55,657 nt of DNA, from positions 1 through 55,657 of the forward strand of contig JAIYDC010000080.1 in NCBI GenBank assembly GCA_027487685.1. The letters are read 5' to 3'. Source of the stretch: Pseudomonadota bacterium. Lineage in GTDB: Bacteria > Bdellovibrionota > Bacteriovoracia > Bacteriovoracales > Bacteriovoracaceae. Both the position numbers and the translations under genes were made by a program. The notes beneath the pieces are model-generated. The model did no database searches, was not told the origin of the DNA, and saw only the letters and a list, made by a program, of their open reading frames with translations. Of this stretch, positions 1 to 55,657 are shown piece after piece (the stretch's first letter is position 1; each line of letters begins with the position of its first letter).

Positions 1-232
1 CGTCGAGCCAGTACTGACCTCCCTTTATTCTGTTCGCATAGCGACCTATGAGAGCGCCGAAGTAAGGGTGCGGGCGGCATTGATAATCCTCTGGATCATC
101 AAAACCCAGGACGACATCGGTGAGGTTCCCGTTCCTATCTGGCGTCCTTAAGCCTTGGATGATGCCTCCATAGTTGAGGAAGGTCATTTCGATCTGGCCT
201 GTGATCTGGAGGGAATAGGTCCGGATGTTCAT
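1..232 (-). CDS. galM: Aldose 1-epimerase (galactose mutarotase), N-terminal part
   Basis: Interconverts alpha- and beta-galactose so that GalK receives its substrate. Only the first 77 codons are inside the window; the gene runs off the left edge. The translation starts at ATG 232 and shows the family's N-terminal beta-sandwich motifs: NYGGIIQGL near residue 25, VVLGFDDPEDY near 45, and GALIGRYANRI near 62. The last contains the Asn-Arg pair that binds sugar in GalM proteins. Its start codon overlaps the galK stop as ATGA, so it is probably translationally coupled and is the last visible gene of a galT-galK-galM operon. Family assignment is firm; the C-terminal catalytic residues cannot be seen. 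Confidence 0.9.
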   Translation of the reverse strand, partial: MNIRTYSLQITGQIEMTFLNYGGIIQGLRTPDRNGNLTDVVLGFDDPEDYQCRPHPYFGALIGRYANRIKGGQYWLD

Positions 233-1284
233 ATGAGGCGGGTAGCTTTCTGACCGGTTTCTGCCTCATAAGCGGGAATGATTTCCCCAGTGACATGGGC
301 GCTTTTGCCCTTATGGGTGAGTGCGACGATGGATCCTCCGAAGCCTCCACCAGTCAGGCGAGCGCCAAAAACGCTTTCGTGGGTCATACAGAGATCTACC
401 AAAAGGTCGATTTCTGGAATGGAGACCTGGTAGTCGCTCTTCATCGAGAGGTGAGATTCGAGGAAGAGCTGCCCCAGCTTTTTAAGGTCCTGAGCGCGCA
501 AAGCGACGACCGCCTCCTTGACTCGTTGATTCTCTGTAACCACATGCCGAGCGCGCTTTCGGAGGGGTTCCGGAAGTTTGCTTGTCTTCAAAGTGTTCAG
601 GTCAATGTCTCTCAAGTGCAGAATACCAAGTCTTCGGCAGGCCTCTTCACATTCTTCCCGCCGCTGGTTGTAGCCCCCGTCATATTCGGAGAGCCGGTGA
701 GCGACACCGGAATTGATGACAAGGAGATCAAACGTTTCAAGGGGGAGTGGAATCCGTTGGTAGTCGAGTGTCAGTGTATCGAGAAAGAGCGCCTCACCAA
801 ATATCCCTAGCCCCGTTGCCATTTGGTCCATGATTCCTACGTGGGCACCTACGAACTCGTTTTCAATCCTCTGACCGAGGCGCGCTACTGCGATAACATC
901 TAAACCTAGTTGACGGTGCTGGTTGAGGGCCTTCAGGAGTGCCGTCTCGAGAGCAGCACTTGACGAGAGACCCGCGCCCTCGGGAATCGTGGAATGAATC
1001 TGGATATGGATGCCGCCTTTTGAGCCTAGGACTTCACGCAAAAGATGTGTCGCTCCCTTAACATAATCCACCCAGCTACCCGTCTTTGTCTCATTACCCA
1101 GCTCATAAGCGAAGGTCCGGCCCTGAGTGCTTTGAACGCTGACTGATCTTCCTGGAACATCGGTGATGGTCACTTCCGTAAATTGAGGAATCGGCGTGGG
1201 GAGAACCCATCCGCCGTTGTAGTCGGTGTGTTCTCCAATAAGGTTGACCCGTCCATGGGCGCGAGCGGTTGAGCTATGATTCAT
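229..1284 (-). CDS. galK: Galactokinase
   Basis: Phosphorylates alpha-D-galactose at C1 with ATP, the first committed step of the Leloir pathway in the cytoplasm. The 351-residue product is a GHMP kinase slightly shorter than the usual 380 or so. Visible motifs are the galactokinase signature GRVNLIGEHTDYNGG at about residues 11-25, the ATP-binding GAGLSSSAALE near 103, MDQMATGLG near 152 (catalytic Asp region), and the C-terminal RLTGGGFGGS loop. The start overlaps the end of galT by 11 bp and the stop overlaps galM by 4 bp, which indicates one operon. No galE or galactose transporter lies in the window. Confidence 0.95.
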   Translation of the reverse strand: MNHSSTARAHGRVNLIGEHTDYNGGWVLPTPIPQFTEVTITDVPGRSVSVQSTQGRTFAYELGNETKTGSWVDYVKGATHLLREVLGSKGGIHIQIHSTIPEGAGLSSSAALETALLKALNQHRQLGLDVIAVARLGQRIENEFVGAHVGIMDQMATGLGIFGEALFLDTLTLDYQRIPLPLETFDLLVINSGVAHRLSEYDGGYNQRREECEEACRRLGILHLRDIDLNTLKTSKLPEPLRKRARHVVTENQRVKEAVVALRAQDLKKLGQLFLESHLSMKSDYQVSIPEIDLLVDLCMTHESVFGARLTGGGFGGSIVALTHKGKSAHVTGEIIPAYEAETGQKATRLI

Positions 1285-2359
1285 CTATGACCTTCACGTT
1301 CTTGAGCTCCATGGCCTTCTCCTCCGGAAGCGAGTCGTTGACGAAGATGCCTGCACCTAGTTCTGTTCCGGCCAGGAATTTGAGCCGATCGCGAGATCGC
1401 AAGGGTGGTGTGATCTGAAAGAATAGGTGGGCGTAGGGGTGGTCGCCCTTGACTGGTGCCTGGTTAAGCGTCAGGAGGTAGGGGAAAGGTTTCTCCCAAA
1501 GGCGGTCGAATTTTTTCAGGAGGTTCTTCAGGACCTCTGCCAGACTTTGCATCTCATCTGTGGTGAGTTCAGAAAGAAATCCCTTCCGTACTTTAGGCAC
1601 GATCCAAGTTTCGTAAGGGTAACGAGCGAAGGCCGGTATGAAGGCAATGACGTGTTCGTTTTCGAGAAGAATCCGACGGCCGTCCTCTTTTTCATCGGCG
1701 ATAATCGCCTCCATAAGACCCAGTTTGTGCTTCTTCCAGAAGTCTCTCATCGATTTCAGAAAGCGCTTCTGCACCGGTGGGACGAAGGAGTAGGCATAGA
1801 TCTGGCCGTGAGGATGATGGAGCGTCACTCCCATCTCGACGCCTCGATTTTCGAAAGGAAGTACGTAATGAATCTCCGTTAGTTTCCCGAGTTCACGGGT
1901 TCTTTCAGCAAGGACCTGAAGAATGAGCTCGATGTGCTCAAGGGGCAGCTCACCCAAACAGGTCTCCGGGTCTTTGGTAAAGACGACCACTTCGCACACT
2001 CCAGACGAGGGGCGTGTTGGAACTCTAAGGATTGGGGCGTCGCGGGTGGTGAGATTAAGCGATGGGAAGAGGTTCTCGAAGACAGCAATGTCGTACTCTC
2101 CGGCCGGAAGCTCCGTCGGAGAGACCGGGTCCTTTGTTTCTGTTAACGGAGAATGGCCCTTGGGTGGCAAGAAGGTCCGGCCCTGCCGATGGGGAGCGTA
2201 GATCACCCACTCACGCCTTAGGGGATGCCACCGCTGATGGGGTGTGGAAGGAGGCCCATCGTTAATTGGTGCCGTTGCGATAATTCCCTCCGGAATTGGA
2301 CTCATGGAATAGAGATAAAGGAGTCGACCGTCTGGTTTCCGGAGTGTCTTCTTATGCAT
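1274..2359 (-). CDS. galT: Galactose-1-phosphate uridylyltransferase
   Basis: Exchanges UMP between UDP-glucose and galactose-1-phosphate, the second Leloir step. The 361-residue protein carries the HIT-type active site HHPHGQIYAY at about 181-190, with the nucleophilic histidine in the HPH triplet. The N-terminal REWVIYAPHRQGR around residue 49 and the segment ending in HLFFQITPPLR near the C-terminus are typical of GalT. The chosen ATG has AAGGG directly abutting it rather than a well-spaced ribosome site, so the true start could be the internal Met 19. It is the first of three overlapping genes (galT-galK-galM); the 75 bp before it could hold a promoter, but I see no clear consensus. Confidence 0.93.
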   Translation of the reverse strand: MHKKTLRKPDGRLLYLYSMSPIPEGIIATAPINDGPPSTPHQRWHPLRREWVIYAPHRQGRTFLPPKGHSPLTETKDPVSPTELPAGEYDIAVFENLFPSLNLTTRDAPILRVPTRPSSGVCEVVVFTKDPETCLGELPLEHIELILQVLAERTRELGKLTEIHYVLPFENRGVEMGVTLHHPHGQIYAYSFVPPVQKRFLKSMRDFWKKHKLGLMEAIIADEKEDGRRILLENEHVIAFIPAFARYPYETWIVPKVRKGFLSELTTDEMQSLAEVLKNLLKKFDRLWEKPFPYLLTLNQAPVKGDHPYAHLFFQITPPLRSRDRLKFLAGTELGAGIFVNDSLPEEKAMELKNVKVIDES

Positions 2360-2434
2360 CCCTTGTTTTTAGGGAGGCGGGGCACGTCATAGCAAAGGAC
2401 AAGGAGTTAAAGTGCGAGAGAGGCCTTGACCTGT

Positions 2435-2845
2435 CTAGCGACGCGCTTGGGGCGCTCGGGGAAAGGTCAGAGCGTTTCCCACGAGAGCGAGGAGGAGATT
2501 CACCGCGTAGACGAAAAGGTTTTTATCGGCCGAGGTAAAGACCGCAGCGAAGGCGACTACAACCATGGACTCATGGAGCGCCCAGCAAATGACGTAAGTG
2601 GGGAAGCGTTTAGTGAGATTTTCTTCAGGAACAATTTTCTTTTCATGAAGGACATAAGTGGCCAGAAGGAGTGTGCCAAAGCACAGGGCCATGGCCTCGA
2701 GGGGTTGGTAGCTCTTTGGCACAAAGAATTGAAAATTTGGCGCAATGGTCGTGAGGACGAAGCCATAAACGAGAGTGGAGAATGTGAGTGCACCCCAGAG
2801 AAGCTTAAGTGTTATCAAAGGGGCCGCGAGATTTCTCGAATCCAT
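2435..2845 (-). CDS. Four-helix integral membrane protein, unknown function
   Basis: I do not recognise this gene. Starting at ATG 2845, which has AAGGAA about 6 nt upstream, it encodes 136 residues with four predicted membrane helices (about 10-30, 45-65, 85-107 and 113-130). The short loops contain the polar stretch HEKKIVPEENLTKRFP. The longer frame beginning at 2917 is less likely because it adds a second hydrophobic lead without a ribosome site. It lies 75 bp upstream of galT on the same strand, so co-transcription is possible, but nothing links it to galactose use. Confidence 0.6.
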   Translation of the reverse strand: MDSRNLAAPLITLKLLWGALTFSTLVYGFVLTTIAPNFQFFVPKSYQPLEAMALCFGTLLLATYVLHEKKIVPEENLTKRFPTYVICWALHESMVVVAFAAVFTSADKNLFVYAVNLLLALVGNALTFPRAPQARR

Positions 2846-2895
2846 GTGTATTCCTTTTGGGCAGAATAGTAAAATTTTCACCCAAAGGGAGTAAA

Positions 2896-2925
2896 ATGAC
2901 ACGCAATAAAACGCCACGGTACACT
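2896..2925 (+). promoter_or_regulatory. Promoter with -10 box abutting the M28 start
   Basis: A -35-like ATGACA (2896-2901) is followed after 18 nt by a -10-like TACACT (2920-2925). The ATG of the peptidase gene begins only 7 nt later at 2933, so transcription would start at or next to the start codon. The upstream AAAGGG touches the ATG and is too close to act as a normal Shine-Dalgarno. Confidence 0.45.
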
Positions 2926-2932
2926 TAAAGGG

Positions 2933-4003
2933 ATGAACTCCTTTTCCATCTTTATCCTTGCTATGGGCCTTGCCCTAACCGTGAGCTTCGCTCCCCGGGG
3001 GGAGTTCTATCAGGTGATCGACTCCCACCCCCACGCGATCCAAGAGCTCATGCCTTATGTTGAAACTGCATATCAGAGTGGGCGCCTTTGGGTTGTACGG
3101 CTGCGTGGGGATACTCCTTCTTCGCTGGCCGGAAGCTTCCGCCGTCTGCGGGGCGGGGAGAAGAGCTACCGTTTCCTAGATCGGCTTCAGGGGCAATTTC
3201 GCCGAGGAGCGCCGTACATCCGAGAGAAGCTTCGACAGGTAGAGCGCGACAGAATCAAGCAAGACGTGGAACTTTTCTCGGCCTTCGAGACCCGCAAGGC
3301 AGGTACGCCTGGCAATCGCGAGGCCATGGACCTTGTGGCCCAACGCTTAAGGGCCATGGGTCTCGACGTTTCCCTCTCGTGTTACGCTCCTGAGATTTGC
3401 AATGTTATCGCCGAGCGCTCCGGACATGAAAAGCCCTCAGAAGTGACCGTCGTGATGGCGCATCTCGATTCTGTCGGTGAGGCCCATGCTGGTGCAGATG
3501 ACAATGCCTCTGGAGTGGCAGCACTCCTCGAAATGGGACGGATTCTTTCGGCAACACCTCTCCGAAAGACTCTTCGCCTGGTCGTCACTAACGGTGAAGA
3601 GGATGGACTCCTAGGCTCCGTATTTTACGCTAAGGAACTCGAGCGCCAAGGCAAGCTCCGGGACATCGGGCTGCTCGTAAACATGGATATGATCGGATAC
3701 AACCAAAACGGCATCATCGAACTGGAGACAAGTCCAGAACGCGAGAGCGTCGCGCGCTGGATGGCAGAGCTTGTGCTCCGGTACACTTCTCTGACAGCGA
3801 AGGTCACCATCGGGGCATGGGGCAGCGACCACGTGCCTTTCCTACGCCGAGGCGTTCCCGCGGTTCTTACGATCCAGAACTGGGACACAAAGAATCCCTG
3901 CTATCACCAGGCCTGCGATACCCCCGAAAAACTAAACTATGCCTACATCACCGAGGTCGCACGGCTTAACACCGCGGCCGTCCTCACTAAAGACCTCGAG
4001 TAA
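2933..4003 (+). CDS. Secreted M28-family zinc aminopeptidase
   Basis: Predicted exported di-zinc exopeptidase that removes N-terminal residues from peptides. The first 20 or so residues form a signal peptide. The catalytic domain (about 110-356) shows all M28 metal and catalytic positions: His177 in VMAHLDS, Asp189 in GADDNASG, the Glu pair 222-223 in NGEEDG, Asp252 in NMDMIG, and His325 in CYHQACDT. The stretch between the signal and the catalytic domain (about 25-110) reads like a propeptide or inhibitory region, rich in Arg. It is transcribed divergently from the upstream membrane-protein gene. Substrate preference cannot be told from sequence. Confidence 0.9.
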   Translation: MNSFSIFILAMGLALTVSFAPRGEFYQVIDSHPHAIQELMPYVETAYQSGRLWVVRLRGDTPSSLAGSFRRLRGGEKSYRFLDRLQGQFRRGAPYIREKLRQVERDRIKQDVELFSAFETRKAGTPGNREAMDLVAQRLRAMGLDVSLSCYAPEICNVIAERSGHEKPSEVTVVMAHLDSVGEAHAGADDNASGVAALLEMGRILSATPLRKTLRLVVTNGEEDGLLGSVFYAKELERQGKLRDIGLLVNMDMIGYNQNGIIELETSPERESVARWMAELVLRYTSLTAKVTIGAWGSDHVPFLRRGVPAVLTIQNWDTKNPCYHQACDTPEKLNYAYITEVARLNTAAVLTKDLE

Positions 4004-4028
4004 TTCAGAAATCCGATTGAATATCTTT

Positions 4029-4090
4029 CCAGGCGCCTGGGCCGGATAAACTTTGCCGCTTCGGACGGCCTCCCCGGAGGCCTGTATACT
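4029..4090. promoter_or_regulatory. Two perfect palindromes and a -10 box before the 4097 gene
   Basis: The 93-bp gap holds a perfect 12-bp palindrome CCAGGCGCCTGG (4029-4040) and a perfect 16-bp palindrome GGCCTCCCCGGAGGCC (4067-4082). The second sits immediately before a -10-like TATACT (4085-4090), and the ATG follows 6 nt after that box. There is no T tract, so the second palindrome fits an operator in the -35/-10 spacer better than a terminator. Confidence 0.4.
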
Positions 4091-4096
4091 TGAGAG

Positions 4097-5200
4097 ATGA
4101 ACATTTATTGCCTTTCTCCTTTTCGGCGTCTTTTTGCGCTGTGTCTATTCCTAGCGCTTGCAGGAACCCTGAACCCTGGCGGTGTCCTTGCCCGCGCAAC
4201 TCTCGGGTACATTGATCTCGACTGGACGACGGTGATGGGAGACGAATTCAAGCTTGAGGTCGCTCTCGGCAGTGCCAGGAATCATGTGCTCCGGACTAGG
4301 CTCAAGAAGCGAACATACCGATTCCCCATCGAGCGACCCGTTGTCGTTTTCTGGCGCGTAAGTCCTCTCCGGGGAGATCAGTGGGAAGAGTTCACGGACT
4401 GGCGTGAGATCGACGTGACAGATCCTGTGGTCCTCCTCCGCGATCCCCTGATGCGCTCGCCCTTCAACGGCAAATCCATGGTCCTGGGCGCTGACCGGAA
4501 CTACGTCGACTTCTACTGGGAGGAACCGTCGCTCGATTATAACTACCAGCTCGAATTCAAAAAACAGGGTCGCCGTCGGGCCATCTCGTTTCCGGTCAGT
4601 GGAGGATTCAAGCGTTTGAGCTTCGAGCGCGGCGCGGCCCCACTCGGGGACTACCTCTGGCGCGTGCGAGCAAAGAGCAAGAAGGGGAATTGGTCGGTGT
4701 CGAAGAAATACCGTCACCTTAACCTCCGGCGATCCTGGGCCGGAGAGCTCTTAAATGAGATTCGCCCTTTCGGCGCTGCCTTCCTCGGCATGGGCTACGG
4801 CCTTGAATACATTCACTGGGGTCATGACTATGGGATAGGCGCCCTCGTGCAACGCTTCTCTCAGAGCGCTGACGGCGTCGAAGAGAGCGGTTTCTCCTAC
4901 GCGATTGCGGGCCGTCGACTTCTCATGGCCGAGGAGTTTTTCCGCGTCGCTGTGGTCGGCGAGTTCGGCGGTATCAAGCTAGGCCTTGATGACGGCGATC
5001 GGCCCCGAACTGAAAGTGCCCCGTACGTTGCTCTAGGTGTTGAGGGGCAGTACTACGTCGGTAATTGGGCCGGCTTTATTGGCGCAGGGGGAGGAAAAAA
5101 CTTCCTTCCAGGGACCTATGATACCGACGCCGGCCAGGCCACCCTCCAGGCAGCGGGTGGTTTCTTCTACGCCCGGGCAGGATTAGGTCTTTTCTTCTAA
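4097..5200 (+). CDS. Exported FN3-like plus outer-membrane beta-barrel protein, unknown function
   Basis: I do not recognise a named family. The 367-residue product begins with a signal peptide cleaved near residue 32 (VLARA). Residues about 125-205 contain a Trp/Tyr pattern (VDFYWEEPSLDYNYQLEF then LGDYLWRVRAKSKKGNWS) that resembles a fibronectin type III or Ig-like beta-sandwich. Residues about 225-367 are alternating, Gly/aromatic-rich strands ending in a terminal Phe (GLGLFF), as in outer-membrane beta-barrels. It probably anchors a periplasmic or surface domain in the outer membrane. Its stop overlaps the convergent cstA stop. The same layout, a sandwich plus a small barrel, is only inferred. 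Confidence 0.65.
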   Translation: MNIYCLSPFRRLFALCLFLALAGTLNPGGVLARATLGYIDLDWTTVMGDEFKLEVALGSARNHVLRTRLKKRTYRFPIERPVVVFWRVSPLRGDQWEEFTDWREIDVTDPVVLLRDPLMRSPFNGKSMVLGADRNYVDFYWEEPSLDYNYQLEFKKQGRRRAISFPVSGGFKRLSFERGAAPLGDYLWRVRAKSKKGNWSVSKKYRHLNLRRSWAGELLNEIRPFGAAFLGMGYGLEYIHWGHDYGIGALVQRFSQSADGVEESGFSYAIAGRRLLMAEEFFRVAVVGEFGGIKLGLDDGDRPRTESAPYVALGVEGQYYVGNWAGFIGAGGGKNFLPGTYDTDAGQATLQAAGGFFYARAGLGLFF

Positions 5201-6879
5201 GCGCTCTTCATTGCCAGCGCACTCTTGCGACCATGGAGCATCCTCCATGCTGCCGTTTGCACAAGGTAGAGTGCCAGACCGATCAAAAGAATCGACACCA
5301 CCGAGTTCATCAGTGAGAGATCGATCCCACGCGACTTTGCAAGGTTTCCACGAGTGATCTGCACCAAGGCCACAAGTGTGGTTAATAGCACAAAGATCAT
5401 GGGTAGGAGTGTGAACCACAGCCGCTTACCATTTTGATGGAGCCAAGCAGAAATCACCAGGAGAGTCATCGCGGCGAGGAGTTGGTTCGCAGCGCCGAAG
5501 AGAGTCCAGAACTGGGCCCACATTCCGGAGGTTGTATTCATGAGGATAAGTGCGGCGGGAAGAATAGTCAGGAGGGTCCCAATGATGGCCCCTGTTTTAC
5601 CAGAGAGACCTGAGAGCTCTTCAATAAGGTAGCGGCCTAGGCGGGTGGAGACGTCGAGGGTGTCGAAGACGAAGGTTGAGAAGGCCATGGCGCCAAAAGT
5701 TACAGCGAAGGGCAGATGCTCAGGGCCTATCAAAAGAGTGAGGAATTCACCGATGCCGCGTCCATAGATGGTCCCAGGCTTCAGAGTTCCGACGTCTGCT
5801 GGCGCCATAGTCATGATAATTGAGAGTGAGATAAGGGCGACCAGACCTTCTGCCAGCATCGCTCCGTAGCCTACGGCATGGAGGTGAGACTCGTTATCAA
5901 TTTGCTTTGAGGTTGTACCGGAGCAAACGAGGCCGTGGAAGCCTGAGCAGGCACCGCAGGCGATGGTCACGAAGAGGAAAGGGAAGAGGGAGCCGGTCAT
6001 CTTGTCTAAGTGAAAACCGGTGAAGGCCGGCTGAAGGATTGGTTTCCCACTAAAGAACAGGCCCATCACACCCAGTATCAGGACCGTGTAAAGGATATAG
6101 CCGCCGAGGTAGCCCCGAGGTTGGAGCAGCAGCCATACGGGAACCAGTGACGCCAGCGCACAGTAGGCGCAGATCAGAAGGGCCCAACCGGTTTGGGAAA
6201 ACTGGAACCAATGAGAAAAGGAAGTGCCGGCCCAGCAGACAGCGAATGTGAGAGGGACGAAGATAAGGGTATTGAGCCAAAGGGGAGTCTTGAGATAGCG
6301 CTCCACGAGACCCAGACCGATGGAGAGTAGGAGGTAGGCGATCGCCGCCCAGGCCACTGCTCCGCCCGGGTGAAAGTTCACACTGGTGCTGGCGAGTTCA
6401 TCAGGCCCTGTCACGAAGCTTCCAGCGGTAATATCTGCGAAGGCGACAATAATGTAGACGAGTGCGATCCAAATGAAGGCCATCATCGCCTTCCCGGCCC
6501 GTGTTCCGAGCTGCTCACGGGTAATGTCAGCGATTGAATGAGCTTGGTGCTTCACAGAGCAAGTAAGAGAACTAAAGTCATGGACAGCGCCAATGAAAAC
6601 GACGCCGAGGGAGATCCAGATGAGTGAAGGAAGCCATCCAAACTGTTGGCAGGCGACGATGGGGCCTGCGATGGGGCCCGCTGCCGCAATCGCAGAGAAA
6701 TGCTGGGCGAAGAGGTAAAAGGGATTGGTTGGAACGTAGTCGACGCCATCGTTATGGGTGTGGGCCGGGGTTACGGCCTTTGGGTCGAGGTTAAACTGCT
6801 TTGCTACCCAACCGCCGTACTGAAAATAACCCAAAGTGAGAAATACGATAAAGAGGGCGGCGATGACGGGAAGACTCAT
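5197..6879 (-). CDS. cstA: CstA-family carbon starvation / pyruvate-peptide transporter
   Basis: Polytopic inner-membrane protein of the CstA family, known from enteric bacteria to import pyruvate or peptides during carbon limitation. The 560-residue product shows the family's first loop PAHTHNDGVDYVPTNP (about 37-52), then AAAGPIAGPIVACQQFGW and the segment GAVHDFSSL; about 14 hydrophobic helices follow. It is shorter than E. coli CstA (about 700 residues), matching the compact subgroup. I chose ATG 6879, preceded by GGAG at good spacing, over an in-frame TTG at 6900. No LytTR or two-component partner lies next to it. The exact substrate is unknown. Confidence 0.92.
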   Translation of the reverse strand: MSLPVIAALFIVFLTLGYFQYGGWVAKQFNLDPKAVTPAHTHNDGVDYVPTNPFYLFAQHFSAIAAAGPIAGPIVACQQFGWLPSLIWISLGVVFIGAVHDFSSLTCSVKHQAHSIADITREQLGTRAGKAMMAFIWIALVYIIVAFADITAGSFVTGPDELASTSVNFHPGGAVAWAAIAYLLLSIGLGLVERYLKTPLWLNTLIFVPLTFAVCWAGTSFSHWFQFSQTGWALLICAYCALASLVPVWLLLQPRGYLGGYILYTVLILGVMGLFFSGKPILQPAFTGFHLDKMTGSLFPFLFVTIACGACSGFHGLVCSGTTSKQIDNESHLHAVGYGAMLAEGLVALISLSIIMTMAPADVGTLKPGTIYGRGIGEFLTLLIGPEHLPFAVTFGAMAFSTFVFDTLDVSTRLGRYLIEELSGLSGKTGAIIGTLLTILPAALILMNTTSGMWAQFWTLFGAANQLLAAMTLLVISAWLHQNGKRLWFTLLPMIFVLLTTLVALVQITRGNLAKSRGIDLSLMNSVVSILLIGLALYLVQTAAWRMLHGRKSALAMKSA

Positions 6880-7031
6880 GGGACACTCCAGTAGTTTCAA
6901 AATGAAGCTTAGTCTTTAGTGATATCCAAAAGTGTGCCCGCGGTCAAATCTCAGATGAAAGTCTGGTCGCTTCTGTTGGTCCCAACGCCTTTTAAAATGA
7001 CTAGGAGTCTCAGTTTGATTAAAGTTTTGAT

Positions 7032-7859
7032 ATGGATTATCGGACGATTGAGAAGAATGGATTCATACATCTAAAGAACATTATCTCTAACGATGATGTC
7101 AAGAAACTTGTGTTTGAGTTTCAAAGTGCTGAGGGGATTTCAAATAAAAAGTATAATATAAAAAGAGTGGCAAACTCTTCGCGTGATATTTTAAGGCCAT
7201 ACTATCTTCACATTATGGAACAGCTTTCTTCGCAAACCGACTTAACTCTTAACACATTGGCCGACAGTGGGGGAGCCTATTTTTCAACGAATGATGGCGT
7301 GCATGACTGGCATCAAGATTCTCTTACTTACTACCTCTACCAAACCCATAAAAATTTTGTCATTTTTTGGACACCCATCATAAAACCGACGCCCTCCTTT
7401 GGGAATTTATCCTTATTCCCCTATGGTGAATTTAAAAAAGCAGACGAGGAACTTTTTAAGCGGAGAAAAGATAAGGGGGCTGCTCATTTTTATCAAAAAG
7501 GCAGTCAAAATATTTTTCACTTAACTGACTCTGGCCAAGATTCCATCTTGAATGTCAACTTCAATCTAAATGAACTGCAGGTTACACCTCATGTTGAAGT
7601 AGGTGACGTCCTCGTTATGAAAGGTGATTTATTTCATAGAACTCAGATTAAGAGTAGTGATAGGGTCGCGATTTCTCTTTATGGACTCAATCAAGATACG
7701 GTTCTTACCCTAAAGGACTTTGAATGTTCTGGGGAGTATAAGAAAGAATATTTTGAAAAAAATCCCGAGGTCTATGCAACGCTTTTAGCATTTTTCAGCA
7801 GGCATCAGACCGCAACGATCAAGATGTTACAAGAATTTTTATCGTCGAAAAATAACTGA
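7032..7859 (+). CDS. PhyH-like Fe(II)/2-oxoglutarate dioxygenase
   Basis: Predicted small-molecule hydroxylase of the phytanoyl-CoA dioxygenase superfamily. The 275-residue protein has the iron triad His94-x-Asp96 (DWHQDS) and His202 (LFHRTQ), with Arg211 (SDRVAIS) as the 2-oxoglutarate anchor. It starts MDYRTIEKNGFIHLKN, a typical PhyH beginning. An in-frame TAA just upstream fixes the ATG, but no ribosome site is visible. The gene is strikingly A+T-rich and uses AAA/TTT/TTA codons far more than the neighbours on either side, pointing to recent acquisition. It has no biosynthetic neighbours, so its substrate cannot be guessed. Confidence 0.8.
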   Translation: MDYRTIEKNGFIHLKNIISNDDVKKLVFEFQSAEGISNKKYNIKRVANSSRDILRPYYLHIMEQLSSQTDLTLNTLADSGGAYFSTNDGVHDWHQDSLTYYLYQTHKNFVIFWTPIIKPTPSFGNLSLFPYGEFKKADEELFKRRKDKGAAHFYQKGSQNIFHLTDSGQDSILNVNFNLNELQVTPHVEVGDVLVMKGDLFHRTQIKSSDRVAISLYGLNQDTVLTLKDFECSGEYKKEYFEKNPEVYATLLAFFSRHQTATIKMLQEFLSSKNN

Positions 7860-7918
7860 AGTATAGGATCTCACTCCTGGTCCTGGCCGATCGAGGTGAA
7901 ATCGGCGGCCGAAAGTTT

Positions 7919-9007
7919 TTACCATCCGGAACTTGCGCCACCACCTCCGGAGCGGCCCCCGCCGGAACTCCCAGAGGTGGATCCACCGCTGGAGCTAGAC
8001 CTGGCCGATCTTGACCGGCCTGTTTGTAGTATAAAGTGCCATGTGATTAACCGCTGCTTGAGTTCATTGAGTGTCGCTCTCTTTTCCGGGTAGCGGTGTA
8101 CGAGGATCACAAAATAACCTCGGAGTAGAAGATCTTTGATGATTGAAGTAGAAATTGAAGCAAACAAAATATGGTAAATGAGAAAGGTCAGGGCAACACC
8201 AACTAGGCTTAAAGGGAGAGCAAGACCTACCTCGATCAAATTAAATCCACCTAGTTTTGAGGTTCTCATAAAGGTAAAGATGTCCCACACAACGACTAAG
8301 GCCGGAATGAATGACGAGATTCCGGCGAAGAGTGTCAGAAACTGTTTGAGCTTATGCTCCTCTATTGGCAGTTCAAGGACCCCAATTGCGGAAAGGTTTT
8401 CCCGAAGCCTCCGTCGTTGGCGGCGCCACCATAAGAAAAGCGTCATAGGGACCAGGGCACATGTAAAGGTGATGATAGCGTTTTTGGGAAGACCTATTCC
8501 CATTTCTAGGTCTGATGCTGTTGCGTTGGCCTCGGATGTCGTCGACTCTTTTTTAGCACCTAGGGCCTCGATGAGTTCGACGATGCCATTGAAGGTCTGG
8601 CCCGCTTTGAGCTTGGGCTTCAGGATCCGCTCTAGAAGGTCTTTTGATTTGTAATCGGTGAGCTCTCCCTCAAGGCCATAGCCTACCTCGAGACGCATCT
8701 TACGATCGCCCATAGCAAGGACCAGGAGGAGTCCATTGTCTTTGCCTTTTTCTCCGATCTGCCACTCCCGGAATCGCCGTTCGCTGTAGTCTTCGATCGG
8801 CTCGCCATCGAGAGTTTCGAGGGTATGAACGACGAGCCAGATGCTGCGTCTTAGTTTTAGATCTCTAATCATGGCCAACAATTGTTCTCGGCGGGTACTG
8901 TCTAAAATTTGGGCGTCATCAACCACCGATGAGTTAAGTCGCCCCTGCGCCAGGACCGTTAGGGCTGTAAAAAAGTAAAGACTTATGAGAATTATTGCCA
9001 GTTTCAT
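7919..9007 (-). CDS. Membrane-anchored TPM-domain protein (YgcG-like)
   Basis: The 362-residue product begins with a signal peptide (cleavage near ALTVLAQG) and a TPM domain over about residues 24-155. Typical features are VVDDAQILD, the acidic patch around GEKGKDNGLLLVLAMGDRK, and RLEVGYGLEG. It continues with three membrane helices (about 178-195, 225-245 and 260-290) and ends in a Gly/Ser-rich tail finishing SGGGGASSGW, which is a hallmark of bacterial TPM proteins. Members of the family are implicated in envelope maintenance or photosystem repair; the biochemical role here is unknown. It is divergent from the hydrolase gene at 9032. Confidence 0.85.
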   Translation of the reverse strand: MKLAIILISLYFFTALTVLAQGRLNSSVVDDAQILDSTRREQLLAMIRDLKLRRSIWLVVHTLETLDGEPIEDYSERRFREWQIGEKGKDNGLLLVLAMGDRKMRLEVGYGLEGELTDYKSKDLLERILKPKLKAGQTFNGIVELIEALGAKKESTTSEANATASDLEMGIGLPKNAIITFTCALVPMTLFLWWRRQRRRLRENLSAIGVLELPIEEHKLKQFLTLFAGISSFIPALVVVWDIFTFMRTSKLGGFNLIEVGLALPLSLVGVALTFLIYHILFASISTSIIKDLLLRGYFVILVHRYPEKRATLNELKQRLITWHFILQTGRSRSARSSSSGGSTSGSSGGGRSGGGGASSGW

Positions 9008-9031
9008 TGCTTCTAGCTCCGAGTGATTTAT

Positions 9032-9997
9032 ATGAACTATCGGTGCAGTAGCTCTCGTCTTAACCGTCTTAAATCCTCGGAGTCAAACTTTGCCGCTTAT
9101 GACGCCACTTTTAGTGAGTGGTATAATGAGGGAGTGAAGACTGATCTAAATACTACCGGCTATCTTCCTTCTAAGCCCCTGGCCTCTAGGGCCCAGGCTT
9201 CCAAGGACGTTGTGCCCAAGCTCGCTCCGACAAGGCTACCCGCTAAGGGCTCTCCCGATTACAAGTTAGATCTCTCAGGGAACACCAAGCCTGGAGCATC
9301 TGCTCCCTCCCTTCCAAGTCTCCCACTGCCTCCCACACCGTCTATTCCTAGTGTTCCCCAAATAGATGCTGACATCCCATCTCCGGTCAGTGAAGCCGTG
9401 GAGGCCAAGGCCAATGCTGTTGCTAAAAAGGAGATGGAGAAGATCGTCCGCGATGAGGTCAAACCTGGCTCGGTACGTAAGCCTCTGGTGATCTTTATTA
9501 AGGGACTTGACCTTTTCAGTTCCCCCTCTAAGAGCGAGGGTGGCTACGCCGGGGTCGGACGAATCGCCCAGAGCATCGAGGGATCGCGGACCTTTGGTTG
9601 GGATCAGAAAGATGAGATTGCCACTGAGGTCGCAAAAATTCACCGTGATTTTCCGGTCGTCCTCGTGGGCCATAGCCTGGGTGGTGACACGGCGGTGGAG
9701 ATTGCCGATGAATTTGATTCTCTGAAACAAGGATTCAGACCTATCGATCTTCTAGTTACAATCGACGCCGTAGGATTTTCCAATGATATCATTCCGCAGA
9801 ATGTGAAGCAGCACCTGAATATCTTCGGCGAGACGAGTCTCTTTCTCAACGATGGCCCTCATGTGGCCCGGCGAGAAGAAAAAACCAATGTGAGAAATAT
9901 TCTCTCTCCCTTGGACCATACAGAGATTGACGACGACCGGGAGGTCCAATTTGAAGTCGTTGACCTCATCCAGCAAACTCTCGCCTCTCGGCCCTAA
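9032..9997 (+). CDS. Alpha/beta-hydrolase (lipase-like) with Pro-rich linker
   Basis: A 321-residue protein with a low-complexity N-terminal half (Ser/Pro/Ala-rich, residues about 70-125, including PSLPLPPTPSIPSVP) and a C-terminal alpha/beta-hydrolase core (about 150-315). The nucleophile elbow is VGHSLGGD. A downstream TIDAVGFSND can provide the acid and LDHTEID the histidine of a triad. There is no signal peptide, so it is either cytoplasmic or exported by another route. ATG 9032 is preferred to GTG 9023 because GAGTG lies at ribosome-site distance from it. It converges with the REC-HPt gene, overlapping its end by 4 bp. The substrate is unknown. Confidence 0.7.
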   Translation: MNYRCSSSRLNRLKSSESNFAAYDATFSEWYNEGVKTDLNTTGYLPSKPLASRAQASKDVVPKLAPTRLPAKGSPDYKLDLSGNTKPGASAPSLPSLPLPPTPSIPSVPQIDADIPSPVSEAVEAKANAVAKKEMEKIVRDEVKPGSVRKPLVIFIKGLDLFSSPSKSEGGYAGVGRIAQSIEGSRTFGWDQKDEIATEVAKIHRDFPVVLVGHSLGGDTAVEIADEFDSLKQGFRPIDLLVTIDAVGFSNDIIPQNVKQHLNIFGETSLFLNDGPHVARREEKTNVRNILSPLDHTEIDDDREVQFEVVDLIQQTLASRP

Positions 9998-10695
9998 TCC
10001 CGGAACGTCACCTTAAGTCTTGATAGGTAAAGCTCATACTTTGAAAAGAGTGGCCAGAGGGCACCGAGATTCTTCTCCCGTGCCTCTGCTTCGATTAATC
10101 TCCCCAGTTCACCCAGCTCCGAAAAGCCATAGGACCCAGCAGCTCCGAATAACTTATGGCCTATGCTCTCTGCTATGTTATAGTCCTCGACACGTAGGGC
10201 CTCCTTTAGGAGTCTAATCTCCGCGGAGCGTTTGGCTAGATACAGTGGAATGGCATCCGCAAGGTCTCGGTCTACCGCGACCGTGATGTCGCCGGCGCTG
10301 TCGCGGATGGCGCACAACAGCTCTTCGGGCACCACGGGCTTGGTTACGTGGGCGTGACAGCCTGCCTCGAGGCTGCGAGCGACGTCTTCCTCTCGTGCAG
10401 AAGCGGTTAGGGCGATAATTGGTTTCGGTGCAGATCCCGAGTGCTCCCAATACTCATGAATTTTTCGAGTCGCCTTATGGCCATCCATCACCGGCATCTG
10501 GATGTCCATCAGGATGAGATCGAAGTGGACCTCGCGAACCATGGCCAGCGCTTCTTCCCCATTGGTGGCTTCTACGAGCTCCCAAGGGAAGGATCTGAGG
10601 AATAGTCTAATCACTAAACGACTTTCAGGATTATCATCCACAAGAAGAATGCGAAAGTGCTGTTCTTCAGGGATTTGCCGTTTAGGCGGATACAT
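9994..10695 (-). CDS. Response-regulator receiver plus HPt phosphotransfer protein
   Basis: Signalling protein of 233 residues with two phospho-acceptor domains. The receiver domain (about 13-130) has the acidic pair Asp20-Asp21, phospho-acceptor Asp64 in LILMDIQMP and Lys119 in VTKP. The HPt domain (about 145-233) has the histidine His180 in ESIGHKLFGAAGSYGF. There is no DNA-binding output and no kinase domain, so it most likely shuttles phosphate within a multi-step relay or was split from a hybrid kinase. ATG 10695 with GGAG upstream is clearly better than the extended frame. No sensor kinase lies nearby, so its partner is encoded elsewhere. A hairpin terminator separates it from the upstream protease gene. 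Confidence 0.85.
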   Translation of the reverse strand: MYPPKRQIPEEQHFRILLVDDNPESRLVIRLFLRSFPWELVEATNGEEALAMVREVHFDLILMDIQMPVMDGHKATRKIHEYWEHSGSAPKPIIALTASAREEDVARSLEAGCHAHVTKPVVPEELLCAIRDSAGDITVAVDRDLADAIPLYLAKRSAEIRLLKEALRVEDYNIAESIGHKLFGAAGSYGFSELGELGRLIEAEAREKNLGALWPLFSKYELYLSRLKVTFRD

Positions 10696-10732
10696 GATTT
10701 TCTCCTGATCCTTCACCCGGCGCTGGAATTTG

Positions 10733-10766
10733 AAAAGGAACAAGGCCCCCAATAGAGGGGGCCTTG
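10733..10766 (-). terminator. Rho-independent terminator after the S1 protease gene
   Basis: A perfect 10-bp stem (CAAGGCCCCC/GGGGGCCTTG, 10741-10766) with a 6-nt loop is followed on the minus strand by TTCCTTTT. It lies 6 bp past the protease stop codon. Confidence 0.8.
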
Positions 10767-10772
10767 GATCAG

Positions 10773-12023
10773 TTAGATTGTGTCGGTTACGAGTCGGCCA
10801 GTGCGTGCCGCATCCAGAAATTCTGCAAGCCCTCCAGTAGGTGAGTTACCCTGGCCCAGCCAAGAGGTGTTTAAGCGACCGTAGTAGTCAGAGAGGTCAT
10901 TTCCGCAGGCCGCACCGCCGCCGTGGAGCTGTCCAACGACCCGTTTTGATGAGTTAAAGAGTGGCGAACCGGATGATCCTGGTTCTGTTGTTCCTTTATC
11001 CCAGTCAATCACTCGAACGTGAGTTCCGTCGCCTGGAGAACTCTGGCCACCATAAGAGGAGATGACGGCATTCTCGTTTTCAAAGGAAATCGATTTCTCA
11101 TCGACGCTGGGATGGTGAATAGCGACAACTGGGGTATCGTGACCTGTCGTTGTTGCGTCCCATCCGGCATATTTCACTTTCCACTTAGGATCTGGCTGAG
11201 CGTTTAAACGCACGAGAGTAAAGTCCGAACGATTCCCGCTCACGAGATGGGTGGCACCGGACTGGAAGTCAGTGAGCTTGCCGTCACGGCCACCGCCGCA
11301 GGCCGAGGTCTGGTAGTTCCAGTAGACCACCAGAGAGGCTGCTGTTGCGGCCGTGATCCGACAGTGCGCAGCTGTCATAAAGTACGGCGTGCGATCTCCG
11401 GCCGTGTTATTGACCATGAAGCCGGTGCAGAAGCGAGAGCCTCCGGTAGAAATCACGGCGACAGCATTGACCTGATTCTCCCACCCCTTGGAGTCGCTGC
11501 AGGCAACATCTACGTTACAGCTACCGGCCTTAAGTGTTGTCTGACCGAAGGCCCGAAAGCCCTGGCCCACATGACCCAGCTCGATATCAACCTGACCTAC
11601 GACTGACTCAGGTGCTGTAACTTCAATGACAACGTCGTCCGACATGATCACAGGTGTCCAAAGTTCACTATTAACGTTATTGTCTTTAGCGGTAAAGGAA
11701 CGGATGAATTGGGTACGATCCGCCGAGTAAATAGTGAGTTCCGCACCCGGGGGAAGACTGAAGCGTGTGAAGCCAAAGTTCAAAGAGACCGCGTTGGGTG
11801 CAGTCACTTGATGAGTCCAGACATAATCGCTACCAGATTTTTCCCAGGTGGGTTTTACGGATAAACGGTGGGGAACCGCAAAACGCGGTGCCTCGCCTTT
11901 CTTCTCGGCTTCGAGCTCTTGATCGTGCAGGGCCTGGACGTCCAGAGGACGGAGGTAACTGGAGCTGGCGGAAAAGGCTTCAAACGAAAGGGCCAGTACG
12001 GCAAATGCTGCAAAATATCTCAT
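10773..12023 (-). CDS. Secreted trypsin-fold protease, lysyl-endopeptidase-like
   Basis: Predicted extracellular or periplasmic S1-type serine endopeptidase of 416 residues. It has a signal peptide (about 1-18), a beta-rich pro-region (about 20-165), and a catalytic domain starting near KAGSCNVDVAC. The triad reads His220 (MTAAHC), Asp267 (RSDFTLVRL) and Ser353 (PGSSGSPLF). Paired cysteines such as SCNVDVAC, RFCTG and SACGGG match the Lysobacter lysyl-endopeptidase subgroup, but specificity toward Lys is only inferred. The start has an AGGAGGAGAC ribosome site directly upstream. It is one of three S1-type proteases in this window. Confidence 0.9.
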   Translation of the reverse strand: MRYFAAFAVLALSFEAFSASSSYLRPLDVQALHDQELEAEKKGEAPRFAVPHRLSVKPTWEKSGSDYVWTHQVTAPNAVSLNFGFTRFSLPPGAELTIYSADRTQFIRSFTAKDNNVNSELWTPVIMSDDVVIEVTAPESVVGQVDIELGHVGQGFRAFGQTTLKAGSCNVDVACSDSKGWENQVNAVAVISTGGSRFCTGFMVNNTAGDRTPYFMTAAHCRITAATAASLVVYWNYQTSACGGGRDGKLTDFQSGATHLVSGNRSDFTLVRLNAQPDPKWKVKYAGWDATTTGHDTPVVAIHHPSVDEKSISFENENAVISSYGGQSSPGDGTHVRVIDWDKGTTEPGSSGSPLFNSSKRVVGQLHGGGAACGNDLSDYYGRLNTSWLGQGNSPTGGLAEFLDAARTGRLVTDTI

Positions 12024-12181
12024 GTCTCCTCCTTGAGAACTGTATTAGATAAAACGATAGAGACAAAAATTCTGAGTGCCATCTAACATTTACTCTCATC
12101 CGCCGCGGGGTGTCTGAGTGCTTTTGTCGAATATTTATCCCTCCTCTGTTCTGGACAACTTTTCACATGATTCATATATTC

Positions 12182-12206
12182 AACTTTGTTAACTATTAAT
12201 AAAGTT
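12182..12206. promoter_or_regulatory. MarR-type operator overlapping the marR promoter
   Basis: A 25-bp imperfect palindrome, AACTTTGTTAA / CTA / TTAATAAAGTT, matches in 10 of 11 positions per arm. It ends 4 bp before the marR ATG and contains a -10-like TATTAA. Size, A+T content and position fit an autoregulatory MarR-family operator. Confidence 0.55.
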
Positions 12207-12210
12207 CACT

Positions 12211-12630
12211 ATGCTGACAGACCTTATTTTTTCCTCGATTCCTTTTGCTGTCCGGACGCTCCGGCGCTCCTGTGCCTCGTCTCTGGCCGGGGAAATCACG
12301 TTTCAACAGTTCAGGGTTCTCTCCCAGGTTCACGAAGGTATGGGGCAAACACAGATTTCCCAGAACCTTCAGATTTCCGTCGCCGCCGTTTCAAAGTTCG
12401 TTGACCTCCTGGTCAAGCGGGAACTCGTTAAGCGCGCCCCCGGAGAGGACCGGCGCAGCCATCGGCTAACCCTGACCCGAGAAGGGGACAAGCTTCGGCG
12501 GACGGTGCACGATGCCGTGGCCCGAGAGCTTCAGCGGAACTTGAAAAAACTCAATAAACAAGAACTTTCCGACCTCGAGCAAGGCCTGTCAGTGCTCGAT
12601 AAACTCATGGGATTAGTCAATGAAAAGTAG
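12211..12630 (+). CDS. MarR-family transcriptional regulator
   Basis: Small winged-helix repressor of 139 residues. The core (about 25-100) shows FQQFRVLSQVHE, the recognition-helix region QISQNLQISVAAVSKFVDLLVKR, and the wing motif RAPGEDRRSHRLTLTREG, all typical of MarR. It heads an operon with a TolC-family protein and an RND pump, so it very likely controls their expression in response to small amphipathic or phenolic compounds. A palindrome at 12182-12206 overlaps its own promoter region. No ribosome site is visible before the ATG. Confidence 0.88.
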   Translation: MLTDLIFSSIPFAVRTLRRSCASSLAGEITFQQFRVLSQVHEGMGQTQISQNLQISVAAVSKFVDLLVKRELVKRAPGEDRRSHRLTLTREGDKLRRTVHDAVARELQRNLKKLNKQELSDLEQGLSVLDKLMGLVNEK

Positions 12631-13858
12631 ATTCACACCGTTCCTTCTCCTAATTCTCGCCTCAATGCCCAGCGGTGCCACCACCCTCAAGGAAGCCTTC
12701 ACTCTAGCACGGGGGAATATGGAATCTCTGAAGCGGGCCTCAGTCCAGGTCACCCAGACCGAGGAGCAAAAGATTCAGGCACGGGCCGCTGTTCTTCCGA
12801 CTATTGCTGGTGTGGGGTCATATACCCGGATTGATCCACCTGCCCAGGCGGGGAGAAGCCCGTTTCTCCTTACGCGGCAATACTCGGCGGCGATACGGCT
12901 CAGCCAACCGATCCTGAGAGGGGGTGTCCTATCCGCTTACCAGCTTGCCCAGGATAATCTCCTCCTGGCCCGCTACCAGCGCGATGCGACTGAACTCAGT
13001 CTGTATCAGCTTGTCATTAATTCCTACTACAATGTCGCAAGTTCGCAGGTCGATGTGAAGAACGTAGACGAGCTCCTGCGCTTTAGCCGAGAGCGTGTCC
13101 GAGACATCCGAGATCGAACGGCCATCGGCAGGTCGCGCAAGGGAGAACTGGTGGAGGCCGAGGCCCAGCTGCATATCGCTGAGTCCCAGTACCAGCAAAC
13201 GTTGATTGGCCTAGAGGAAGCAGAACGGAACTACGAGTTCCTTACCCTGGCCAAGCCAGGACAAATCATCCTTGAAGCGGCCATCCCTGACATCACTGCG
13301 CCTCTAGGCGATTACCTTTCGAAAGTGCGCACAAGACCTGACGTCCTGGCGGGCCTGCAAGAGGCAACCGTGGCAGGTCGGCAGATCGAAATCGCCAAGG
13401 GGGGCCATTACCCGCAGGTTGACCTCACGAGTAACTACTTTATCGATCGGACCGGGGTTCTCGCCACATCTGAATGGGACGTCGGCGTGCAGGTGAGTGT
13501 TCCGCTTTTCCAGGGTGGGGGAGTCGCTTCTCAAGTCCGGGCCGCGGCCGAGGGGCGTCGCATCGCCGAACTCCGTGGCGCCGAGACACTTCGAAGTGCT
13601 GAGCGTGACATCACCATAAATTATCAGAACCTGCTGAAGATCAGAGAGCAATTAAAGTCCCTGCGTGAAGCGCTCCGCAAATCAGAAGAAGTCTATCGGC
13701 TGAACAAGCGTGATTACCAGTTGGGTCTTGTGACCAATCTTGACGTCTTACAATCACTAAATCTTTATATTGAGACGAAGCGCTCTTATGATGGTCTCGT
13801 TTCCATAGGCCATTTAAATTACAGAAACCTTGAAGCTCTCACAGGAGTTATCCCATGA
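12620..13858 (+). CDS. TolC-family outer-membrane efflux protein
   Basis: Outer-membrane channel subunit of an efflux or secretion pump. The 412-residue product has a signal peptide (about 1-20, cleaved near SGATT) and two halves, each with the long helical hairpins and short strands of the OEP fold. Examples are TLKEAFTLARGN at the start of repeat one, ILRGGVLSAYQLAQ, and VPLFQGGGVASQVRAAAEG in repeat two. Its ATG overlaps the marR end by 11 bp and its stop overlaps the RND start by 4 bp (ATGA), so the three genes are transcribed together. Confidence 0.9.
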   Translation: MKSRFTPFLLLILASMPSGATTLKEAFTLARGNMESLKRASVQVTQTEEQKIQARAAVLPTIAGVGSYTRIDPPAQAGRSPFLLTRQYSAAIRLSQPILRGGVLSAYQLAQDNLLLARYQRDATELSLYQLVINSYYNVASSQVDVKNVDELLRFSRERVRDIRDRTAIGRSRKGELVEAEAQLHIAESQYQQTLIGLEEAERNYEFLTLAKPGQIILEAAIPDITAPLGDYLSKVRTRPDVLAGLQEATVAGRQIEIAKGGHYPQVDLTSNYFIDRTGVLATSEWDVGVQVSVPLFQGGGVASQVRAAAEGRRIAELRGAETLRSAERDITINYQNLLKIREQLKSLREALRKSEEVYRLNKRDYQLGLVTNLDVLQSLNLYIETKRSYDGLVSIGHLNYRNLEALTGVIP

Positions 13859-16800
13859 GCCTCTCCGACATCTCAATCCGAAAACCTGTTTTTGCCTGGA
13901 TGCTCATGGCGGCCATGATCATCTTCGGTTACCTTTCCATGCGCGGTATGGGGGTCAGTCAGCTTCCCGATGTGGATTTTCCGGTGGTGAATATTTCTGT
14001 CAACTACGATGGCGCTGCCCCTGAAGTGATGGAACTCGATGTGATCGATCCCATCGAGTCCGCCGTCCTATCCGTTGAGGGGGTGAAGACCCTGTCCTCA
14101 TCGGCACGCCTCGGATCGGCCAATATCTCCGTCGAATTTGGTTTGGAGAAGAACATCGACGTCGCCGTTGCGGAAATTGAGGCCCGAATTAACCAGGCCA
14201 ACCGTTTCCTCCCAGAATCTATCGATCCCCCGATCATTACGAAAGTGAATCCTGATGACCGCCCCATCATGTGGCTCGCGGTCTCTTCAGAGACTTGGTC
14301 ACGAAAAGACCTGATGGCCTTCGTCCGTGATAACCTCAAAGATCAGTTCCAAACGGTTTCCGGGGTCGCTGATGTCTTCCTGGGTGGCTACGTCGAACCC
14401 AACCTTCGAGTCTGGGTTTCCAACGAAAAACTCAACCAATACCAACTGACCGTGAACGATCTCATCTCGGCCATCCAGTCCGAGCACAAAGAATCACCCT
14501 CCGGTTTTATTGAAGACCCCCTGATGGAGAAAAACGTTCGAACTCTTGGCGAGGCCACAAGTGTCGCCCAATTCGAGCAGCTTCCCATCATCCGCCGTGG
14601 GGGCGCACCGAATTTCGTTCCGATCTATATGCGAAACGTTGTCTCGGTGGAAGAGGGTCTCGCTGATGTGAGACGCTTCTCGCGGGTCAATGGCAAGACG
14701 GCCATTGGGCTGGGTGTGCGGAAACAGAGGGGCTCAAACGCTGTAGACGTGGCGACAGGTATAAAAAAGAAAATGACCGAGATCCGTAAAAACCTGCCTA
14801 AAGGTGTGTCCATCGGTCTTAACTTTGATACCACCAAATTCATCGAGGACTCTGTTCACGAGCTCTCCTTCACCATGATTCTCTCGGCCCTCCTTACGGC
14901 CGTCGTTTGCTGGCTCTTCCTCGGGTCATTCACGGCAACCATCAACGTTATCCTTGCAATTCCGACCTCGATTCTTGGTGCCTTCATCATCTTGAAGTAT
15001 ATGAACTTCACCCTGAACACTTTTACCCTCCTGGGCTTGTCGCTATCCATCGGAATCGTGGTCGACGACGCCATCATGGTGCTCGAAAACATTTACCGCC
15101 ATCATGAAGAAGGTAAAGATAAGGTGCGCGCTTCACTCGACGGGGCCAATGAGATCTCCTTCGCTGCTCTCGCCGCGACGGTGGCGATTATCGCTATCTT
15201 CTTTCCGGTCGCCCTGATGGATGGCATCATAGGAAAGTTTTTCTTTCAGTTCGGGATTACCATGTCCGTTGCTGTGGCCCTCTCCTACGTTGAGGCTCTC
15301 ACTCTTACGCCGATGCGAACCAGTCAGTTTATGGAGGATACGACACGCCAGTCGAAGCTTGGCCGTGCCGTGGACAGCCTTTTTGAACGAGTCACGACAC
15401 TTTACCGCTCGGCGCTTGAAAGGGCCCTTAATCATCGACTCATTGTTCTCTCCACTTCTTTGATCTTCTTTGCTGGGTCTCTCTACCTGGTGAAGCTTAT
15501 CCCAAAGGAATTCACCCCCGCCCAGGATACGTCCTCTTTTATGGTTCGACTCAAAACAGCTGATGGCTCGTCTCTAGAGTTCACTGACGTCGCAACTCGA
15601 GAAGTTGAGGCCTACTTTGCTAAGCGCAAGGAAGTGAAGCGCTTCTTTGTTTCAGTCGGAGGCTTTGGCGGCGGAGGTGGGAGCGAGTCGAACTCAGCGA
15701 TGATGTTCATTACTCTTCTTGATCCCGATAAGAGGCCGGTAGACCCAACCAAAAATAGGCCTTTAAAACAGCTCGAACTCCTCGACATCTACCGCCAGGA
15801 TTTTAAGCAATTTAAAAAGGCCAAGGTCTTCGTGCAGGACACATCCCAGGGCGGTTTTAGTGCATCTGGGCGAGGTTTCCCCGTGGAGTTCACTCTTACA
15901 GGCGGCAACTGGCGGACGCTGGTGGATGCCTCGAAAGCGGTCATGGAAGACATGAAGGCCTCAAAAATTTACACCGACATTGACACCGACTACAAAGAAT
16001 CTGTGATGGAAATTCAGATTTTCCCTAACCGGGAGCAGGCCAAACTGCGCGGGGTCTCCGTTCAGGAAATTGGCGTCACGATCAATGCAATGATTGGCGG
16101 AGTGATCGTCGGCAAGTATTCAAAGGACGGTCACCGCAATGATATCAGGATCAAAATGTCCGATGCTTCCAAGGGCCGGCTCGACGACCTGAAGAAGATC
16201 TACGTTCGAAACACCCGTGGCGAGCTGGTCAAGCTTCTCGACGTTGTCAATGTGAAGGAACTTCCTGGTGTCCAAACCATCAACCGCCGTCAGCGTCAAA
16301 GGGCCGTCACTATTTTCGCTGGAGTCGCTTCAGGAAAATCCCAGGGAGAGGCCCTGGATAAAGTCCGTGACCTAACTCGTAAGCATCTTCCTCCAGGGTA
16401 TGGACTGGTAGAGTCCGGCTCCTCGGAAACCTTTCGGGAAACTTTCCGAAGCCTTCTTTTCGCTCTGGGCCTTGGTGTGATCGTCGCTTATATGATTCTC
16501 GGTGCTCAGTTCAATAGTTTCCTTGATCCCATCACAGTTCTGGTAGCGTTGCCCTTCAGTATCTCGGGAGCATTCATAGGTCTCTGGGGCCAGGGACAAT
16601 CCCTTAACATGTACTCAATGATCGGTTTGATCCTCCTGATGGGTATTGTTAAAAAGAATTCTATCCTTTTGGTCGATTTCACCAACCAGCGCAGAGATGA
16701 GGGACTCGGGGTTCGCGATGCGCTCAGGGATGCATGCCCGAAGCGGCTTCGACCGATTCTTATGACGACGTTTTCAACCGTTGCCGGGGCCGTTCCCCTG

Positions 16801-16947
16801 GCCTTCTCGATCGGCCCTGGCTCCGAATCACTCAAACCCATGGCGGTGGCGATCATTTGGGGAAGTCTGATTTCAACAGTACTCACCCTAGTTGTAGTTC
16901 CTGCATTCTACTCGCTCCTGGCGCAAGAGCGGCGACGGATCCCTTAA
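13855..16947 (+). CDS. RND-family multidrug efflux permease (HAE-1/AcrB type)
   Basis: Inner-membrane proton-drug antiporter of 1030 residues. It begins with the usual SDISIRKPVFAWM helix, followed by the first periplasmic region. Helix 4 carries the proton-relay pair Asp404-Asp405 (VVDDAIMVLENIYRH), and helix 10 has the lysine of MGIVKKNSILLVDF near 933. The C-terminal helices include RPILMTTFSTVAGAVPLAF. Motifs are closest to the MdtB/MdtC-AcrB class rather than heavy-metal pumps. It is co-transcribed with marR and tolC, but no periplasmic adaptor (MFP) gene is present between or after them; see findings. Confidence 0.95.
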   Translation: MSLSDISIRKPVFAWMLMAAMIIFGYLSMRGMGVSQLPDVDFPVVNISVNYDGAAPEVMELDVIDPIESAVLSVEGVKTLSSSARLGSANISVEFGLEKNIDVAVAEIEARINQANRFLPESIDPPIITKVNPDDRPIMWLAVSSETWSRKDLMAFVRDNLKDQFQTVSGVADVFLGGYVEPNLRVWVSNEKLNQYQLTVNDLISAIQSEHKESPSGFIEDPLMEKNVRTLGEATSVAQFEQLPIIRRGGAPNFVPIYMRNVVSVEEGLADVRRFSRVNGKTAIGLGVRKQRGSNAVDVATGIKKKMTEIRKNLPKGVSIGLNFDTTKFIEDSVHELSFTMILSALLTAVVCWLFLGSFTATINVILAIPTSILGAFIILKYMNFTLNTFTLLGLSLSIGIVVDDAIMVLENIYRHHEEGKDKVRASLDGANEISFAALAATVAIIAIFFPVALMDGIIGKFFFQFGITMSVAVALSYVEALTLTPMRTSQFMEDTTRQSKLGRAVDSLFERVTTLYRSALERALNHRLIVLSTSLIFFAGSLYLVKLIPKEFTPAQDTSSFMVRLKTADGSSLEFTDVATREVEAYFAKRKEVKRFFVSVGGFGGGGGSESNSAMMFITLLDPDKRPVDPTKNRPLKQLELLDIYRQDFKQFKKAKVFVQDTSQGGFSASGRGFPVEFTLTGGNWRTLVDASKAVMEDMKASKIYTDIDTDYKESVMEIQIFPNREQAKLRGVSVQEIGVTINAMIGGVIVGKYSKDGHRNDIRIKMSDASKGRLDDLKKIYVRNTRGELVKLLDVVNVKELPGVQTINRRQRQRAVTIFAGVASGKSQGEALDKVRDLTRKHLPPGYGLVESGSSETFRETFRSLLFALGLGVIVAYMILGAQFNSFLDPITVLVALPFSISGAFIGLWGQGQSLNMYSMIGLILLMGIVKKNSILLVDFTNQRRDEGLGVRDALRDACPKRLRPILMTTFSTVAGAVPLAFSIGPGSESLKPMAVAIIWGSLISTVLTLVVVPAFYSLLAQERRRIP

Positions 16948-16966
16948 AGGGGATCCGTTCCTTTTC
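16935..16966 (+). terminator. Terminator of the efflux operon
   Basis: A 9-bp stem (ACGGATCCC/GGGATCCGT) with a 6-nt loop spans the RND stop codon and is followed by TCCTTTT. Confidence 0.7.
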
Positions 16967-16975
16967 GAAGTTGTA

Positions 16976-17749
16976 TTAGGCCGGCGCTTTAAGGCCTAGA
17001 TACGCCTCGATACCCGGCTCGACCTCGCCAAAGTAGCTGACCTTGCCTTGGTGGAGCACCATGACCTTGTTGCAGACCTGCCGGATTTGGTCTGGGGAGT
17101 GGGAGACAAAAATCGTGGCCCCTGCCTTCTCAATAAATGAGCGCATGCGTTGGGCAAGTTTTTTTTGAAAGAAGACGTCCGCCCCGTCCAGGACCTCGTC
17201 TAGGATGAGGATGTCCGTGGGAACAGCGGAGATAAGCGAGAGAAGGAGCCGTGATTGCATCCCTTTCGAGTATTTTTTAAAGGGTACATCGATGAAGTGG
17301 CCCAGCTCAGAGAATTCCGCCGCCTCTTCTACGATTGGCCCCACATCCCGAATCTTAGGGAAGAATAAGCGTGCGAGGAGCTGAGCATTTTCCCTCCCCG
17401 TGAGTTCAGGCATAATGCCGGTACCGGTGTCGAAGATCGCCCGGATCTCGGTGCTGCTATTGATTGTGCCGTACTGGGGGGTCATCATACCGGCGATGCA
17501 CCGGCAGAGAGTCGTCTTACCCGAGCCGTTGACCCCGAGAATGCCAATCCGCATCCCACGCTCGACGGAGAAAGTTACACCCCGCAAGACCGAGTAGAGC
17601 TCTGTGCGCTGGAAGAAAAAATTTAAAGGATGAGTCACCGCAGAGACAAAGACATCTCGAAGGTCCCGCTGGTGGTAGTGGTCTAATTCGAAGAAGACCC
17701 GTAGGTCTTTCACTTGGAGAAGGACTTCAGAGCTTGAGGTAGAAGTCAT
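16976..17749 (-). CDS. ABC transporter ATPase, polysaccharide export type (Wzt/KpsT/TagH)
   Basis: Nucleotide-binding subunit of an ABC-2 exporter for surface polysaccharide or teichoic-acid-like polymers. The 257-residue product has Walker A GVNGSGKTT (72-80), the signature YSKGMQSRL (160-168) with SKGMQ in place of LSGGQ as in this subfamily, Walker B ILILDEVLDG (180-189), and the switch His217 (FVSHS). The insertion between the N-terminus and Walker A (HYHQRDLRDVFVSAVTHP) is characteristic of KpsT/TagH/Wzt. There is no C-terminal sugar-binding domain of the O9a Wzt type. Its start overlaps the permease gene by 23 bp. Confidence 0.9.
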   Translation of the reverse strand: MTSTSSSEVLLQVKDLRVFFELDHYHQRDLRDVFVSAVTHPLNFFFQRTELYSVLRGVTFSVERGMRIGILGVNGSGKTTLCRCIAGMMTPQYGTINSSTEIRAIFDTGTGIMPELTGRENAQLLARLFFPKIRDVGPIVEEAAEFSELGHFIDVPFKKYSKGMQSRLLLSLISAVPTDILILDEVLDGADVFFQKKLAQRMRSFIEKAGATIFVSHSPDQIRQVCNKVMVLHQGKVSYFGEVEPGIEAYLGLKAPA

Positions 17750-18491
17750 TCTGTTTCCTTTTCCAGACTAGAAACCCAATTGCAGTGAATGCCAATGCCA
17801 CGGCAAAGCTCATCAGGAGGGCGGGAATAAACGTCTCGAGTTTTCCTGAATGGATCACGAGACGGAACGGTTCTATGAAGTAGAGGATGGGATTGAACGC
17901 GGCCACCCAGATGTAGCCCTCAGGAATGAACTCCCGGGGATAAAAGATCGGTGTTAAGAAAAACAGCAGGCTAAACAGAAATCCAGTGACGAAGTTGATG
18001 TCCCGATGAAAGACGTTCAGGATGCTTAAGCTGACAGTGATGCTCAACGTTCCGATGAGAAGCGGGGCAAGAGCGAGGGGCAGGAGTGCCAGGAGCACGA
18101 CGGAGCGGTCGTAGAAGAGATAGAAGGGCAATAAAATCAGAAAGAAGCTGGCAACAAAGTTGATAAACCCGTCCATGACTTGCGCCGCCAGAATCACCCA
18201 AGGGTTAATTTTAAAAGACCTCAGGAGCTGGGCCTGAGAAACAAAAACGGGAGTTCCCATCTGGATGGTGGTAGTAAAAAAAATCCAGGGAAGAAGACCA
18301 CCGAGGAGAAAAAGAAGATAGTCGGGCATATCAACCCGTAGGAATTTTCGAAAGACCAGGGCCTGGACACCAAACATCAAAAGGGGATTTAAGACGACCC
18401 AGATAAAGCCGGCCCAGGTTTTACGGTATCTGGACTTCATCGAGGCGATGGTGAGATCCTGAGTCTGTATCCAAAACTGGCGAAATGACAT
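17727..18491 (-). CDS. ABC-2 type permease for polysaccharide export (Wzm/KpsM/TagG)
   Basis: Membrane subunit partnering with the overlapping ATPase. The 254 residues form six membrane helices. The N-terminal amphipathic segment includes SRYRKTWAGFIWVVLNPLL, which is the conserved TagG/KpsM entry sequence, and the central FKINPWVILAAQVMDGFINF and the loop FYPREFIPEGYIWVAAFNP match the family. No glycosyltransferase cluster adjoins this pair, so the exported polymer cannot be named. A 23-bp overlap implies translation coupling. Confidence 0.88.
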   Translation of the reverse strand: MSFRQFWIQTQDLTIASMKSRYRKTWAGFIWVVLNPLLMFGVQALVFRKFLRVDMPDYLLFLLGGLLPWIFFTTTIQMGTPVFVSQAQLLRSFKINPWVILAAQVMDGFINFVASFFLILLPFYLFYDRSVVLLALLPLALAPLLIGTLSITVSLSILNVFHRDINFVTGFLFSLLFFLTPIFYPREFIPEGYIWVAAFNPILYFIEPFRLVIHSGKLETFIPALLMSFAVALAFTAIGFLVWKRKQNDFYLKL

Positions 18492-18574
18492 GGTTTGATC
18501 TTAGCAGCATCTCTTGGTCCTGCAAGAACTTTGACTTTTCTCGAACGCGGGTAGCGCTGGGATCCTCACTTCGG

Positions 18575-18580
18575 TACACT
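18575..18580 (+). promoter_or_regulatory. -10 box 6 nt before the 18587 start
   Basis: TACACT is embedded in CGGTACACTT, nearly the same string as before the 2933 gene, and is followed by TTCCCT and the ATG. There is no Shine-Dalgarno, so this is a candidate leaderless start. Confidence 0.4.
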
Positions 18581-18586
18581 TTCCCT

Positions 18587-18973
18587 ATGGAACTCTTAGA
18601 ACTTCTCGTAACGGCCGGACTGGTCGTTCTGATTTGGATTATCCAGATCCTTCATTATCCGACTTTCCTGTTTGTAGACAGGGAGTCCTTTGTGCGCTTT
18701 GAAGCGTTTCACGCGGGCAGGATTTCATTCATCGTCATCCCCTTGATGCTGATGGAATTAGGACTGGCCCTGGTCAACCCTCGTTTGCTAGTGACACCTC
18801 TGGTGATTCTTATCTGGCTCTCTACCTTTCTCCTTCAGGTGCCCTGCCATAATAAACTTCAGGCGGGATATGACGAGGCGACCATCCGCCGGCTGATCAA
18901 CACCAACTGGATCAGGACCATCCTCTGGAGTTTAAAGCTTCTCGTTCTGGGGTACCTGTTTCAGGTGAGATAA
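18587..18973 (+). CDS. Small four-helix membrane protein, unknown function
   Basis: I cannot name this family with certainty. From ATG 18587 it encodes 128 residues: a first helix (LLVTAGLVVLIWIIQI), a conserved-looking HYPTFLFVDRESFVRFEAFH loop, two further helices, then QVPCHNKLQAGYDE and LINTNWIRTILW before the last helix. The pairing of a buried PxHxxL motif with a later TNWxRT motif recalls small DUF1772-like membrane proteins, but I am unsure. The longer frame from 18485 is not likely, because it would overlap the divergent permease start. A strong terminator follows. Confidence 0.55.
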   Translation: MELLELLVTAGLVVLIWIIQILHYPTFLFVDRESFVRFEAFHAGRISFIVIPLMLMELGLALVNPRLLVTPLVILIWLSTFLLQVPCHNKLQAGYDEATIRRLINTNWIRTILWSLKLLVLGYLFQVR

Positions 18974-19023
18974 AGCGTATTGAAGGTTCTAGTTCAATTT
19001 AGTTGTTAGTGATTTTAATTTAT

Positions 19024-19053
19024 GAAGGCCTCAAAAGAGGCCTTCACTTTTTT
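19024..19053 (+). terminator. Rho-independent terminator
   Basis: A perfect 9-bp stem GAAGGCCTC/GAGGCCTTC with an AAAA loop (19024-19045) is followed by ACTTTTTT, ending transcription of the 18587 gene. Confidence 0.85.
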
Positions 19054-19121
19054 GAGCTTTGGAGCTGTCTCCCCTTAGGGAGAGCGCTCTAATGAATGAG
19101 ATTGATCTGGTTCAGGGTAAG

Positions 19122-19153
19122 AGCTTCGCCAGAAAACGTTTCTGGCGGAGCTT
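19122..19153. repeat. Long hairpin 3' of the S1 protease gene
   Basis: Arms AGCTTCGCCAGAAA and TTTCTGGCGGAGCT pair over 14 bp (one G-T) around a 3-nt loop. It lies 16 bp beyond the minus-strand protease stop. There is no U tract on either strand, so it may stabilise the mRNA 3' end rather than act as a canonical terminator. Confidence 0.5.
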
Positions 19154-19168
19154 AGGAAGGCAAAAAAT

Positions 19169-20113
19169 TTATCGAGAGGCCTTATTGAGCGAGCGCTGGA
19201 TGTGTGGAACAACCTGGTCAAGACGAAGAACAACCTCTCCCCATTGAACAGCACCCTGGTCAGGGCCAGAGAGGCAGTTGCCTCCAGTCTCATCGCATTT
19301 ATTCACAACAAGGCAGCTTGAAGCGTCGCCTTGCTTCGAGGGTATGTAATCTGTTTTTCCCTGAATCAGAATGCCCTCAACCATACCAGACGAAGCGTCG
19401 AAAACCGCTGAACCGGAGTTTCCTTGGAAGGTATCAAGAGTAGTTGAGAAACGAGTCGGATCGTTGTTCTTGGTTACCCGGCCAGCAGGGGAGATCTTAG
19501 TCGGCAATCCGCTAGGATGTCCGATAACGACCAGAGAGGCGGAGCTTGAAATGCGGCCCGAGGTCCTGAAGCGAAGTGGCTCGCGGCCGACAACGGGACG
19601 GTCAAGCTTGATCACAGCGAAATCCGCGGTTGCACTGAGCTCGGCCTGAATGATTTCCTTACAGAGGTAGATATTTGTAGCAGGAATATTCCGAAGTGGA
19701 TTGTGAGAAGCTGACTTCATGTTCAGGTCAAAGACCCAAGCAAAGGAGCGGCAAACCTGGTCCGGAGTCGCAAATGATTTATAGCAATGGCCTGCGGTCA
19801 CGATGGTATCTGGGCCTACAAGGAAGCCCGAGCAGGTTGCCGCCGTGGGTTGTTGAGAAAAGGCCTCATTGGGACAAATGTTCTGGCCACTCTCGAGGGT
19901 TTTGATCCCGGCGAGATCAAAGAAACTAGGGGTGGATGATTTTTGGAAGCTGGAGACTGAAACCATGCCGGCGGTAGAGAGTGCCAGCTTCCGATGGAGG
20001 GAGTTCGCTACCTGATAGACATCCTGGCGATTGTCCGGGCCATAGATGACCTCTACTGCTGCCATGGCATTGAGCGCCAGAAAAGTGATAACCAGGGGTG
20101 CCAGATGCTTCAT
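19169..20113 (-). CDS. Secreted trypsin-like serine protease
   Basis: Exported S1/V8-like protease of 314 residues from ATG 20113 (AGGAG upstream). The signal peptide ends near ALNAMAAV. The triad is His109 (VTAGHC), Asp164 (ADFAVIKL) and Ser235 (FQGNSGSAVF). The mature N-terminus begins VIYGPDNRQDVY, a stretch clearly shared with the 52501 protease (VIYGEDHRVEVA), as is the oxyanion loop context LDTFQGNSGS. The two are therefore paralogues; this copy lacks the ankyrin repeats. Several paired cysteines suggest disulfides. The likely role is digestion of external protein. Specificity is unknown. Confidence 0.88.
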   Translation of the reverse strand: MKHLAPLVITFLALNAMAAVEVIYGPDNRQDVYQVANSLHRKLALSTAGMVSVSSFQKSSTPSFFDLAGIKTLESGQNICPNEAFSQQPTAATCSGFLVGPDTIVTAGHCYKSFATPDQVCRSFAWVFDLNMKSASHNPLRNIPATNIYLCKEIIQAELSATADFAVIKLDRPVVGREPLRFRTSGRISSSASLVVIGHPSGLPTKISPAGRVTKNNDPTRFSTTLDTFQGNSGSAVFDASSGMVEGILIQGKTDYIPSKQGDASSCLVVNKCDETGGNCLSGPDQGAVQWGEVVLRLDQVVPHIQRSLNKASR

Positions 20114-20227
20114 CAAAACTCCTTCGGGAGGGGTCAAACGTTCGGCCCCTTTATGGCAAAGTAAGAATGTTTTGCAAACTAACATCTTCTGACAAAAATT
20201 TGACGCTTTAGGTGTATGTAAAAAGGT

Positions 20228-20252
20228 AAAAAAAAGGCCCGGAAACCGGGCC
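20228..20252 (-). terminator. Terminator of the HiPIP gene
   Basis: A GGCCCGG/CCGGGCC stem with a 3-nt loop (20236-20252) is followed on the minus strand by eight U. Confidence 0.85.
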
Positions 20253-20281
20253 CTCTTTTTGTTAGTAGTAAGTGGCTTAGA

Positions 20282-20593
20282 TTAAGCTTTTTTTGCCCAC
20301 ATGTTACAGTAAGCGCCTTCCTTAACTTTCGGAGCTGCAGCTGACTTCATGGCATTTTTCATGGCCGGTAGTGTACAGTCACCGGCGCCGGCGCCTGTGC
20401 CTTTGTACCACTTGCAGGTGCTACAAATTTTGCCATTTTTGACTTGAGGAGACACTTCTTTATAACCAAGTTTACCAGCAGTTACATAGACGTCTGCTGC
20501 GAGAGCGTTCTGGAGGATACCAGAAGCCTTACCAAGGACTGAAGAAACAGCTGCGAACAACATAGTGCTTTTTAAAAAATCTCTTCTTTTCAT
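20282..20593 (-). CDS. High-potential iron-sulfur protein (HiPIP), Tat-exported
   Basis: Small periplasmic electron carrier with one [4Fe-4S] cluster. The 103-residue product starts at ATG 20593 with an AAAGG upstream. It has a twin-arginine signal (KRRDFLKST) followed by a hydrophobic stretch and an Ala-rich cleavage region (NALAAD). The four cluster cysteines are Cys57, Cys60, Cys73 and Cys96 (CSTC, GDC, YCNMW), which matches HiPIP spacing. In other bacteria HiPIPs shuttle electrons between the bc1 complex and oxidases or photosystems. It is monocistronic with its own terminator. Confidence 0.93.
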   Translation of the reverse strand: MKRRDFLKSTMLFAAVSSVLGKASGILQNALAADVYVTAGKLGYKEVSPQVKNGKICSTCKWYKGTGAGAGDCTLPAMKNAMKSAAAPKVKEGAYCNMWAKKA

Positions 20594-20777
20594 AAACAAA
20601 CCTTTTGTTAAAAGAAAAAGCTATAAAGTGGTAATTTAGTACCACAATTCTAACAGAAATTGATGGGGTTTTGAGAGGGAAAAAACGATTTTCAACTGTG
20701 TTTTATAGCCCAAACTTTTGGCAGCTATTCCGAGCAACTGTTTCGGAAATTGATAGACATACGTTCTTAAAAAAAAT

Positions 20778-20783
20778 TACACT
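20778..20783 (+). promoter_or_regulatory. -10 box 8 nt before the methyltransferase start
   Basis: TACACT is followed by TTCCGCAT and the ATG. A -35-like TAGACA lies 18 nt upstream. There is no Shine-Dalgarno, so this is a candidate leaderless start. Confidence 0.4.
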
Positions 20784-20791
20784 TTCCGCAT

Positions 20792-21922
20792 ATGACGACA
20801 CCTAAAAAATCTTTTACTTTTATCGACTTATTTAGCGGCTGCGGCGGCCTTTCTTGTGGCCTTGAAATGGCCGGGCATCGCTGCCTCCTTGGGGTGGATG
20901 CCAACAAAGACGCCATCGATACTTTTGCCGCCAACCACCACGAAGCAGCAGTCTATCTTGGTGACATCAAAAAACTCTCAGAGAAAAAACTCCGGGATTT
21001 GCTTCGAGGTCAGCGCATAGATATGGTTGTCGGGGGTCCTCCCTGCCAGGGTTTCTCTACCGTCGGTAAGGGTGTTGTCGAAGATGAGCGCAACCAGCTC
21101 TTCCGTGAGTTCGTTCGAATCGTAAAACACACCCAGCCTAAGGTTATCCTGTTTGAAAATGTGACGGGTCTCGTGGCGAAAAAAAACCTAGCGATCCTGA
21201 AGAAGATTTTCCTTCAATTTGAGAAATTGGGCTACAACATGGACGCTCGGGTTCTGTCCGCAGAGGAGTTTGGCGTTCCTGAGAAGCGGCGCCGGACGAT
21301 TATCATGGGCGTACGGGGCGGAGCTTGTATCTTCCCGGAAGTGACCCACGGCACGCGGGCAGGGAAGAAAGTTCGAACTGTCGCAGAGGCACTGAAGAAC
21401 CTCAAGGCACCAGATGGTCAGGTCTATAACCACGATGTGACCATGGCCCAGATCAAGAAGGCCGAAGATCGGGAACGGCTGAAGTTCATTCCTGCCGGTA
21501 AAGGCATCCGCTACCAACAGGACGAGAAGAACTTCTTGCCTAAAAAGTTACACTTCTCGGTGGACTGGGAAAAGCTTCGGGAGAACCGTTTCCGTCAAAC
21601 CAAACTCCAGAGGCTTCCGCTCAACGAACCGAGCCCGACGATCCTCACGTCCCGGACCACCTATTACCATCCCCAAGAAAATCGCTACCTGACACCTAGG
21701 GAAGCGGCCGCATGCCAGAGCTTCCCCAATGGCTTCATCTTCTCCGGCTCTCAAACTGCTGCCTTCCGGCAGATCGGCAATGCCGTTCCTCCGGGACTGG
21801 CCCGGGCCCTCGGTGAGTCGATTAAGTTGCTCGACTTTAAAAAGGGCGTACTGAAAAAGAAAACCCAAGATACACTTATGGGTAAGAACGCATTCCACTA
21901 CCACGAGACCACATACCTATGA
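20792..21922 (+). CDS. DNA cytosine-5 methyltransferase, orphan
   Basis: Transfers a methyl group from S-adenosylmethionine to C5 of cytosine in a specific DNA site. The 376-residue enzyme shows the ordered C5-MTase motifs: I FIDLFSGCGGLSCG (about 10-23), IV GGPPCQGFS with catalytic Cys85, VI FENVTGL, VIII EKRRRTIIMG, and C-terminal IX/X RQIGNAVPPGLARALG. The target-recognition region between VIII and IX is short. No restriction endonuclease or mismatch nuclease gene lies nearby, so it may act in regulation or be an orphan. Its last codons overlap the ampG start (ATGA). The recognition site cannot be read from sequence. Confidence 0.93.
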   Translation: MTTPKKSFTFIDLFSGCGGLSCGLEMAGHRCLLGVDANKDAIDTFAANHHEAAVYLGDIKKLSEKKLRDLLRGQRIDMVVGGPPCQGFSTVGKGVVEDERNQLFREFVRIVKHTQPKVILFENVTGLVAKKNLAILKKIFLQFEKLGYNMDARVLSAEEFGVPEKRRRTIIMGVRGGACIFPEVTHGTRAGKKVRTVAEALKNLKAPDGQVYNHDVTMAQIKKAEDRERLKFIPAGKGIRYQQDEKNFLPKKLHFSVDWEKLRENRFRQTKLQRLPLNEPSPTILTSRTTYYHPQENRYLTPREAAACQSFPNGFIFSGSQTAAFRQIGNAVPPGLARALGESIKLLDFKKGVLKKKTQDTLMGKNAFHYHETTYL

Positions 21923-23154
21923 TGGAAACTTTGAAGAAGGTCTTTAGTCACCGCATGCTGTCCATGCTTCTGTTGGGATATGCATCGGGACTTCCTCTTC
22001 TTCTCATAGGCTCCACTCTTCAGGCCTGGATGACAGATGAGGGTGTTGACCTTGCGGCCATCGGGATGCTGTCCTTGATCGGCATGCCCTACGTTGTAAA
22101 GTTCCTTTGGGCCCCTCTCCTAGACCGATTCACGCTCCCCTTCCTCTCCCGACGCAAAGGCTGGATGATCTTTTTCCAGGGTCTGGTGGTTATTTCGATC
22201 TTAGGCCTGTCTTTTACCAATCCCCGGAGCGACATCTATCTCACCTGCACCTGGGCCTTTCTCATCGCTCTCTTTTCGGCTTCACAAGATGTGGTGATCG
22301 ATGCCTACCGCCGGGAGATTCTCCCCGACAATGAGCTGGGGCTTGGATCGTCCCTCTATGTAACGGGTTACCGGCTCGCGATGATCGTCTCCGGCGCCTT
22401 AGCACTCATTATTGCTGACCGCGTGCCGTGGAAAGAAGTCTATCTTTGGCTGGCGGCATTTATGGTGCCCACTATACTCTTTACTCTAACCGCACCGGTT
22501 GAGAATAAGCACATCCCCATCCCGGCCAACCTTAAAATCGCGATCGTGGGCCCCCTGGTGGATTTCTTCTCCCGCCGCGGGGCATGGATCATGCTGTTAT
22601 TCATCCTGCTCTACAAGGTGGGAGATAGTATGGCATCGAATATGACTACGCCGTTTATCCTCGCCGTAGGTTACACAAAAACGGACATCGGCACTGTCGC
22701 AAAGTCCTTTGGTATGGCCGCCACCATCCTCGGAGGGATTGTCGGTGGAACGCTTATGCTTCGGATGAATCTTAAGTTCTCCCTTATCCTCTTTGGCATT
22801 CTCCAGGCAGTGTCAACTCTGGGGTTCTCCGTTCTGTCCCATCTGCCTGTGACCTTTGCCTCACTGGCCTCTGTGATTGCTTTTGAGAACCTCGCCAGCG
22901 GAATGGGAACGGCGGCCTATGCTGCCTACATGGCGTCACTTACGAATAAGCAGTTCACCGCCACCCAATACGCACTCCTGACTGCCCTGATGGGAATTCC
23001 TCGTGTCATTCTCTCTAGCCCCACGGGCTGGATGGCAGAGCGCATGGGGTGGGATACTTTCTTTGTCTTTTGTACTGTGGTTGCGGTCCCGGGAATGCTG
23101 CTTTTGATCCCAGTCTTCCGCCTAGAAAAACCAGTTCAGAAAGCCGCAGTCTAG
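21919..23154 (+). CDS. ampG: AmpG-family muropeptide permease (MFS)
   Basis: Inner-membrane importer of anhydro-muropeptides released from peptidoglycan. The 411-residue protein has 12 hydrophobic helices and AmpG hallmarks: LLGYASGLPLLLIGSTLQAW at the N-terminus, GMPYVVKFLWAPLLDRF, and SASQDVVIDAYRREIL. Muropeptide recycling, or uptake of prey-wall fragments in a predator, is the expected role. Either of two adjacent ATGs may be used. The gene overlaps the methyltransferase by 4 bp and converges with the ankyrin lipoprotein gene, sharing 33 bp at their 3' ends. Confidence 0.92.
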   Translation: MMETLKKVFSHRMLSMLLLGYASGLPLLLIGSTLQAWMTDEGVDLAAIGMLSLIGMPYVVKFLWAPLLDRFTLPFLSRRKGWMIFFQGLVVISILGLSFTNPRSDIYLTCTWAFLIALFSASQDVVIDAYRREILPDNELGLGSSLYVTGYRLAMIVSGALALIIADRVPWKEVYLWLAAFMVPTILFTLTAPVENKHIPIPANLKIAIVGPLVDFFSRRGAWIMLLFILLYKVGDSMASNMTTPFILAVGYTKTDIGTVAKSFGMAATILGGIVGGTLMLRMNLKFSLILFGILQAVSTLGFSVLSHLPVTFASLASVIAFENLASGMGTAAYAAYMASLTNKQFTATQYALLTALMGIPRVILSSPTGWMAERMGWDTFFVFCTVVAVPGMLLLIPVFRLEKPVQKAAV

Positions 23155-24306
23155 GGCATCTCGGATCTTCCGGTTGATGGCCTTTTCTGTTGTATCTGTG
23201 AGTTTGCGGCCGGTCTCACGAGCGACGTCGCATGCGTCATAGGTGATTCTTCTGCTATCACGACGGAAAGTGTAAGTCTCCACCGCTGAGAAGGCGAGGA
23301 GAAGCTCGACCATCTCTAGGTTGTTTAGTTGAATGGCGTGAATCAAAGCTGACTTTCCGTCTTTATCAAGGAGCTGAGGATTAGCATTGGAGGAGAGGTA
23401 AAGGTTCACAAAACCTTTTTTACGAGAAACGGTTGCAGTAATAAGTGGCGTCGCTTCCGCATCTTCTGGCCCGTTCACATTGGTCTCATACCTCAGGAGA
23501 ATCTCCGCGCTGCGGAGGGCATTGGACTCCTGGGCGACTCCAACCAGTAGGGCCAGTGGGTTAATTGCCTGGTACGCACGCTCTGTCGCAAGCTTCGGGA
23601 AGCGACTCAAAACTGTGGTTAGTCGTTGGTGGTCAGCGTTTAAAAGGAGAGTTCGGAATGCCGCTAGGTCTGGTGTCCCCATTTCGATTTCCAGGATGCT
23701 TTTAATGAAGGCCGATGTTTCGATCGCATTAAACTCATCGGCGAGCTTCAGGGCATTCCGATCGCGCAGGTCAAGAGAGTGAACACTGGCCCCTTCTTTA
23801 ACTAACATCAATGCGAGGTCATCGTTAGATCTTTTAAGGGCGAGGTGCAAAGCTGTGTCGCCATTGGCGTCCCTCTTCTCAAGATTCACCCGCAAATCCA
23901 GTAGAAAACGAACTGAATTCAGCTGATTAAGTCCTACCGCCGCGATGAGAGGTGTTTCGTGGTTAACATTCGCTTTCTCCGCGCTCGCACCTTTTTCAAT
24001 CAAAAGATTTCGGATAGAGCGGAAATCTCTTTTGATGGCGATCGTGAGGAGGGTCTCCCCAGAGTCCGTCATGGTCTGATCAAGGTCGATGCCAGGGGAG
24101 TCGTTCAGGGCCCGCTGTAGAGTAAAGAGGTCGTTTTCATTGACCGCACGGCGGATCTCTTTATAGGCGTTAAAATAGAGTTCCGCCTCTGTGGGAGCTA
24201 TATTACTTTCGCTGCGCTCGCTGTCTTTGACCTGGGCTTTCTTCCCGCAGGATGAGACCTGAGTTGCCATCAGCAAGGAAAGTAGGGGGAGGAGCAAAGG
24301 TTTCAT
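23122..24306 (-). CDS. Ankyrin-repeat lipoprotein
   Basis: Exported lipoprotein of 394 residues with a lipobox ending in SSCGKK (Cys near 20). ATG 24306 has GGAG 8 nt upstream. Ankyrin units fill most of the chain: GETLLTIAIKRDFRSIRNLL, HETPLIAAVGLNQLNSVRFL and GDTALHLALKRSNDDLALML are clear, with degenerate repeats further on and KSALIHAIQLNNLEMVELLL near the end. It should be anchored in the outer membrane and mediate protein binding in the periplasm. Periplasmic ankyrin proteins occur in several Proteobacteria, but the partner here is unknown. Confidence 0.85.
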   Translation of the reverse strand: MKPLLLPLLSLLMATQVSSCGKKAQVKDSERSESNIAPTEAELYFNAYKEIRRAVNENDLFTLQRALNDSPGIDLDQTMTDSGETLLTIAIKRDFRSIRNLLIEKGASAEKANVNHETPLIAAVGLNQLNSVRFLLDLRVNLEKRDANGDTALHLALKRSNDDLALMLVKEGASVHSLDLRDRNALKLADEFNAIETSAFIKSILEIEMGTPDLAAFRTLLLNADHQRLTTVLSRFPKLATERAYQAINPLALLVGVAQESNALRSAEILLRYETNVNGPEDAEATPLITATVSRKKGFVNLYLSSNANPQLLDKDGKSALIHAIQLNNLEMVELLLAFSAVETYTFRRDSRRITYDACDVARETGRKLTDTTEKAINRKIRDALDCGFLNWFF

Positions 24307-24371
24307 GACTCCGATCATACGATTGCATGGGAAGGGTGGGGAAAGAATAGTGAGAAGGAGGAAAAATTTAC

Positions 24372-24397
24372 AAAAAAAAGGGCCCCTTCCGGGGCCC
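24372..24397 (-). terminator. Terminator of the 24419 lipoprotein gene
   Basis: A GGGCCCC/GGGGCCC stem with a TTCC loop (24380-24397) is followed on the minus strand by eight U. Confidence 0.85.
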
Positions 24398-24418
24398 TAA
24401 GTCACTGAAACGAAATGA

Positions 24419-25078
24419 CTAGTAGATCATGTGAGGGTTTTGCTTTGAGAGCTGGAGGAGTTTCTGGAGCTGCTTATCCTTAAGTTGATTAAGGTTAAGG
24501 AGGATAACTGCACCGGCCTTATAGTCCTTTACCGGGTCGTTACCGACGATGCCTAGGAAGCCGACACGCTTACCGGCCATGTTAACATTCCAATAACCTG
24601 AGATGCCTGCAGTTTCGAAGCCCAATGGCATCCAAAGACCGAAGAGTTCCTTATGGTAGTAGAAGGAGATGTCTTCAAAGTCTGTGTCGATACGCAGAGA
24701 GTTTTCAAGCTTGCCCCCTGGAACTCCTGGAAGGGCACGGCCGTCTGGGAGGTAGTTCCCATCGCCGATTCCAATCGAGATTGATGTGAGATCCTCAACA
24801 TCCATATAGACCTGAACAATCATGCCGCCATCAACAGCGTTCGGTGCTAATTCAAAGAAAGAGCGTTTGGTCTTTGGTATCGGGGCTTTAAATCCCGCCT
24901 GGACCTGGAGGTTCAGGAATTTAAAGGTCATGAGAATTTGCCCATCGACGACGTTAAAGATGGGACCTTTGACGCCTTCAATTTCCGGGAGTCCACCCGC
25001 TTGTTGCCCACAGCTTGGTGCGAGCACGATGGCAAGGCAGAGTGCCATTACCTTCAGAGATTGGAGCCATTTTTTCAT
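24419..25078 (-). CDS. Predicted lipoprotein, unknown function
   Basis: I do not recognise a family. The 219-residue product begins MKKWLQSLKVMALCLAIVL and has a lipobox LAPSCGQQ (Cys about 23), so it should be lipid-anchored. The rest is beta-rich with repeated hydrophobic strands (QILMTFKFLNLQVQAGF, SISIGIGDGNYLP, ISFYYHKELFG) and a C-terminal helix of Leu/Gln/Lys. This could be a lipid-binding or barrel-like fold. It is monocistronic, with its own terminator downstream. Confidence 0.7.
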   Translation of the reverse strand: MKKWLQSLKVMALCLAIVLAPSCGQQAGGLPEIEGVKGPIFNVVDGQILMTFKFLNLQVQAGFKAPIPKTKRSFFELAPNAVDGGMIVQVYMDVEDLTSISIGIGDGNYLPDGRALPGVPGGKLENSLRIDTDFEDISFYYHKELFGLWMPLGFETAGISGYWNVNMAGKRVGFLGIVGNDPVKDYKAGAVILLNLNQLKDKQLQKLLQLSKQNPHMIY

Positions 25079-25191
25079 AATACCGTCCTTCTTGGTTATA
25101 CGTTCTGTACCTTTCGATGTTTTCGTTGTCGGAGAAAAGCGAGTTCCAATTTAGGAACTTTTTTCTGACGACAGAATGAATCACACTGAGT

Positions 25192-25206
25192 GATAATTTC
25201 TCTCTT
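25192..25206 (+). promoter_or_regulatory. -10 box 9 nt before the 25207 start
   Basis: GATAAT (25192-25197), followed by nine pyrimidine-rich bases and the ATG, with no Shine-Dalgarno: a candidate leaderless start for the DUF2797-pepN pair. Confidence 0.35.
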
Positions 25207-26043
25207 ATGAGAAAGGTGACTGGAGTGCTTTCAAAAATGGAAACGGCTTACGGCGGGCCCGTAAGCTATGGATTGGTCTTCATGTCCGACGGCCCCGGGC
25301 CGGTTCATGTTGACCTTACGGCGCTGGTAGGGTCGGAAGTTAAACTTACCTACTCAGGAAAGATTATCTGCAGTCATTGTGGTAAGGCGATAAAGAAATC
25401 TTATGCTGAAGGCTTTTGTTATCCTTGTACGATGAAGCTCGCAAGTTGCGACCTCTGTATAATGAAGCCTGAAACCTGTCACTTCGCCCAGGGCACTTGC
25501 CGCGAACCCGAGTGGGGACTGGCCCATTGCTTTCGGCCTCATGTGCTCTATTTGGCCAACTCCTCAGGCCTCAAGGTCGGGATCACTCGAAAAGCCAATA
25601 TCCCGCACCGCTGGATCGACCAGGGCGCCACGTCTGCCCTCCCGGTCCTTGAGGTGGAAAATCGCCTTCTCTCTGGTCAGCTAGAGGTCCTGTTTAAAAA
25701 GCACATCGCTGATAAAACTGACTGGCGTAAAATGCTCAAAGGGGATGCCCCACCCGTTGACCTCGTGGACTGGAAGAATCGCCTCCTACGGGAGCTCGCT
25801 GAAGACCTTCAGTACTTTGAGTTCACCATCCTGGATGATGCACCGGTAGAAATCCGGTACCCAGTCGTGAAATATCCCGAAAAAATTACGTCCTACAATT
25901 TTGACAAGATCTCTGAAATTTCCGGCACACTCACAGGTATTAAGGGCCAGTATCTTATTTTTGATACAGGTGTTTTTAACGTCCGTGCCCATGCCGGCTA
26001 TGAGATCACCCTGGAGACAACCGATGCAACAGCCGCGTCCTAA
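25207..26043 (+). CDS. DUF2797 zinc-ribbon-like protein
   Basis: A 278-residue protein matching the DUF2797 family as I know it. It has a Cys-rich module with ICSHCGKAIKKS, CYPCTMK and CDLCIMKPETCHF (about residues 58-105), the strand VLYLANSSGLKVGITRK, and then RWIDQGATSALPVLEVE (near 138-154). The LANSSGLKVGITR stretch resembles GIY-YIG nuclease cores, but a catalytic role has not been shown. It overlaps pepN by 20 bp, suggesting translation coupling and possibly a shared function in protein turnover. The function is unknown. Confidence 0.8.
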   Translation: MRKVTGVLSKMETAYGGPVSYGLVFMSDGPGPVHVDLTALVGSEVKLTYSGKIICSHCGKAIKKSYAEGFCYPCTMKLASCDLCIMKPETCHFAQGTCREPEWGLAHCFRPHVLYLANSSGLKVGITRKANIPHRWIDQGATSALPVLEVENRLLSGQLEVLFKKHIADKTDWRKMLKGDAPPVDLVDWKNRLLRELAEDLQYFEFTILDDAPVEIRYPVVKYPEKITSYNFDKISEISGTLTGIKGQYLIFDTGVFNVRAHAGYEITLETTDATAAS

Positions 26044-28645
26044 AACCATTCTACTTAATGACTACCGCCCCTCAGATTTTTTAATTGATTCGATCCATCT
26101 CACTGTGGACATTGGCGAGGCGCAAACCATCGTCACCACTGAACTCCAGGTCCTGAAGCGCTCAGAGCTCTCAGGGAAAAAGCTCAACCTCGAACTCAAC
26201 GGGGAAGGGATGGAGCTGCTTTCACTGGCGATGGACGGCACACCGGTTCCCCACGAGCGGTATCAGGTTTCAAGTGATAAGCTGGTTCTTCTGGGTCTGA
26301 CCGAGGACAAGTTTACACTCACGGTGCAAAATAAAATTGATCCGGCCAATAACCAGGCGCTTGAGGGTCTCTATCAATCTGGACCTCAGCTCTGCACCCA
26401 GTGCGAACCAGAGGGCTTCAGACGGATCACTTACTTTATCGACCGGCCTGATGTTATGGCCCGTTATACGACCCGCATGATCGCAGACAAGGCCAAGTAT
26501 CCATTCCTTCTCTCCAATGGTAACCGCACCGGCTCCGGAGATCTGCCTGGTGGTCGCCATTGGGTGGAGTGGGTAGATCCCTTCAAGAAACCGAGTTATC
26601 TTTTCGCCATGGTGGCCGGGGACTTCGATGTTGCTCGAGACGCCTTCACCACTTCATCGGGCCGCAAGGTTGATCTTGAGATCTACGTGGACCGTGGGAA
26701 CCTCTCTAAGACCCGACATGCGATGGAATCACTCAAGCAGAGTATGCGCTGGGACGAGGAAACCTTTGGTCTGGAATATGACCTCGACATTTACATGATC
26801 GTGGCAGTTGATTCGTTTAATATGGGTGCCATGGAGAACAAGGGTCTCAATATCTTCAACTCGACCTACACACTCGCCGACGAAACCAACGCCACGGACG
26901 CCGACTTCCAGAACATCCAGGGTGTCATCGGCCATGAGTACTTCCACAACTGGACCGGTAACCGTGTGACCTGCCGTGATTGGTTCCAGCTCACCTTAAA
27001 GGAGGGTCTCACGGTCTTTCGGGATCAGGAGTTTTCCTGCGACATGCTTTCTCGAGCAGTCAAACGCCTCGAAGATGTGCGTCTCTTAAAAGACGCACAA
27101 TTCGCCGAAGATGCAGGCCCTTTGGCACATCCGATCCGGCCCTCGAGTTATATCGAAATTAATAACTTCTATACCCGAACCGTTTACGAGAAGGGCTCAG
27201 AAGTCATCCGCATGATCCATACCCTCCTGGGAAAGGACACCTTCCGGAAGGGGATGGATAAGTATTTCGAACTCTTTGATGGCCACGCCGTGACCACAGA
27301 GGACTTCGTTCGTTCCATGGAACTCGCCTCGGGCCAGGACCTGACACAGTTTAAGCACTGGTACTCAAGGCCGGGCACCCCGACGCTCAAGATCCGAAGT
27401 TCCCGCACAGGTGATGAGCTCAAGCTTTCGATTGAGCAAATCTATCCGCCGACTCCCACCACGCACAAAGTGCCTGAGGGAAATGTACTGCATATGCCTT
27501 TTGTCATAGGGCTTGTCGACCAGACCACAGGTGTCGTGACTGAACACAAGCTCGAACTCAAAGAGCTACGGCAGACTTTCAAGCTTCCGGCCTCAGGTAA
27601 GGTTATTCCCTCCCTAAACCGGAGCTTTTCGGCACCAGTTCACGTCGATTATCCCTATACGGTGGACGAGTTGATCGCTCTTATGAGCTTTGATAATGAC
27701 CCTTACTGCCGCTATGAAGCGACACAAAAGATCTATGGGCATATTTTCCGGAAAGACTTTGAGGAGTTTAAAACCACTGGTGTACTGAGTAGCGAACTCT
27801 CCCTTCAGTTCTCTCAAGCTTTTCAAGCGCTCTTGAATGATAACGGGATTGATCTTTCGTTTAAGTCTTATCTTCTGGATCTCCCTACCGAGAACGGTCT
27901 CTCCCAAGAGCTTCCTTACCCAGACTTTGACGCCATTCACCGGGTTCATCGGAACCTGCGGAAGAAACTGGGGCTAAAGTTTGGATCATGGTTTAAGGCG
28001 ACTCACGAGGGCCTGGCCCAGCGAGGTGCTTTCGAACTGACTCCTCAGGCGTTCGGAAAACGGGCCCTTCGTAACCAGTGCCTCTCTTATCTCGTTGCAG
28101 CCGAGACGGTCGAGGGGCTGAAAATTCTCGAATCCCATTACTCTTCCGCCGGCAATATGACCGAGGAACTTCACGGTCTCCAGCAGTTCATCGTCTCCGG
28201 AGTGCCCTTTGAGCATGAATCGATCCAGAGCTTTTACCGCAAGTGGAAAGGGGATTCTCTGGTGATGTTGAAATGGTTCGGGGCGCTGGCGGCCTGTTCC
28301 CCGAAAGCATTGGCCCTTGAGCGTCTGGCCAGACTTGAGCAGGATCCTCTGTTCTTGAAGCAGGTCCCAAATTACCTACGAGCACTCTATATCCAGTTCT
28401 CGAAATCCAACCTCGACGGCTTCCACGATGCCAGCGGTGCTGGGTACCAGTTCCTTGCTGACCGGATCAAGCACATCGACAGTTTTAACCCCCAGGTCGC
28501 GAGTCGCGCAGCAGGTGCCTTTTCATTGATCAATAAGCTGGATGATAAGAGGAAGGATCAGATGCGAGTGGCGTTGAATCGAATCATGGATGGGAAGCCT
28601 TCACGGGACACCTACGAAGTGGTTTCAAAGTACCTGGCCCAGTAG
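26024..28645 (+). CDS. pepN: Aminopeptidase N (M1 family)
   Basis: Cytoplasmic zinc exopeptidase of 873 residues that removes N-terminal amino acids from peptides. The GAMEN exopeptidase motif is at 268-272 (MGAMENKGLN). The zinc site HEYFH is at 304-308 with the third ligand Glu327 in LTLKEGL. The C-terminal half has the helical array typical of gammaproteobacterial-type PepN. I chose ATG 26024 (GGAG upstream) because the alignment with PepN begins there; the open frame extends further 5' only by overlapping DUF2797. It probably completes degradation of peptides imported from digested protein. Confidence 0.95.
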   Translation: MQQPRPKTILLNDYRPSDFLIDSIHLTVDIGEAQTIVTTELQVLKRSELSGKKLNLELNGEGMELLSLAMDGTPVPHERYQVSSDKLVLLGLTEDKFTLTVQNKIDPANNQALEGLYQSGPQLCTQCEPEGFRRITYFIDRPDVMARYTTRMIADKAKYPFLLSNGNRTGSGDLPGGRHWVEWVDPFKKPSYLFAMVAGDFDVARDAFTTSSGRKVDLEIYVDRGNLSKTRHAMESLKQSMRWDEETFGLEYDLDIYMIVAVDSFNMGAMENKGLNIFNSTYTLADETNATDADFQNIQGVIGHEYFHNWTGNRVTCRDWFQLTLKEGLTVFRDQEFSCDMLSRAVKRLEDVRLLKDAQFAEDAGPLAHPIRPSSYIEINNFYTRTVYEKGSEVIRMIHTLLGKDTFRKGMDKYFELFDGHAVTTEDFVRSMELASGQDLTQFKHWYSRPGTPTLKIRSSRTGDELKLSIEQIYPPTPTTHKVPEGNVLHMPFVIGLVDQTTGVVTEHKLELKELRQTFKLPASGKVIPSLNRSFSAPVHVDYPYTVDELIALMSFDNDPYCRYEATQKIYGHIFRKDFEEFKTTGVLSSELSLQFSQAFQALLNDNGIDLSFKSYLLDLPTENGLSQELPYPDFDAIHRVHRNLRKKLGLKFGSWFKATHEGLAQRGAFELTPQAFGKRALRNQCLSYLVAAETVEGLKILESHYSSAGNMTEELHGLQQFIVSGVPFEHESIQSFYRKWKGDSLVMLKWFGALAACSPKALALERLARLEQDPLFLKQVPNYLRALYIQFSKSNLDGFHDASGAGYQFLADRIKHIDSFNPQVASRAAGAFSLINKLDDKRKDQMRVALNRIMDGKPSRDTYEVVSKYLAQ

Positions 28646-28646
28646 T

Positions 28647-28748
28647 TTAGGATTTCTTTTTCTTCACTGGTACAAGCGAGAGAGAGGATGCCTTGGCCGC
28701 GGCCGCAGCGGCGGTTGCAATCAGAATGGCAGCGATAATGAGTTCCAT
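28647..28748 (-). CDS. 33-residue single-helix membrane peptide
   Basis: A short frame with ATG 28748 and a good GGAG ribosome site 4 nt upstream. The translation starts MELIIAAILIAT, continues as a run of alanines, and ends VPVKKKKS. It therefore has one hydrophobic or Ala-rich helix followed by a basic C-terminus, the usual shape of small inner-membrane regulatory peptides. It lies directly behind the convergent pepN stop. Coding is supported by the ribosome site and amphipathic logic, not by homology. Function unknown. Confidence 0.5.
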   Translation of the reverse strand: MELIIAAILIATAAAAAAKASSLSLVPVKKKKS

Positions 28749-28843
28749 GGGGTCTCCTCGTGTAGGGGACTCGTTTATGTCTTATCGACACAAATCTTGT
28801 ATAGTTTACGCCCTGTGACATACGGTTCACCAGCTTTTTCTCT

Positions 28844-28870
28844 TTGAACGGGCCAAAAGAGTGTTACAAT
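28844..28870 (+). promoter_or_regulatory. Possible promoter of the 28921 gene
   Basis: TTGAAC (28844-28849) and TACAAT (28865-28870) have a 15-16 nt spacer, about 50 nt upstream of the ATG. Spacing is slightly short, so this is tentative. Confidence 0.35.
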
Positions 28871-28920
28871 TTTGACTGTGAAGCTAAGAAAATCAGGTTC
28901 TTAAAGGCCAGGACATCCCC

Positions 28921-30330
28921 ATGGAAGCGACTCTTTCTCTTCGGCAAAAAGCGCTCAAGATTAATCTCTCTAAAAAGTTTTATGGGACTTTTGCCGAAAT
29001 TGGCGCCGGACAAGAAGTGGCCCGGCACTTTTTCCAAGCAGGGGCCTCCTCGGGATCCATCGCCAAGACGATCTCGGCCTATGATATGACCTTTTCCGAT
29101 TCGATCTATGGTAAGGATCCACACGGACGCTACGTTTCCCAATCACGACTCCTCAAGATGCTCGAAAAAGAGTACCTCCTGCTTCAGGAGCGACTCTGCG
29201 AAACCCGTGGCCGCGACCACGCTTTCTTTGTCTTCGCCGACACAGTCTCTGCGCTTAATTACCAGCGTACTAACGAGGCCCACGGTTGGCTCGGCATGCG
29301 CTTCCAGAATTCTCCTGGTGGTGAGAGCAACGACGTCGTGATCCACGTCCGCATGCTCGACCCTCAGAACGTCCTTCAGCAGGACGCTCTCGGTGTGATG
29401 GGCCTCAACCTTGTCTACGCTTCGCTCTTCTTGCAGCATGATCCCGAAGCCTTTGTCCGCTCGCTTATGGATCACCTCGACAGCACCCGGATCGAGGTGA
29501 ACTTCATCCGCTTTGGAGGCCCGGCCTTCTGCGAAGTCGATAACCGCCTCATGAACCTCTATCTTTTGAATCTTGGCTACACCCAGGCGATCATGTTCGA
29601 CGAGAATGGCGAGGTCGCCCTGGCCAATGATCTTCTCTATAAAAAGGATGTCCTTGTTGTGCGTGGCTCTTACAGGCCACCGACTCTGGTTAACTTTGAT
29701 ATGATCGCTACGGGCCTTACAAGTTTTGCCAAGGACATCGGCAAGGGCCCAGAGGACATTGTGACGGTCGCGGAGATTACGATCTCGACCTTAAAGGATG
29801 GCGGAGGAGAAATTGCGAAGGAAGATTTCCTTACCCGCGTCGATCTCATGTGTACGATGGGGGTCAAGGTCCTGATCACGAATTCCCCTCAGTACTACAA
29901 GCTCTCAAGCTATTTCGCAAAACTCAACGTTCCTCATCTGGGTCTGGTCCTAGGGATCTATAATTTTCAGCAGATCTTTACGGAGAAGTACTCAAATGTT
30001 GACGGTGGAATCCTGGGAGCTTTGGGCCAGCTCTTCCGGGAGAATGTGAAGGTTTACATTTATCCCTACAAGTCAGAGAAGGGCGGCATTGAGACCCTTG
30101 CGAACCTTGAAGTGCCCAAGGAACTCGATCTCCTCCTCGCACACCTTAAAGGGATGCAGCAGATCGACGATGTGGCGGGCTTTAATAGAGACATCCTCCA
30201 CATCTACTCATCCAAGGTCCTGCAGATGATCGTCACCAACGAGCCCGGCTGGGAAAGCATGGTCCCTCCAAGCGTGGCCAAGGCCATCAACGACAAGTGC
30301 CTCTTCGGCCATCCCTGTTTCCGGAAGTAA
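28921..30330 (+). CDS. Conserved protein of unknown function (often misnamed in databases)
   Basis: The 469-residue product matches, from memory, a widespread bacterial family with the start RQKALKINLSKKFYGTFAEIGAGQEVARHFF and the later segment NEAHGWLGMRFQ. Members are commonly auto-labelled nicotinate-nucleotide adenylyltransferase or TonB-dependent receptor. I see no HxGH nucleotidyl-transfer motif, no TonB box and no signal peptide, so neither label is supported. The protein is soluble, with motifs VNFIRFGGPAFCEVDNRL, GSYRPPTLVNFDM and VTVAEITISTLKDGGGE. It has a probable ribosome site (AGGACATCCCC). It is monocistronic. The role is unknown, but wide conservation suggests housekeeping. 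Confidence 0.7.
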   Translation: MEATLSLRQKALKINLSKKFYGTFAEIGAGQEVARHFFQAGASSGSIAKTISAYDMTFSDSIYGKDPHGRYVSQSRLLKMLEKEYLLLQERLCETRGRDHAFFVFADTVSALNYQRTNEAHGWLGMRFQNSPGGESNDVVIHVRMLDPQNVLQQDALGVMGLNLVYASLFLQHDPEAFVRSLMDHLDSTRIEVNFIRFGGPAFCEVDNRLMNLYLLNLGYTQAIMFDENGEVALANDLLYKKDVLVVRGSYRPPTLVNFDMIATGLTSFAKDIGKGPEDIVTVAEITISTLKDGGGEIAKEDFLTRVDLMCTMGVKVLITNSPQYYKLSSYFAKLNVPHLGLVLGIYNFQQIFTEKYSNVDGGILGALGQLFRENVKVYIYPYKSEKGGIETLANLEVPKELDLLLAHLKGMQQIDDVAGFNRDILHIYSSKVLQMIVTNEPGWESMVPPSVAKAINDKCLFGHPCFRK

Positions 30331-30378
30331 AGGTTCCAATACACTTCTACGTAAGCTCTGCTCAAACATATTTGAGTA

Positions 30379-30852
30379 CTATTGAAAGTAGGGCAATCCA
30401 TAGGGCTCATTCTTGTGATCGCATTTGACTAATGAAGGACCATGATTCTTCTCTAAGTATGCGCAAATTTTCTCCATGTGCTTGTCATCACCCAAGTGCG
30501 TACAAGCACCCATGATTTCCCTTTTCATCACCTCTGCTCCGCCACGGACCTCACACTTGAACTCCGCATTGTATTCGAAACTCGGGACATCTTTGCTTGA
30601 CCAGTTCAGAAGCATGGGGACGCGTTCCTGGCGAGCACACACATCATAGGCCATCATCGCTATGTAGTTTGGTGCCTTGATAATCCCGTGCTTACTACCA
30701 ACGATTTTGCCGTTATAGACAGGAAAGTCTCCTGTGACTGTGATGATGTACTGTGCTTCGTAGAGTTTGTTGTAACCTAGATCAAGCGTCATTTTTTCTT
30801 CGGCGACGGCCTGAGATGAGACTAGAACAAAAAGGAAGATGGCTTTTTTCAT
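30379..30852 (-). CDS. Small exported protein, unknown function
   Basis: I do not recognise this gene. From ATG 30852 it encodes about 157 residues: a signal peptide (MKKAIFLFVLVSSQAVAEE) and a mature part with five cysteines (VCARQ, FKCEVR, GACTHL, KICAYL, VKCDHK) that could form disulfides in the periplasm. The frame continues upstream to 30885, but only ATG 30852 gives a plausible signal peptide. It stands alone between the 28921 gene and the glycosyltransferase. Confidence 0.55.
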   Translation of the reverse strand: MKKAIFLFVLVSSQAVAEEKMTLDLGYNKLYEAQYIITVTGDFPVYNGKIVGSKHGIIKAPNYIAMMAYDVCARQERVPMLLNWSSKDVPSFEYNAEFKCEVRGGAEVMKREIMGACTHLGDDKHMEKICAYLEKNHGPSLVKCDHKNEPYGLPYFQ

Positions 30853-30944
30853 GGGTCGAATCATCTCATGTCTCGGCATCCACACAAAATCTCAAGCACT
30901 TAAGTCCAACCTGCTGCCAAGGTTCCAACCCATTAGGAGTTAGG

Positions 30945-32432
30945 TTATTCCGAGATCCAGACGTAGATGTGGTTTTGTCCCGAGTAATCTGGAAACCCAA
31001 TGCGCGAGAAGCGTTTTCGCGGAAGAAGCTCGCGGATCATGCGCTCAATGGTTCCGCCCCGGTACCCTACTAGGATTGAGGTGGATCGTAGCTCTCGGAG
31101 GAGGTCGTCTAAGGTGGAGATCCGTTGCGCAAAGGGGAGGCCCACGGTTTCGTTGATGTACCGGAGATCGAAGTTCTCTTTGTCACTGGCAAGAAACTGA
31201 TTCGTAATTACCCAGTAGTTGCTCCAGTCCTCGACGATGACGTGGATTCGCTCGTGGCCCGCGCCTTTTTCTCGGAGGATCCACCTAGCTGCGGACACTT
31301 TCGGATCCTCGGGCCCGGATTTGCTCTGCACCCCGCGACCGCCGGTTTCGATCATCGGGGAGAAGTAGAGTGTGAACATGACAGCAAGGTAAGATACGGG
31401 AACGAGGAGTCCGAGCTTTGCCGAGCGTTCGCTGCCCCCGAAGAGGATACCAAGGTAGAGGCAGAACGGCACCCCCGAGTAAAGGATGGTCCGTTCGTGC
31501 CCGGCTAAAACTGGAAAGATACCGCGGACAAGGTACAGCAAGATTAGCGAAGCGACGAGGCCCGCGAAGAAGCCTTGCTGCCGCGGCGGAATCTTCCTGG
31601 AGCGTAGCAGACAGAACAGGAGGAAAACACCGAACGCGAGTTGCCAAAGGGGAGCGTTCCTCGGATCCGGAATCTGCGCGAGCAGCGCTCCCGAGAGAAA
31701 CTGGTTAAGGCCTAGTAGATAGTGCCAGGCGGTCCCCAAGGTCGGTATGTAGATGGGGATGCGGTAGAAAAAAATGAACCCTGCGCCAAAGATGAGGAGA
31801 CCGGCGAGGATCGATAAGAGCCGTCGCGGCGAGTGGAGGGCCCTGGTCGACGGGTCTCCGACGTACGCTCCGATGACCGGAAGGGTCATCATGAGAAGAC
31901 TCGGATGGACAAGGAAACCGAGGGCGACGAAGAGTAGGGCCAGGCTGTGCTTCGACCGAAGGGAGGCGGCGCTTATGAAAAGCGCGGCCAGCGGGATCAA
32001 GGCACACTCCCAGGCTATCCGAGAGTAGAGGATGTGGAAGGGGAAAGCCGCTACGAGGGCCGTTGTAAGGAGCAGGCCCGACAAGGGGAGCACCGTTCGA
32101 AGGAGCAGCGGGACGAGGACGATGGTGGTGACTCCGGCGATCGCCGCCGGTAGCCGCATAGTCGTAGGGTCGGCCGTGGGGAAAAGCATCGAGAACGGAG
32201 CGTAGATGAGGCTGCCTGTGCGGCCAGACGGGGTTTGCAGCGTCCAGGTCTTTCCGAGCTGGAACGCGTGACCTATGGCCTGACCGAAGGCTTCGTCCCC
32301 GAGGAGTCCAGGAATCGTACCAAGCGCGAAGAAACGCAGAAGGATGGCGACGACGGTAATCGCCGCGGCGGAGAGGGCTAACGACCGGCAAAGGGAGTTC
32401 GTTTCCGATTCTTCGAAAAAAGGCTTTAGCAT
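30945..32432 (-). CDS. GT-C fold membrane glycosyltransferase (GT39/ArnT-like)
   Basis: Polytopic membrane protein of 495 residues with about ten hydrophobic helices and a soluble C-terminal region (about 370-495). The first luminal loop has the GT-C acidic motif LLGDEAFGQAIGH, matching the Asp-Glu of PMT/ArnT enzymes, and an aromatic HILYSRIAWECALIPLAAL follows, as in these families. Such enzymes move sugars from polyprenyl-phosphate donors to lipid or protein acceptors on the periplasmic face. The gene is G+C-rich relative to its surroundings. Donor and acceptor are unknown. The ATG has GGGGAG upstream. Confidence 0.82.
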   Translation of the reverse strand: MLKPFFEESETNSLCRSLALSAAAITVVAILLRFFALGTIPGLLGDEAFGQAIGHAFQLGKTWTLQTPSGRTGSLIYAPFSMLFPTADPTTMRLPAAIAGVTTIVLVPLLLRTVLPLSGLLLTTALVAAFPFHILYSRIAWECALIPLAALFISAASLRSKHSLALLFVALGFLVHPSLLMMTLPVIGAYVGDPSTRALHSPRRLLSILAGLLIFGAGFIFFYRIPIYIPTLGTAWHYLLGLNQFLSGALLAQIPDPRNAPLWQLAFGVFLLFCLLRSRKIPPRQQGFFAGLVASLILLYLVRGIFPVLAGHERTILYSGVPFCLYLGILFGGSERSAKLGLLVPVSYLAVMFTLYFSPMIETGGRGVQSKSGPEDPKVSAARWILREKGAGHERIHVIVEDWSNYWVITNQFLASDKENFDLRYINETVGLPFAQRISTLDDLLRELRSTSILVGYRGGTIERMIRELLPRKRFSRIGFPDYSGQNHIYVWISE

Positions 32433-32495
32433 AAACTTCTCCCCTGATGAGAGTTTAAATTATTGTATAAAGCTCTCGGCAACGGAAGTCCTTTT

Positions 32496-33023
32496 TCAGG
32501 AAGGGCCGAGTGCCGCGGGATTTCGTCCAGCCTCAGGGAGAGTTAGCTGGAAACAATTTAGGGCACCCTCAAGGGTGAGGAGTTCGAGTTTCATCTTTAT
32601 GCCGTGGGCGAAACCGCCGAGGCCTCTGGTGCCGAGGATACGATGACAGGGATATATAAGCATAAAAGGGTTTCTTCCACAGGCCGTGCCAATCGCCTGA
32701 TAGCCCCGGGAGTCGAGGCCCTCAGCTATATCTTTGTAGGTGGCAACACTTCCATGGCCCACTTTTTTCATTTCTCCGAGGACTCGCTGTTGAAAATCAG
32801 TGAGGCCTCTCATGTCAACGGGGATGGAAATTTCTCTGCTCTGTCCGGAGAGGTAGTTCCGAAGGGCCCGGTAGGAGGCCTCGAAGAAAGGATCTAGAGT
32901 GTCTGGTTCTCCCTCTGGGACAACCTCTATATTCGATAGACTTTTCCCATCCCTTGTACTTAGCCGGAGCTGACCGACAATGGGAAGCGTCGGTAAAGTA
33001 GCGCTCTTCATTTGTTCTTTCAT
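32496..33023 (-). CDS. ogt: Methylated-DNA-protein cysteine S-methyltransferase
   Basis: Suicide repair protein that moves alkyl groups from O6-methylguanine to its own cysteine. The 175-residue product shows the helix-turn-helix region GSVATYKDIAEGLDSRGYQA, IGTACGRNP (about 111-119) and the active-site PCHRI at 125-129 with Cys126. The N-terminal part is short, as in Ogt rather than Ada. The gene is divergent from lplA with 26 bp between starts, so the two share an intergenic promoter region. The sequence around the ATG has no strong ribosome site. Confidence 0.92.
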   Translation of the reverse strand: MKEQMKSATLPTLPIVGQLRLSTRDGKSLSNIEVVPEGEPDTLDPFFEASYRALRNYLSGQSREISIPVDMRGLTDFQQRVLGEMKKVGHGSVATYKDIAEGLDSRGYQAIGTACGRNPFMLIYPCHRILGTRGLGGFAHGIKMKLELLTLEGALNCFQLTLPEAGRNPAALGPS

Positions 33024-33040
33024 AGGGACTAGACTATCAT
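33012..33040 (+). promoter_or_regulatory. Promoter of lplA with -10 box close to the ATG
   Basis: TTGTTC (33012-33017), a 17-nt spacer and TATCAT (33035-33040) are followed 9 nt later by the lplA ATG, with no Shine-Dalgarno. The -35 box lies inside the first codons of divergent ogt. Confidence 0.45.
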
Positions 33041-33049
33041 AACGCGCGA

Positions 33050-33919
33050 ATGAAAGTCTTCACGTCACCATTTAATAATCCCTTCATTAACCTCGCCATC
33101 GAGGACCATTTCCTACGCGGAGGTGCTGATCTTCCGGTGCTCTTATTCTACGTGAACCGTCCATGCATGGTGATGGGTCGTTTCCAAAACCCATGGATTG
33201 AGACCAACCTTCCCTACCTCGCCGCTAACGATATTTGGTTAGTCCGTCGGCAAAGCGGAGGGGGAACGGTCTTTCATGACTTTGGAAACCTCAACTGGAG
33301 TTTTATTTTTCCCGGGGGAATGCTCGACCGACGCAAGCACGCCGATCTTCTTCGTGAGGCCTTCGCCCAGGCCCAGATCGAGCTCGAAGTGTCTCCCCGG
33401 AATGACCTTTGGCTCCAGGGCAAGAAGGTCTCAGGCTCGGCCTATAAGCAAACAAAAAGTGCCTCCTTCCATCACGGCACCTTGCTCGTATCCTCGGACC
33501 TCATAAAATTGGAAGAAGGTCTTCGGCAGACCATTGTCCCTAAAGCGACGAAGTCCATCGCGTCGGTCCGTTCGGTCGTCACGACACTCTCAGCTCATTA
33601 CCCTGGAATTGAAATCCGCGACGTGATCGAGCTCGTGTCTCATTTTTTTCACACCATTCCCTTCGAGCTAGATGCTACGCTTCTTTCCCTACCAGAGCTC
33701 CAGAAAGGCTTCACGGAGCTGACCAATTGGCAGTGGCTCTGGGGAGAAACGCCGCTCTTTGAGCTCCAAGAGGGGTTAGAGATAAGAAAAGGAATCGTGG
33801 AAAAGACCGGACAGCGTTTTGATCGATCCTCTATGGAGAATCGGCTTTCTCAAGAATCCATGAATCGCTTATTTCCTGATTTTAGTGAGCAGCACAGGTC
33901 GAGCAGCCTGATTTTGTAA
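33050..33919 (+). CDS. lplA: Lipoate-protein ligase A
   Basis: Attaches lipoate, via lipoyl-AMP, to E2 subunits and the glycine-cleavage H protein. The 289-residue enzyme has the BPL/LplA core: RRQSGGGTVFHDFGNLN (about 66-82), NDLWLQGKKVSGSAYKQ with the conserved Lys near 126, and HHGTLLVSSDL. A C-terminal accessory domain (about 190-289) follows. It would let the cell scavenge free lipoate. Its 3' end overlaps the minus-strand 33882 frame by 38 bp. Confidence 0.93.
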   Translation: MKVFTSPFNNPFINLAIEDHFLRGGADLPVLLFYVNRPCMVMGRFQNPWIETNLPYLAANDIWLVRRQSGGGTVFHDFGNLNWSFIFPGGMLDRRKHADLLREAFAQAQIELEVSPRNDLWLQGKKVSGSAYKQTKSASFHHGTLLVSSDLIKLEEGLRQTIVPKATKSIASVRSVVTTLSAHYPGIEIRDVIELVSHFFHTIPFELDATLLSLPELQKGFTELTNWQWLWGETPLFELQEGLEIRKGIVEKTGQRFDRSSMENRLSQESMNRLFPDFSEQHRSSSLIL

Positions 33920-34157
33920 CGCTTTGGTCGCTGAAAGACCAATCACCATAGTTTTCATTTAAATAGAAGCAGGCCTCGGCGAGAGAATCGAAGGACGCTT
34001 GGAACGCCTCCTTCTCTTCATCTTCCAGCACGGTGACATAATACTCCATCCGGTCATCAGCAACACGCTCCGGATCGGCGCCAAAAGTGATCAAGGCCAT
34101 GAAATTTTTGTTTTCAAACCGGCAGTAGGTCCAGTTTTCAACATTTACACACTGCAT
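33882..34157 (-). CDS. Small acidic protein with Cys-rich tail, unknown function
   Basis: I do not recognise this 91-residue protein. It has AAGG about 9 nt before the ATG and reads convincingly (FGADPERVADDRMEYYVTVLED, SFDSLAEACFYLNENYGDW). It ends in a cysteine pair GCSTCAAH that could bind metal or be modified. There is no signal peptide or membrane helix. The last 38 bp overlap the end of convergent lplA. Confidence 0.55.
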   Translation of the reverse strand: MQCVNVENWTYCRFENKNFMALITFGADPERVADDRMEYYVTVLEDEEKEAFQASFDSLAEACFYLNENYGDWSFSDQSVTKSGCSTCAAH

Positions 34158-34182
34158 CCGATACCTTCAATCAAGTAAAGTC

Positions 34183-34211
34183 TTGTTTTCTATAAGTGCT
34201 TAGTCTATAGT
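34183..34211 (+). promoter_or_regulatory. rpmG promoter
   Basis: TTGTTT (34183-34188), exactly 17 nt, then TATAGT (34206-34211): a good sigma-70-type promoter about 40 nt before rpmG. Confidence 0.65.
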
Positions 34212-34252
34212 GTCTGGACTTTGAAGTAAATGATTACCACTGAGAGGATATT

Positions 34253-34429
34253 ATGGCGAAGGGACCACGAGTTATTGTGACTTTAGAATGTACGGAAGCG
34301 AGAAAAGAAGGTAGCTCACCTTCTCGTTATACAACGACAAAAAACAAAAAGACGACTCCCGAGCGTCTCGAGATGAAGAAGTATAATCCGAATCTCCGTC
34401 GTCACACCGTTCACAAAGAAATTAAGTAA
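34253..34429 (+). CDS. rpmG: 50S ribosomal protein L33
   Basis: A 58-residue basic protein of the large ribosomal subunit. The translation [17 protein letters not shown], then [35 protein letters not shown] in shortened form, matches L33. The usual pair of zinc-ribbon CxxC motifs is absent (a single cysteine remains), so this is the zinc-independent type. A ribosome site GAGAGG sits 5 nt before the ATG. A canonical promoter lies upstream and a terminator follows, so it is monocistronic. Confidence 0.93.
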
Positions 34430-34456
34430 TTTTACCCAAAATTTTGCTTATAGAAG

Positions 34457-34483
34457 AAGGGACCTTTTAGGTCCCTTTTTTTA
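34457..34483 (+). terminator. rpmG terminator, shared with the convergent C1 gene
   Basis: An AAGGGACC/GGTCCCTT stem with a 5-nt loop is followed by a U-rich run on the plus strand. Confidence 0.85.
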
Positions 34484-34484
34484 T

Positions 34485-35867
34485 TCACTCTTCCCCTGAC
34501 TCTTTAAGTGGGTGGTAGACCCGTTTTAAGATTTTAAATCCTTCGTCGTCTGTATGAACGAACAAGGTGGTTCTGACGATCACTTTGCTTCTTTCAGAAT
34601 TAAGCACCGCTTGCGCCGTTTCGCTAGCGACGAGCTCGCTCGGGATGAAGACTTGCTTGTTGTCCCATGAAACGTTTTCATCCTTGCCCTCGGGATTGTC
34701 AGACCACAACGCCCGCACGAAGCTGTCTCCAAACTTTTCTTGCTCCTCTGTATTTAGCGTTAAAAACTCTGTATTATTATCCTGAGGTGTCTCGGCATTC
34801 GTGACTTTCCCGATCCCACTACTAGTGTAGAAGACGTGTCCGAGTGTGTTCTTAAGCTGACCATTGACGCTGACTTGGATGGATCCATTTGCCATCTCCT
34901 GAGCGCTCGGAGTAAACGACGCTAGCACTGCTTTCTGATGTCCTAGGTCTTCAGGAAGATTCAGTGGAGCTTTTTGCTTTACCGCAACGGCCGTATTTTT
35001 GCCTCCATACTGATCGACCGCACTAATCTCGATCTCTCCGTGCCCTTCTCGGCCCCAACTTTTTCCCCAGCTATTCTTGAAGAAAAAAACCTTCCGCTCT
35101 AGATCGTACCCGTAGATCAAGATCTCGTGCAACCCGCAGCTCGACGGATTGCTCAGGCACTCCGTATGAAGATTCTGGGTGTGACGAGCCGGGCCCGTAG
35201 ATGCCCAGCCGTTGAAATTGACCGGTACTTGTACTGCGAATGGTCGACGCTCACGCGCTATGAACTTGATGAGCATATTCGTATCATCTGATACGGGTTC
35301 CATCTCAAGTGAGCTCCCATCGATACGTCGTTCTTTGAGGAGGTTCTCTGGGGGAAGCTGGAATAGGCAACTTGAAGGAGCTGCACTTTTGTCTGCGGCG
35401 TAGGCTTCGCAGTGAAAACCTTTCCCGAATGCTGAAGGCCGGTATGGCCAGTCACTTTCAAGGAGAAGTCCGCTTTTAGTGGCAGTATACAAATTTAGAA
35501 CCGCGAAGGACTCTTCAGACTTAGGAAAAAAACCTGCCGTTTTTGTCGCCGCATTCAAGTATTCCTCCGATAGATTCACCTCTATCTTTTGGTGCTTTTT
35601 AATCGACGCTTCCACGAGAGCGATGGCCGTAAAGAAAGTACAGGTCCCTCTGTTGGATTGGTTCTTAACTGGGGTTAGGTCATCCTTGAGGTTTACTGTT
35701 CGCGGGACCTCATCGAGTTGCCGCTCGTCGAATGTCCCTGGTCTTTGTGTGTCCGAGAAAGCACTCAGAACGATCTTGTTTCTCTCTCCTGACTCAGTTT
35801 CGGAGCTGTTGCCGCATCCCTGAAGTAGTGCCAGTGCTCCCAGAATGATCAATCCACATTTCTTCAT
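34485..35867 (-). CDS. Papain-like (C1) cysteine protease lipoprotein, copy 1
   Basis: Predicted exported, lipid-anchored cysteine protease of 460 residues. From ATG 35867 the lipobox is LLQGCGNS. The C1 domain shows the oxyanion Gln and catalytic Cys in VKNQSNRGTCTFFTA (about 68-82), the His in CGLHEILIYGYD, and the Asn in FFFKNSWGKSWG. After about residue 310 a beta-rich C-terminal domain (about 150 residues) follows (SIQVSVNGQLKNTLGHVFY). The 36133 gene is a close paralogue in tandem. It is likely active against external protein after export; a missing propeptide means the activation route is unclear. Confidence 0.85.
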   Translation of the reverse strand: MKKCGLIILGALALLQGCGNSSETESGERNKIVLSAFSDTQRPGTFDERQLDEVPRTVNLKDDLTPVKNQSNRGTCTFFTAIALVEASIKKHQKIEVNLSEEYLNAATKTAGFFPKSEESFAVLNLYTATKSGLLLESDWPYRPSAFGKGFHCEAYAADKSAAPSSCLFQLPPENLLKERRIDGSSLEMEPVSDDTNMLIKFIARERRPFAVQVPVNFNGWASTGPARHTQNLHTECLSNPSSCGLHEILIYGYDLERKVFFFKNSWGKSWGREGHGEIEISAVDQYGGKNTAVAVKQKAPLNLPEDLGHQKAVLASFTPSAQEMANGSIQVSVNGQLKNTLGHVFYTSSGIGKVTNAETPQDNNTEFLTLNTEEQEKFGDSFVRALWSDNPEGKDENVSWDNKQVFIPSELVASETAQAVLNSERSKVIVRTTLFVHTDDEGFKILKRVYHPLKESGEE

Positions 35868-36049
35868 ACAATACCCGCATAGTGTTATTCCTTGATTGTA
35901 CGAGGCTTTGTTCTTCAAACCATGCGTGTAGGAAATGTTTTATATGCCGTCTAAAGTATGGACGTTGCCCAGTAACTTAGGATTCCATAATCGCCATCAA
36001 GCAATGATTCCAGAAAAAAGATGTCCGGCCATATCAGATTTATGATGTG

Positions 36050-36074
36050 CGGCTGAATGTAACGGCCGCACGAG
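36050..36074. repeat. Hairpin between the two C1 protease genes
   Basis: A GTGCGGC/GCCGCAC stem with an 11-nt loop lies about 60 nt past the 36133 gene stop. There is no U tract, so it is a weak or factor-dependent terminator at best. The rest of the 265-bp gap shows nothing I can name. Confidence 0.4.
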
Positions 36075-36132
36075 AGTCTTTGTTAAAGATCTAACTTCTG
36101 AGCAACTACTCTCAAAATGAGGAGTGTTTATC

Positions 36133-37521
36133 TCATCTCTGCGCAGGTGCAATCCCCCTTAGTGGATGGTAGACACGTTTCAGAACCTTAAACTTTTCCG
36201 TATCCGTGTGGACGAACAAGGTAGTTCGAACAATTAGCTTATTCCTCTCAGCGGCAAGCATTTTTTGCGCCGTCTCACTTGCCACGAGTTCGCTTGAGAT
36301 AGAGACTTGTTGGTTATCCCAAGAGACTGTCTCTCCTGAACCATCAGTATTATCACTCCAGATCGCCCGGACGAAAGTATCACCGAATTGTGCAGCTTCC
36401 TCGGAGGTCAGTGAAACCATTTCGGTATTGCTGTCCTGTGGGGCACCAGCTTTGGTAATTTTCGCAAGTCCACTGCTGGTATAGAAGACGTAGCCCAAAG
36501 TGTTCCGAATCTGACCGTTTACTGTAACCTGGATCGTTCCGTCGCCCATTTCTTGCGAGCTTGGAGTGAATGATCCCAGAACCGCTTTCTGAGCTGCGAG
36601 GTCCGGCGGAACTCGTAGAGTTCCTCTGGCCCGTAATGAGATGAAAGAGTCGCGGATCGCGTACTTATCAACAGAGTTAATGTCTATTTCCCCGTGACCT
36701 TCCTGACCCCAGGTCTTGCCCCAACTATTTTTAAAAAAGAAGACCTTTCGGACTAAATCGTACCCATAGATTAAAACCTCATGCATCCCGCAGCTGGAGG
36801 GATTGTTCAGGCATTCCGCATGAAGATTGCTGTCGTGGCGAGTGATACCGGTATTTGCCCAGCCGGTGAAGTTGACCGGGAGTCCAACGACTATAGGATT
36901 CCGTTCCCGGGCGATGTATTTGATTATCTCGTTCGTGTTATGGGGGAGGACTACAGTTTCTAGAAACTTTCCGTCGATTTTACGGGCCTGAATGTGGTTT
37001 TCCGGAGGGAGAGCAAAAAAACATTCCTGCGGAGCGCGGGATTTATTACCAGCGAAGTTTTCACAAAGATATCCCTTACCAAATGTCGAAGGCCGATAAG
37101 GCCAGTCACTTTCAAGCATGAGTCCTTTGCTGACGAGTTCTGGGATATTGATGGAAGAAAAAGATCCTTCCTGAAAGCTGAAGTGTCCCTCGGCCTTGGT
37201 AATGGCCGAAAGGTATTCCTCAGAGAAGTTTACATCTCGCTTCAGGCTTTTCTTGAAAATTGCTTCCGCCAGAGCGATGCTGGCAAAGAAGGTGCAAGTG
37301 CCTCGGTCCGATTGGTTTTTGACTGGTGTCATATCCGGGCGTAGGTTTACCGTCCGGGGAATGTTTTGAAGGCTTCTTGGATTGAAGGTACCCTCGCTCT
37401 CTGTATCGAAGAATGCACCCAGAACAAATTTGTTGCCTGACTTTCCGTTCCCTGAGGAGCGATCTCCGCAGCCTTGTAGCAAGACTAGGGCAGTGATGAA
37501 CAAGAGACCAGAGTTTTTCAT
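36133..37521 (-). CDS. Papain-like (C1) cysteine protease lipoprotein, copy 2
   Basis: Paralogue of the 34485 gene: same lipobox context (LLQGCGDR, Cys18), same order of domains, 462 residues. Catalytic residues are Gln70 and Cys76 (VKNQSDRGTCTFF), His247 (CGMHEVLIYGYD) and Asn265 (FFFKNSWGKTWG). The C-terminal beta-domain is present (TIQVTVNGQIRNTLGYVFY). The two copies differ at many positions in DNA and protein, so the duplication is not recent. The ATG has GAGG 6 nt upstream. No inhibitor or chaperone gene is nearby. Confidence 0.86.
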   Translation of the reverse strand: MKNSGLLFITALVLLQGCGDRSSGNGKSGNKFVLGAFFDTESEGTFNPRSLQNIPRTVNLRPDMTPVKNQSDRGTCTFFASIALAEAIFKKSLKRDVNFSEEYLSAITKAEGHFSFQEGSFSSINIPELVSKGLMLESDWPYRPSTFGKGYLCENFAGNKSRAPQECFFALPPENHIQARKIDGKFLETVVLPHNTNEIIKYIARERNPIVVGLPVNFTGWANTGITRHDSNLHAECLNNPSSCGMHEVLIYGYDLVRKVFFFKNSWGKTWGQEGHGEIDINSVDKYAIRDSFISLRARGTLRVPPDLAAQKAVLGSFTPSSQEMGDGTIQVTVNGQIRNTLGYVFYTSSGLAKITKAGAPQDSNTEMVSLTSEEAAQFGDTFVRAIWSDNTDGSGETVSWDNQQVSISSELVASETAQKMLAAERNKLIVRTTLFVHTDTEKFKVLKRVYHPLRGIAPAQR

Positions 37522-37756
37522 GTAATCCTCGTTGAAAGATCATTTTTTCAATATTCTATGGGGGAATCCTCTCTGTGATTGAGGGTGAGGTAATTTTTTC
37601 GGATACTGTATTCAGATTGATCAATGTAAATGTGCTCGACGGAAGCAGGCCTTAAGTCATTCAAAAAACCATCGATTTCATGAGTATTTAGTAGCTCTCC
37701 TTTGGCATTGGATTTGCATTCTATCGAGGTAGTAACTAGAAAATGGAGAGGCTTTA

Positions 37757-38248
37757 ATGACGAATTTAATCATACTCGCTGCACTTGTACTTTTACCAAA
37801 GTTCGCCATTGCACAATCTACTTTATACATATGGGAAATAGATAATAGAGATTGGGTCAGTTGCTTTCGCACCATGGATACGCAACACGGACTAAGAGGA
37901 TTCGGGAATAGTGTAAGTGATAGCCTTTGTGGGCTCGCACTTACACCCATTAGATATATCTGGGGGCAACCCTCTAATGGTAGGGTTAGTTGTTATGCAC
38001 TATTTAGGAGAAACGATCGAATGCTGAATCATGGACAACCCGTGGATGAGAGGTTTTGTGCTTTAAGTTATCCTGATCGCTACAACCCTCAGCGCATATC
38101 TCATAGAGTGGATGATCAATCGATAGATCGGCCAGCAATCATGAATTCAGTGATCGATGATTCTGAGCGGGGCACCAACGGGAAACACAACTTACCGTCT
38201 CGACCATCGCGATCGACTGTCTCTGGTAATCACGCTTCTGAAGCATAG
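37757..38248 (+). CDS. Secreted two-repeat W/C protein, new-looking family
   Basis: I know no family for this 163-residue protein. A signal peptide (cleaved near FAIAQS) is followed by two copies of a unit that reads Y-x-W, then V-S-C-[FY], then V-[SD]-x-x-[LF]-C. Copy one is YIW...WVSCF...VSDSLCG (about 24-65) and copy two is YIW...RVSCY...VDERFCAL (about 67-103). The tail (about 105-163) is Ser/Arg/Asp-rich and disordered. Each unit holds exactly two cysteines, probably one disulfide. The gene is A+T-rich. A single-unit relative is encoded at 41162. Confidence 0.55.
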   Translation: MTNLIILAALVLLPKFAIAQSTLYIWEIDNRDWVSCFRTMDTQHGLRGFGNSVSDSLCGLALTPIRYIWGQPSNGRVSCYALFRRNDRMLNHGQPVDERFCALSYPDRYNPQRISHRVDDQSIDRPAIMNSVIDDSERGTNGKHNLPSRPSRSTVSGNHASEA

Positions 38249-38344
38249 CTTTTACTTTACCGGTTGGGGAACTCCCCGGCCGAAAAATGATGATGTGAAA
38301 AAATCTGAGCCTACAAGCTTCGCTTACCTAATGTCGCCCGTCTG

Positions 38345-38695
38345 CATATTAATAATCGTCGCTCCAGGCCCTAAACTCTGACCGCAAACAGTCTCTCCAT
38401 AACAGGAGTTCGCTTATCTAGAATAAGCGAACGCCTGTCGTTTCGAAACGTCCTAAGAAGCGTCGGACCTTAGTCTTGTTAATGACACCGCAGTTTTACC
38501 CAAACCTCCGGTCCTGTTTCTGAAGAAGCTGTAACCGCGGGCCTGATTCCACGAAAATTTCAAGAGACTCAAGTTACTCACCATTCAGAACATGGACCTT
38601 AGATTCCACGAGCTAGGCCAGGTCATAGCTCTCAAACGCCATTCCTCTAGGGTCGATCTGAAAGATTTGATCCTGGCCTGCAAGAGACGGTGACA
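38345..38695 (-). pseudogene. Decayed partial copy of the DUF4340 gene
   Basis: Read on the minus strand, the frame runs LAGQDQIFQIDPRGMAFESYDLA-stop-LVESKVHVLNG, then KVRRFLGRFETT. It aligns to residues about 160-290 of the intact 41544 gene (LTGQDQIFQIDPIEMALESYDLAQLVESK). Several in-frame stops are present with few frameshifts. It lies 3 kb from its parent in the same orientation. Confidence 0.8.
38402..38438. repeat. 15-bp hairpin inside the DUF4340 relic
   Basis: ACAGG-A-GTTCGCTTAT / ATAAGCGAAC-G-CCTGT pairs around a 5-nt loop, with one mismatch. The intact parent gene has only a weaker version at the matching place. Confidence 0.5.
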
Positions 38696-38703
38696 TGTTC
38701 TTC

Positions 38704-38886
38704 CTAGATCGCTTTGGAAGGTGCACTCTCCGTTTTGAGAGTCTCAACTTTGAGCTCCTCGGCAAGGATGAATTTTCCGGCGATGGGCTTGGCATGGCCG
38801 GTGAACTCCCCCTTGAGAGAGAAAGGATTCGAGGTTTTTCTCTTTTGGTCTTTCCTTGGATGCCAAGAAATTGTCTCATTTTTTTA
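38704..38886 (-). pseudogene. Protein-like gene remnant, identity unknown
   Basis: The minus-strand frame ending at TAG 38704 reads NPFSLKGEFTGHAKPIAGKF then ILAEELKVETLKTESAPSKAI, which looks like the natural C-terminus of a protein. It has no start and abuts the DUF4340 relic, so it is probably a broken fragment from the same lost locus. I cannot name the parent. Confidence 0.35.
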
Positions 38887-39119
38887 ACTCAAAAGGCCTC
38901 AAATGAGGGGGGTAAATTAGCTTATATTGAGGGTATGTTCCTGCAATTATTGGCATTTTTGAGTATAAAACTTTTCCCACACTTTGGATTTAGATTAAAC
39001 TTATCTTGTTACGAAAGCTTACGCTTTTTGTAGCGTTTAACGTATGGCCTCAGAGAAACTTTTACCTTGCAGAATAAATGAGTATGGAAATGCCGAATTA
39101 TATTCAAAGCGGAGTTTGT
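38887..39119. other. A+T-rich gap before the beta-helix gene
   Basis: No gene is supported here. It is A+T-rich with several short T/A runs and presumably contains the promoter of the 39120 gene, but no box is convincing. Confidence 0.4.
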
Positions 39120-40322
39120 ATGAAAATTGTCTTATGTTTTATGTTGTGCCTAACGCCTTTCGTATCAGTGGAAGCAAGGCAACCTTGCAATAAGAATAAC
39201 TGCAATCTAGCGCTCTTCCCGCGGATTGGGAGTGAAGGTACTGATGACCTTCGATTTGAGAGGGCAATCGATGCAGCAAGAGGTCAACTTCATAAAACGC
39301 TGTATATACCTAACGGGATTTACACTTTCCATAAAGGCATTGTCCTCAAGGAGAAAGTAGAGATACTTAAGATCCTTGGCGAATCGACTGAAAAAACAAT
39401 TCTATATCTCCCTCAAGGAGGTACCGGCATCAACATTCTTCACCCTGGGGGCCATGATGAGGTGCACGTCAGTATCCTAAGATTAAGCATCAAGCATAAT
39501 GAAAAGCACGATGCATCTCATGATGGTCACGGAATTAGGGTTGGTAACGGCTGGAAAAAGGGATCCTTGCTCATCGAGCGCGTCTCAATTTTTGACTCTC
39601 CTTATTATGGAATTGGAATTCAGAATTCTGGTGCCAACGCTTTGCCAGCAAATGACATCACTATTCGTAATGTTAAAATTGTGGGCACAGGATCAGATGG
39701 TATTGACACCAAGAGACCCTTACGTGCAGAAATGCCTAATCAAAGACTTGTGATTGAGAATGTTGCCGTTAAAGATTTTGGCTGGAATGATGCTCTAAGT
39801 AGCGCCGCTATTGACGTTGGTCATGAGGATTTTACATTGCGCAGGATCCTAATTTCTTCAAAGGCGTGTTTACAGACAAAGGCAGCTAAAGCCCGGGTCG
39901 ATAAAGAGTGTGATGAGGCTACAAAAGCAAATGCCTCCGACAAAAATAAGATATGCTCCCAGAAGCCTGAGGCCTGTGTGGTTGGAGTGAGAATTAACAG
40001 TCGCGACGGTGGGGCATCTAAAAATGGGCAAATTGATGGAATCGGAATTCGTGGGACAAAGATCGGCATCTTCTTCAATGCCAAAGATGAGAAGGACCTC
40101 AATGAGAATGTATCCATTCAGAACTTTTTGATCGAAGGACATCAGTCCGTTGCCGTTTATATGCGCGGTAAAAATCATTCTTTGCTAAACGGGTGTATTG
40201 GATTTGGTGAGATTGGTTCAAGAGATATCGTCTATAGTAAACCCATCGAACCTCTGACCATTCGGGAAGGTAATGTTATGAAAAAGCAAAGTAAATGCAA
40301 TCTTGTGATTCATAAACCATGA
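39120..40322 (+). CDS. Secreted right-handed beta-helix protein (pectate-lyase superfamily)
   Basis: A 400-residue exported protein. ATG 39120 has GGAG 8 nt upstream and starts a signal peptide ending near VEARQ. After an N-terminal FERAIDAARGQLHKTLYIPNGIYTFHKGI segment (typical of the pectate-lyase-3 start), repeated short strands follow: LLIERVSIFDS, DITIRNVKIVGTGSDGID, LVIENVAVKDFG and GIGIRGTKIGIFF. These are hallmarks of a parallel beta-helix. A Lys/Cys/Asp-rich insertion breaks the helix near 250-285. A polysaccharide or glycoconjugate substrate is likely but unknown. A+T-rich codon use marks it as part of the accessory patch. Confidence 0.7.
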   Translation: MKIVLCFMLCLTPFVSVEARQPCNKNNCNLALFPRIGSEGTDDLRFERAIDAARGQLHKTLYIPNGIYTFHKGIVLKEKVEILKILGESTEKTILYLPQGGTGINILHPGGHDEVHVSILRLSIKHNEKHDASHDGHGIRVGNGWKKGSLLIERVSIFDSPYYGIGIQNSGANALPANDITIRNVKIVGTGSDGIDTKRPLRAEMPNQRLVIENVAVKDFGWNDALSSAAIDVGHEDFTLRRILISSKACLQTKAAKARVDKECDEATKANASDKNKICSQKPEACVVGVRINSRDGGASKNGQIDGIGIRGTKIGIFFNAKDEKDLNENVSIQNFLIEGHQSVAVYMRGKNHSLLNGCIGFGEIGSRDIVYSKPIEPLTIREGNVMKKQSKCNLVIHKP

Positions 40323-40380
40323 CATTTTTAAAGTGTATTGGGCCTTTTTAAATCAGCGGTGTCACTCTGAGAAAGGAGCA

Positions 40381-40613
40381 CTGTCTTTCTGAAGAATTCG
40401 TACAATCAAGAGTTTAAGGATGAGGTTACAAGCTTCTCCACCGGCCCACTTTTGATCCGCTTTTACACTTCGCAGAGTCTTTACTCTCTAATCTCGTGCA
40501 CCAAGCATAGCTGGTGATTGTGAGGCATATCCTCGAAGTTTGAGGTGCCATCGGAAATGAGAAATTTTATCGACGGATCCATTTGTCGAGACATGAGCGG
40601 AGTGCCACTGCTG
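40381..40613 (-). pseudogene. Decayed transposase fragment (IS66-like)
   Basis: One minus-strand frame reads LMSRQMDPSIKFLISDGTSN, then FEDMPHNHQLCLVHEIRE and, past stops, RLCEV and KRIKSGPVEKLVTSSLNS. The SDG...NHQLC.VHEIR pattern resembles the catalytic region of IS66-type DDE transposases (acidic residue, then a LCWVH-like motif). In-frame stops make it a relic. An upstream stretch to about 40800 (KKEHRKKAKDEEILRGF) may be its N-terminal part. No ends or target repeats are visible. Confidence 0.5.
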
Positions 40614-40942
40614 ACGCAGTTCTAGTTATGTCCTTCCTTCCGTTCTCAATGTCTTTCACTGAATCTGCTTCTAGAAGCCTCTCAGGATCTCCTCGTCCTT
40701 TGCTTTCTTCCGGTGTTCTTTCTTAGGAGGTGGATTGAGGTCCCGGGTCGATGTTGGTTTGATTTCGGGTTTGGGCCTTTAACCTTTTTAGCGGCGGATT
40801 TTTTTAATAAAAAGAAGCATTCCTTCGAGTTCGATAACTTTTAACTTTTAATCAATTGCCTCCGGAGCGGTCCTAGAAGGTTCACTTCACGGCGACAGCT
40901 TCCTCATGTCAAAAGCTCTACTCTAGGTGCTATTAGCTTATA
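40614..40942. other. Non-coding gap of the decayed zone
   Basis: No intact gene. The part up to about 40800 may be the degraded N-terminal half of the transposase relic; the rest is A+T-rich without a recognisable signal. Confidence 0.4.
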
Positions 40943-41020
40943 GCGAGAATTTGCCCATTGATCTTAACGACAGGATAGATCCTATAGCCCTGTGATGAGA
41001 TGAGCTTCAGGGCCAGGGCC
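40943..41020 (-). pseudogene. Second short DUF4340 fragment
   Basis: Bases GCCCATTGATCTTAACGACA to about 41020 align with 41670-41745 in the intact DUF4340 gene (GGCCATTTATCTTAACGACA, then GATGAGCTTCAGG), in the same orientation. Too short and broken to be functional. Confidence 0.65.
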
Positions 41021-41129
41021 TAGCGATCTTTTTAAGCTTTTTATCTTTCTCATCTCTGAAGATTAACCCTTACCCAGTTGTTCGGATTTCAGGCCAATGC
41101 CATACTGATTTTTTAAACCCTGGAGGGTA

Positions 41130-41165
41130 ATGTTTAATTATCATTTCAAAAATCTTTCAGGATGA
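41130..41165 (+). CDS. 11-codon leader frame coupled to the 41162 gene
   Basis: A strong GGAGGG ribosome site precedes ATG 41130. The frame MFNYHFKNLSG ends in TGA, which overlaps the next gene's ATG (ATGA at 41162). The downstream gene itself has only AGG touching its start, so translation may depend on this leader. No amino-acid bias indicates attenuation. Confidence 0.4.
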   Translation: MFNYHFKNLSG

Positions 41166-41341
41166 GAGCAATTTTAATCAGTGTCATGTTTCTCCAAGGG
41201 CCGGCATCTGCTCAAAGCGATTATTCATGGGCCTTTAATTCAGGTTTAGTTCAATGTTTTCTTAATCGACCTAGACAAAGTGTGGACCGTTTCTGTACGG
41301 GACCTAAGCCTGTGACATACCGGTGGTTTTTATTCAATTAA
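41162..41341 (+). CDS. 59-residue secreted single-unit W/C protein
   Basis: Short exported protein related to the 37757 gene. It has a signal peptide (MRAILISVMFLQGPASAQ) and a mature part that is one W/C unit: YSW, LVQCF, SVDRFC, then the next unit's YRW and a stop. Because it ends where a second unit would begin, it could be a truncated form of a two-unit gene. There are two cysteines, so one disulfide is possible. It sits, like the 37757 gene, upstream of and convergent to DUF4340 sequence. Confidence 0.5.
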   Translation: MRAILISVMFLQGPASAQSDYSWAFNSGLVQCFLNRPRQSVDRFCTGPKPVTYRWFLFN

Positions 41342-41543
41342 TTTCGAGGGTAATTAATTCTATGATTCCTCGCCTCGCATTCAACGCTTTCTATCCGATG
41401 GACTACAGAATTCCCGAACACCTGTTTTGAACTCAAGAAAGCAGCTGAGTGATACCGATCGGAGCACGAACTGTAATCATGATGTTCCGGGCCTGCCAGC
41501 AATAACTCCGCGAGGTGCCAGAGCTTCCGGCCGGTAAGTAGAT
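41342..41543. other. Gap between the W/C gene and DUF4340
   Basis: A minus-strand frame starting with ATGA overlap at the DUF4340 stop (41547-41338) exists, but it does not read like a natural protein. I see no other signal. Confidence 0.35.
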
Positions 41544-42539
41544 TCATTTTAGGTCGCTGGACTCCGTAGCAAGAATCTTCGCTTCCGCCCCATCAAGCAA
41601 AACGAATGACTGCTTCTCGTCAGTAGAAAGAGCGAAGGTGTCGCTCTTAACGACGTTCATGCCAGGAATCTGGCCATTTATCTTAACGACATGATAAGTC
41701 CGAACACCCTGTCCAGAGATGAGCTTCAGGCTCCAAACAGGGGCCGCAAACTGTGTCTCCATGAACGACTGCTGCTCCGGCGTGAGCTTATCCAAAATAA
41801 GTGAACTTTTCGTCGCCTCGAGGCGCTCGAAGAACCGTCGAACCTTGCTCTCGGCAAGCACCCCACCATTTTGCTCAATCCACTGATCCTCTTTCCGAAG
41901 AAGCTTTAAACGCAGACCTGATTCCCCGTAAATCTCAAGAGACTGTAGTGATTCGGCGTTTAAAGCAAGGACCTTGGATTCTACCAGTTGCGCCAGGTCA
42001 TAGCTCTCAAGCGCCATTTCAATAGGGTCGATCTGAAAGATCTGATCCTGACCTGTAAGAGAGAGATAGGCGGAGTTATCGATCGGATTAATCAGCCCGA
42101 CTTTGATTTCAAAAATCTTGTTAGCAGCATTGGTAAAGAGAAGTGTAAGAGTAGGGTTATCGAGTGAGAAACTCGTCACATTAATGGGTTCAAGGCGGTG
42201 AAAATTTCGCACCCGGATGACGTTTAAAGCATCGACAATTTTCGTCACAACGTCATTTTTGAGCCGCAGCGCCTGGGGCTCGAGCATCTGCCATGGGCCG
42301 GCCAGTATGCCTTCCGGGTCGGTGTTTTCGAAGACAAACGTTCCATGCTTGTTTGTGAGCTTAAGTGTCCGCAATCGCTGGAGTTCGGTCACCGGCACCG
42401 GATTAGCGTAGATCTGAGCAACATCGACCTCAGGAGTCTGGGACTCGAAGACCTCAGCGAAGAGGCTCAGGAAGAGTAGAATAAGGAAAAAAAAGGCCAC
42501 CAGGACAGTGGAGAGTGAGGGCCGGAGAGTAGCTTTCAT
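41544..42539 (-). CDS. DUF4340-domain membrane-anchored protein
   Basis: The 331-residue product has one N-terminal membrane anchor (STVLVAFFFLILLFLSLFAEV) and a periplasmic beta-rich domain with DUF4340 features: ELQRLRTLKLTNKHGTFVFE, ALRLKNDVVTKIVDALNVIRVRNF, and FEIKVGLINPIDNSAYLSL. In other genomes DUF4340 genes usually follow ABC-2 permease and GldG-like genes in gliding or export operons; none is present here. The gene is followed by a PilZ-like gene upstream on the same strand (20 bp apart), suggesting co-transcription. Two broken copies lie 0.5-3 kb away. Confidence 0.75.
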   Translation of the reverse strand: MKATLRPSLSTVLVAFFFLILLFLSLFAEVFESQTPEVDVAQIYANPVPVTELQRLRTLKLTNKHGTFVFENTDPEGILAGPWQMLEPQALRLKNDVVTKIVDALNVIRVRNFHRLEPINVTSFSLDNPTLTLLFTNAANKIFEIKVGLINPIDNSAYLSLTGQDQIFQIDPIEMALESYDLAQLVESKVLALNAESLQSLEIYGESGLRLKLLRKEDQWIEQNGGVLAESKVRRFFERLEATKSSLILDKLTPEQQSFMETQFAAPVWSLKLISGQGVRTYHVVKINGQIPGMNVVKSDTFALSTDEKQSFVLLDGAEAKILATESSDLK

Positions 42540-42559
42540 TGATTCATTATACCGACAAC

Positions 42560-43324
42560 CTAGAGTCCAAGGGAATCATCTTCCTCTGCTTTCTTGGCCT
42601 TTTTCTTCTCAACCACCGTAGGCTCGATGGATTTCAGGAAATTCCGGAGCGTGTCCCGTTCCCCTGGAATTGCAAAACCAAAGCGGCACTGGAGGCGGTA
42701 GTCGGGCTTGGTGGTGCTGATGATCTTGCTGCGCATGGCATAGTGGTGGCAGTAGGTGATATCCGCGGTCATCATAAAACTCTGAGGAATCAAGAACTCA
42801 ACTGTGACACTCTGGCCTTGAAGGTACTTATCTTTAGTAAAGCTGAGGATAAACTCCATATTGATGTCAGAGAGGAGAACAAAGCCATAGGAGACCTTGT
42901 CTAGGTCAGGTGCCTGTCGCTGGTAAGGTCGGTCGAGGATGGGGTTCGGTTTTTTGGTATCTAGACCTTGGAGAGTTTGTTCAGCGATGATTTCCTGGGC
43001 TTCGGCCAAAGGATCACTTCCCTCAGTAGCGCCCGCTTCTGGGGCCGCTTCCTCGGGCTTTGATTCCTCTCCCACTTCTTCAAGTAGAGAGGACATACCG
43101 TCTTTTTCTTCCTCAACGGCCCTCAAGGGAACAACGTTATCAACCTCCGGGGTGGAGTTTAAGCTGTAGAACTTTTTAATGTCCTCGATGTAGAGGGGTA
43201 CCCCGGCCGCCTCGCATTCTTTCATCCGTCGCTCGATCGCCGATTCAATCTCATGGCGAAGGCACCACAGCCTAACGGAGATTTTCTTCACTTCCACAGG
43301 ATGGCCGCTCTTATTGTAGATCAT
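42560..43324 (-). CDS. PilZ-like domain protein with acidic linker
   Basis: A 254-residue cytoplasmic protein. The N-terminal part (about 1-65) is a small basic helix-rich domain (SVRLWCLRHEIESAIERRMKE). A Glu/Pro/Ala-rich linker (about 70-115) follows. The C-terminal domain (about 135-235) has the strand order and VSYGFVLLSDINMEFILSF/VTVEFLIP pattern of PilZ folds, but I do not see a clean RxxxR...DxSxxG c-di-GMP signature, so ligand binding is doubtful. It ends in a Lys/Glu/Asp tail. Probably co-transcribed with DUF4340. Confidence 0.5.
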   Translation of the reverse strand: MIYNKSGHPVEVKKISVRLWCLRHEIESAIERRMKECEAAGVPLYIEDIKKFYSLNSTPEVDNVVPLRAVEEEKDGMSSLLEEVGEESKPEEAAPEAGATEGSDPLAEAQEIIAEQTLQGLDTKKPNPILDRPYQRQAPDLDKVSYGFVLLSDINMEFILSFTKDKYLQGQSVTVEFLIPQSFMMTADITYCHHYAMRSKIISTTKPDYRLQCRFGFAIPGERDTLRNFLKSIEPTVVEKKKAKKAEEDDSLGL

Positions 43325-43505
43325 GCGTTTTTACCCTCTTCTTAGTATTTTGACTCATAACTGAATTAAACGAAAGAGTGGAAAAAAGTGGTTGATCTAT
43401 TAAGTCTCTTTAGCCATGAGCGTTAGCTCTTTTTGCCATAGATGTAAGATATTGGCTCAAATCTTACAATTGAGTGATTGAATAACTCTTGAAGCGAGGC
43501 AAGAA

Positions 43506-45176
43506 ATGAAAAAAGTGTCCTTCCTGGGGGCGATCTCACTCACCATCATCTCCACTGCGGCCCTGGCGAAAATGCCTATTGCCCCTATACCCTTTGTTCC
43601 TGGCGAGGTGCTGGTCAAAGTAAGACCTGGGCTTTCAGCGCGCCTCCTGGCAAAAAAGTCTCTTTTTGGTGCTGAGGTAAAAGAAGAGCTGAAGCTCATG
43701 GCAGGGACATACTTACTCCTCAAGAGTACGACTAAGTCCACCCAGGCACTGGCCCAGGATCTTCAAAAATTCCCCGAAGTCGCATTTGCGGAGCCCAATT
43801 TCATCTACACTAGCTTCGGAGCACCTGCGGGCGCACCCTTAGATCCTTTATTTGATAAACTATGGGGTCTTCGCAACACCGGGGCCAATGAACCTGACCG
43901 GACTGGTGGGACAACGTCTACCCCGGGCGTCCTCGGTGCGGATGTTGACGCTCAGAAGGCCTGGGAGCTGGCCCGAGGTTCAAAGAAGATTGTCGTCGCC
44001 GTCATTGATACGGGAATCGACTATAACCATCCCGACCTTCGGAGCAACATGTGGGTTAATCCGGGCGAGATCGCCGGCAATAACATCGATGACGATCAAA
44101 ACGGCTACGTCGATGACATTCACGGTTGGAATGCTGCCAGTAGAAATGGTGATCCCATGGACGGTAACGCTCACGGAACTCACTGCGCTGGAACCATCGG
44201 CGCCGAACACGACAACGGCCTAGGTGTCGCCGGAGTGATGCCGCAGGTGTCTCTTATGGGTGTAAAGTTTCTTTCTGATACTGGTTCTGGGACCCTCGCT
44301 GATGCAGTGGTGGCGATAAACTACGCTACCCGAATGAACGTCGACGTGATGTCAAATTCGTGGGGAGGTGGAGGATATTCCCAGGCCCTCTTCGACGCCA
44401 TCAGCGCCGCTAAAGAAAAAGGAATCATCTTTGTCGCCGCGGCCGGGAACGAAAGCAATAATAACGATGGCCGTGCTTCATTCCCAGCGAGCTATCAAAT
44501 CGACAACGTCATCAGTGTTGCCTCTCATACCGCCCAGGATGTTCTTTCTTCATTTTCAAATTTTGGCCGCCGCACTGTTCACGTCGCGGCCCCAGGCACC
44601 AATATTCTTTCTACAGTCCCGAATGCTGAATACAAGGTTCTGTCCGGGACCTCCATGGCCACACCCCACGTCTCAGGCCTCGTAGGACTTCTCTTGGCAC
44701 AGACGGGCCGCAGGCCAGTACTCGAGGTGCGAGAGCGCCTCATGGCAACGACTGTCCCAGTTGCTGCTTATCGACGGACAACTGCCTCACAGGGCCGGGT
44801 GAATGCGTATAACTTTATCACCGACACCCGCTTGCCACGTCAAGGACCCCTTGAGAGCGCCTGGCGGGTCGAGGCACTTGCCGAGCCTTTTGTAACCGCC
44901 CATCCATATGTGGAGAACACTCGTCTGGCAAAGATCTACCGCTTTCCCGGAGCGAAGTACGTTAAGCTCATCATCGAGCGCTACGACGTTGAAAATGGAT
45001 ACGACTTTCTGACATTGAAAGACGGCAACGGAGCGACGATCGAGCGTCTTACTGGTGTGGGCCAGCGGTATGAGACTGACTTTACAGAATCAGATACGGT
45101 GACTGTGGAGTTTACATCTGACTCGACCCAGAACCGGTGGGGAGTAGAGATACGTGAAGTGAAGGTCGTGTACTAA
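43506..45176 (+). CDS. Secreted subtilisin-family protease with CUB-like domain
   Basis: Exported S8 endopeptidase of 556 residues. It has a signal peptide (about 1-21), an I9-like propeptide (about 28-103, PGEVLVKVRPG to AEPNFIY), and a catalytic domain with Asp168 (AVIDTGIDYNHPDL), His223 (NAHGTHCAGT), oxyanion Asn315 (AAGNES) and Ser383 (SGTSMATPHVSG). Insertions with Asp/Asn (NIDDDQNGYVDD) suggest calcium sites. Residues about 445-556 form a CUB-like beta-sandwich (IERYDVENGYDFLTLKDGNG, VEFTSDST). The ribosome site GAGG precedes the ATG. Likely part of the cell's extracellular digestion set. Confidence 0.93.
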   Translation: MKKVSFLGAISLTIISTAALAKMPIAPIPFVPGEVLVKVRPGLSARLLAKKSLFGAEVKEELKLMAGTYLLLKSTTKSTQALAQDLQKFPEVAFAEPNFIYTSFGAPAGAPLDPLFDKLWGLRNTGANEPDRTGGTTSTPGVLGADVDAQKAWELARGSKKIVVAVIDTGIDYNHPDLRSNMWVNPGEIAGNNIDDDQNGYVDDIHGWNAASRNGDPMDGNAHGTHCAGTIGAEHDNGLGVAGVMPQVSLMGVKFLSDTGSGTLADAVVAINYATRMNVDVMSNSWGGGGYSQALFDAISAAKEKGIIFVAAAGNESNNNDGRASFPASYQIDNVISVASHTAQDVLSSFSNFGRRTVHVAAPGTNILSTVPNAEYKVLSGTSMATPHVSGLVGLLLAQTGRRPVLEVRERLMATTVPVAAYRRTTASQGRVNAYNFITDTRLPRQGPLESAWRVEALAEPFVTAHPYVENTRLAKIYRFPGAKYVKLIIERYDVENGYDFLTLKDGNGATIERLTGVGQRYETDFTESDTVTVEFTSDSTQNRWGVEIREVKVVY

Positions 45177-45211
45177 AAAAAAAGGCCCACATTCGTGGGC
45201 CCGTAACTTTT
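45174..45211. terminator. Bidirectional terminator between subtilase and rpmB
   Basis: A GGCCCAC/GTGGGCC stem with an ATTC loop (45184-45201) has a long A run before it (U run on the minus strand, for rpmB) and CTTTTT after it (for the protease). Confidence 0.85.
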
Positions 45212-45233
45212 TATGGTTAAATTTATACTACAA

Positions 45234-45455
45234 TTATTTGTAGTACTTACGTAAAAATTTAGAGAGACCCATCTTATCGAGTGTCTTGATGGTTGATGTT
45301 GCGAGCTTCAGACGAATCGTTTGACCAGACTCAGGGTCGAAGATTTTTTTCGTCTTAAGGTTAGGCTGCTTGAAGGTCCGTGTCTTGATGTTTGAGTGAG
45401 ACACAGTATGGTTTGCCTGACGGCTTTTTCCTGTGAGATCGCATTGACGTGCCAT
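45234..45455 (-). CDS. rpmB: 50S ribosomal protein L28
   Basis: A 73-residue basic protein of the large ribosomal subunit. From ATG 45455 (AAGGAA 6 nt upstream) it reads MARQCDLTGKSRQANHTVSH, then KTRTFKQPNLKTKKI, IRLKLATSTIKTLDK, all matching L28. The longer frame upstream adds no homologous residues. It carries its own terminator and likely promoter, and is divergent from the transketolase gene. Confidence 0.95.
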   Translation of the reverse strand: MARQCDLTGKSRQANHTVSHSNIKTRTFKQPNLKTKKIFDPESGQTIRLKLATSTIKTLDKMGLSKFLRKYYK

Positions 45456-45498
45456 AATCATTTCCTTGTCGTTAGTCTTAATGATGTAAAGTCTCAAG

Positions 45499-45527
45499 AA
45501 TCTATCCGCATCCAGGCTCCTTGGCAA
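45499..45527 (-). promoter_or_regulatory. Probable rpmB promoter
   Basis: On the minus strand TTGCCA (45527-45522) and TAGATT (45504-45499) are separated by 17 nt, giving a leader of about 35 nt before rpmB. Confidence 0.45.
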
Positions 45528-45616
45528 GTCTAAAACTGAAGAATCTTGTGGACTTACCTATGCATGAGTTTCATACTCTTGCCATTCCATTTTTCATTCT
45601 AAAAGGCGGTCGTTTT

Positions 45617-47920
45617 ATGTCACTTAAGCCCTTGAATATTAAATCAAAACTTCTCCCTTCTCCCACTTCAGAACCCCGTTATTCAATCATAATTAAAGAT
45701 GCAAAACATAAAGAAATTAAACTCGCCCATCCCAAGGCCGTGCGCTCACTGATTGCTCTGATGGATCTCGCTGCTGTTAATGGAGGGGCCGCTTGTCACT
45801 GGGGTGGGCCATCGGCGATGACAGAGACTTGGACCGCCCTCCACGGAATCATGTTTAAAGAAAAGAATTGGTTTGAAAAATATAATTTTGTGAATGACAT
45901 CGGACACGCGGAGAACGGAATCTACGCGCTCCGAACTGTCCTGGGTTACGGAGACTTAACACTTGAGGGCCTGAGCGGCTTTCGGTCGATGGATTCAAAG
46001 CTCACTGGTCATGGCGAGTCTCACCTCTACCCAGAAGGTGTTCTCCTTTCGAACGGTCCCCTTGGATCGGCCTTTCCTCAAGCTCAGGGATTGGCGGTTG
46101 CCGATAAGCTCTCTGGTTCAAATCGTGTGACCATCGTTTCTCTCTCCGACGGCGCCTCATTTGAGGGTGAGGCAAAGGAAGCTTTTGCGGCCATCCCTGG
46201 TCTGGCCCTGAAGGGGATGACGAATCCATTCGTTCTTCTAATTTCGGATAACAATACTAAGCTCGGCGGACGAATCGACAAAGATGCTTTTTCCATGCAG
46301 CCAACCTATGAGACCCTCGCGACTCAAGGCTGGGAAGTGATCAAGGTCGACAACGGTCATGATCTCGAAAAAATGTACCAAGTCCTCGAGAAGGCCATCA
46401 AAACGGCCGAGAAAAACGCCACAAAGCCAGTGTGCGTTTGGATCAAAACCATCAAAGGCCACGGGGTGAAGGCAACCGCTGATTCCGCCTCAGGTGGTCA
46501 CGGCTTTCCACTCAAACCATTTGATGAGGCGATCCACGCTTTCCTGAAAGAGATCTGGAGCGATGAAGAAGTTCCGACCGAGCTCACGAGCTGGGCGAAG
46601 AAGCTTGCGGAAAAACCAGCTAAGACTGAAAATGCCTCTGGGCCTAAGAAAGATAAAATTCAAGTCGGCGTTGCTAAGGCGCTCTCAAAAGCAGCAAAGG
46701 ACGGCTATCCTGTTTTCTCAGTAACCTCCGACCTTCAGGGCTCGACCGGTGTCAAGGCCTTCCATTCTGAATTCCCGGACCGCTTCGTTGACGTTGGTGT
46801 GGCCGAGTCGAACATGGTCTCCATGGCCGTGGGCCTTTCAAAGGCGGGTTTCATCCCTGTCGTTGACACCTTTGCGGCGTTTGGAGTTACTAAGGGGAAT
46901 CTTCCGCTGATCATGGGTTCCCTCTCCCAAGCACCGATCATCGCAGTCTTTTCGCACACGGGCTTCCAGGACGCCGCCGACGGTGCTTCTCACCAGTCAC
47001 TCACGTACCTCGCGGCCCTTGCGAGCATCCCGCATGTTAATCTCGTTAACGTTGCCTCTGCTCGCGAAGCTGAGGAGTATGTTTATCAAGCGGTGAAAAA
47101 GATCGCCGCGGCCCGAGAGGCAGGCCAGGATGGTGAGTCCTACGTCTTCTTCGTCGGTCGGGAAAACTTCGCGCTCGAAGTGGCGCCGGAGCTTGCTTAT
47201 CAGCTTCACAAGCCTCAGCGTTTGCGCGAAGGGGCTGACGTCACGATCGTGGTCTCCGGCTCACTTGCGGCCAAAGGTCTTGAGGCCGCCGATGCTCTCG
47301 CTCGTCGAGGGATTGACGCCACAGTCATTAATCATAGTTTCGTGAATCAGTCGGACTTCGCCCAGATTGGTAACTGGGTCGCCGAGGGTGGTTCAAAAGT
47401 TATTACCGTCGAGGACCACCAGCTGATCGGTGGCATGGGGGCCCAGCTTGTGCATCAGCTGAAGCTCCTTGGTTTGGAGTTTGATGTCGTTTCCCTTGCG
47501 GTGCGTGGGGAGTTTGGTCAGAGTGCCTACTCGGCCGACGAACTGTACGCTAAGCACCATCTGGATTCTCATGCTATTATCGAAGCCGCTGTAAGGCTCC
47601 AGGGCAAGGGAAGTTTCATGAATTTTGATGCCGAAGTTTTGATGACGAAGTGGAAAGAGGTCTCCGCCGAGGCCAAGCGTAAGTGGGACTCGATCTCCGA
47701 AAAGGACCTAGATAAGGTGAAGGGAAATGCGGTTGCGATGGTCTCTTTGATCCAGGAAAAGTTTGGGATCTCCCGGGAAGACGCCGCAAAAAAAGTGGAA
47801 GAACTTTTGGCGCGATACCCGAAGGAAGAAATAAAAGCTCGAGTTGGGGAGACGGCGATGAAGGCCCTCGGCACAGCGAACACTATCTTTGACCAGGTTA
47901 AGTCGAAGATTAAAAAGTAA
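45617..47920 (+). CDS. tkt: Transketolase with an added C-terminal CsbD-like domain
   Basis: Thiamine-diphosphate enzyme linking glycolysis and the pentose-phosphate pathway by moving two-carbon units. ATG 45617 has AGGCGG at good spacing. The first 660 or so residues cover the transketolase domains: GHGESHLYPEGVLLSNGPLG, SLSDGASFEGEAKEAF (ThDP/Mg region), then VTSDLQGSTGVK and GVAESNMVSMAVGL of the pyrimidine domain. Residues about 676-731 then read KWKEVSAEAKRKWDSIS, EKDLDKVKGN, EKFGISREDAAKKVEELL, the pattern of a CsbD/YjbJ stress-protein domain, followed by a basic helical tail. Normal transketolases end near residue 660. Confidence 0.88.
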   Translation: MSLKPLNIKSKLLPSPTSEPRYSIIIKDAKHKEIKLAHPKAVRSLIALMDLAAVNGGAACHWGGPSAMTETWTALHGIMFKEKNWFEKYNFVNDIGHAENGIYALRTVLGYGDLTLEGLSGFRSMDSKLTGHGESHLYPEGVLLSNGPLGSAFPQAQGLAVADKLSGSNRVTIVSLSDGASFEGEAKEAFAAIPGLALKGMTNPFVLLISDNNTKLGGRIDKDAFSMQPTYETLATQGWEVIKVDNGHDLEKMYQVLEKAIKTAEKNATKPVCVWIKTIKGHGVKATADSASGGHGFPLKPFDEAIHAFLKEIWSDEEVPTELTSWAKKLAEKPAKTENASGPKKDKIQVGVAKALSKAAKDGYPVFSVTSDLQGSTGVKAFHSEFPDRFVDVGVAESNMVSMAVGLSKAGFIPVVDTFAAFGVTKGNLPLIMGSLSQAPIIAVFSHTGFQDAADGASHQSLTYLAALASIPHVNLVNVASAREAEEYVYQAVKKIAAAREAGQDGESYVFFVGRENFALEVAPELAYQLHKPQRLREGADVTIVVSGSLAAKGLEAADALARRGIDATVINHSFVNQSDFAQIGNWVAEGGSKVITVEDHQLIGGMGAQLVHQLKLLGLEFDVVSLAVRGEFGQSAYSADELYAKHHLDSHAIIEAAVRLQGKGSFMNFDAEVLMTKWKEVSAEAKRKWDSISEKDLDKVKGNAVAMVSLIQEKFGISREDAAKKVEELLARYPKEEIKARVGETAMKALGTANTIFDQVKSKIKK

Positions 47921-48028
47921 GTTACTACTATTTGAAAGAGTGACGAAAGGCAGTTCTATTTTCTTTCTTTTCGGGAGCACCGAAGTCTGGATGAAAAGAG
48001 TGCTGTAAAATCCGGGACTCTTTGAGTT

Positions 48029-48556
48029 TTAACTGCACCAGCCAGCGATGATGATGCGTTCTCCTGCTGTGACCTGATGGATCTTGTGTTCAAATCCATA
48101 AGGGCCTGTGAGAAAGAGAATCATGTCACCAAAGGGTGGAGTCGCAATCTCTAAGAAAGCTTCCTGACCCTTGCGCCTCACGCCGAGGTGACCTCCTGAA
48201 ATGCTCTCTGGGTTCTCAGTAAGGGAGAGAGAAAAGGCAAAGACTCGTGAGCCATCATCGTGCCAGATTCCGTCTTCCTCCCAATCATTCTGCGCATTCC
48301 TGAGACTGATGATGAATTCAATGCCAGAAAAGTCATGGTAGTTGCGGAGGTGATTGAAGAGACCTCCGCCATGATCAGTGAGGAGTCGGATTTGCTGGTC
48401 GAGTTGATCCCAGTGCCGATTGCGGACCGCGCTTAGGATTTCATTTCCAAGAGGAAAAGACGACATATGGAAACCGGCAGAAAAGAGTGCGGGATTTTTT
48501 AACATAGAACCGCATCTTGTCAGGCAGCTTTTATCTTTGTCAAACGCCAAGTCCAT
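48029..48556 (-). CDS. Fe(II)/2-oxoglutarate dioxygenase (prolyl-4-hydroxylase type)
   Basis: Small predicted hydroxylase of 175 residues. The iron triad is His99-x-Asp101 (IWHDDGSR) and His160 (KIHQVTAGERIII), with Arg167 as the 2-oxoglutarate anchor. The strand SISGGHLGVRR matches the P4Hc core. The start is uncertain: ATG 48556 has no good ribosome site, and ATG 48502 (MLKNPALF) would also keep all catalytic residues. It is a different subfamily from the PhyH-type enzyme at 7032. The substrate, free or protein-bound, is unknown. Confidence 0.75.
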   Translation of the reverse strand: MDLAFDKDKSCLTRCGSMLKNPALFSAGFHMSSFPLGNEILSAVRNRHWDQLDQQIRLLTDHGGGLFNHLRNYHDFSGIEFIISLRNAQNDWEEDGIWHDDGSRVFAFSLSLTENPESISGGHLGVRRKGQEAFLEIATPPFGDMILFLTGPYGFEHKIHQVTAGERIIIAGWCS

Positions 48557-48685
48557 GGATTTTTGAGCCTTGCGAAGGACTCTACTTAACTCGGAGATCT
48601 GTCCACAGCACCTCCCATTTACGGCCCAGGATTATGAGCGAGAGAATAGAGGTCGAGGTGGAATAATTTTGACAGGAAAAATTCA

Positions 48686-49552
48686 ATGAATAACCAATCT
48701 CTCTATAGCATCGGTCCCCTCATGAAGGCCGCGCGAAAGTTTAGGAAGCTCAACCAGGCCGACGTGGCGCAAGCGATTGGATGCTCGCAAAGTGCGCTTT
48801 CGAAAATGGAGCACGATCTCTTAGTTCCCTCGGCGCCGCAGTGGTTTCTCTTCGCCCGGTTCACATCCATCGCGCCCGAGTCCCTCGAGGCGGGAATCAT
48901 CGACCGGCATTTGAAAGTTAAGTTTAATGACGATCAGGTCTCCCTAGGATTTAAGATTCCTAAAAGGTACCGCCTTCACCGCGCCGAAAAAGTACGTGAA
49001 ATTTATCCCTTCCTTCAGTACCTTGAAAAAAACATGAAGCCTCCGCTTCATAGCGAGTTTATGCTCTCAACGGGCCTTGATGCTGAATTTTTCCTAGACT
49101 TTGATAATCTCATCAGCTTCCAGCTCTTTCTTGATGCCGCTGATTTTTTTCTGAAACTGGGTCTAGGCTCTTCGGAGGAGATTAAGGAGATCGTGCGCAT
49201 GGGGCAAAACGAGATCTACTGGGATGATTTTGACATCGAATGGCGTAAGCTTGAGTCGACGCAGTCCCTGCTTGAGGCTTTTGCCCGTGAACAGGTTTTT
49301 TTTCAGTCCGACTTCCAGATCAAGGTTGAGAATCTGACTGGCAAGGTGATAGTGAACTACTACCCTGAGTACCATTTAAAGCAGATGGCCACCAATGCGG
49401 CGCCCGAGTTGATAGGGTTTCTCAACACCTATCGGGCGGCGACACTCGAAAATCTGGTGGATAAATTCGTTGCCCATCGCATTCACGTTGACCTCATCCC
49501 CGAGGTGGCCGCGTCTCCTCTGGCGGCGAGGTTTGAAGTTCGAGCAGCCTAG
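48686..49552 (+). CDS. XRE-type HTH regulator with a large C-terminal domain
   Basis: Putative transcription factor of 288 residues. The N-terminal HTH (about 9-60) reads IGPLMKAARKFRKLNQADVAQ then AIGCSQSALSKMEHDLLVPS, matching XRE/Cro family. The remaining 220 residues contain no domain I recognise; they are helical with an EIYWDDFDIEW stretch and a later NLTGKVIVNYYPEYHLKQM that may sense a ligand. AGGAAA precedes the ATG. It stands alone, so its targets are unknown. Confidence 0.75.
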   Translation: MNNQSLYSIGPLMKAARKFRKLNQADVAQAIGCSQSALSKMEHDLLVPSAPQWFLFARFTSIAPESLEAGIIDRHLKVKFNDDQVSLGFKIPKRYRLHRAEKVREIYPFLQYLEKNMKPPLHSEFMLSTGLDAEFFLDFDNLISFQLFLDAADFFLKLGLGSSEEIKEIVRMGQNEIYWDDFDIEWRKLESTQSLLEAFAREQVFFQSDFQIKVENLTGKVIVNYYPEYHLKQMATNAAPELIGFLNTYRAATLENLVDKFVAHRIHVDLIPEVAASPLAARFEVRAA

Positions 49553-49596
49553 ATTTTAGGAAAGGGGTAGTAGAATTCTATAAAGGTCATACCTAA

Positions 49597-49661
49597 GACT
49601 TTGCAACGCTTTCCTAAGGATCTACCCAAGGCAAGTAGAGGATAGGAAATGATGCAAAGTC
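49597..49661. ncRNA. 65-nt nested hairpin, candidate structured RNA or 3' element
   Basis: The arms GACTTTGCA/TGCAAAGTC, TTTCCTA/TAGGAAA and TCTAC/GTAGA nest in order around a small loop, separated by small internal bulges. It lies between two convergent genes, 14 nt past the DUF1554 stop on the minus strand. There is no U tract on either side. It could be a small RNA, an mRNA-stabilising element or a repeat. Confidence 0.4.
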
Positions 49662-49674
49662 GAAAGGCCAAGAC

Positions 49675-50268
49675 TTATTGCTGAATACAGTAGAGCCGGC
49701 GAGTCGTGTTATTGCATGTGACGTCACTAAAATAAATCCATTCATAATCTATCACATCTGATAATCCGTAGATTGCGAGAGCTCCTGATGAGTTGCTACT
49801 CCAACCACTGCAATTTTCTAACCGAGGAACTCCGTTAACTGAAAGACCTGTGAACACGTTGAATCGTGTTGTTGTTACTGGATTAATTAAATCCTGCGGT
49901 AACAATCCATTAGAATCAGAAGTCTCGATAAGTGTGCCGTCTGTTCTCGTATATTGTGTGTTTGGCTTGATGACCCAGTCAATCTGGGCACCTGCGGTTC
50001 CATCGCGTTGACTATCTACACCAATATAGGCCTTATAGGTTCCATCTCCTGGATTATTGGCATCAGAAGCACATCGTGAGTCTGCTCCGGCGACTCCACC
50101 AAGATTCCCATCTGAGCTTGCTGCTGTAACAAAGATCTTGCACGGGTCACATGAATCACTATCACCCCCGGTAGTGTCTAAATCGATACCTGAAACTCCT
50201 CCATCTTCACAGCTACATAAAAGGACTAATAAAATAAGTATTAATATTTTTTTAGAATTTATAACCAT
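49675..50268 (-). CDS. DUF1554-type lipoprotein (C-type-lectin-like)
   Basis: A 197-residue lipoprotein with lipobox LLCSCED (Cys about 20). The mature part matches DUF1554, best known from Leptospira surface proteins: KIFVTAASSDGNLGGVAGAD and SRCASDANNPGDGTYKAYI near the N-terminus, then LENCSGWSSNSSGALAIYG and CNNTTRRLYCIQQ at the end. The cysteine pattern supports two disulfides. It is co-directional with, and overlaps by 17 bp, the 50252 barrel gene; both are A+T-rich, suggesting joint acquisition. It probably sits on the cell surface and binds carbohydrate or host/prey ligands (inferred). Confidence 0.8.
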   Translation of the reverse strand: MVINSKKILILILLVLLCSCEDGGVSGIDLDTTGGDSDSCDPCKIFVTAASSDGNLGGVAGADSRCASDANNPGDGTYKAYIGVDSQRDGTAGAQIDWVIKPNTQYTRTDGTLIETSDSNGLLPQDLINPVTTTRFNVFTGLSVNGVPRLENCSGWSSNSSGALAIYGLSDVIDYEWIYFSDVTCNNTTRRLYCIQQ

Positions 50269-50881
50269 AAATGATCCCCATTGAGCTGTAGTTTACGATA
50301 AAGTCGCCTTTAAGGGTTGCCTCACCCTCGCCCAGGTCTACTTTGGTATACTGAACTTTACTGTATTCAAGACCAAAAAATGTATTTGGGCTTAATCTGT
50401 AATTGATTTGAAATCCGAACGAGGCAAGTTTTGGAGAGTTTAGAGAGGTCTCAACTCCACTCTCGCTCCTTTTATCGTTTTTGAGGTCTGAGTAAACAAC
50501 TGGCTTAAGCACAAAAAGAAAACTCCCCAATCCAATACCCAGGACAGGAGACACATTGAGCTGTGTTCCCGCCATATTGGTATTGTTGACTTCGCTCGCC
50601 TTGGTTTTTTGTTTAAAGAGGTTGTACTCACCCGACGCACCTAAGAGGAAGGGTCCCAATGTTTTTCCGAACATAAGTTCTCCGCCAAAAGTGTACATGT
50701 CACGTGTTTCAATAGATTTTCCGTCTGCGGTACCTGCGTCGCCAAGTCCACCTTTGGCCGCTATAGAGAGATACCAGCCAGACGAGCGGCCGCCACCTCC
50801 TCCACCCATCGCTTGAGCGAGAGTGTGACTAGCTGTAAGTAGGCTTAACAGTCCAATTCCAAATGTAAATAATCGTCTCAT
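50252..50881 (-). CDS. Small outer-membrane beta-barrel protein
   Basis: A 209-residue exported protein. After the signal peptide (cleaved near TLAQAM) comes a glycine run (GGGGGG) and then about eight alternating strands, ending in a C-terminal Phe (IIYGYKF), the usual outer-membrane insertion signal. Strands such as YLSIAAKGGLGDAG, FGGELMFGKTLG and LSPNTFFGLEYSKVQYTKV fit an OmpW/OmpA-like eight-strand barrel. It is translated with the DUF1554 lipoprotein, whose start overlaps its end, so the two may act together at the surface. Confidence 0.72.
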   Translation of the reverse strand: MRRLFTFGIGLLSLLTASHTLAQAMGGGGGGRSSGWYLSIAAKGGLGDAGTADGKSIETRDMYTFGGELMFGKTLGPFLLGASGEYNLFKQKTKASEVNNTNMAGTQLNVSPVLGIGLGSFLFVLKPVVYSDLKNDKRSESGVETSLNSPKLASFGFQINYRLSPNTFFGLEYSKVQYTKVDLGEGEATLKGDFIVNYSSMGIIYGYKF

Positions 50882-50987
50882 TCATTACTCCAGTTTGAAA
50901 TGCACTTCTATTTAATCATATCTACAAAAAAAGCGTACTGAAGTAGCCGAGTTTATGAATGCTCTCTGATTAGTCGACTGCTGCGTT

Positions 50988-52358
50988 TTAGTTTTCGTGG
51001 GCGAGGATTTTTCGACGAGGCCTGTAGTAGGTCCTCGGAGAATAATCCGAGAAATCTGAGATTTTCGACATGTAAATACAGGCGTATTTCTCGATCTGTC
51101 CCGCGAGCCGGCTTGGTTCGATTCCCGCTCGCATCGTCTCTCCCCAAAAGGGATTGTAGTGTTGAGAGTGTGCACGAATGAGCTTGCCGACTCTCTTATC
51201 AACTTTCTCGATTTTTTCAAAATGCTCTTTGACCTTGTCTTTATCTGGTTTCTTCCCCTTTTCGATCTCGCGGTCAAAAAGGGCGTCGAGCTTTTTCTCA
51301 AGAAGGAGCTTTTCTGTCATCAGGCGATTGATCTCGGTGGAAATGCTAGCACTCTTTTCATCCGCCGCAATCTCCGTAATCAACTCATCAATGACGAGTG
51401 CTGTGCGCCAGTTACAGGTCTTCTTGATCTGGAGGACATCCCCGTAGATGTGATCTCCAAGGTAGAGGATTTGCTCGCCCGATAGACCTGAGCTTTTCTG
51501 GAGGCTATGAGCGTTCCCCCCCTGATAGATCCCGTCCTCAATTTTTCCATGATGATTTCGCATGAGGCCTGTGGCCGGGTCGATCTGAAGGAGCGGAAGT
51601 TTGTCCGTGAAAAACTTCGGCTTACTGGCAGCGGTCACCACCAGGTTGAAGAGTTCCGACCAGCTCTTGTGATCTTTTAGAAAAGGAGTAATGGCATAGT
51701 CGAGAAGAAGCTTTGAATACTCGAAGTCAGAGTTCGTGATGACCCAGAGCTTTTTTCCATGTTTCTTAAACCGCTCGAGAGCAAAGACAGCACCTGGGTC
51801 CTGAACGATGTACTTCTTGACGTTTTTTTTGACCTGGCCCTTGAGTGAGCCGTCCCGGTGAGAGGTGTCGAGGGCCTCGAGGACATCCAATTCAATGGTC
51901 TTGTAGTCCGGGAGATTGAGAGCAGGATTTTTATCCTTCAGCTCCACCAGCTGCATGTAGAGGACGCAGTAGGAAATCGAGAACGTCGTATCAACGATGG
52001 CGTAGCGACTTGAGTCGTTCAGGTCGATGACCAGACCCTGGTAAATCTTCTGCTGGGTTTTAAAGTCCATTTCCGAGAGGCCATGGTAGGCATGCTTAAC
52101 TCGAGAGTATGTGGAGAGCTTCAGAACGTTACCATGGGGCTTATCGATCACAAGACCCCGGATCGCGAGCTTGAAGTTGATTTTTAGCGTCCCCACCTCG
52201 GCCGGGTACTTTTTCACCTCAAGAAGCTTCTTTTGGATCTCCTGGTAGGTCATCTCTTCGAAGGCCTCGGAGTCGTAGCGGACCAGGGTGTAGTCCATGT
52301 CGAAACCGATGGCCGCAATTTGCTTCATGTTGAGGGTTCTATTAACGTAAATTCCCAT
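50988..52358 (-). CDS. HAD-IG family 5'-nucleotidase
   Basis: Predicted cytosolic purine 5'-nucleotidase-like phosphatase of 456 residues. Motif I is GFDMDYTLVRY with the nucleophile Asp20 and Asp22. Motif II is VITNSDFEY, and motif IV is LGDHIYGDVLQ, with the Lys of AASKPKFF between. This is the subfamily that includes eukaryotic NT5C2 and Legionella cytosolic nucleotidases. The insertion at about 360-400 is a Lys/Glu-rich coiled coil. It dephosphorylates IMP/GMP-type nucleotides (inferred). A possible ribosome site precedes the ATG. It is not linked in an operon. Confidence 0.88.
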   Translation of the reverse strand: MGIYVNRTLNMKQIAAIGFDMDYTLVRYDSEAFEEMTYQEIQKKLLEVKKYPAEVGTLKINFKLAIRGLVIDKPHGNVLKLSTYSRVKHAYHGLSEMDFKTQQKIYQGLVIDLNDSSRYAIVDTTFSISYCVLYMQLVELKDKNPALNLPDYKTIELDVLEALDTSHRDGSLKGQVKKNVKKYIVQDPGAVFALERFKKHGKKLWVITNSDFEYSKLLLDYAITPFLKDHKSWSELFNLVVTAASKPKFFTDKLPLLQIDPATGLMRNHHGKIEDGIYQGGNAHSLQKSSGLSGEQILYLGDHIYGDVLQIKKTCNWRTALVIDELITEIAADEKSASISTEINRLMTEKLLLEKKLDALFDREIEKGKKPDKDKVKEHFEKIEKVDKRVGKLIRAHSQHYNPFWGETMRAGIEPSRLAGQIEKYACIYMSKISDFSDYSPRTYYRPRRKILAHEN

Positions 52359-52500
52359 GCTTATCCTTAATGATGACTCCCTTAAATTGTCTCCCGTTCA
52401 TGGTTTCACGTCAAATAGAGAGATTTTACATTCCGCGCCAGATTCTTGTCCTGCTCCTCTAGAGGAAAGCTAAAATGGCCTGTTCCTTCTCGGAGTACTG

Positions 52501-53946
52501 ATGCTTAAGCTCGCCCTCGTTTCTGTTGCAGGTCTTCTCTTGGCGCCACTTCTCTGGGGTCGGGTCATTTATGGCGAGGACCATAGAGTTGAAGTGGCCC
52601 AGTCGAGTGCACTCCAGCAGCGTGTTGCGACCTCGGCGGCAACACTCATCCACAAAAGCGATCTTCACCTTAATCCCACTAGGTCAGGGGAGTTCACTGT
52701 GTCGGCACGGACACTGCGGCAGTGGCTCGAATCACAATTTGGTGACAAATCTCGTCGGAAGATTCTCATTTCCCCTAAGGTCCTGGAGGCCACTCGAAAC
52801 GGTGTGTCCTTCTGTGACGGTGAGCGCTTCGTAGACCAACCAAACCCGGGCATGTGCAGTGGGTTTTTGATTGCTCCGGATCTTTTAGTGACTGCTGGCC
52901 ACTGTGTGGAGGTGCCTGGGTTCTGTGAAGAGTTCCGCTGGGTCTTTGATTTCGTTGCTGGTGGTGAAGGCCCGGCCCCGATCCTCGAGGGAAACATCTA
53001 CAGTTGCAAACGAGTTGTTTCGAACCTTCTCTCTATGCCCCTGGGCCTTGACTACGCCATCGTTCAGCTCGACCGACGAGTCGCTAATCGGGCGCCGGTA
53101 GCGATCGCAGAAGACTCACGCCTTACAGAGGATGATCCGCTCTTTGTCGTGGGATCTCCCTCAGGTCTCCCGCTAAAAGTCGCTGGAGGCGCTTCAGTCC
53201 TACGGAACACTCATCCGTTTTATTTCAGCGCAAACCTGGATACTTTCCAGGGGAACTCAGGATCCGGCGTTTACAACGGCTTGACCGGCGAAGCCGAGGG
53301 AATTCTCGTGAGAGGGGAGGAAGACTACACACTGAACTCCGCCAAGAACTGCATCGAGGCCAAGCGCTGCGGTAATGATGGCTGCCGCGGTGAAGATGTG
53401 ACCCGCCTCTCAGCAGTCCCTGAGATCGGTCTCCGGCGTGCTTTCATTTCTGCTGCCGAGGCCGGTGATGTCGTAACTCTAGAGAAGCTGCTTCGTCTCA
53501 ACTCCTGGATAGATTTCTACACCCAGGACGGTCAGAGTGCCCTCTTGAAGGCAGTTCAGGCGAGTCAGGGAGCGAGTCTAGAGCTTCTCCTTCGGAGTGG
53601 CGCTGACGCGGGCCTTAGAGACGCGAAAGGGAATTCCGTATACCACCTAGTCAGGGATCCGCGGCTAGTTGCGCAGTTAAGCTCGGCGCGGGGTCTCATT
53701 AACGACCTTAACTCTCTCGGTGTAGCGCCCCTTCAGGCAGCCGCTGGCCGACGTGATTTGGTCCTCGTGAAGGCGTTGATCGCGGCGGGGGCGGATAAAA
53801 GCATTCAGGATCCAAATGGAGAATCAATCCTCTTTATCTTCGCCCGGAGTGGCGACTGGTCAGCAGTCAGCGAACTCATCACCCTCGGGGTAGACCCTGG
53901 AATCCGGAATAAAAATTCTGAATCCGTTTTTGACCTCAAAAACTAA
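52501..53946 (+). CDS. Secreted trypsin-like protease fused to ankyrin repeats
   Basis: An exported protein of 481 residues; GGAG sits 6 nt before ATG 52501. The signal peptide ends near LLWGRV. The S1 protease domain (about 22-310) has His134 (VTAGHC), Asp184 (GLDYAIVQL) and Ser255 (FQGNSGSGVY), and cysteines matching the 19169 paralogue. Residues about 320-481 form ankyrin repeats: SAEAGDVVTLEKLLRLNSWID, GQSALLKAVQASQGASLELLL, LQAAAGRRDLVLVKALIAAG and a last partial unit. The repeats could hold the protease on a target or fold back as a regulator. The combination is unusual. Confidence 0.88.
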   Translation: MLKLALVSVAGLLLAPLLWGRVIYGEDHRVEVAQSSALQQRVATSAATLIHKSDLHLNPTRSGEFTVSARTLRQWLESQFGDKSRRKILISPKVLEATRNGVSFCDGERFVDQPNPGMCSGFLIAPDLLVTAGHCVEVPGFCEEFRWVFDFVAGGEGPAPILEGNIYSCKRVVSNLLSMPLGLDYAIVQLDRRVANRAPVAIAEDSRLTEDDPLFVVGSPSGLPLKVAGGASVLRNTHPFYFSANLDTFQGNSGSGVYNGLTGEAEGILVRGEEDYTLNSAKNCIEAKRCGNDGCRGEDVTRLSAVPEIGLRRAFISAAEAGDVVTLEKLLRLNSWIDFYTQDGQSALLKAVQASQGASLELLLRSGADAGLRDAKGNSVYHLVRDPRLVAQLSSARGLINDLNSLGVAPLQAAAGRRDLVLVKALIAAGADKSIQDPNGESILFIFARSGDWSAVSELITLGVDPGIRNKNSESVFDLKN

Positions 53947-54124
53947 TGCCAGACTCGGGTCCTGATGGCCCTAATCTTTGTGGTGCGTCGAGAAAGTGTG
54001 GCGCATAAATCTACGCTCTAGAGAGATTTCTGACGATTTCCCGGCGATATGAGTGATGAATATTGTCAGATGGTGGGAAGCCTGAAAATCTAGTTGGAAG
54101 AACTTTTCTTTCAAGGAGTTATTC

Positions 54125-54445
54125 ATGAAATTGATTGCAGGAATTCTTCTCCTCGCTGTTTCGGTCTCGACCATCGCTGCTACGGTGAAGGTCACTTCAT
54201 TTAAGTATGTACGAAATGCTGGAGACGCCGTTCATCCACTGGCCGAGCTTTGCGGAGTGGTCGATGGCGCAACCTCTGCCCCTACATTCGTCAAAGTCCT
54301 CGTGGATAAGGCGAAGAACCCGGCCGTGTACAATACTGTGGCCGGTACTGAGGGTGACTTTTGTGTTGCCGTGATCACTTACCGTGGCAGCGCTGAAGTG
54401 ACTGTCTTCGGAGAAAATGCAGGGGTTGAGGCCTTTGCTAAGTAA
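54125..54445 (+). CDS. Small exported beta-rich protein, unknown function
   Basis: A 106-residue protein with a strong AAGGAG ribosome site and a signal peptide (MKLIAGILLLAVSVSTIAA). The mature part (about 88 residues) has two cysteines (LCGVV and FCVAV) that could form a disulfide, and beta-strand patterns (FVKVLVDKAKNPAVYNTVAG, VITYRGSAEVTVFG) like an Ig or carboxypeptidase-regulatory-like fold. I cannot name a family. It is monocistronic and followed by the tRNA-Ala gene. Confidence 0.6.
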   Translation: MKLIAGILLLAVSVSTIAATVKVTSFKYVRNAGDAVHPLAELCGVVDGATSAPTFVKVLVDKAKNPAVYNTVAGTEGDFCVAVITYRGSAEVTVFGENAGVEAFAK

Positions 54446-54452
54446 AAAGCCC

Positions 54453-54481
54453 TTGCCCAAGTTCCCCGTTTTTACTAAATT
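54453..54481 (+). promoter_or_regulatory. tRNA-Ala promoter
   Basis: TTGCCC (54453-54458), 17 nt, then TAAATT (54476-54481), 24 nt upstream of the mature tRNA 5' end. Confidence 0.55.
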
Positions 54482-54505
54482 AGTCATGAATATGTTTATC
54501 AGTTT

Positions 54506-54581
<76 letters not shown>

Positions 54582-54596
54582 TTTTTCCGTGATAAA

Positions 54597-54622
54597 AAAG
54601 CCACCTTCGGGTGGCTTTTTTT
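54597..54622 (+). terminator. tRNA-Ala terminator
   Basis: An AAAGCCACC/GGTGGCTTT stem with a TTCG tetraloop followed by T7, right after the tRNA. Confidence 0.9.
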
Positions 54623-54768
54623 ATGCCAAAGCTAACTACATAAATTCGTTTCATTAACAGTTTCAATCACTTCAAATTGTGGCCTCCTCTGTAGCTCTGG
54701 TGAAAGTCTCTAGAAGTCTTTCTGGTTGGCTTATCGTGGCTAACTTTTTGGCTAACACCGTAGCACTG

Positions 54769-54808
54769 TTTTTGGCGTAGCAAATTTTCGCAAGAAAATG
54801 GCCAAAAA
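54769..54808. repeat. Nested inverted repeat upstream of the double-HTH gene
   Basis: TTTTTGGC/GCCAAAAA (8 bp) encloses ATTTTC/GAAAAT (6 bp, loop GCAA). A direct repeat GGCTAAC occurs just before it. It may be an operator region or an element end. Confidence 0.45.
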
Positions 54809-54867
54809 TCGTAGATAACCAATTGAGTTTCAAAGGGAGAGTGGACGCTGGCAGGAAAGGAGGATTT

Positions 54868-55485
54868 ATGACTGCTGTGACCCTTAAAGATAAGATTAAT
54901 CTCTCTCATGCAAAGGCCCTGAGACGGTCCCGAGAACAACTCAAGGTCACTCGAATTGAACTGGCCCGTCGTCTCAATTTAAGTCCCAAGGCGATTGAGA
55001 AATACGAGTCGGGGAGGGCCATTATTGATAAGGAGAAGCTTAGATCAATTTTGAAGGCCCTTGATTTAGAGCATGAGGACTTTGAAAAAATCAGGCGAGG
55101 CAAAGGCTGCGGGCTTAAGAAGAAAAAGAAAACCGTCTTCACCAATCAGGAAAGAAGGAGCTACAGACGTAATATCACCAAGGAGGTGAAGGTTCTCAGA
55201 ATCCTCAGGCAAATGAAGAATTTATCCCAGGATCAGGCCTCTTCAGTCTGTGGCTATTCTCGTCCTTCCATTGGCCATATCGAAAATGGGCGGATTGAAC
55301 TCGATCAAGATCGGATTCGAAATGTCGTTGAATGCTATGGGCATCCAATTTCCGCATTTGAAAGGCTTATGAAAGAAGAATTGATCAGGGATGAGGTTTA
55401 TAAAAATATTCTTGAAAAGATGAAGAATCTTTCTGAAGAAAAATTGAAGCTCGTAAATTCCTTAGTGGATGGGATGTGCAGCTAG
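54868..55485 (+). CDS. Regulator with two XRE-type HTH domains
   Basis: A 205-residue DNA-binding protein. ATG 54868 has a strong GGAAAGGAGG ribosome site. The first HTH (about 12-66) reads ALRRSREQLKVTRIELARRL then SPKAIEKYESGRAIID, and the second (about 110-165) reads VLRILRQMKNLSQDQASSV then YSRPSIGHIENGRIELDQ. Both match XRE/Cro, and the RGKGCGLKKKKK linker separates them. The two domains are only distantly alike, so the duplication is old. The gene is A+T-rich, follows a tRNA and is next to a probable transposase start, so it may belong to a mobile element. Confidence 0.75.
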   Translation: MTAVTLKDKINLSHAKALRRSREQLKVTRIELARRLNLSPKAIEKYESGRAIIDKEKLRSILKALDLEHEDFEKIRRGKGCGLKKKKKTVFTNQERRSYRRNITKEVKVLRILRQMKNLSQDQASSVCGYSRPSIGHIENGRIELDQDRIRNVVECYGHPISAFERLMKEELIRDEVYKNILEKMKNLSEEKLKLVNSLVDGMCS

Positions 55486-55591
55486 TATAGTATAAAGAGC
55501 CCGTGTGATGATGCAAACTCAACTGACTTTGCAAAGGATGGACTGCGGTCGAATTCCTAGAGGCCTTGTAGCTTAAGTACCCATCTGAGTC

Positions 55592-55635
55592 GATCAACTT
55601 TTACCCGTTTGGTATACTAAAGCGAGGAGTTGATC
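55592..55635. promoter_or_regulatory. Dyad and promoter before the right-edge gene
   Basis: GATCAAC (55592-55598) and GTTGATC (55629-55635) form a 7-bp inverted repeat. A -10-like TATACT (55613-55618) lies inside, and the ribosome site GAGGAG (55624-55629) abuts the right arm. It could be an operator or a structure that masks translation. Confidence 0.45.
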
Positions 55636-55657
55636 ATGACCAAAAAGACACGAAAGA
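55636..55657 (+). CDS. 5' end of a gene, possibly a transposase (IS3 OrfA-like)
   Basis: Only seven codons (MTKKTRK) are in the window. The ribosome site GAGGAG is well placed. Basic starts of this type are common in IS3-family OrfA proteins (M[ST]KKTR[RK]-), but seven residues cannot prove it. The gene continues beyond the right edge. Confidence 0.35.

Follow-up and report, generated by a model that had tools for sequence, protein, structure and literature searches.

A transketolase fused to a divergent CsbD-like domain in Bacteriovoracaceae, with a candidate internal start for the free domain

The stretch of DNA analyzed here (the window, 55,657 nucleotides) comes from the Bacteriovoracaceae, a lineage of predatory-type freshwater bacteria, and contains at 45617–47920 (+) a single open frame of 767 codons, from an ATG at 45617 to a TAA at 47920. 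The preliminary description of this DNA divided the product into a transketolase of about 660 residues and about 100 extra residues, and this division holds, with a core reaching to about residue 657 followed by a tail of about 100 residues. The features of the gene are as follows.

45617..47587 (+): transketolase core, residues 1–657, from the Pfam N, pyr and C domains; its C-terminal end is the same as in unfused orthologues
47588..47617 (+): linker, residues 658–667, from a codon alignment of 14 fused genes; hypervariable save for [K/R]-G at 664–665
47606..47613 (+): internal Shine-Dalgarno (SD)-like site AAGGGAAG, codons 664–666, conserved and homologous to the ribosome-binding site (RBS) of the separate csbD-like gene in sister species
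47618..47620 (+): candidate internal start ATG (Met668) of a predicted free CsbD-like protein of ~100 amino acids, from the codon alignment
47618..47815 (+): CsbD-like domain, residues 668–733, from profile and PDB comparisons and a low-confidence fold comparison
47822..47917 (+): extra C-terminal helix, residues 736–767, from the alignment, the hhalign span and a predicted helix at 736–766 (low confidence)

The Transketolase_N, pyr and C domains are recognized by Pfam at residues 45–654, scoring 94, 90.4, and 67.6 bits against cut-offs of 22, 27, and 25.9, and the stop codon of unfused orthologues falls at residues 656–658. Catalytic-type residues, located via alignment to 3KOM and 6YAJ (H61, H97, H132, D178, N212, H295, E397, D455, and H459), are invariant in 16 orthologues, and the core contains the ThDP cofactor-binding motif D178–N212 together with the active-site His and Glu. 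As judged from its sequence, the fused protein thus shares all three domains and the ThDP and active-site residues with transketolase (EC 2.2.1.1), and it differs from the ordinary enzyme in bearing the CsbD-like tail. Its closest sequence matches are 3KOM and, from the split transketolase 6YAJ, the C-terminal chain, and it is distant from the canonical bacterial transketolase equivalog models (241.8 bits, cut-off 488).

The surroundings of the gene follow a conserved order, namely an S8 peptidase, L28 (opposite strand), tkt, csbD-like, cysK, and a 2OG-Fe(II) oxygenase (opposite strand). The next gene is cysK in most fused and split species, and the operon of the sister clade is tkt–csbD-like–cysK. 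In the window, an S8 family subtilase with a fervidolysin-like prodomain is encoded at 43506–45176 (+), a gene whose place before tkt is conserved throughout the genus and also in related genera, and a small 2OG-Fe(II) oxygenase-like protein (48029–48556, −; PF13640, 35.5 bits) is conserved downstream in convergent orientation. There is no cysK at 47921–48028, where the close relative G006 has one (L031:5327–6229), and other contigs of the window genome carry more distant cysteine-synthase-like genes (29–41% identity). Further along, a putative lipoprotein with DUF1554 (PF07588, 95 bits) is encoded at 49675–50268 (−).

A CsbD pattern had been pointed out at residues 676–731; the sequence there is confirmed, and profile and PDB comparisons place the resemblance beyond chance. 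The check proposed for it, a search of the tail with PF05532, fails when this model is used alone (14.7 of the 40 bits of the cut-off, E 0.029), whereas profile comparisons do recover the homology. The NCBIfam model NF007748 (PRK10428), which we take to be the E. coli YjbJ family, matches the tail with E 5.3e-7. A profile of 20 tails has as its top matches in the PDB both CsbD structures (1YWW, E 5.8e-10; 1RYK, E 6.9e-6), and the whole 767-residue protein as a single query also leads to 1YWW (E 4.4e-8). With hhalign, the tails align with 12 genuine CsbD paralogues from the same phylum, every one of which matches PF05532, at 98.9% probability over 68 columns (E 2.5e-17). A free-standing orthologue of the tail, L048, itself reaches 43.2 bits with PF05532, above the cut-off of 40, over profile positions 2–53 of 53. 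The AlphaFold model of the tail, made with 12 sequences, has a pLDDT of 47 alone and of about 36–62 within the full chain, and Foldseek with this low-confidence model (pLDDT 47) places 1RYK first (prob 1.00, E 0.05) and 1YWW second (0.92, E 0.3), an order that is consistent with a CsbD fold but no proof of it. It is extremely improbable that a generic amphipathic helix unrelated to CsbD extends the enzyme and resembles that family by chance. The window protein does lie under the PF05532 cut-off and several orthologues are not reported with that model, but the profile-profile match to genuine CsbD proteins, the first places of 1YWW and 1RYK in the PDB both by sequence and by the fold of the low-confidence model, and the free-standing orthologue above the cut-off all argue against a chance resemblance. 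On these comparisons the tail is a divergent CsbD homologue, and we use this term rather than classify it as a CsbD member because the window tail scores under the PF05532 cut-off.

The CsbD family (PF05532; E. coli YjbJ, 1RYK; P. aeruginosa PA4738, 1YWW) consists of proteins of ~60 residues, aligned end to end with the tail, and the two have in common the pattern K-W-K-E-x...W-x-x-[IL]-[ST]-x-x-[DE]-[LI]...G-N...Q-x-[KR]-[FY]-G-x-[SK]-x-[DE]-x-A. In contrast to the family, the tail has other residues in place of the K-G glycine and the Y-G tyrosine, is fused to an enzyme, carries an additional C-terminal helix of ~30 residues, and has had its first helix deleted in three lineages. The additional helix is common to the separate csbD-like gene and is unmatched in ordinary CsbD paralogues. 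A PF05532 scan of the window genome at E ≤ 0.001 gave zero matches, the tail included, and single-model scans would therefore miss such tails. Among the matches listed for PF05532 in 369 genomes of the phylum, none was to a frame longer than 250 amino acids, and no further CsbD sequence was confirmed in viral contigs, which were scanned to deepen the alignment.

Our survey comprised 26 genomes of the genus, and the named relatives are Bacteriovoracaceae metagenome genomes, some of them labelled Bacteriovorax stolpii. The search for further long transketolases in related genomes, suggested in the preliminary description, found the intact fusion in 15 species of the genus (15/26 genomes, G023 counted in). 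An assembly artefact or a frameshift was considered and rejected, since the fusion recurs with its frame intact in these 15; the fusion is real. Counting G023 as a split case was likewise rejected, the apparent split arising only from contig breaks inside the gene. Two further genomes (G004 and G010) have a fused gene with a shortened tail that lacks the first CsbD helix, and G079, from genus g37, is also fused with a shortened tail. These three shortened tails (L017, L024, L103) still have the last helix and the later half of the CsbD domain, and any function of the attached tail in these forms should therefore lie in those parts. In the split arrangement, seen in six of the 26 (G005, G014, G016, G019, G021, and G024), the tail is encoded by a gene of its own immediately after tkt, while in one (G025) the tail gene lies away from tkt and adjoins cysK (L054, G025:C50:10500–15500), indicating that the free gene can persist without a transketolase neighbor. 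The remaining two (G001 and G007) are unassignable because of contig ends. Other family members examined have no tail at tkt (L025–L030, L044, L045, and L047).

In an enzyme tree that includes G079, the split clade, which is monophyletic (100/99), is nested among fused lineages, and the branch leading to both genera is supported at 97/97. Without G079, the fused genes except that of G004 form a modestly supported group (83/81), and the order is less certain. Because the split clade nests among fused lineages once G079 is included, an ancestral fusion followed by one later fission is the shortest account, and we take the ancestral fusion and derived fission to be the most parsimonious order. 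The reverse order, in which two separate genes fused recently, was rejected as the most parsimonious one when the fused gene of G079 was added. We also rejected the idea that the three shortened tails arose only once, the AU test giving p 0.036 against a single clade, and G010 at least probably lost the first helix independently.

Purifying selection acts on the tail as it does on the core, with pN/pS of 0.16–0.26 in the tail and 0.18 in the core, against 0.53 in the linker; the extra C-terminal helix has 0.26. Synonymous sites are near saturation (pS 0.7–0.9), which makes a fixed third codon position informative, and such a position occurs at Gly665 in the junction. Residues 656–663 are hypervariable, with [K/R]-G and M-N retained behind them, and fused junctions read AAA/AGA/AAG GGA NNN NNN ATG AAT. 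At split junctions the tkt stop codon overlaps or adjoins the csbD-like RBS (TAAGGA...ATG, or TAAACATAAGGACCGTTTGTG), as in L018 (CTT AAA TAA GGA ATG GTT TTA TGA TGA AT) and L015 (CTT TAA ACA TAA GGA CCG TTT GTG). The candidate start codon sits where the separate gene begins in split species, and is ATG in 13 and TTG in one of the 14 aligned fused genes, and ATG in a fifteenth too. In all, an in-frame internal SD with ATG or TTG is retained in 14/15 intact fusions. The exception is L011, an intact fusion without the SD, and in L013 the ATG has become TTG (Leu), still a start codon, behind a strengthened SD.

Several counts single out this junction from the rest of the gene. The Gly665 codon is GGA in 10/10 non-redundant genes with Gly there, the only such column among 54 Gly columns (mean 0.28). 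Codons 664–665 are all-purine in 13/13 [KR]G genes, compared with 36/87 [KR]G dipeptides elsewhere in these genes, and the product of codon-usage odds for this is 10^-6.8 (10 non-redundant genes). A properly spaced 4-nt SD match precedes the start at 13/14 junctions, vs. 63/525 other in-frame start-like codons (Fisher P 4e-11, uncorrected for kinship); tests in different species are not independent. A good RBS and start is present in 0/3 shortened tails vs. 14/15 intact ones (P 0.005), a loss that is partly mechanical because the deletions lie nearby. When synonymous codons are shuffled with amino acids fixed, 4-mers number 13 vs. 9.95 expected (P 0.012) and 5-mers 7 vs. 6.4 expected (not significant), a mild result because K-G itself encodes AAGG. 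The SD of the window gene (AAGGGAAG) is modest at −5.7 kcal/mol, equalled by 7 of the 37 other start-like codons of the gene. Given the weak synonymous test, the case rests on the fixed GGA, the TTG swap, the homology with the start in split species, and the loss in shortened tails. Since the fused gene retains the RBS and start codon of the separate gene, the free domain is probably made too, and these observations strongly suggest a functional internal start and point to dual products, TKT-CsbD and a free CsbD-like protein.

Taken together, we hypothesize a gene within a gene, a reading that we hold with about even confidence, in which an ancestral fusion yields a full-length and an internally started product whose domains associate. 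In the ancestor of the genus and a sister genus, tkt and the csbD-like gene behind it would have merged into one frame. Ribosomes starting at 45617 would then make transketolase with a CsbD-like tail, and those starting from the internal RBS/ATG (47606–47620) would make the CsbD-like protein of ~100 amino acids alone, equivalent to what the free-standing gene encodes in the clade that later reverted to two genes. If the fission is indeed derived, the internal start became the sole start of the new gene at once, which fits a start that was already in use. Copies of this small helical domain, whether free or fused, might associate with each other, and this association might tether some or all of the transketolase in a small assembly, or protect it in starved or resting cells.

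A less probable account, albeit the most serious rival, is that only the full-length product is made and that the tail acts where it is attached, for example in solubility, dimer stability, or placement, with the SD/ATG a relic or a by-product of K/R-G-x-x-M-N. Such a plain fusion would be consistent with the lack of any stop or frameshift in 15 fused species, the purifying selection on the tail, the weakness of the synonymous-null test with amino acids fixed, and the fact that L011 without the SD and the shortened forms without the SD and/or ATG are all still fused. However, it leaves unexplained why GGA is fixed in 10/10 genes despite near-saturated synonymous sites, why the Met to TTG (Leu) change of L013 preserves a start codon behind a strengthened SD, and why later fission left a separate, conserved gene that begins at this very start.

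It is also conceivable, although quite unlikely in our view, that the free CsbD-like protein is the working product and that the read-through is a tolerated stop loss in a tight operon, adding nothing to transketolase. The persistence of the separate gene in the split clade, and in G025 off tkt and beside cysK, would agree with this, as would a linker that is free to vary. Yet every intact fusion keeps 10–11 in-frame, stop-free linker codons, though one substitution would restore a stop, and G004, G010, and G079 are still fused although their tails no longer have a first CsbD helix or a usable start, which suggests that the attached tail matters there.

Returning to the gene within a gene, we infer that the role of the tail may be co-assembly with, or protection of, transketolase. 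In its fullest form, TKT-CsbD and free CsbD from one gene would be joined by their CsbD domains in a transketolase assembly that is either regulated or protective, a proposal that we regard as unlikely, if worth stating. Comparable arrangements are known, as in RpnL/RpnS (PMC10327210), Cas8b/Cas11b (PMC11899642), and YscQ with its short variant (PMC4295842) an internal in-frame start gives the C-terminal domain alone, and the short form then acts on the long one by binding, completing, or inhibiting it (PMC10327210, PMC11899642, PMC4295842). The association proposed here is drawn by analogy with them. In tkt-csbD there is likewise one frame with an internal start and a separate, here predicted, C-terminal product. 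However, initiation is experimental in these three systems and inferred from sequence conservation in tkt-csbD, whose host protein, unlike theirs, is an enzyme of central metabolism. The preliminary description knew of no earlier account of such a fusion, and among the open-licence papers searched none of those on CsbD together with transketolase appears to describe one.

CsbD/YjbJ proteins are widespread and stress-induced, and to our knowledge they have no known molecular role. A fusion that is kept genus-wide and was once resolved into two genes of one operon points naturally to a partner of CsbD, and co-assembly, if true, would provide the first concrete molecular partner for the family, in a partnership kept through fusion, first-helix deletion, and fission. 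It also seems that an independent gene took over the internal start of the fused gene as its own, which would be a case of gene birth by fission. Besides the fused tail, the window genome has one ordinary CsbD-like paralogue (G000:C35:5282–5461). The ordinary CsbD paralogues of the genus (L061, L070, L071, and L072) often have long, charged, and probably disordered C-terminal tails, many of which end in N-A-R-H.
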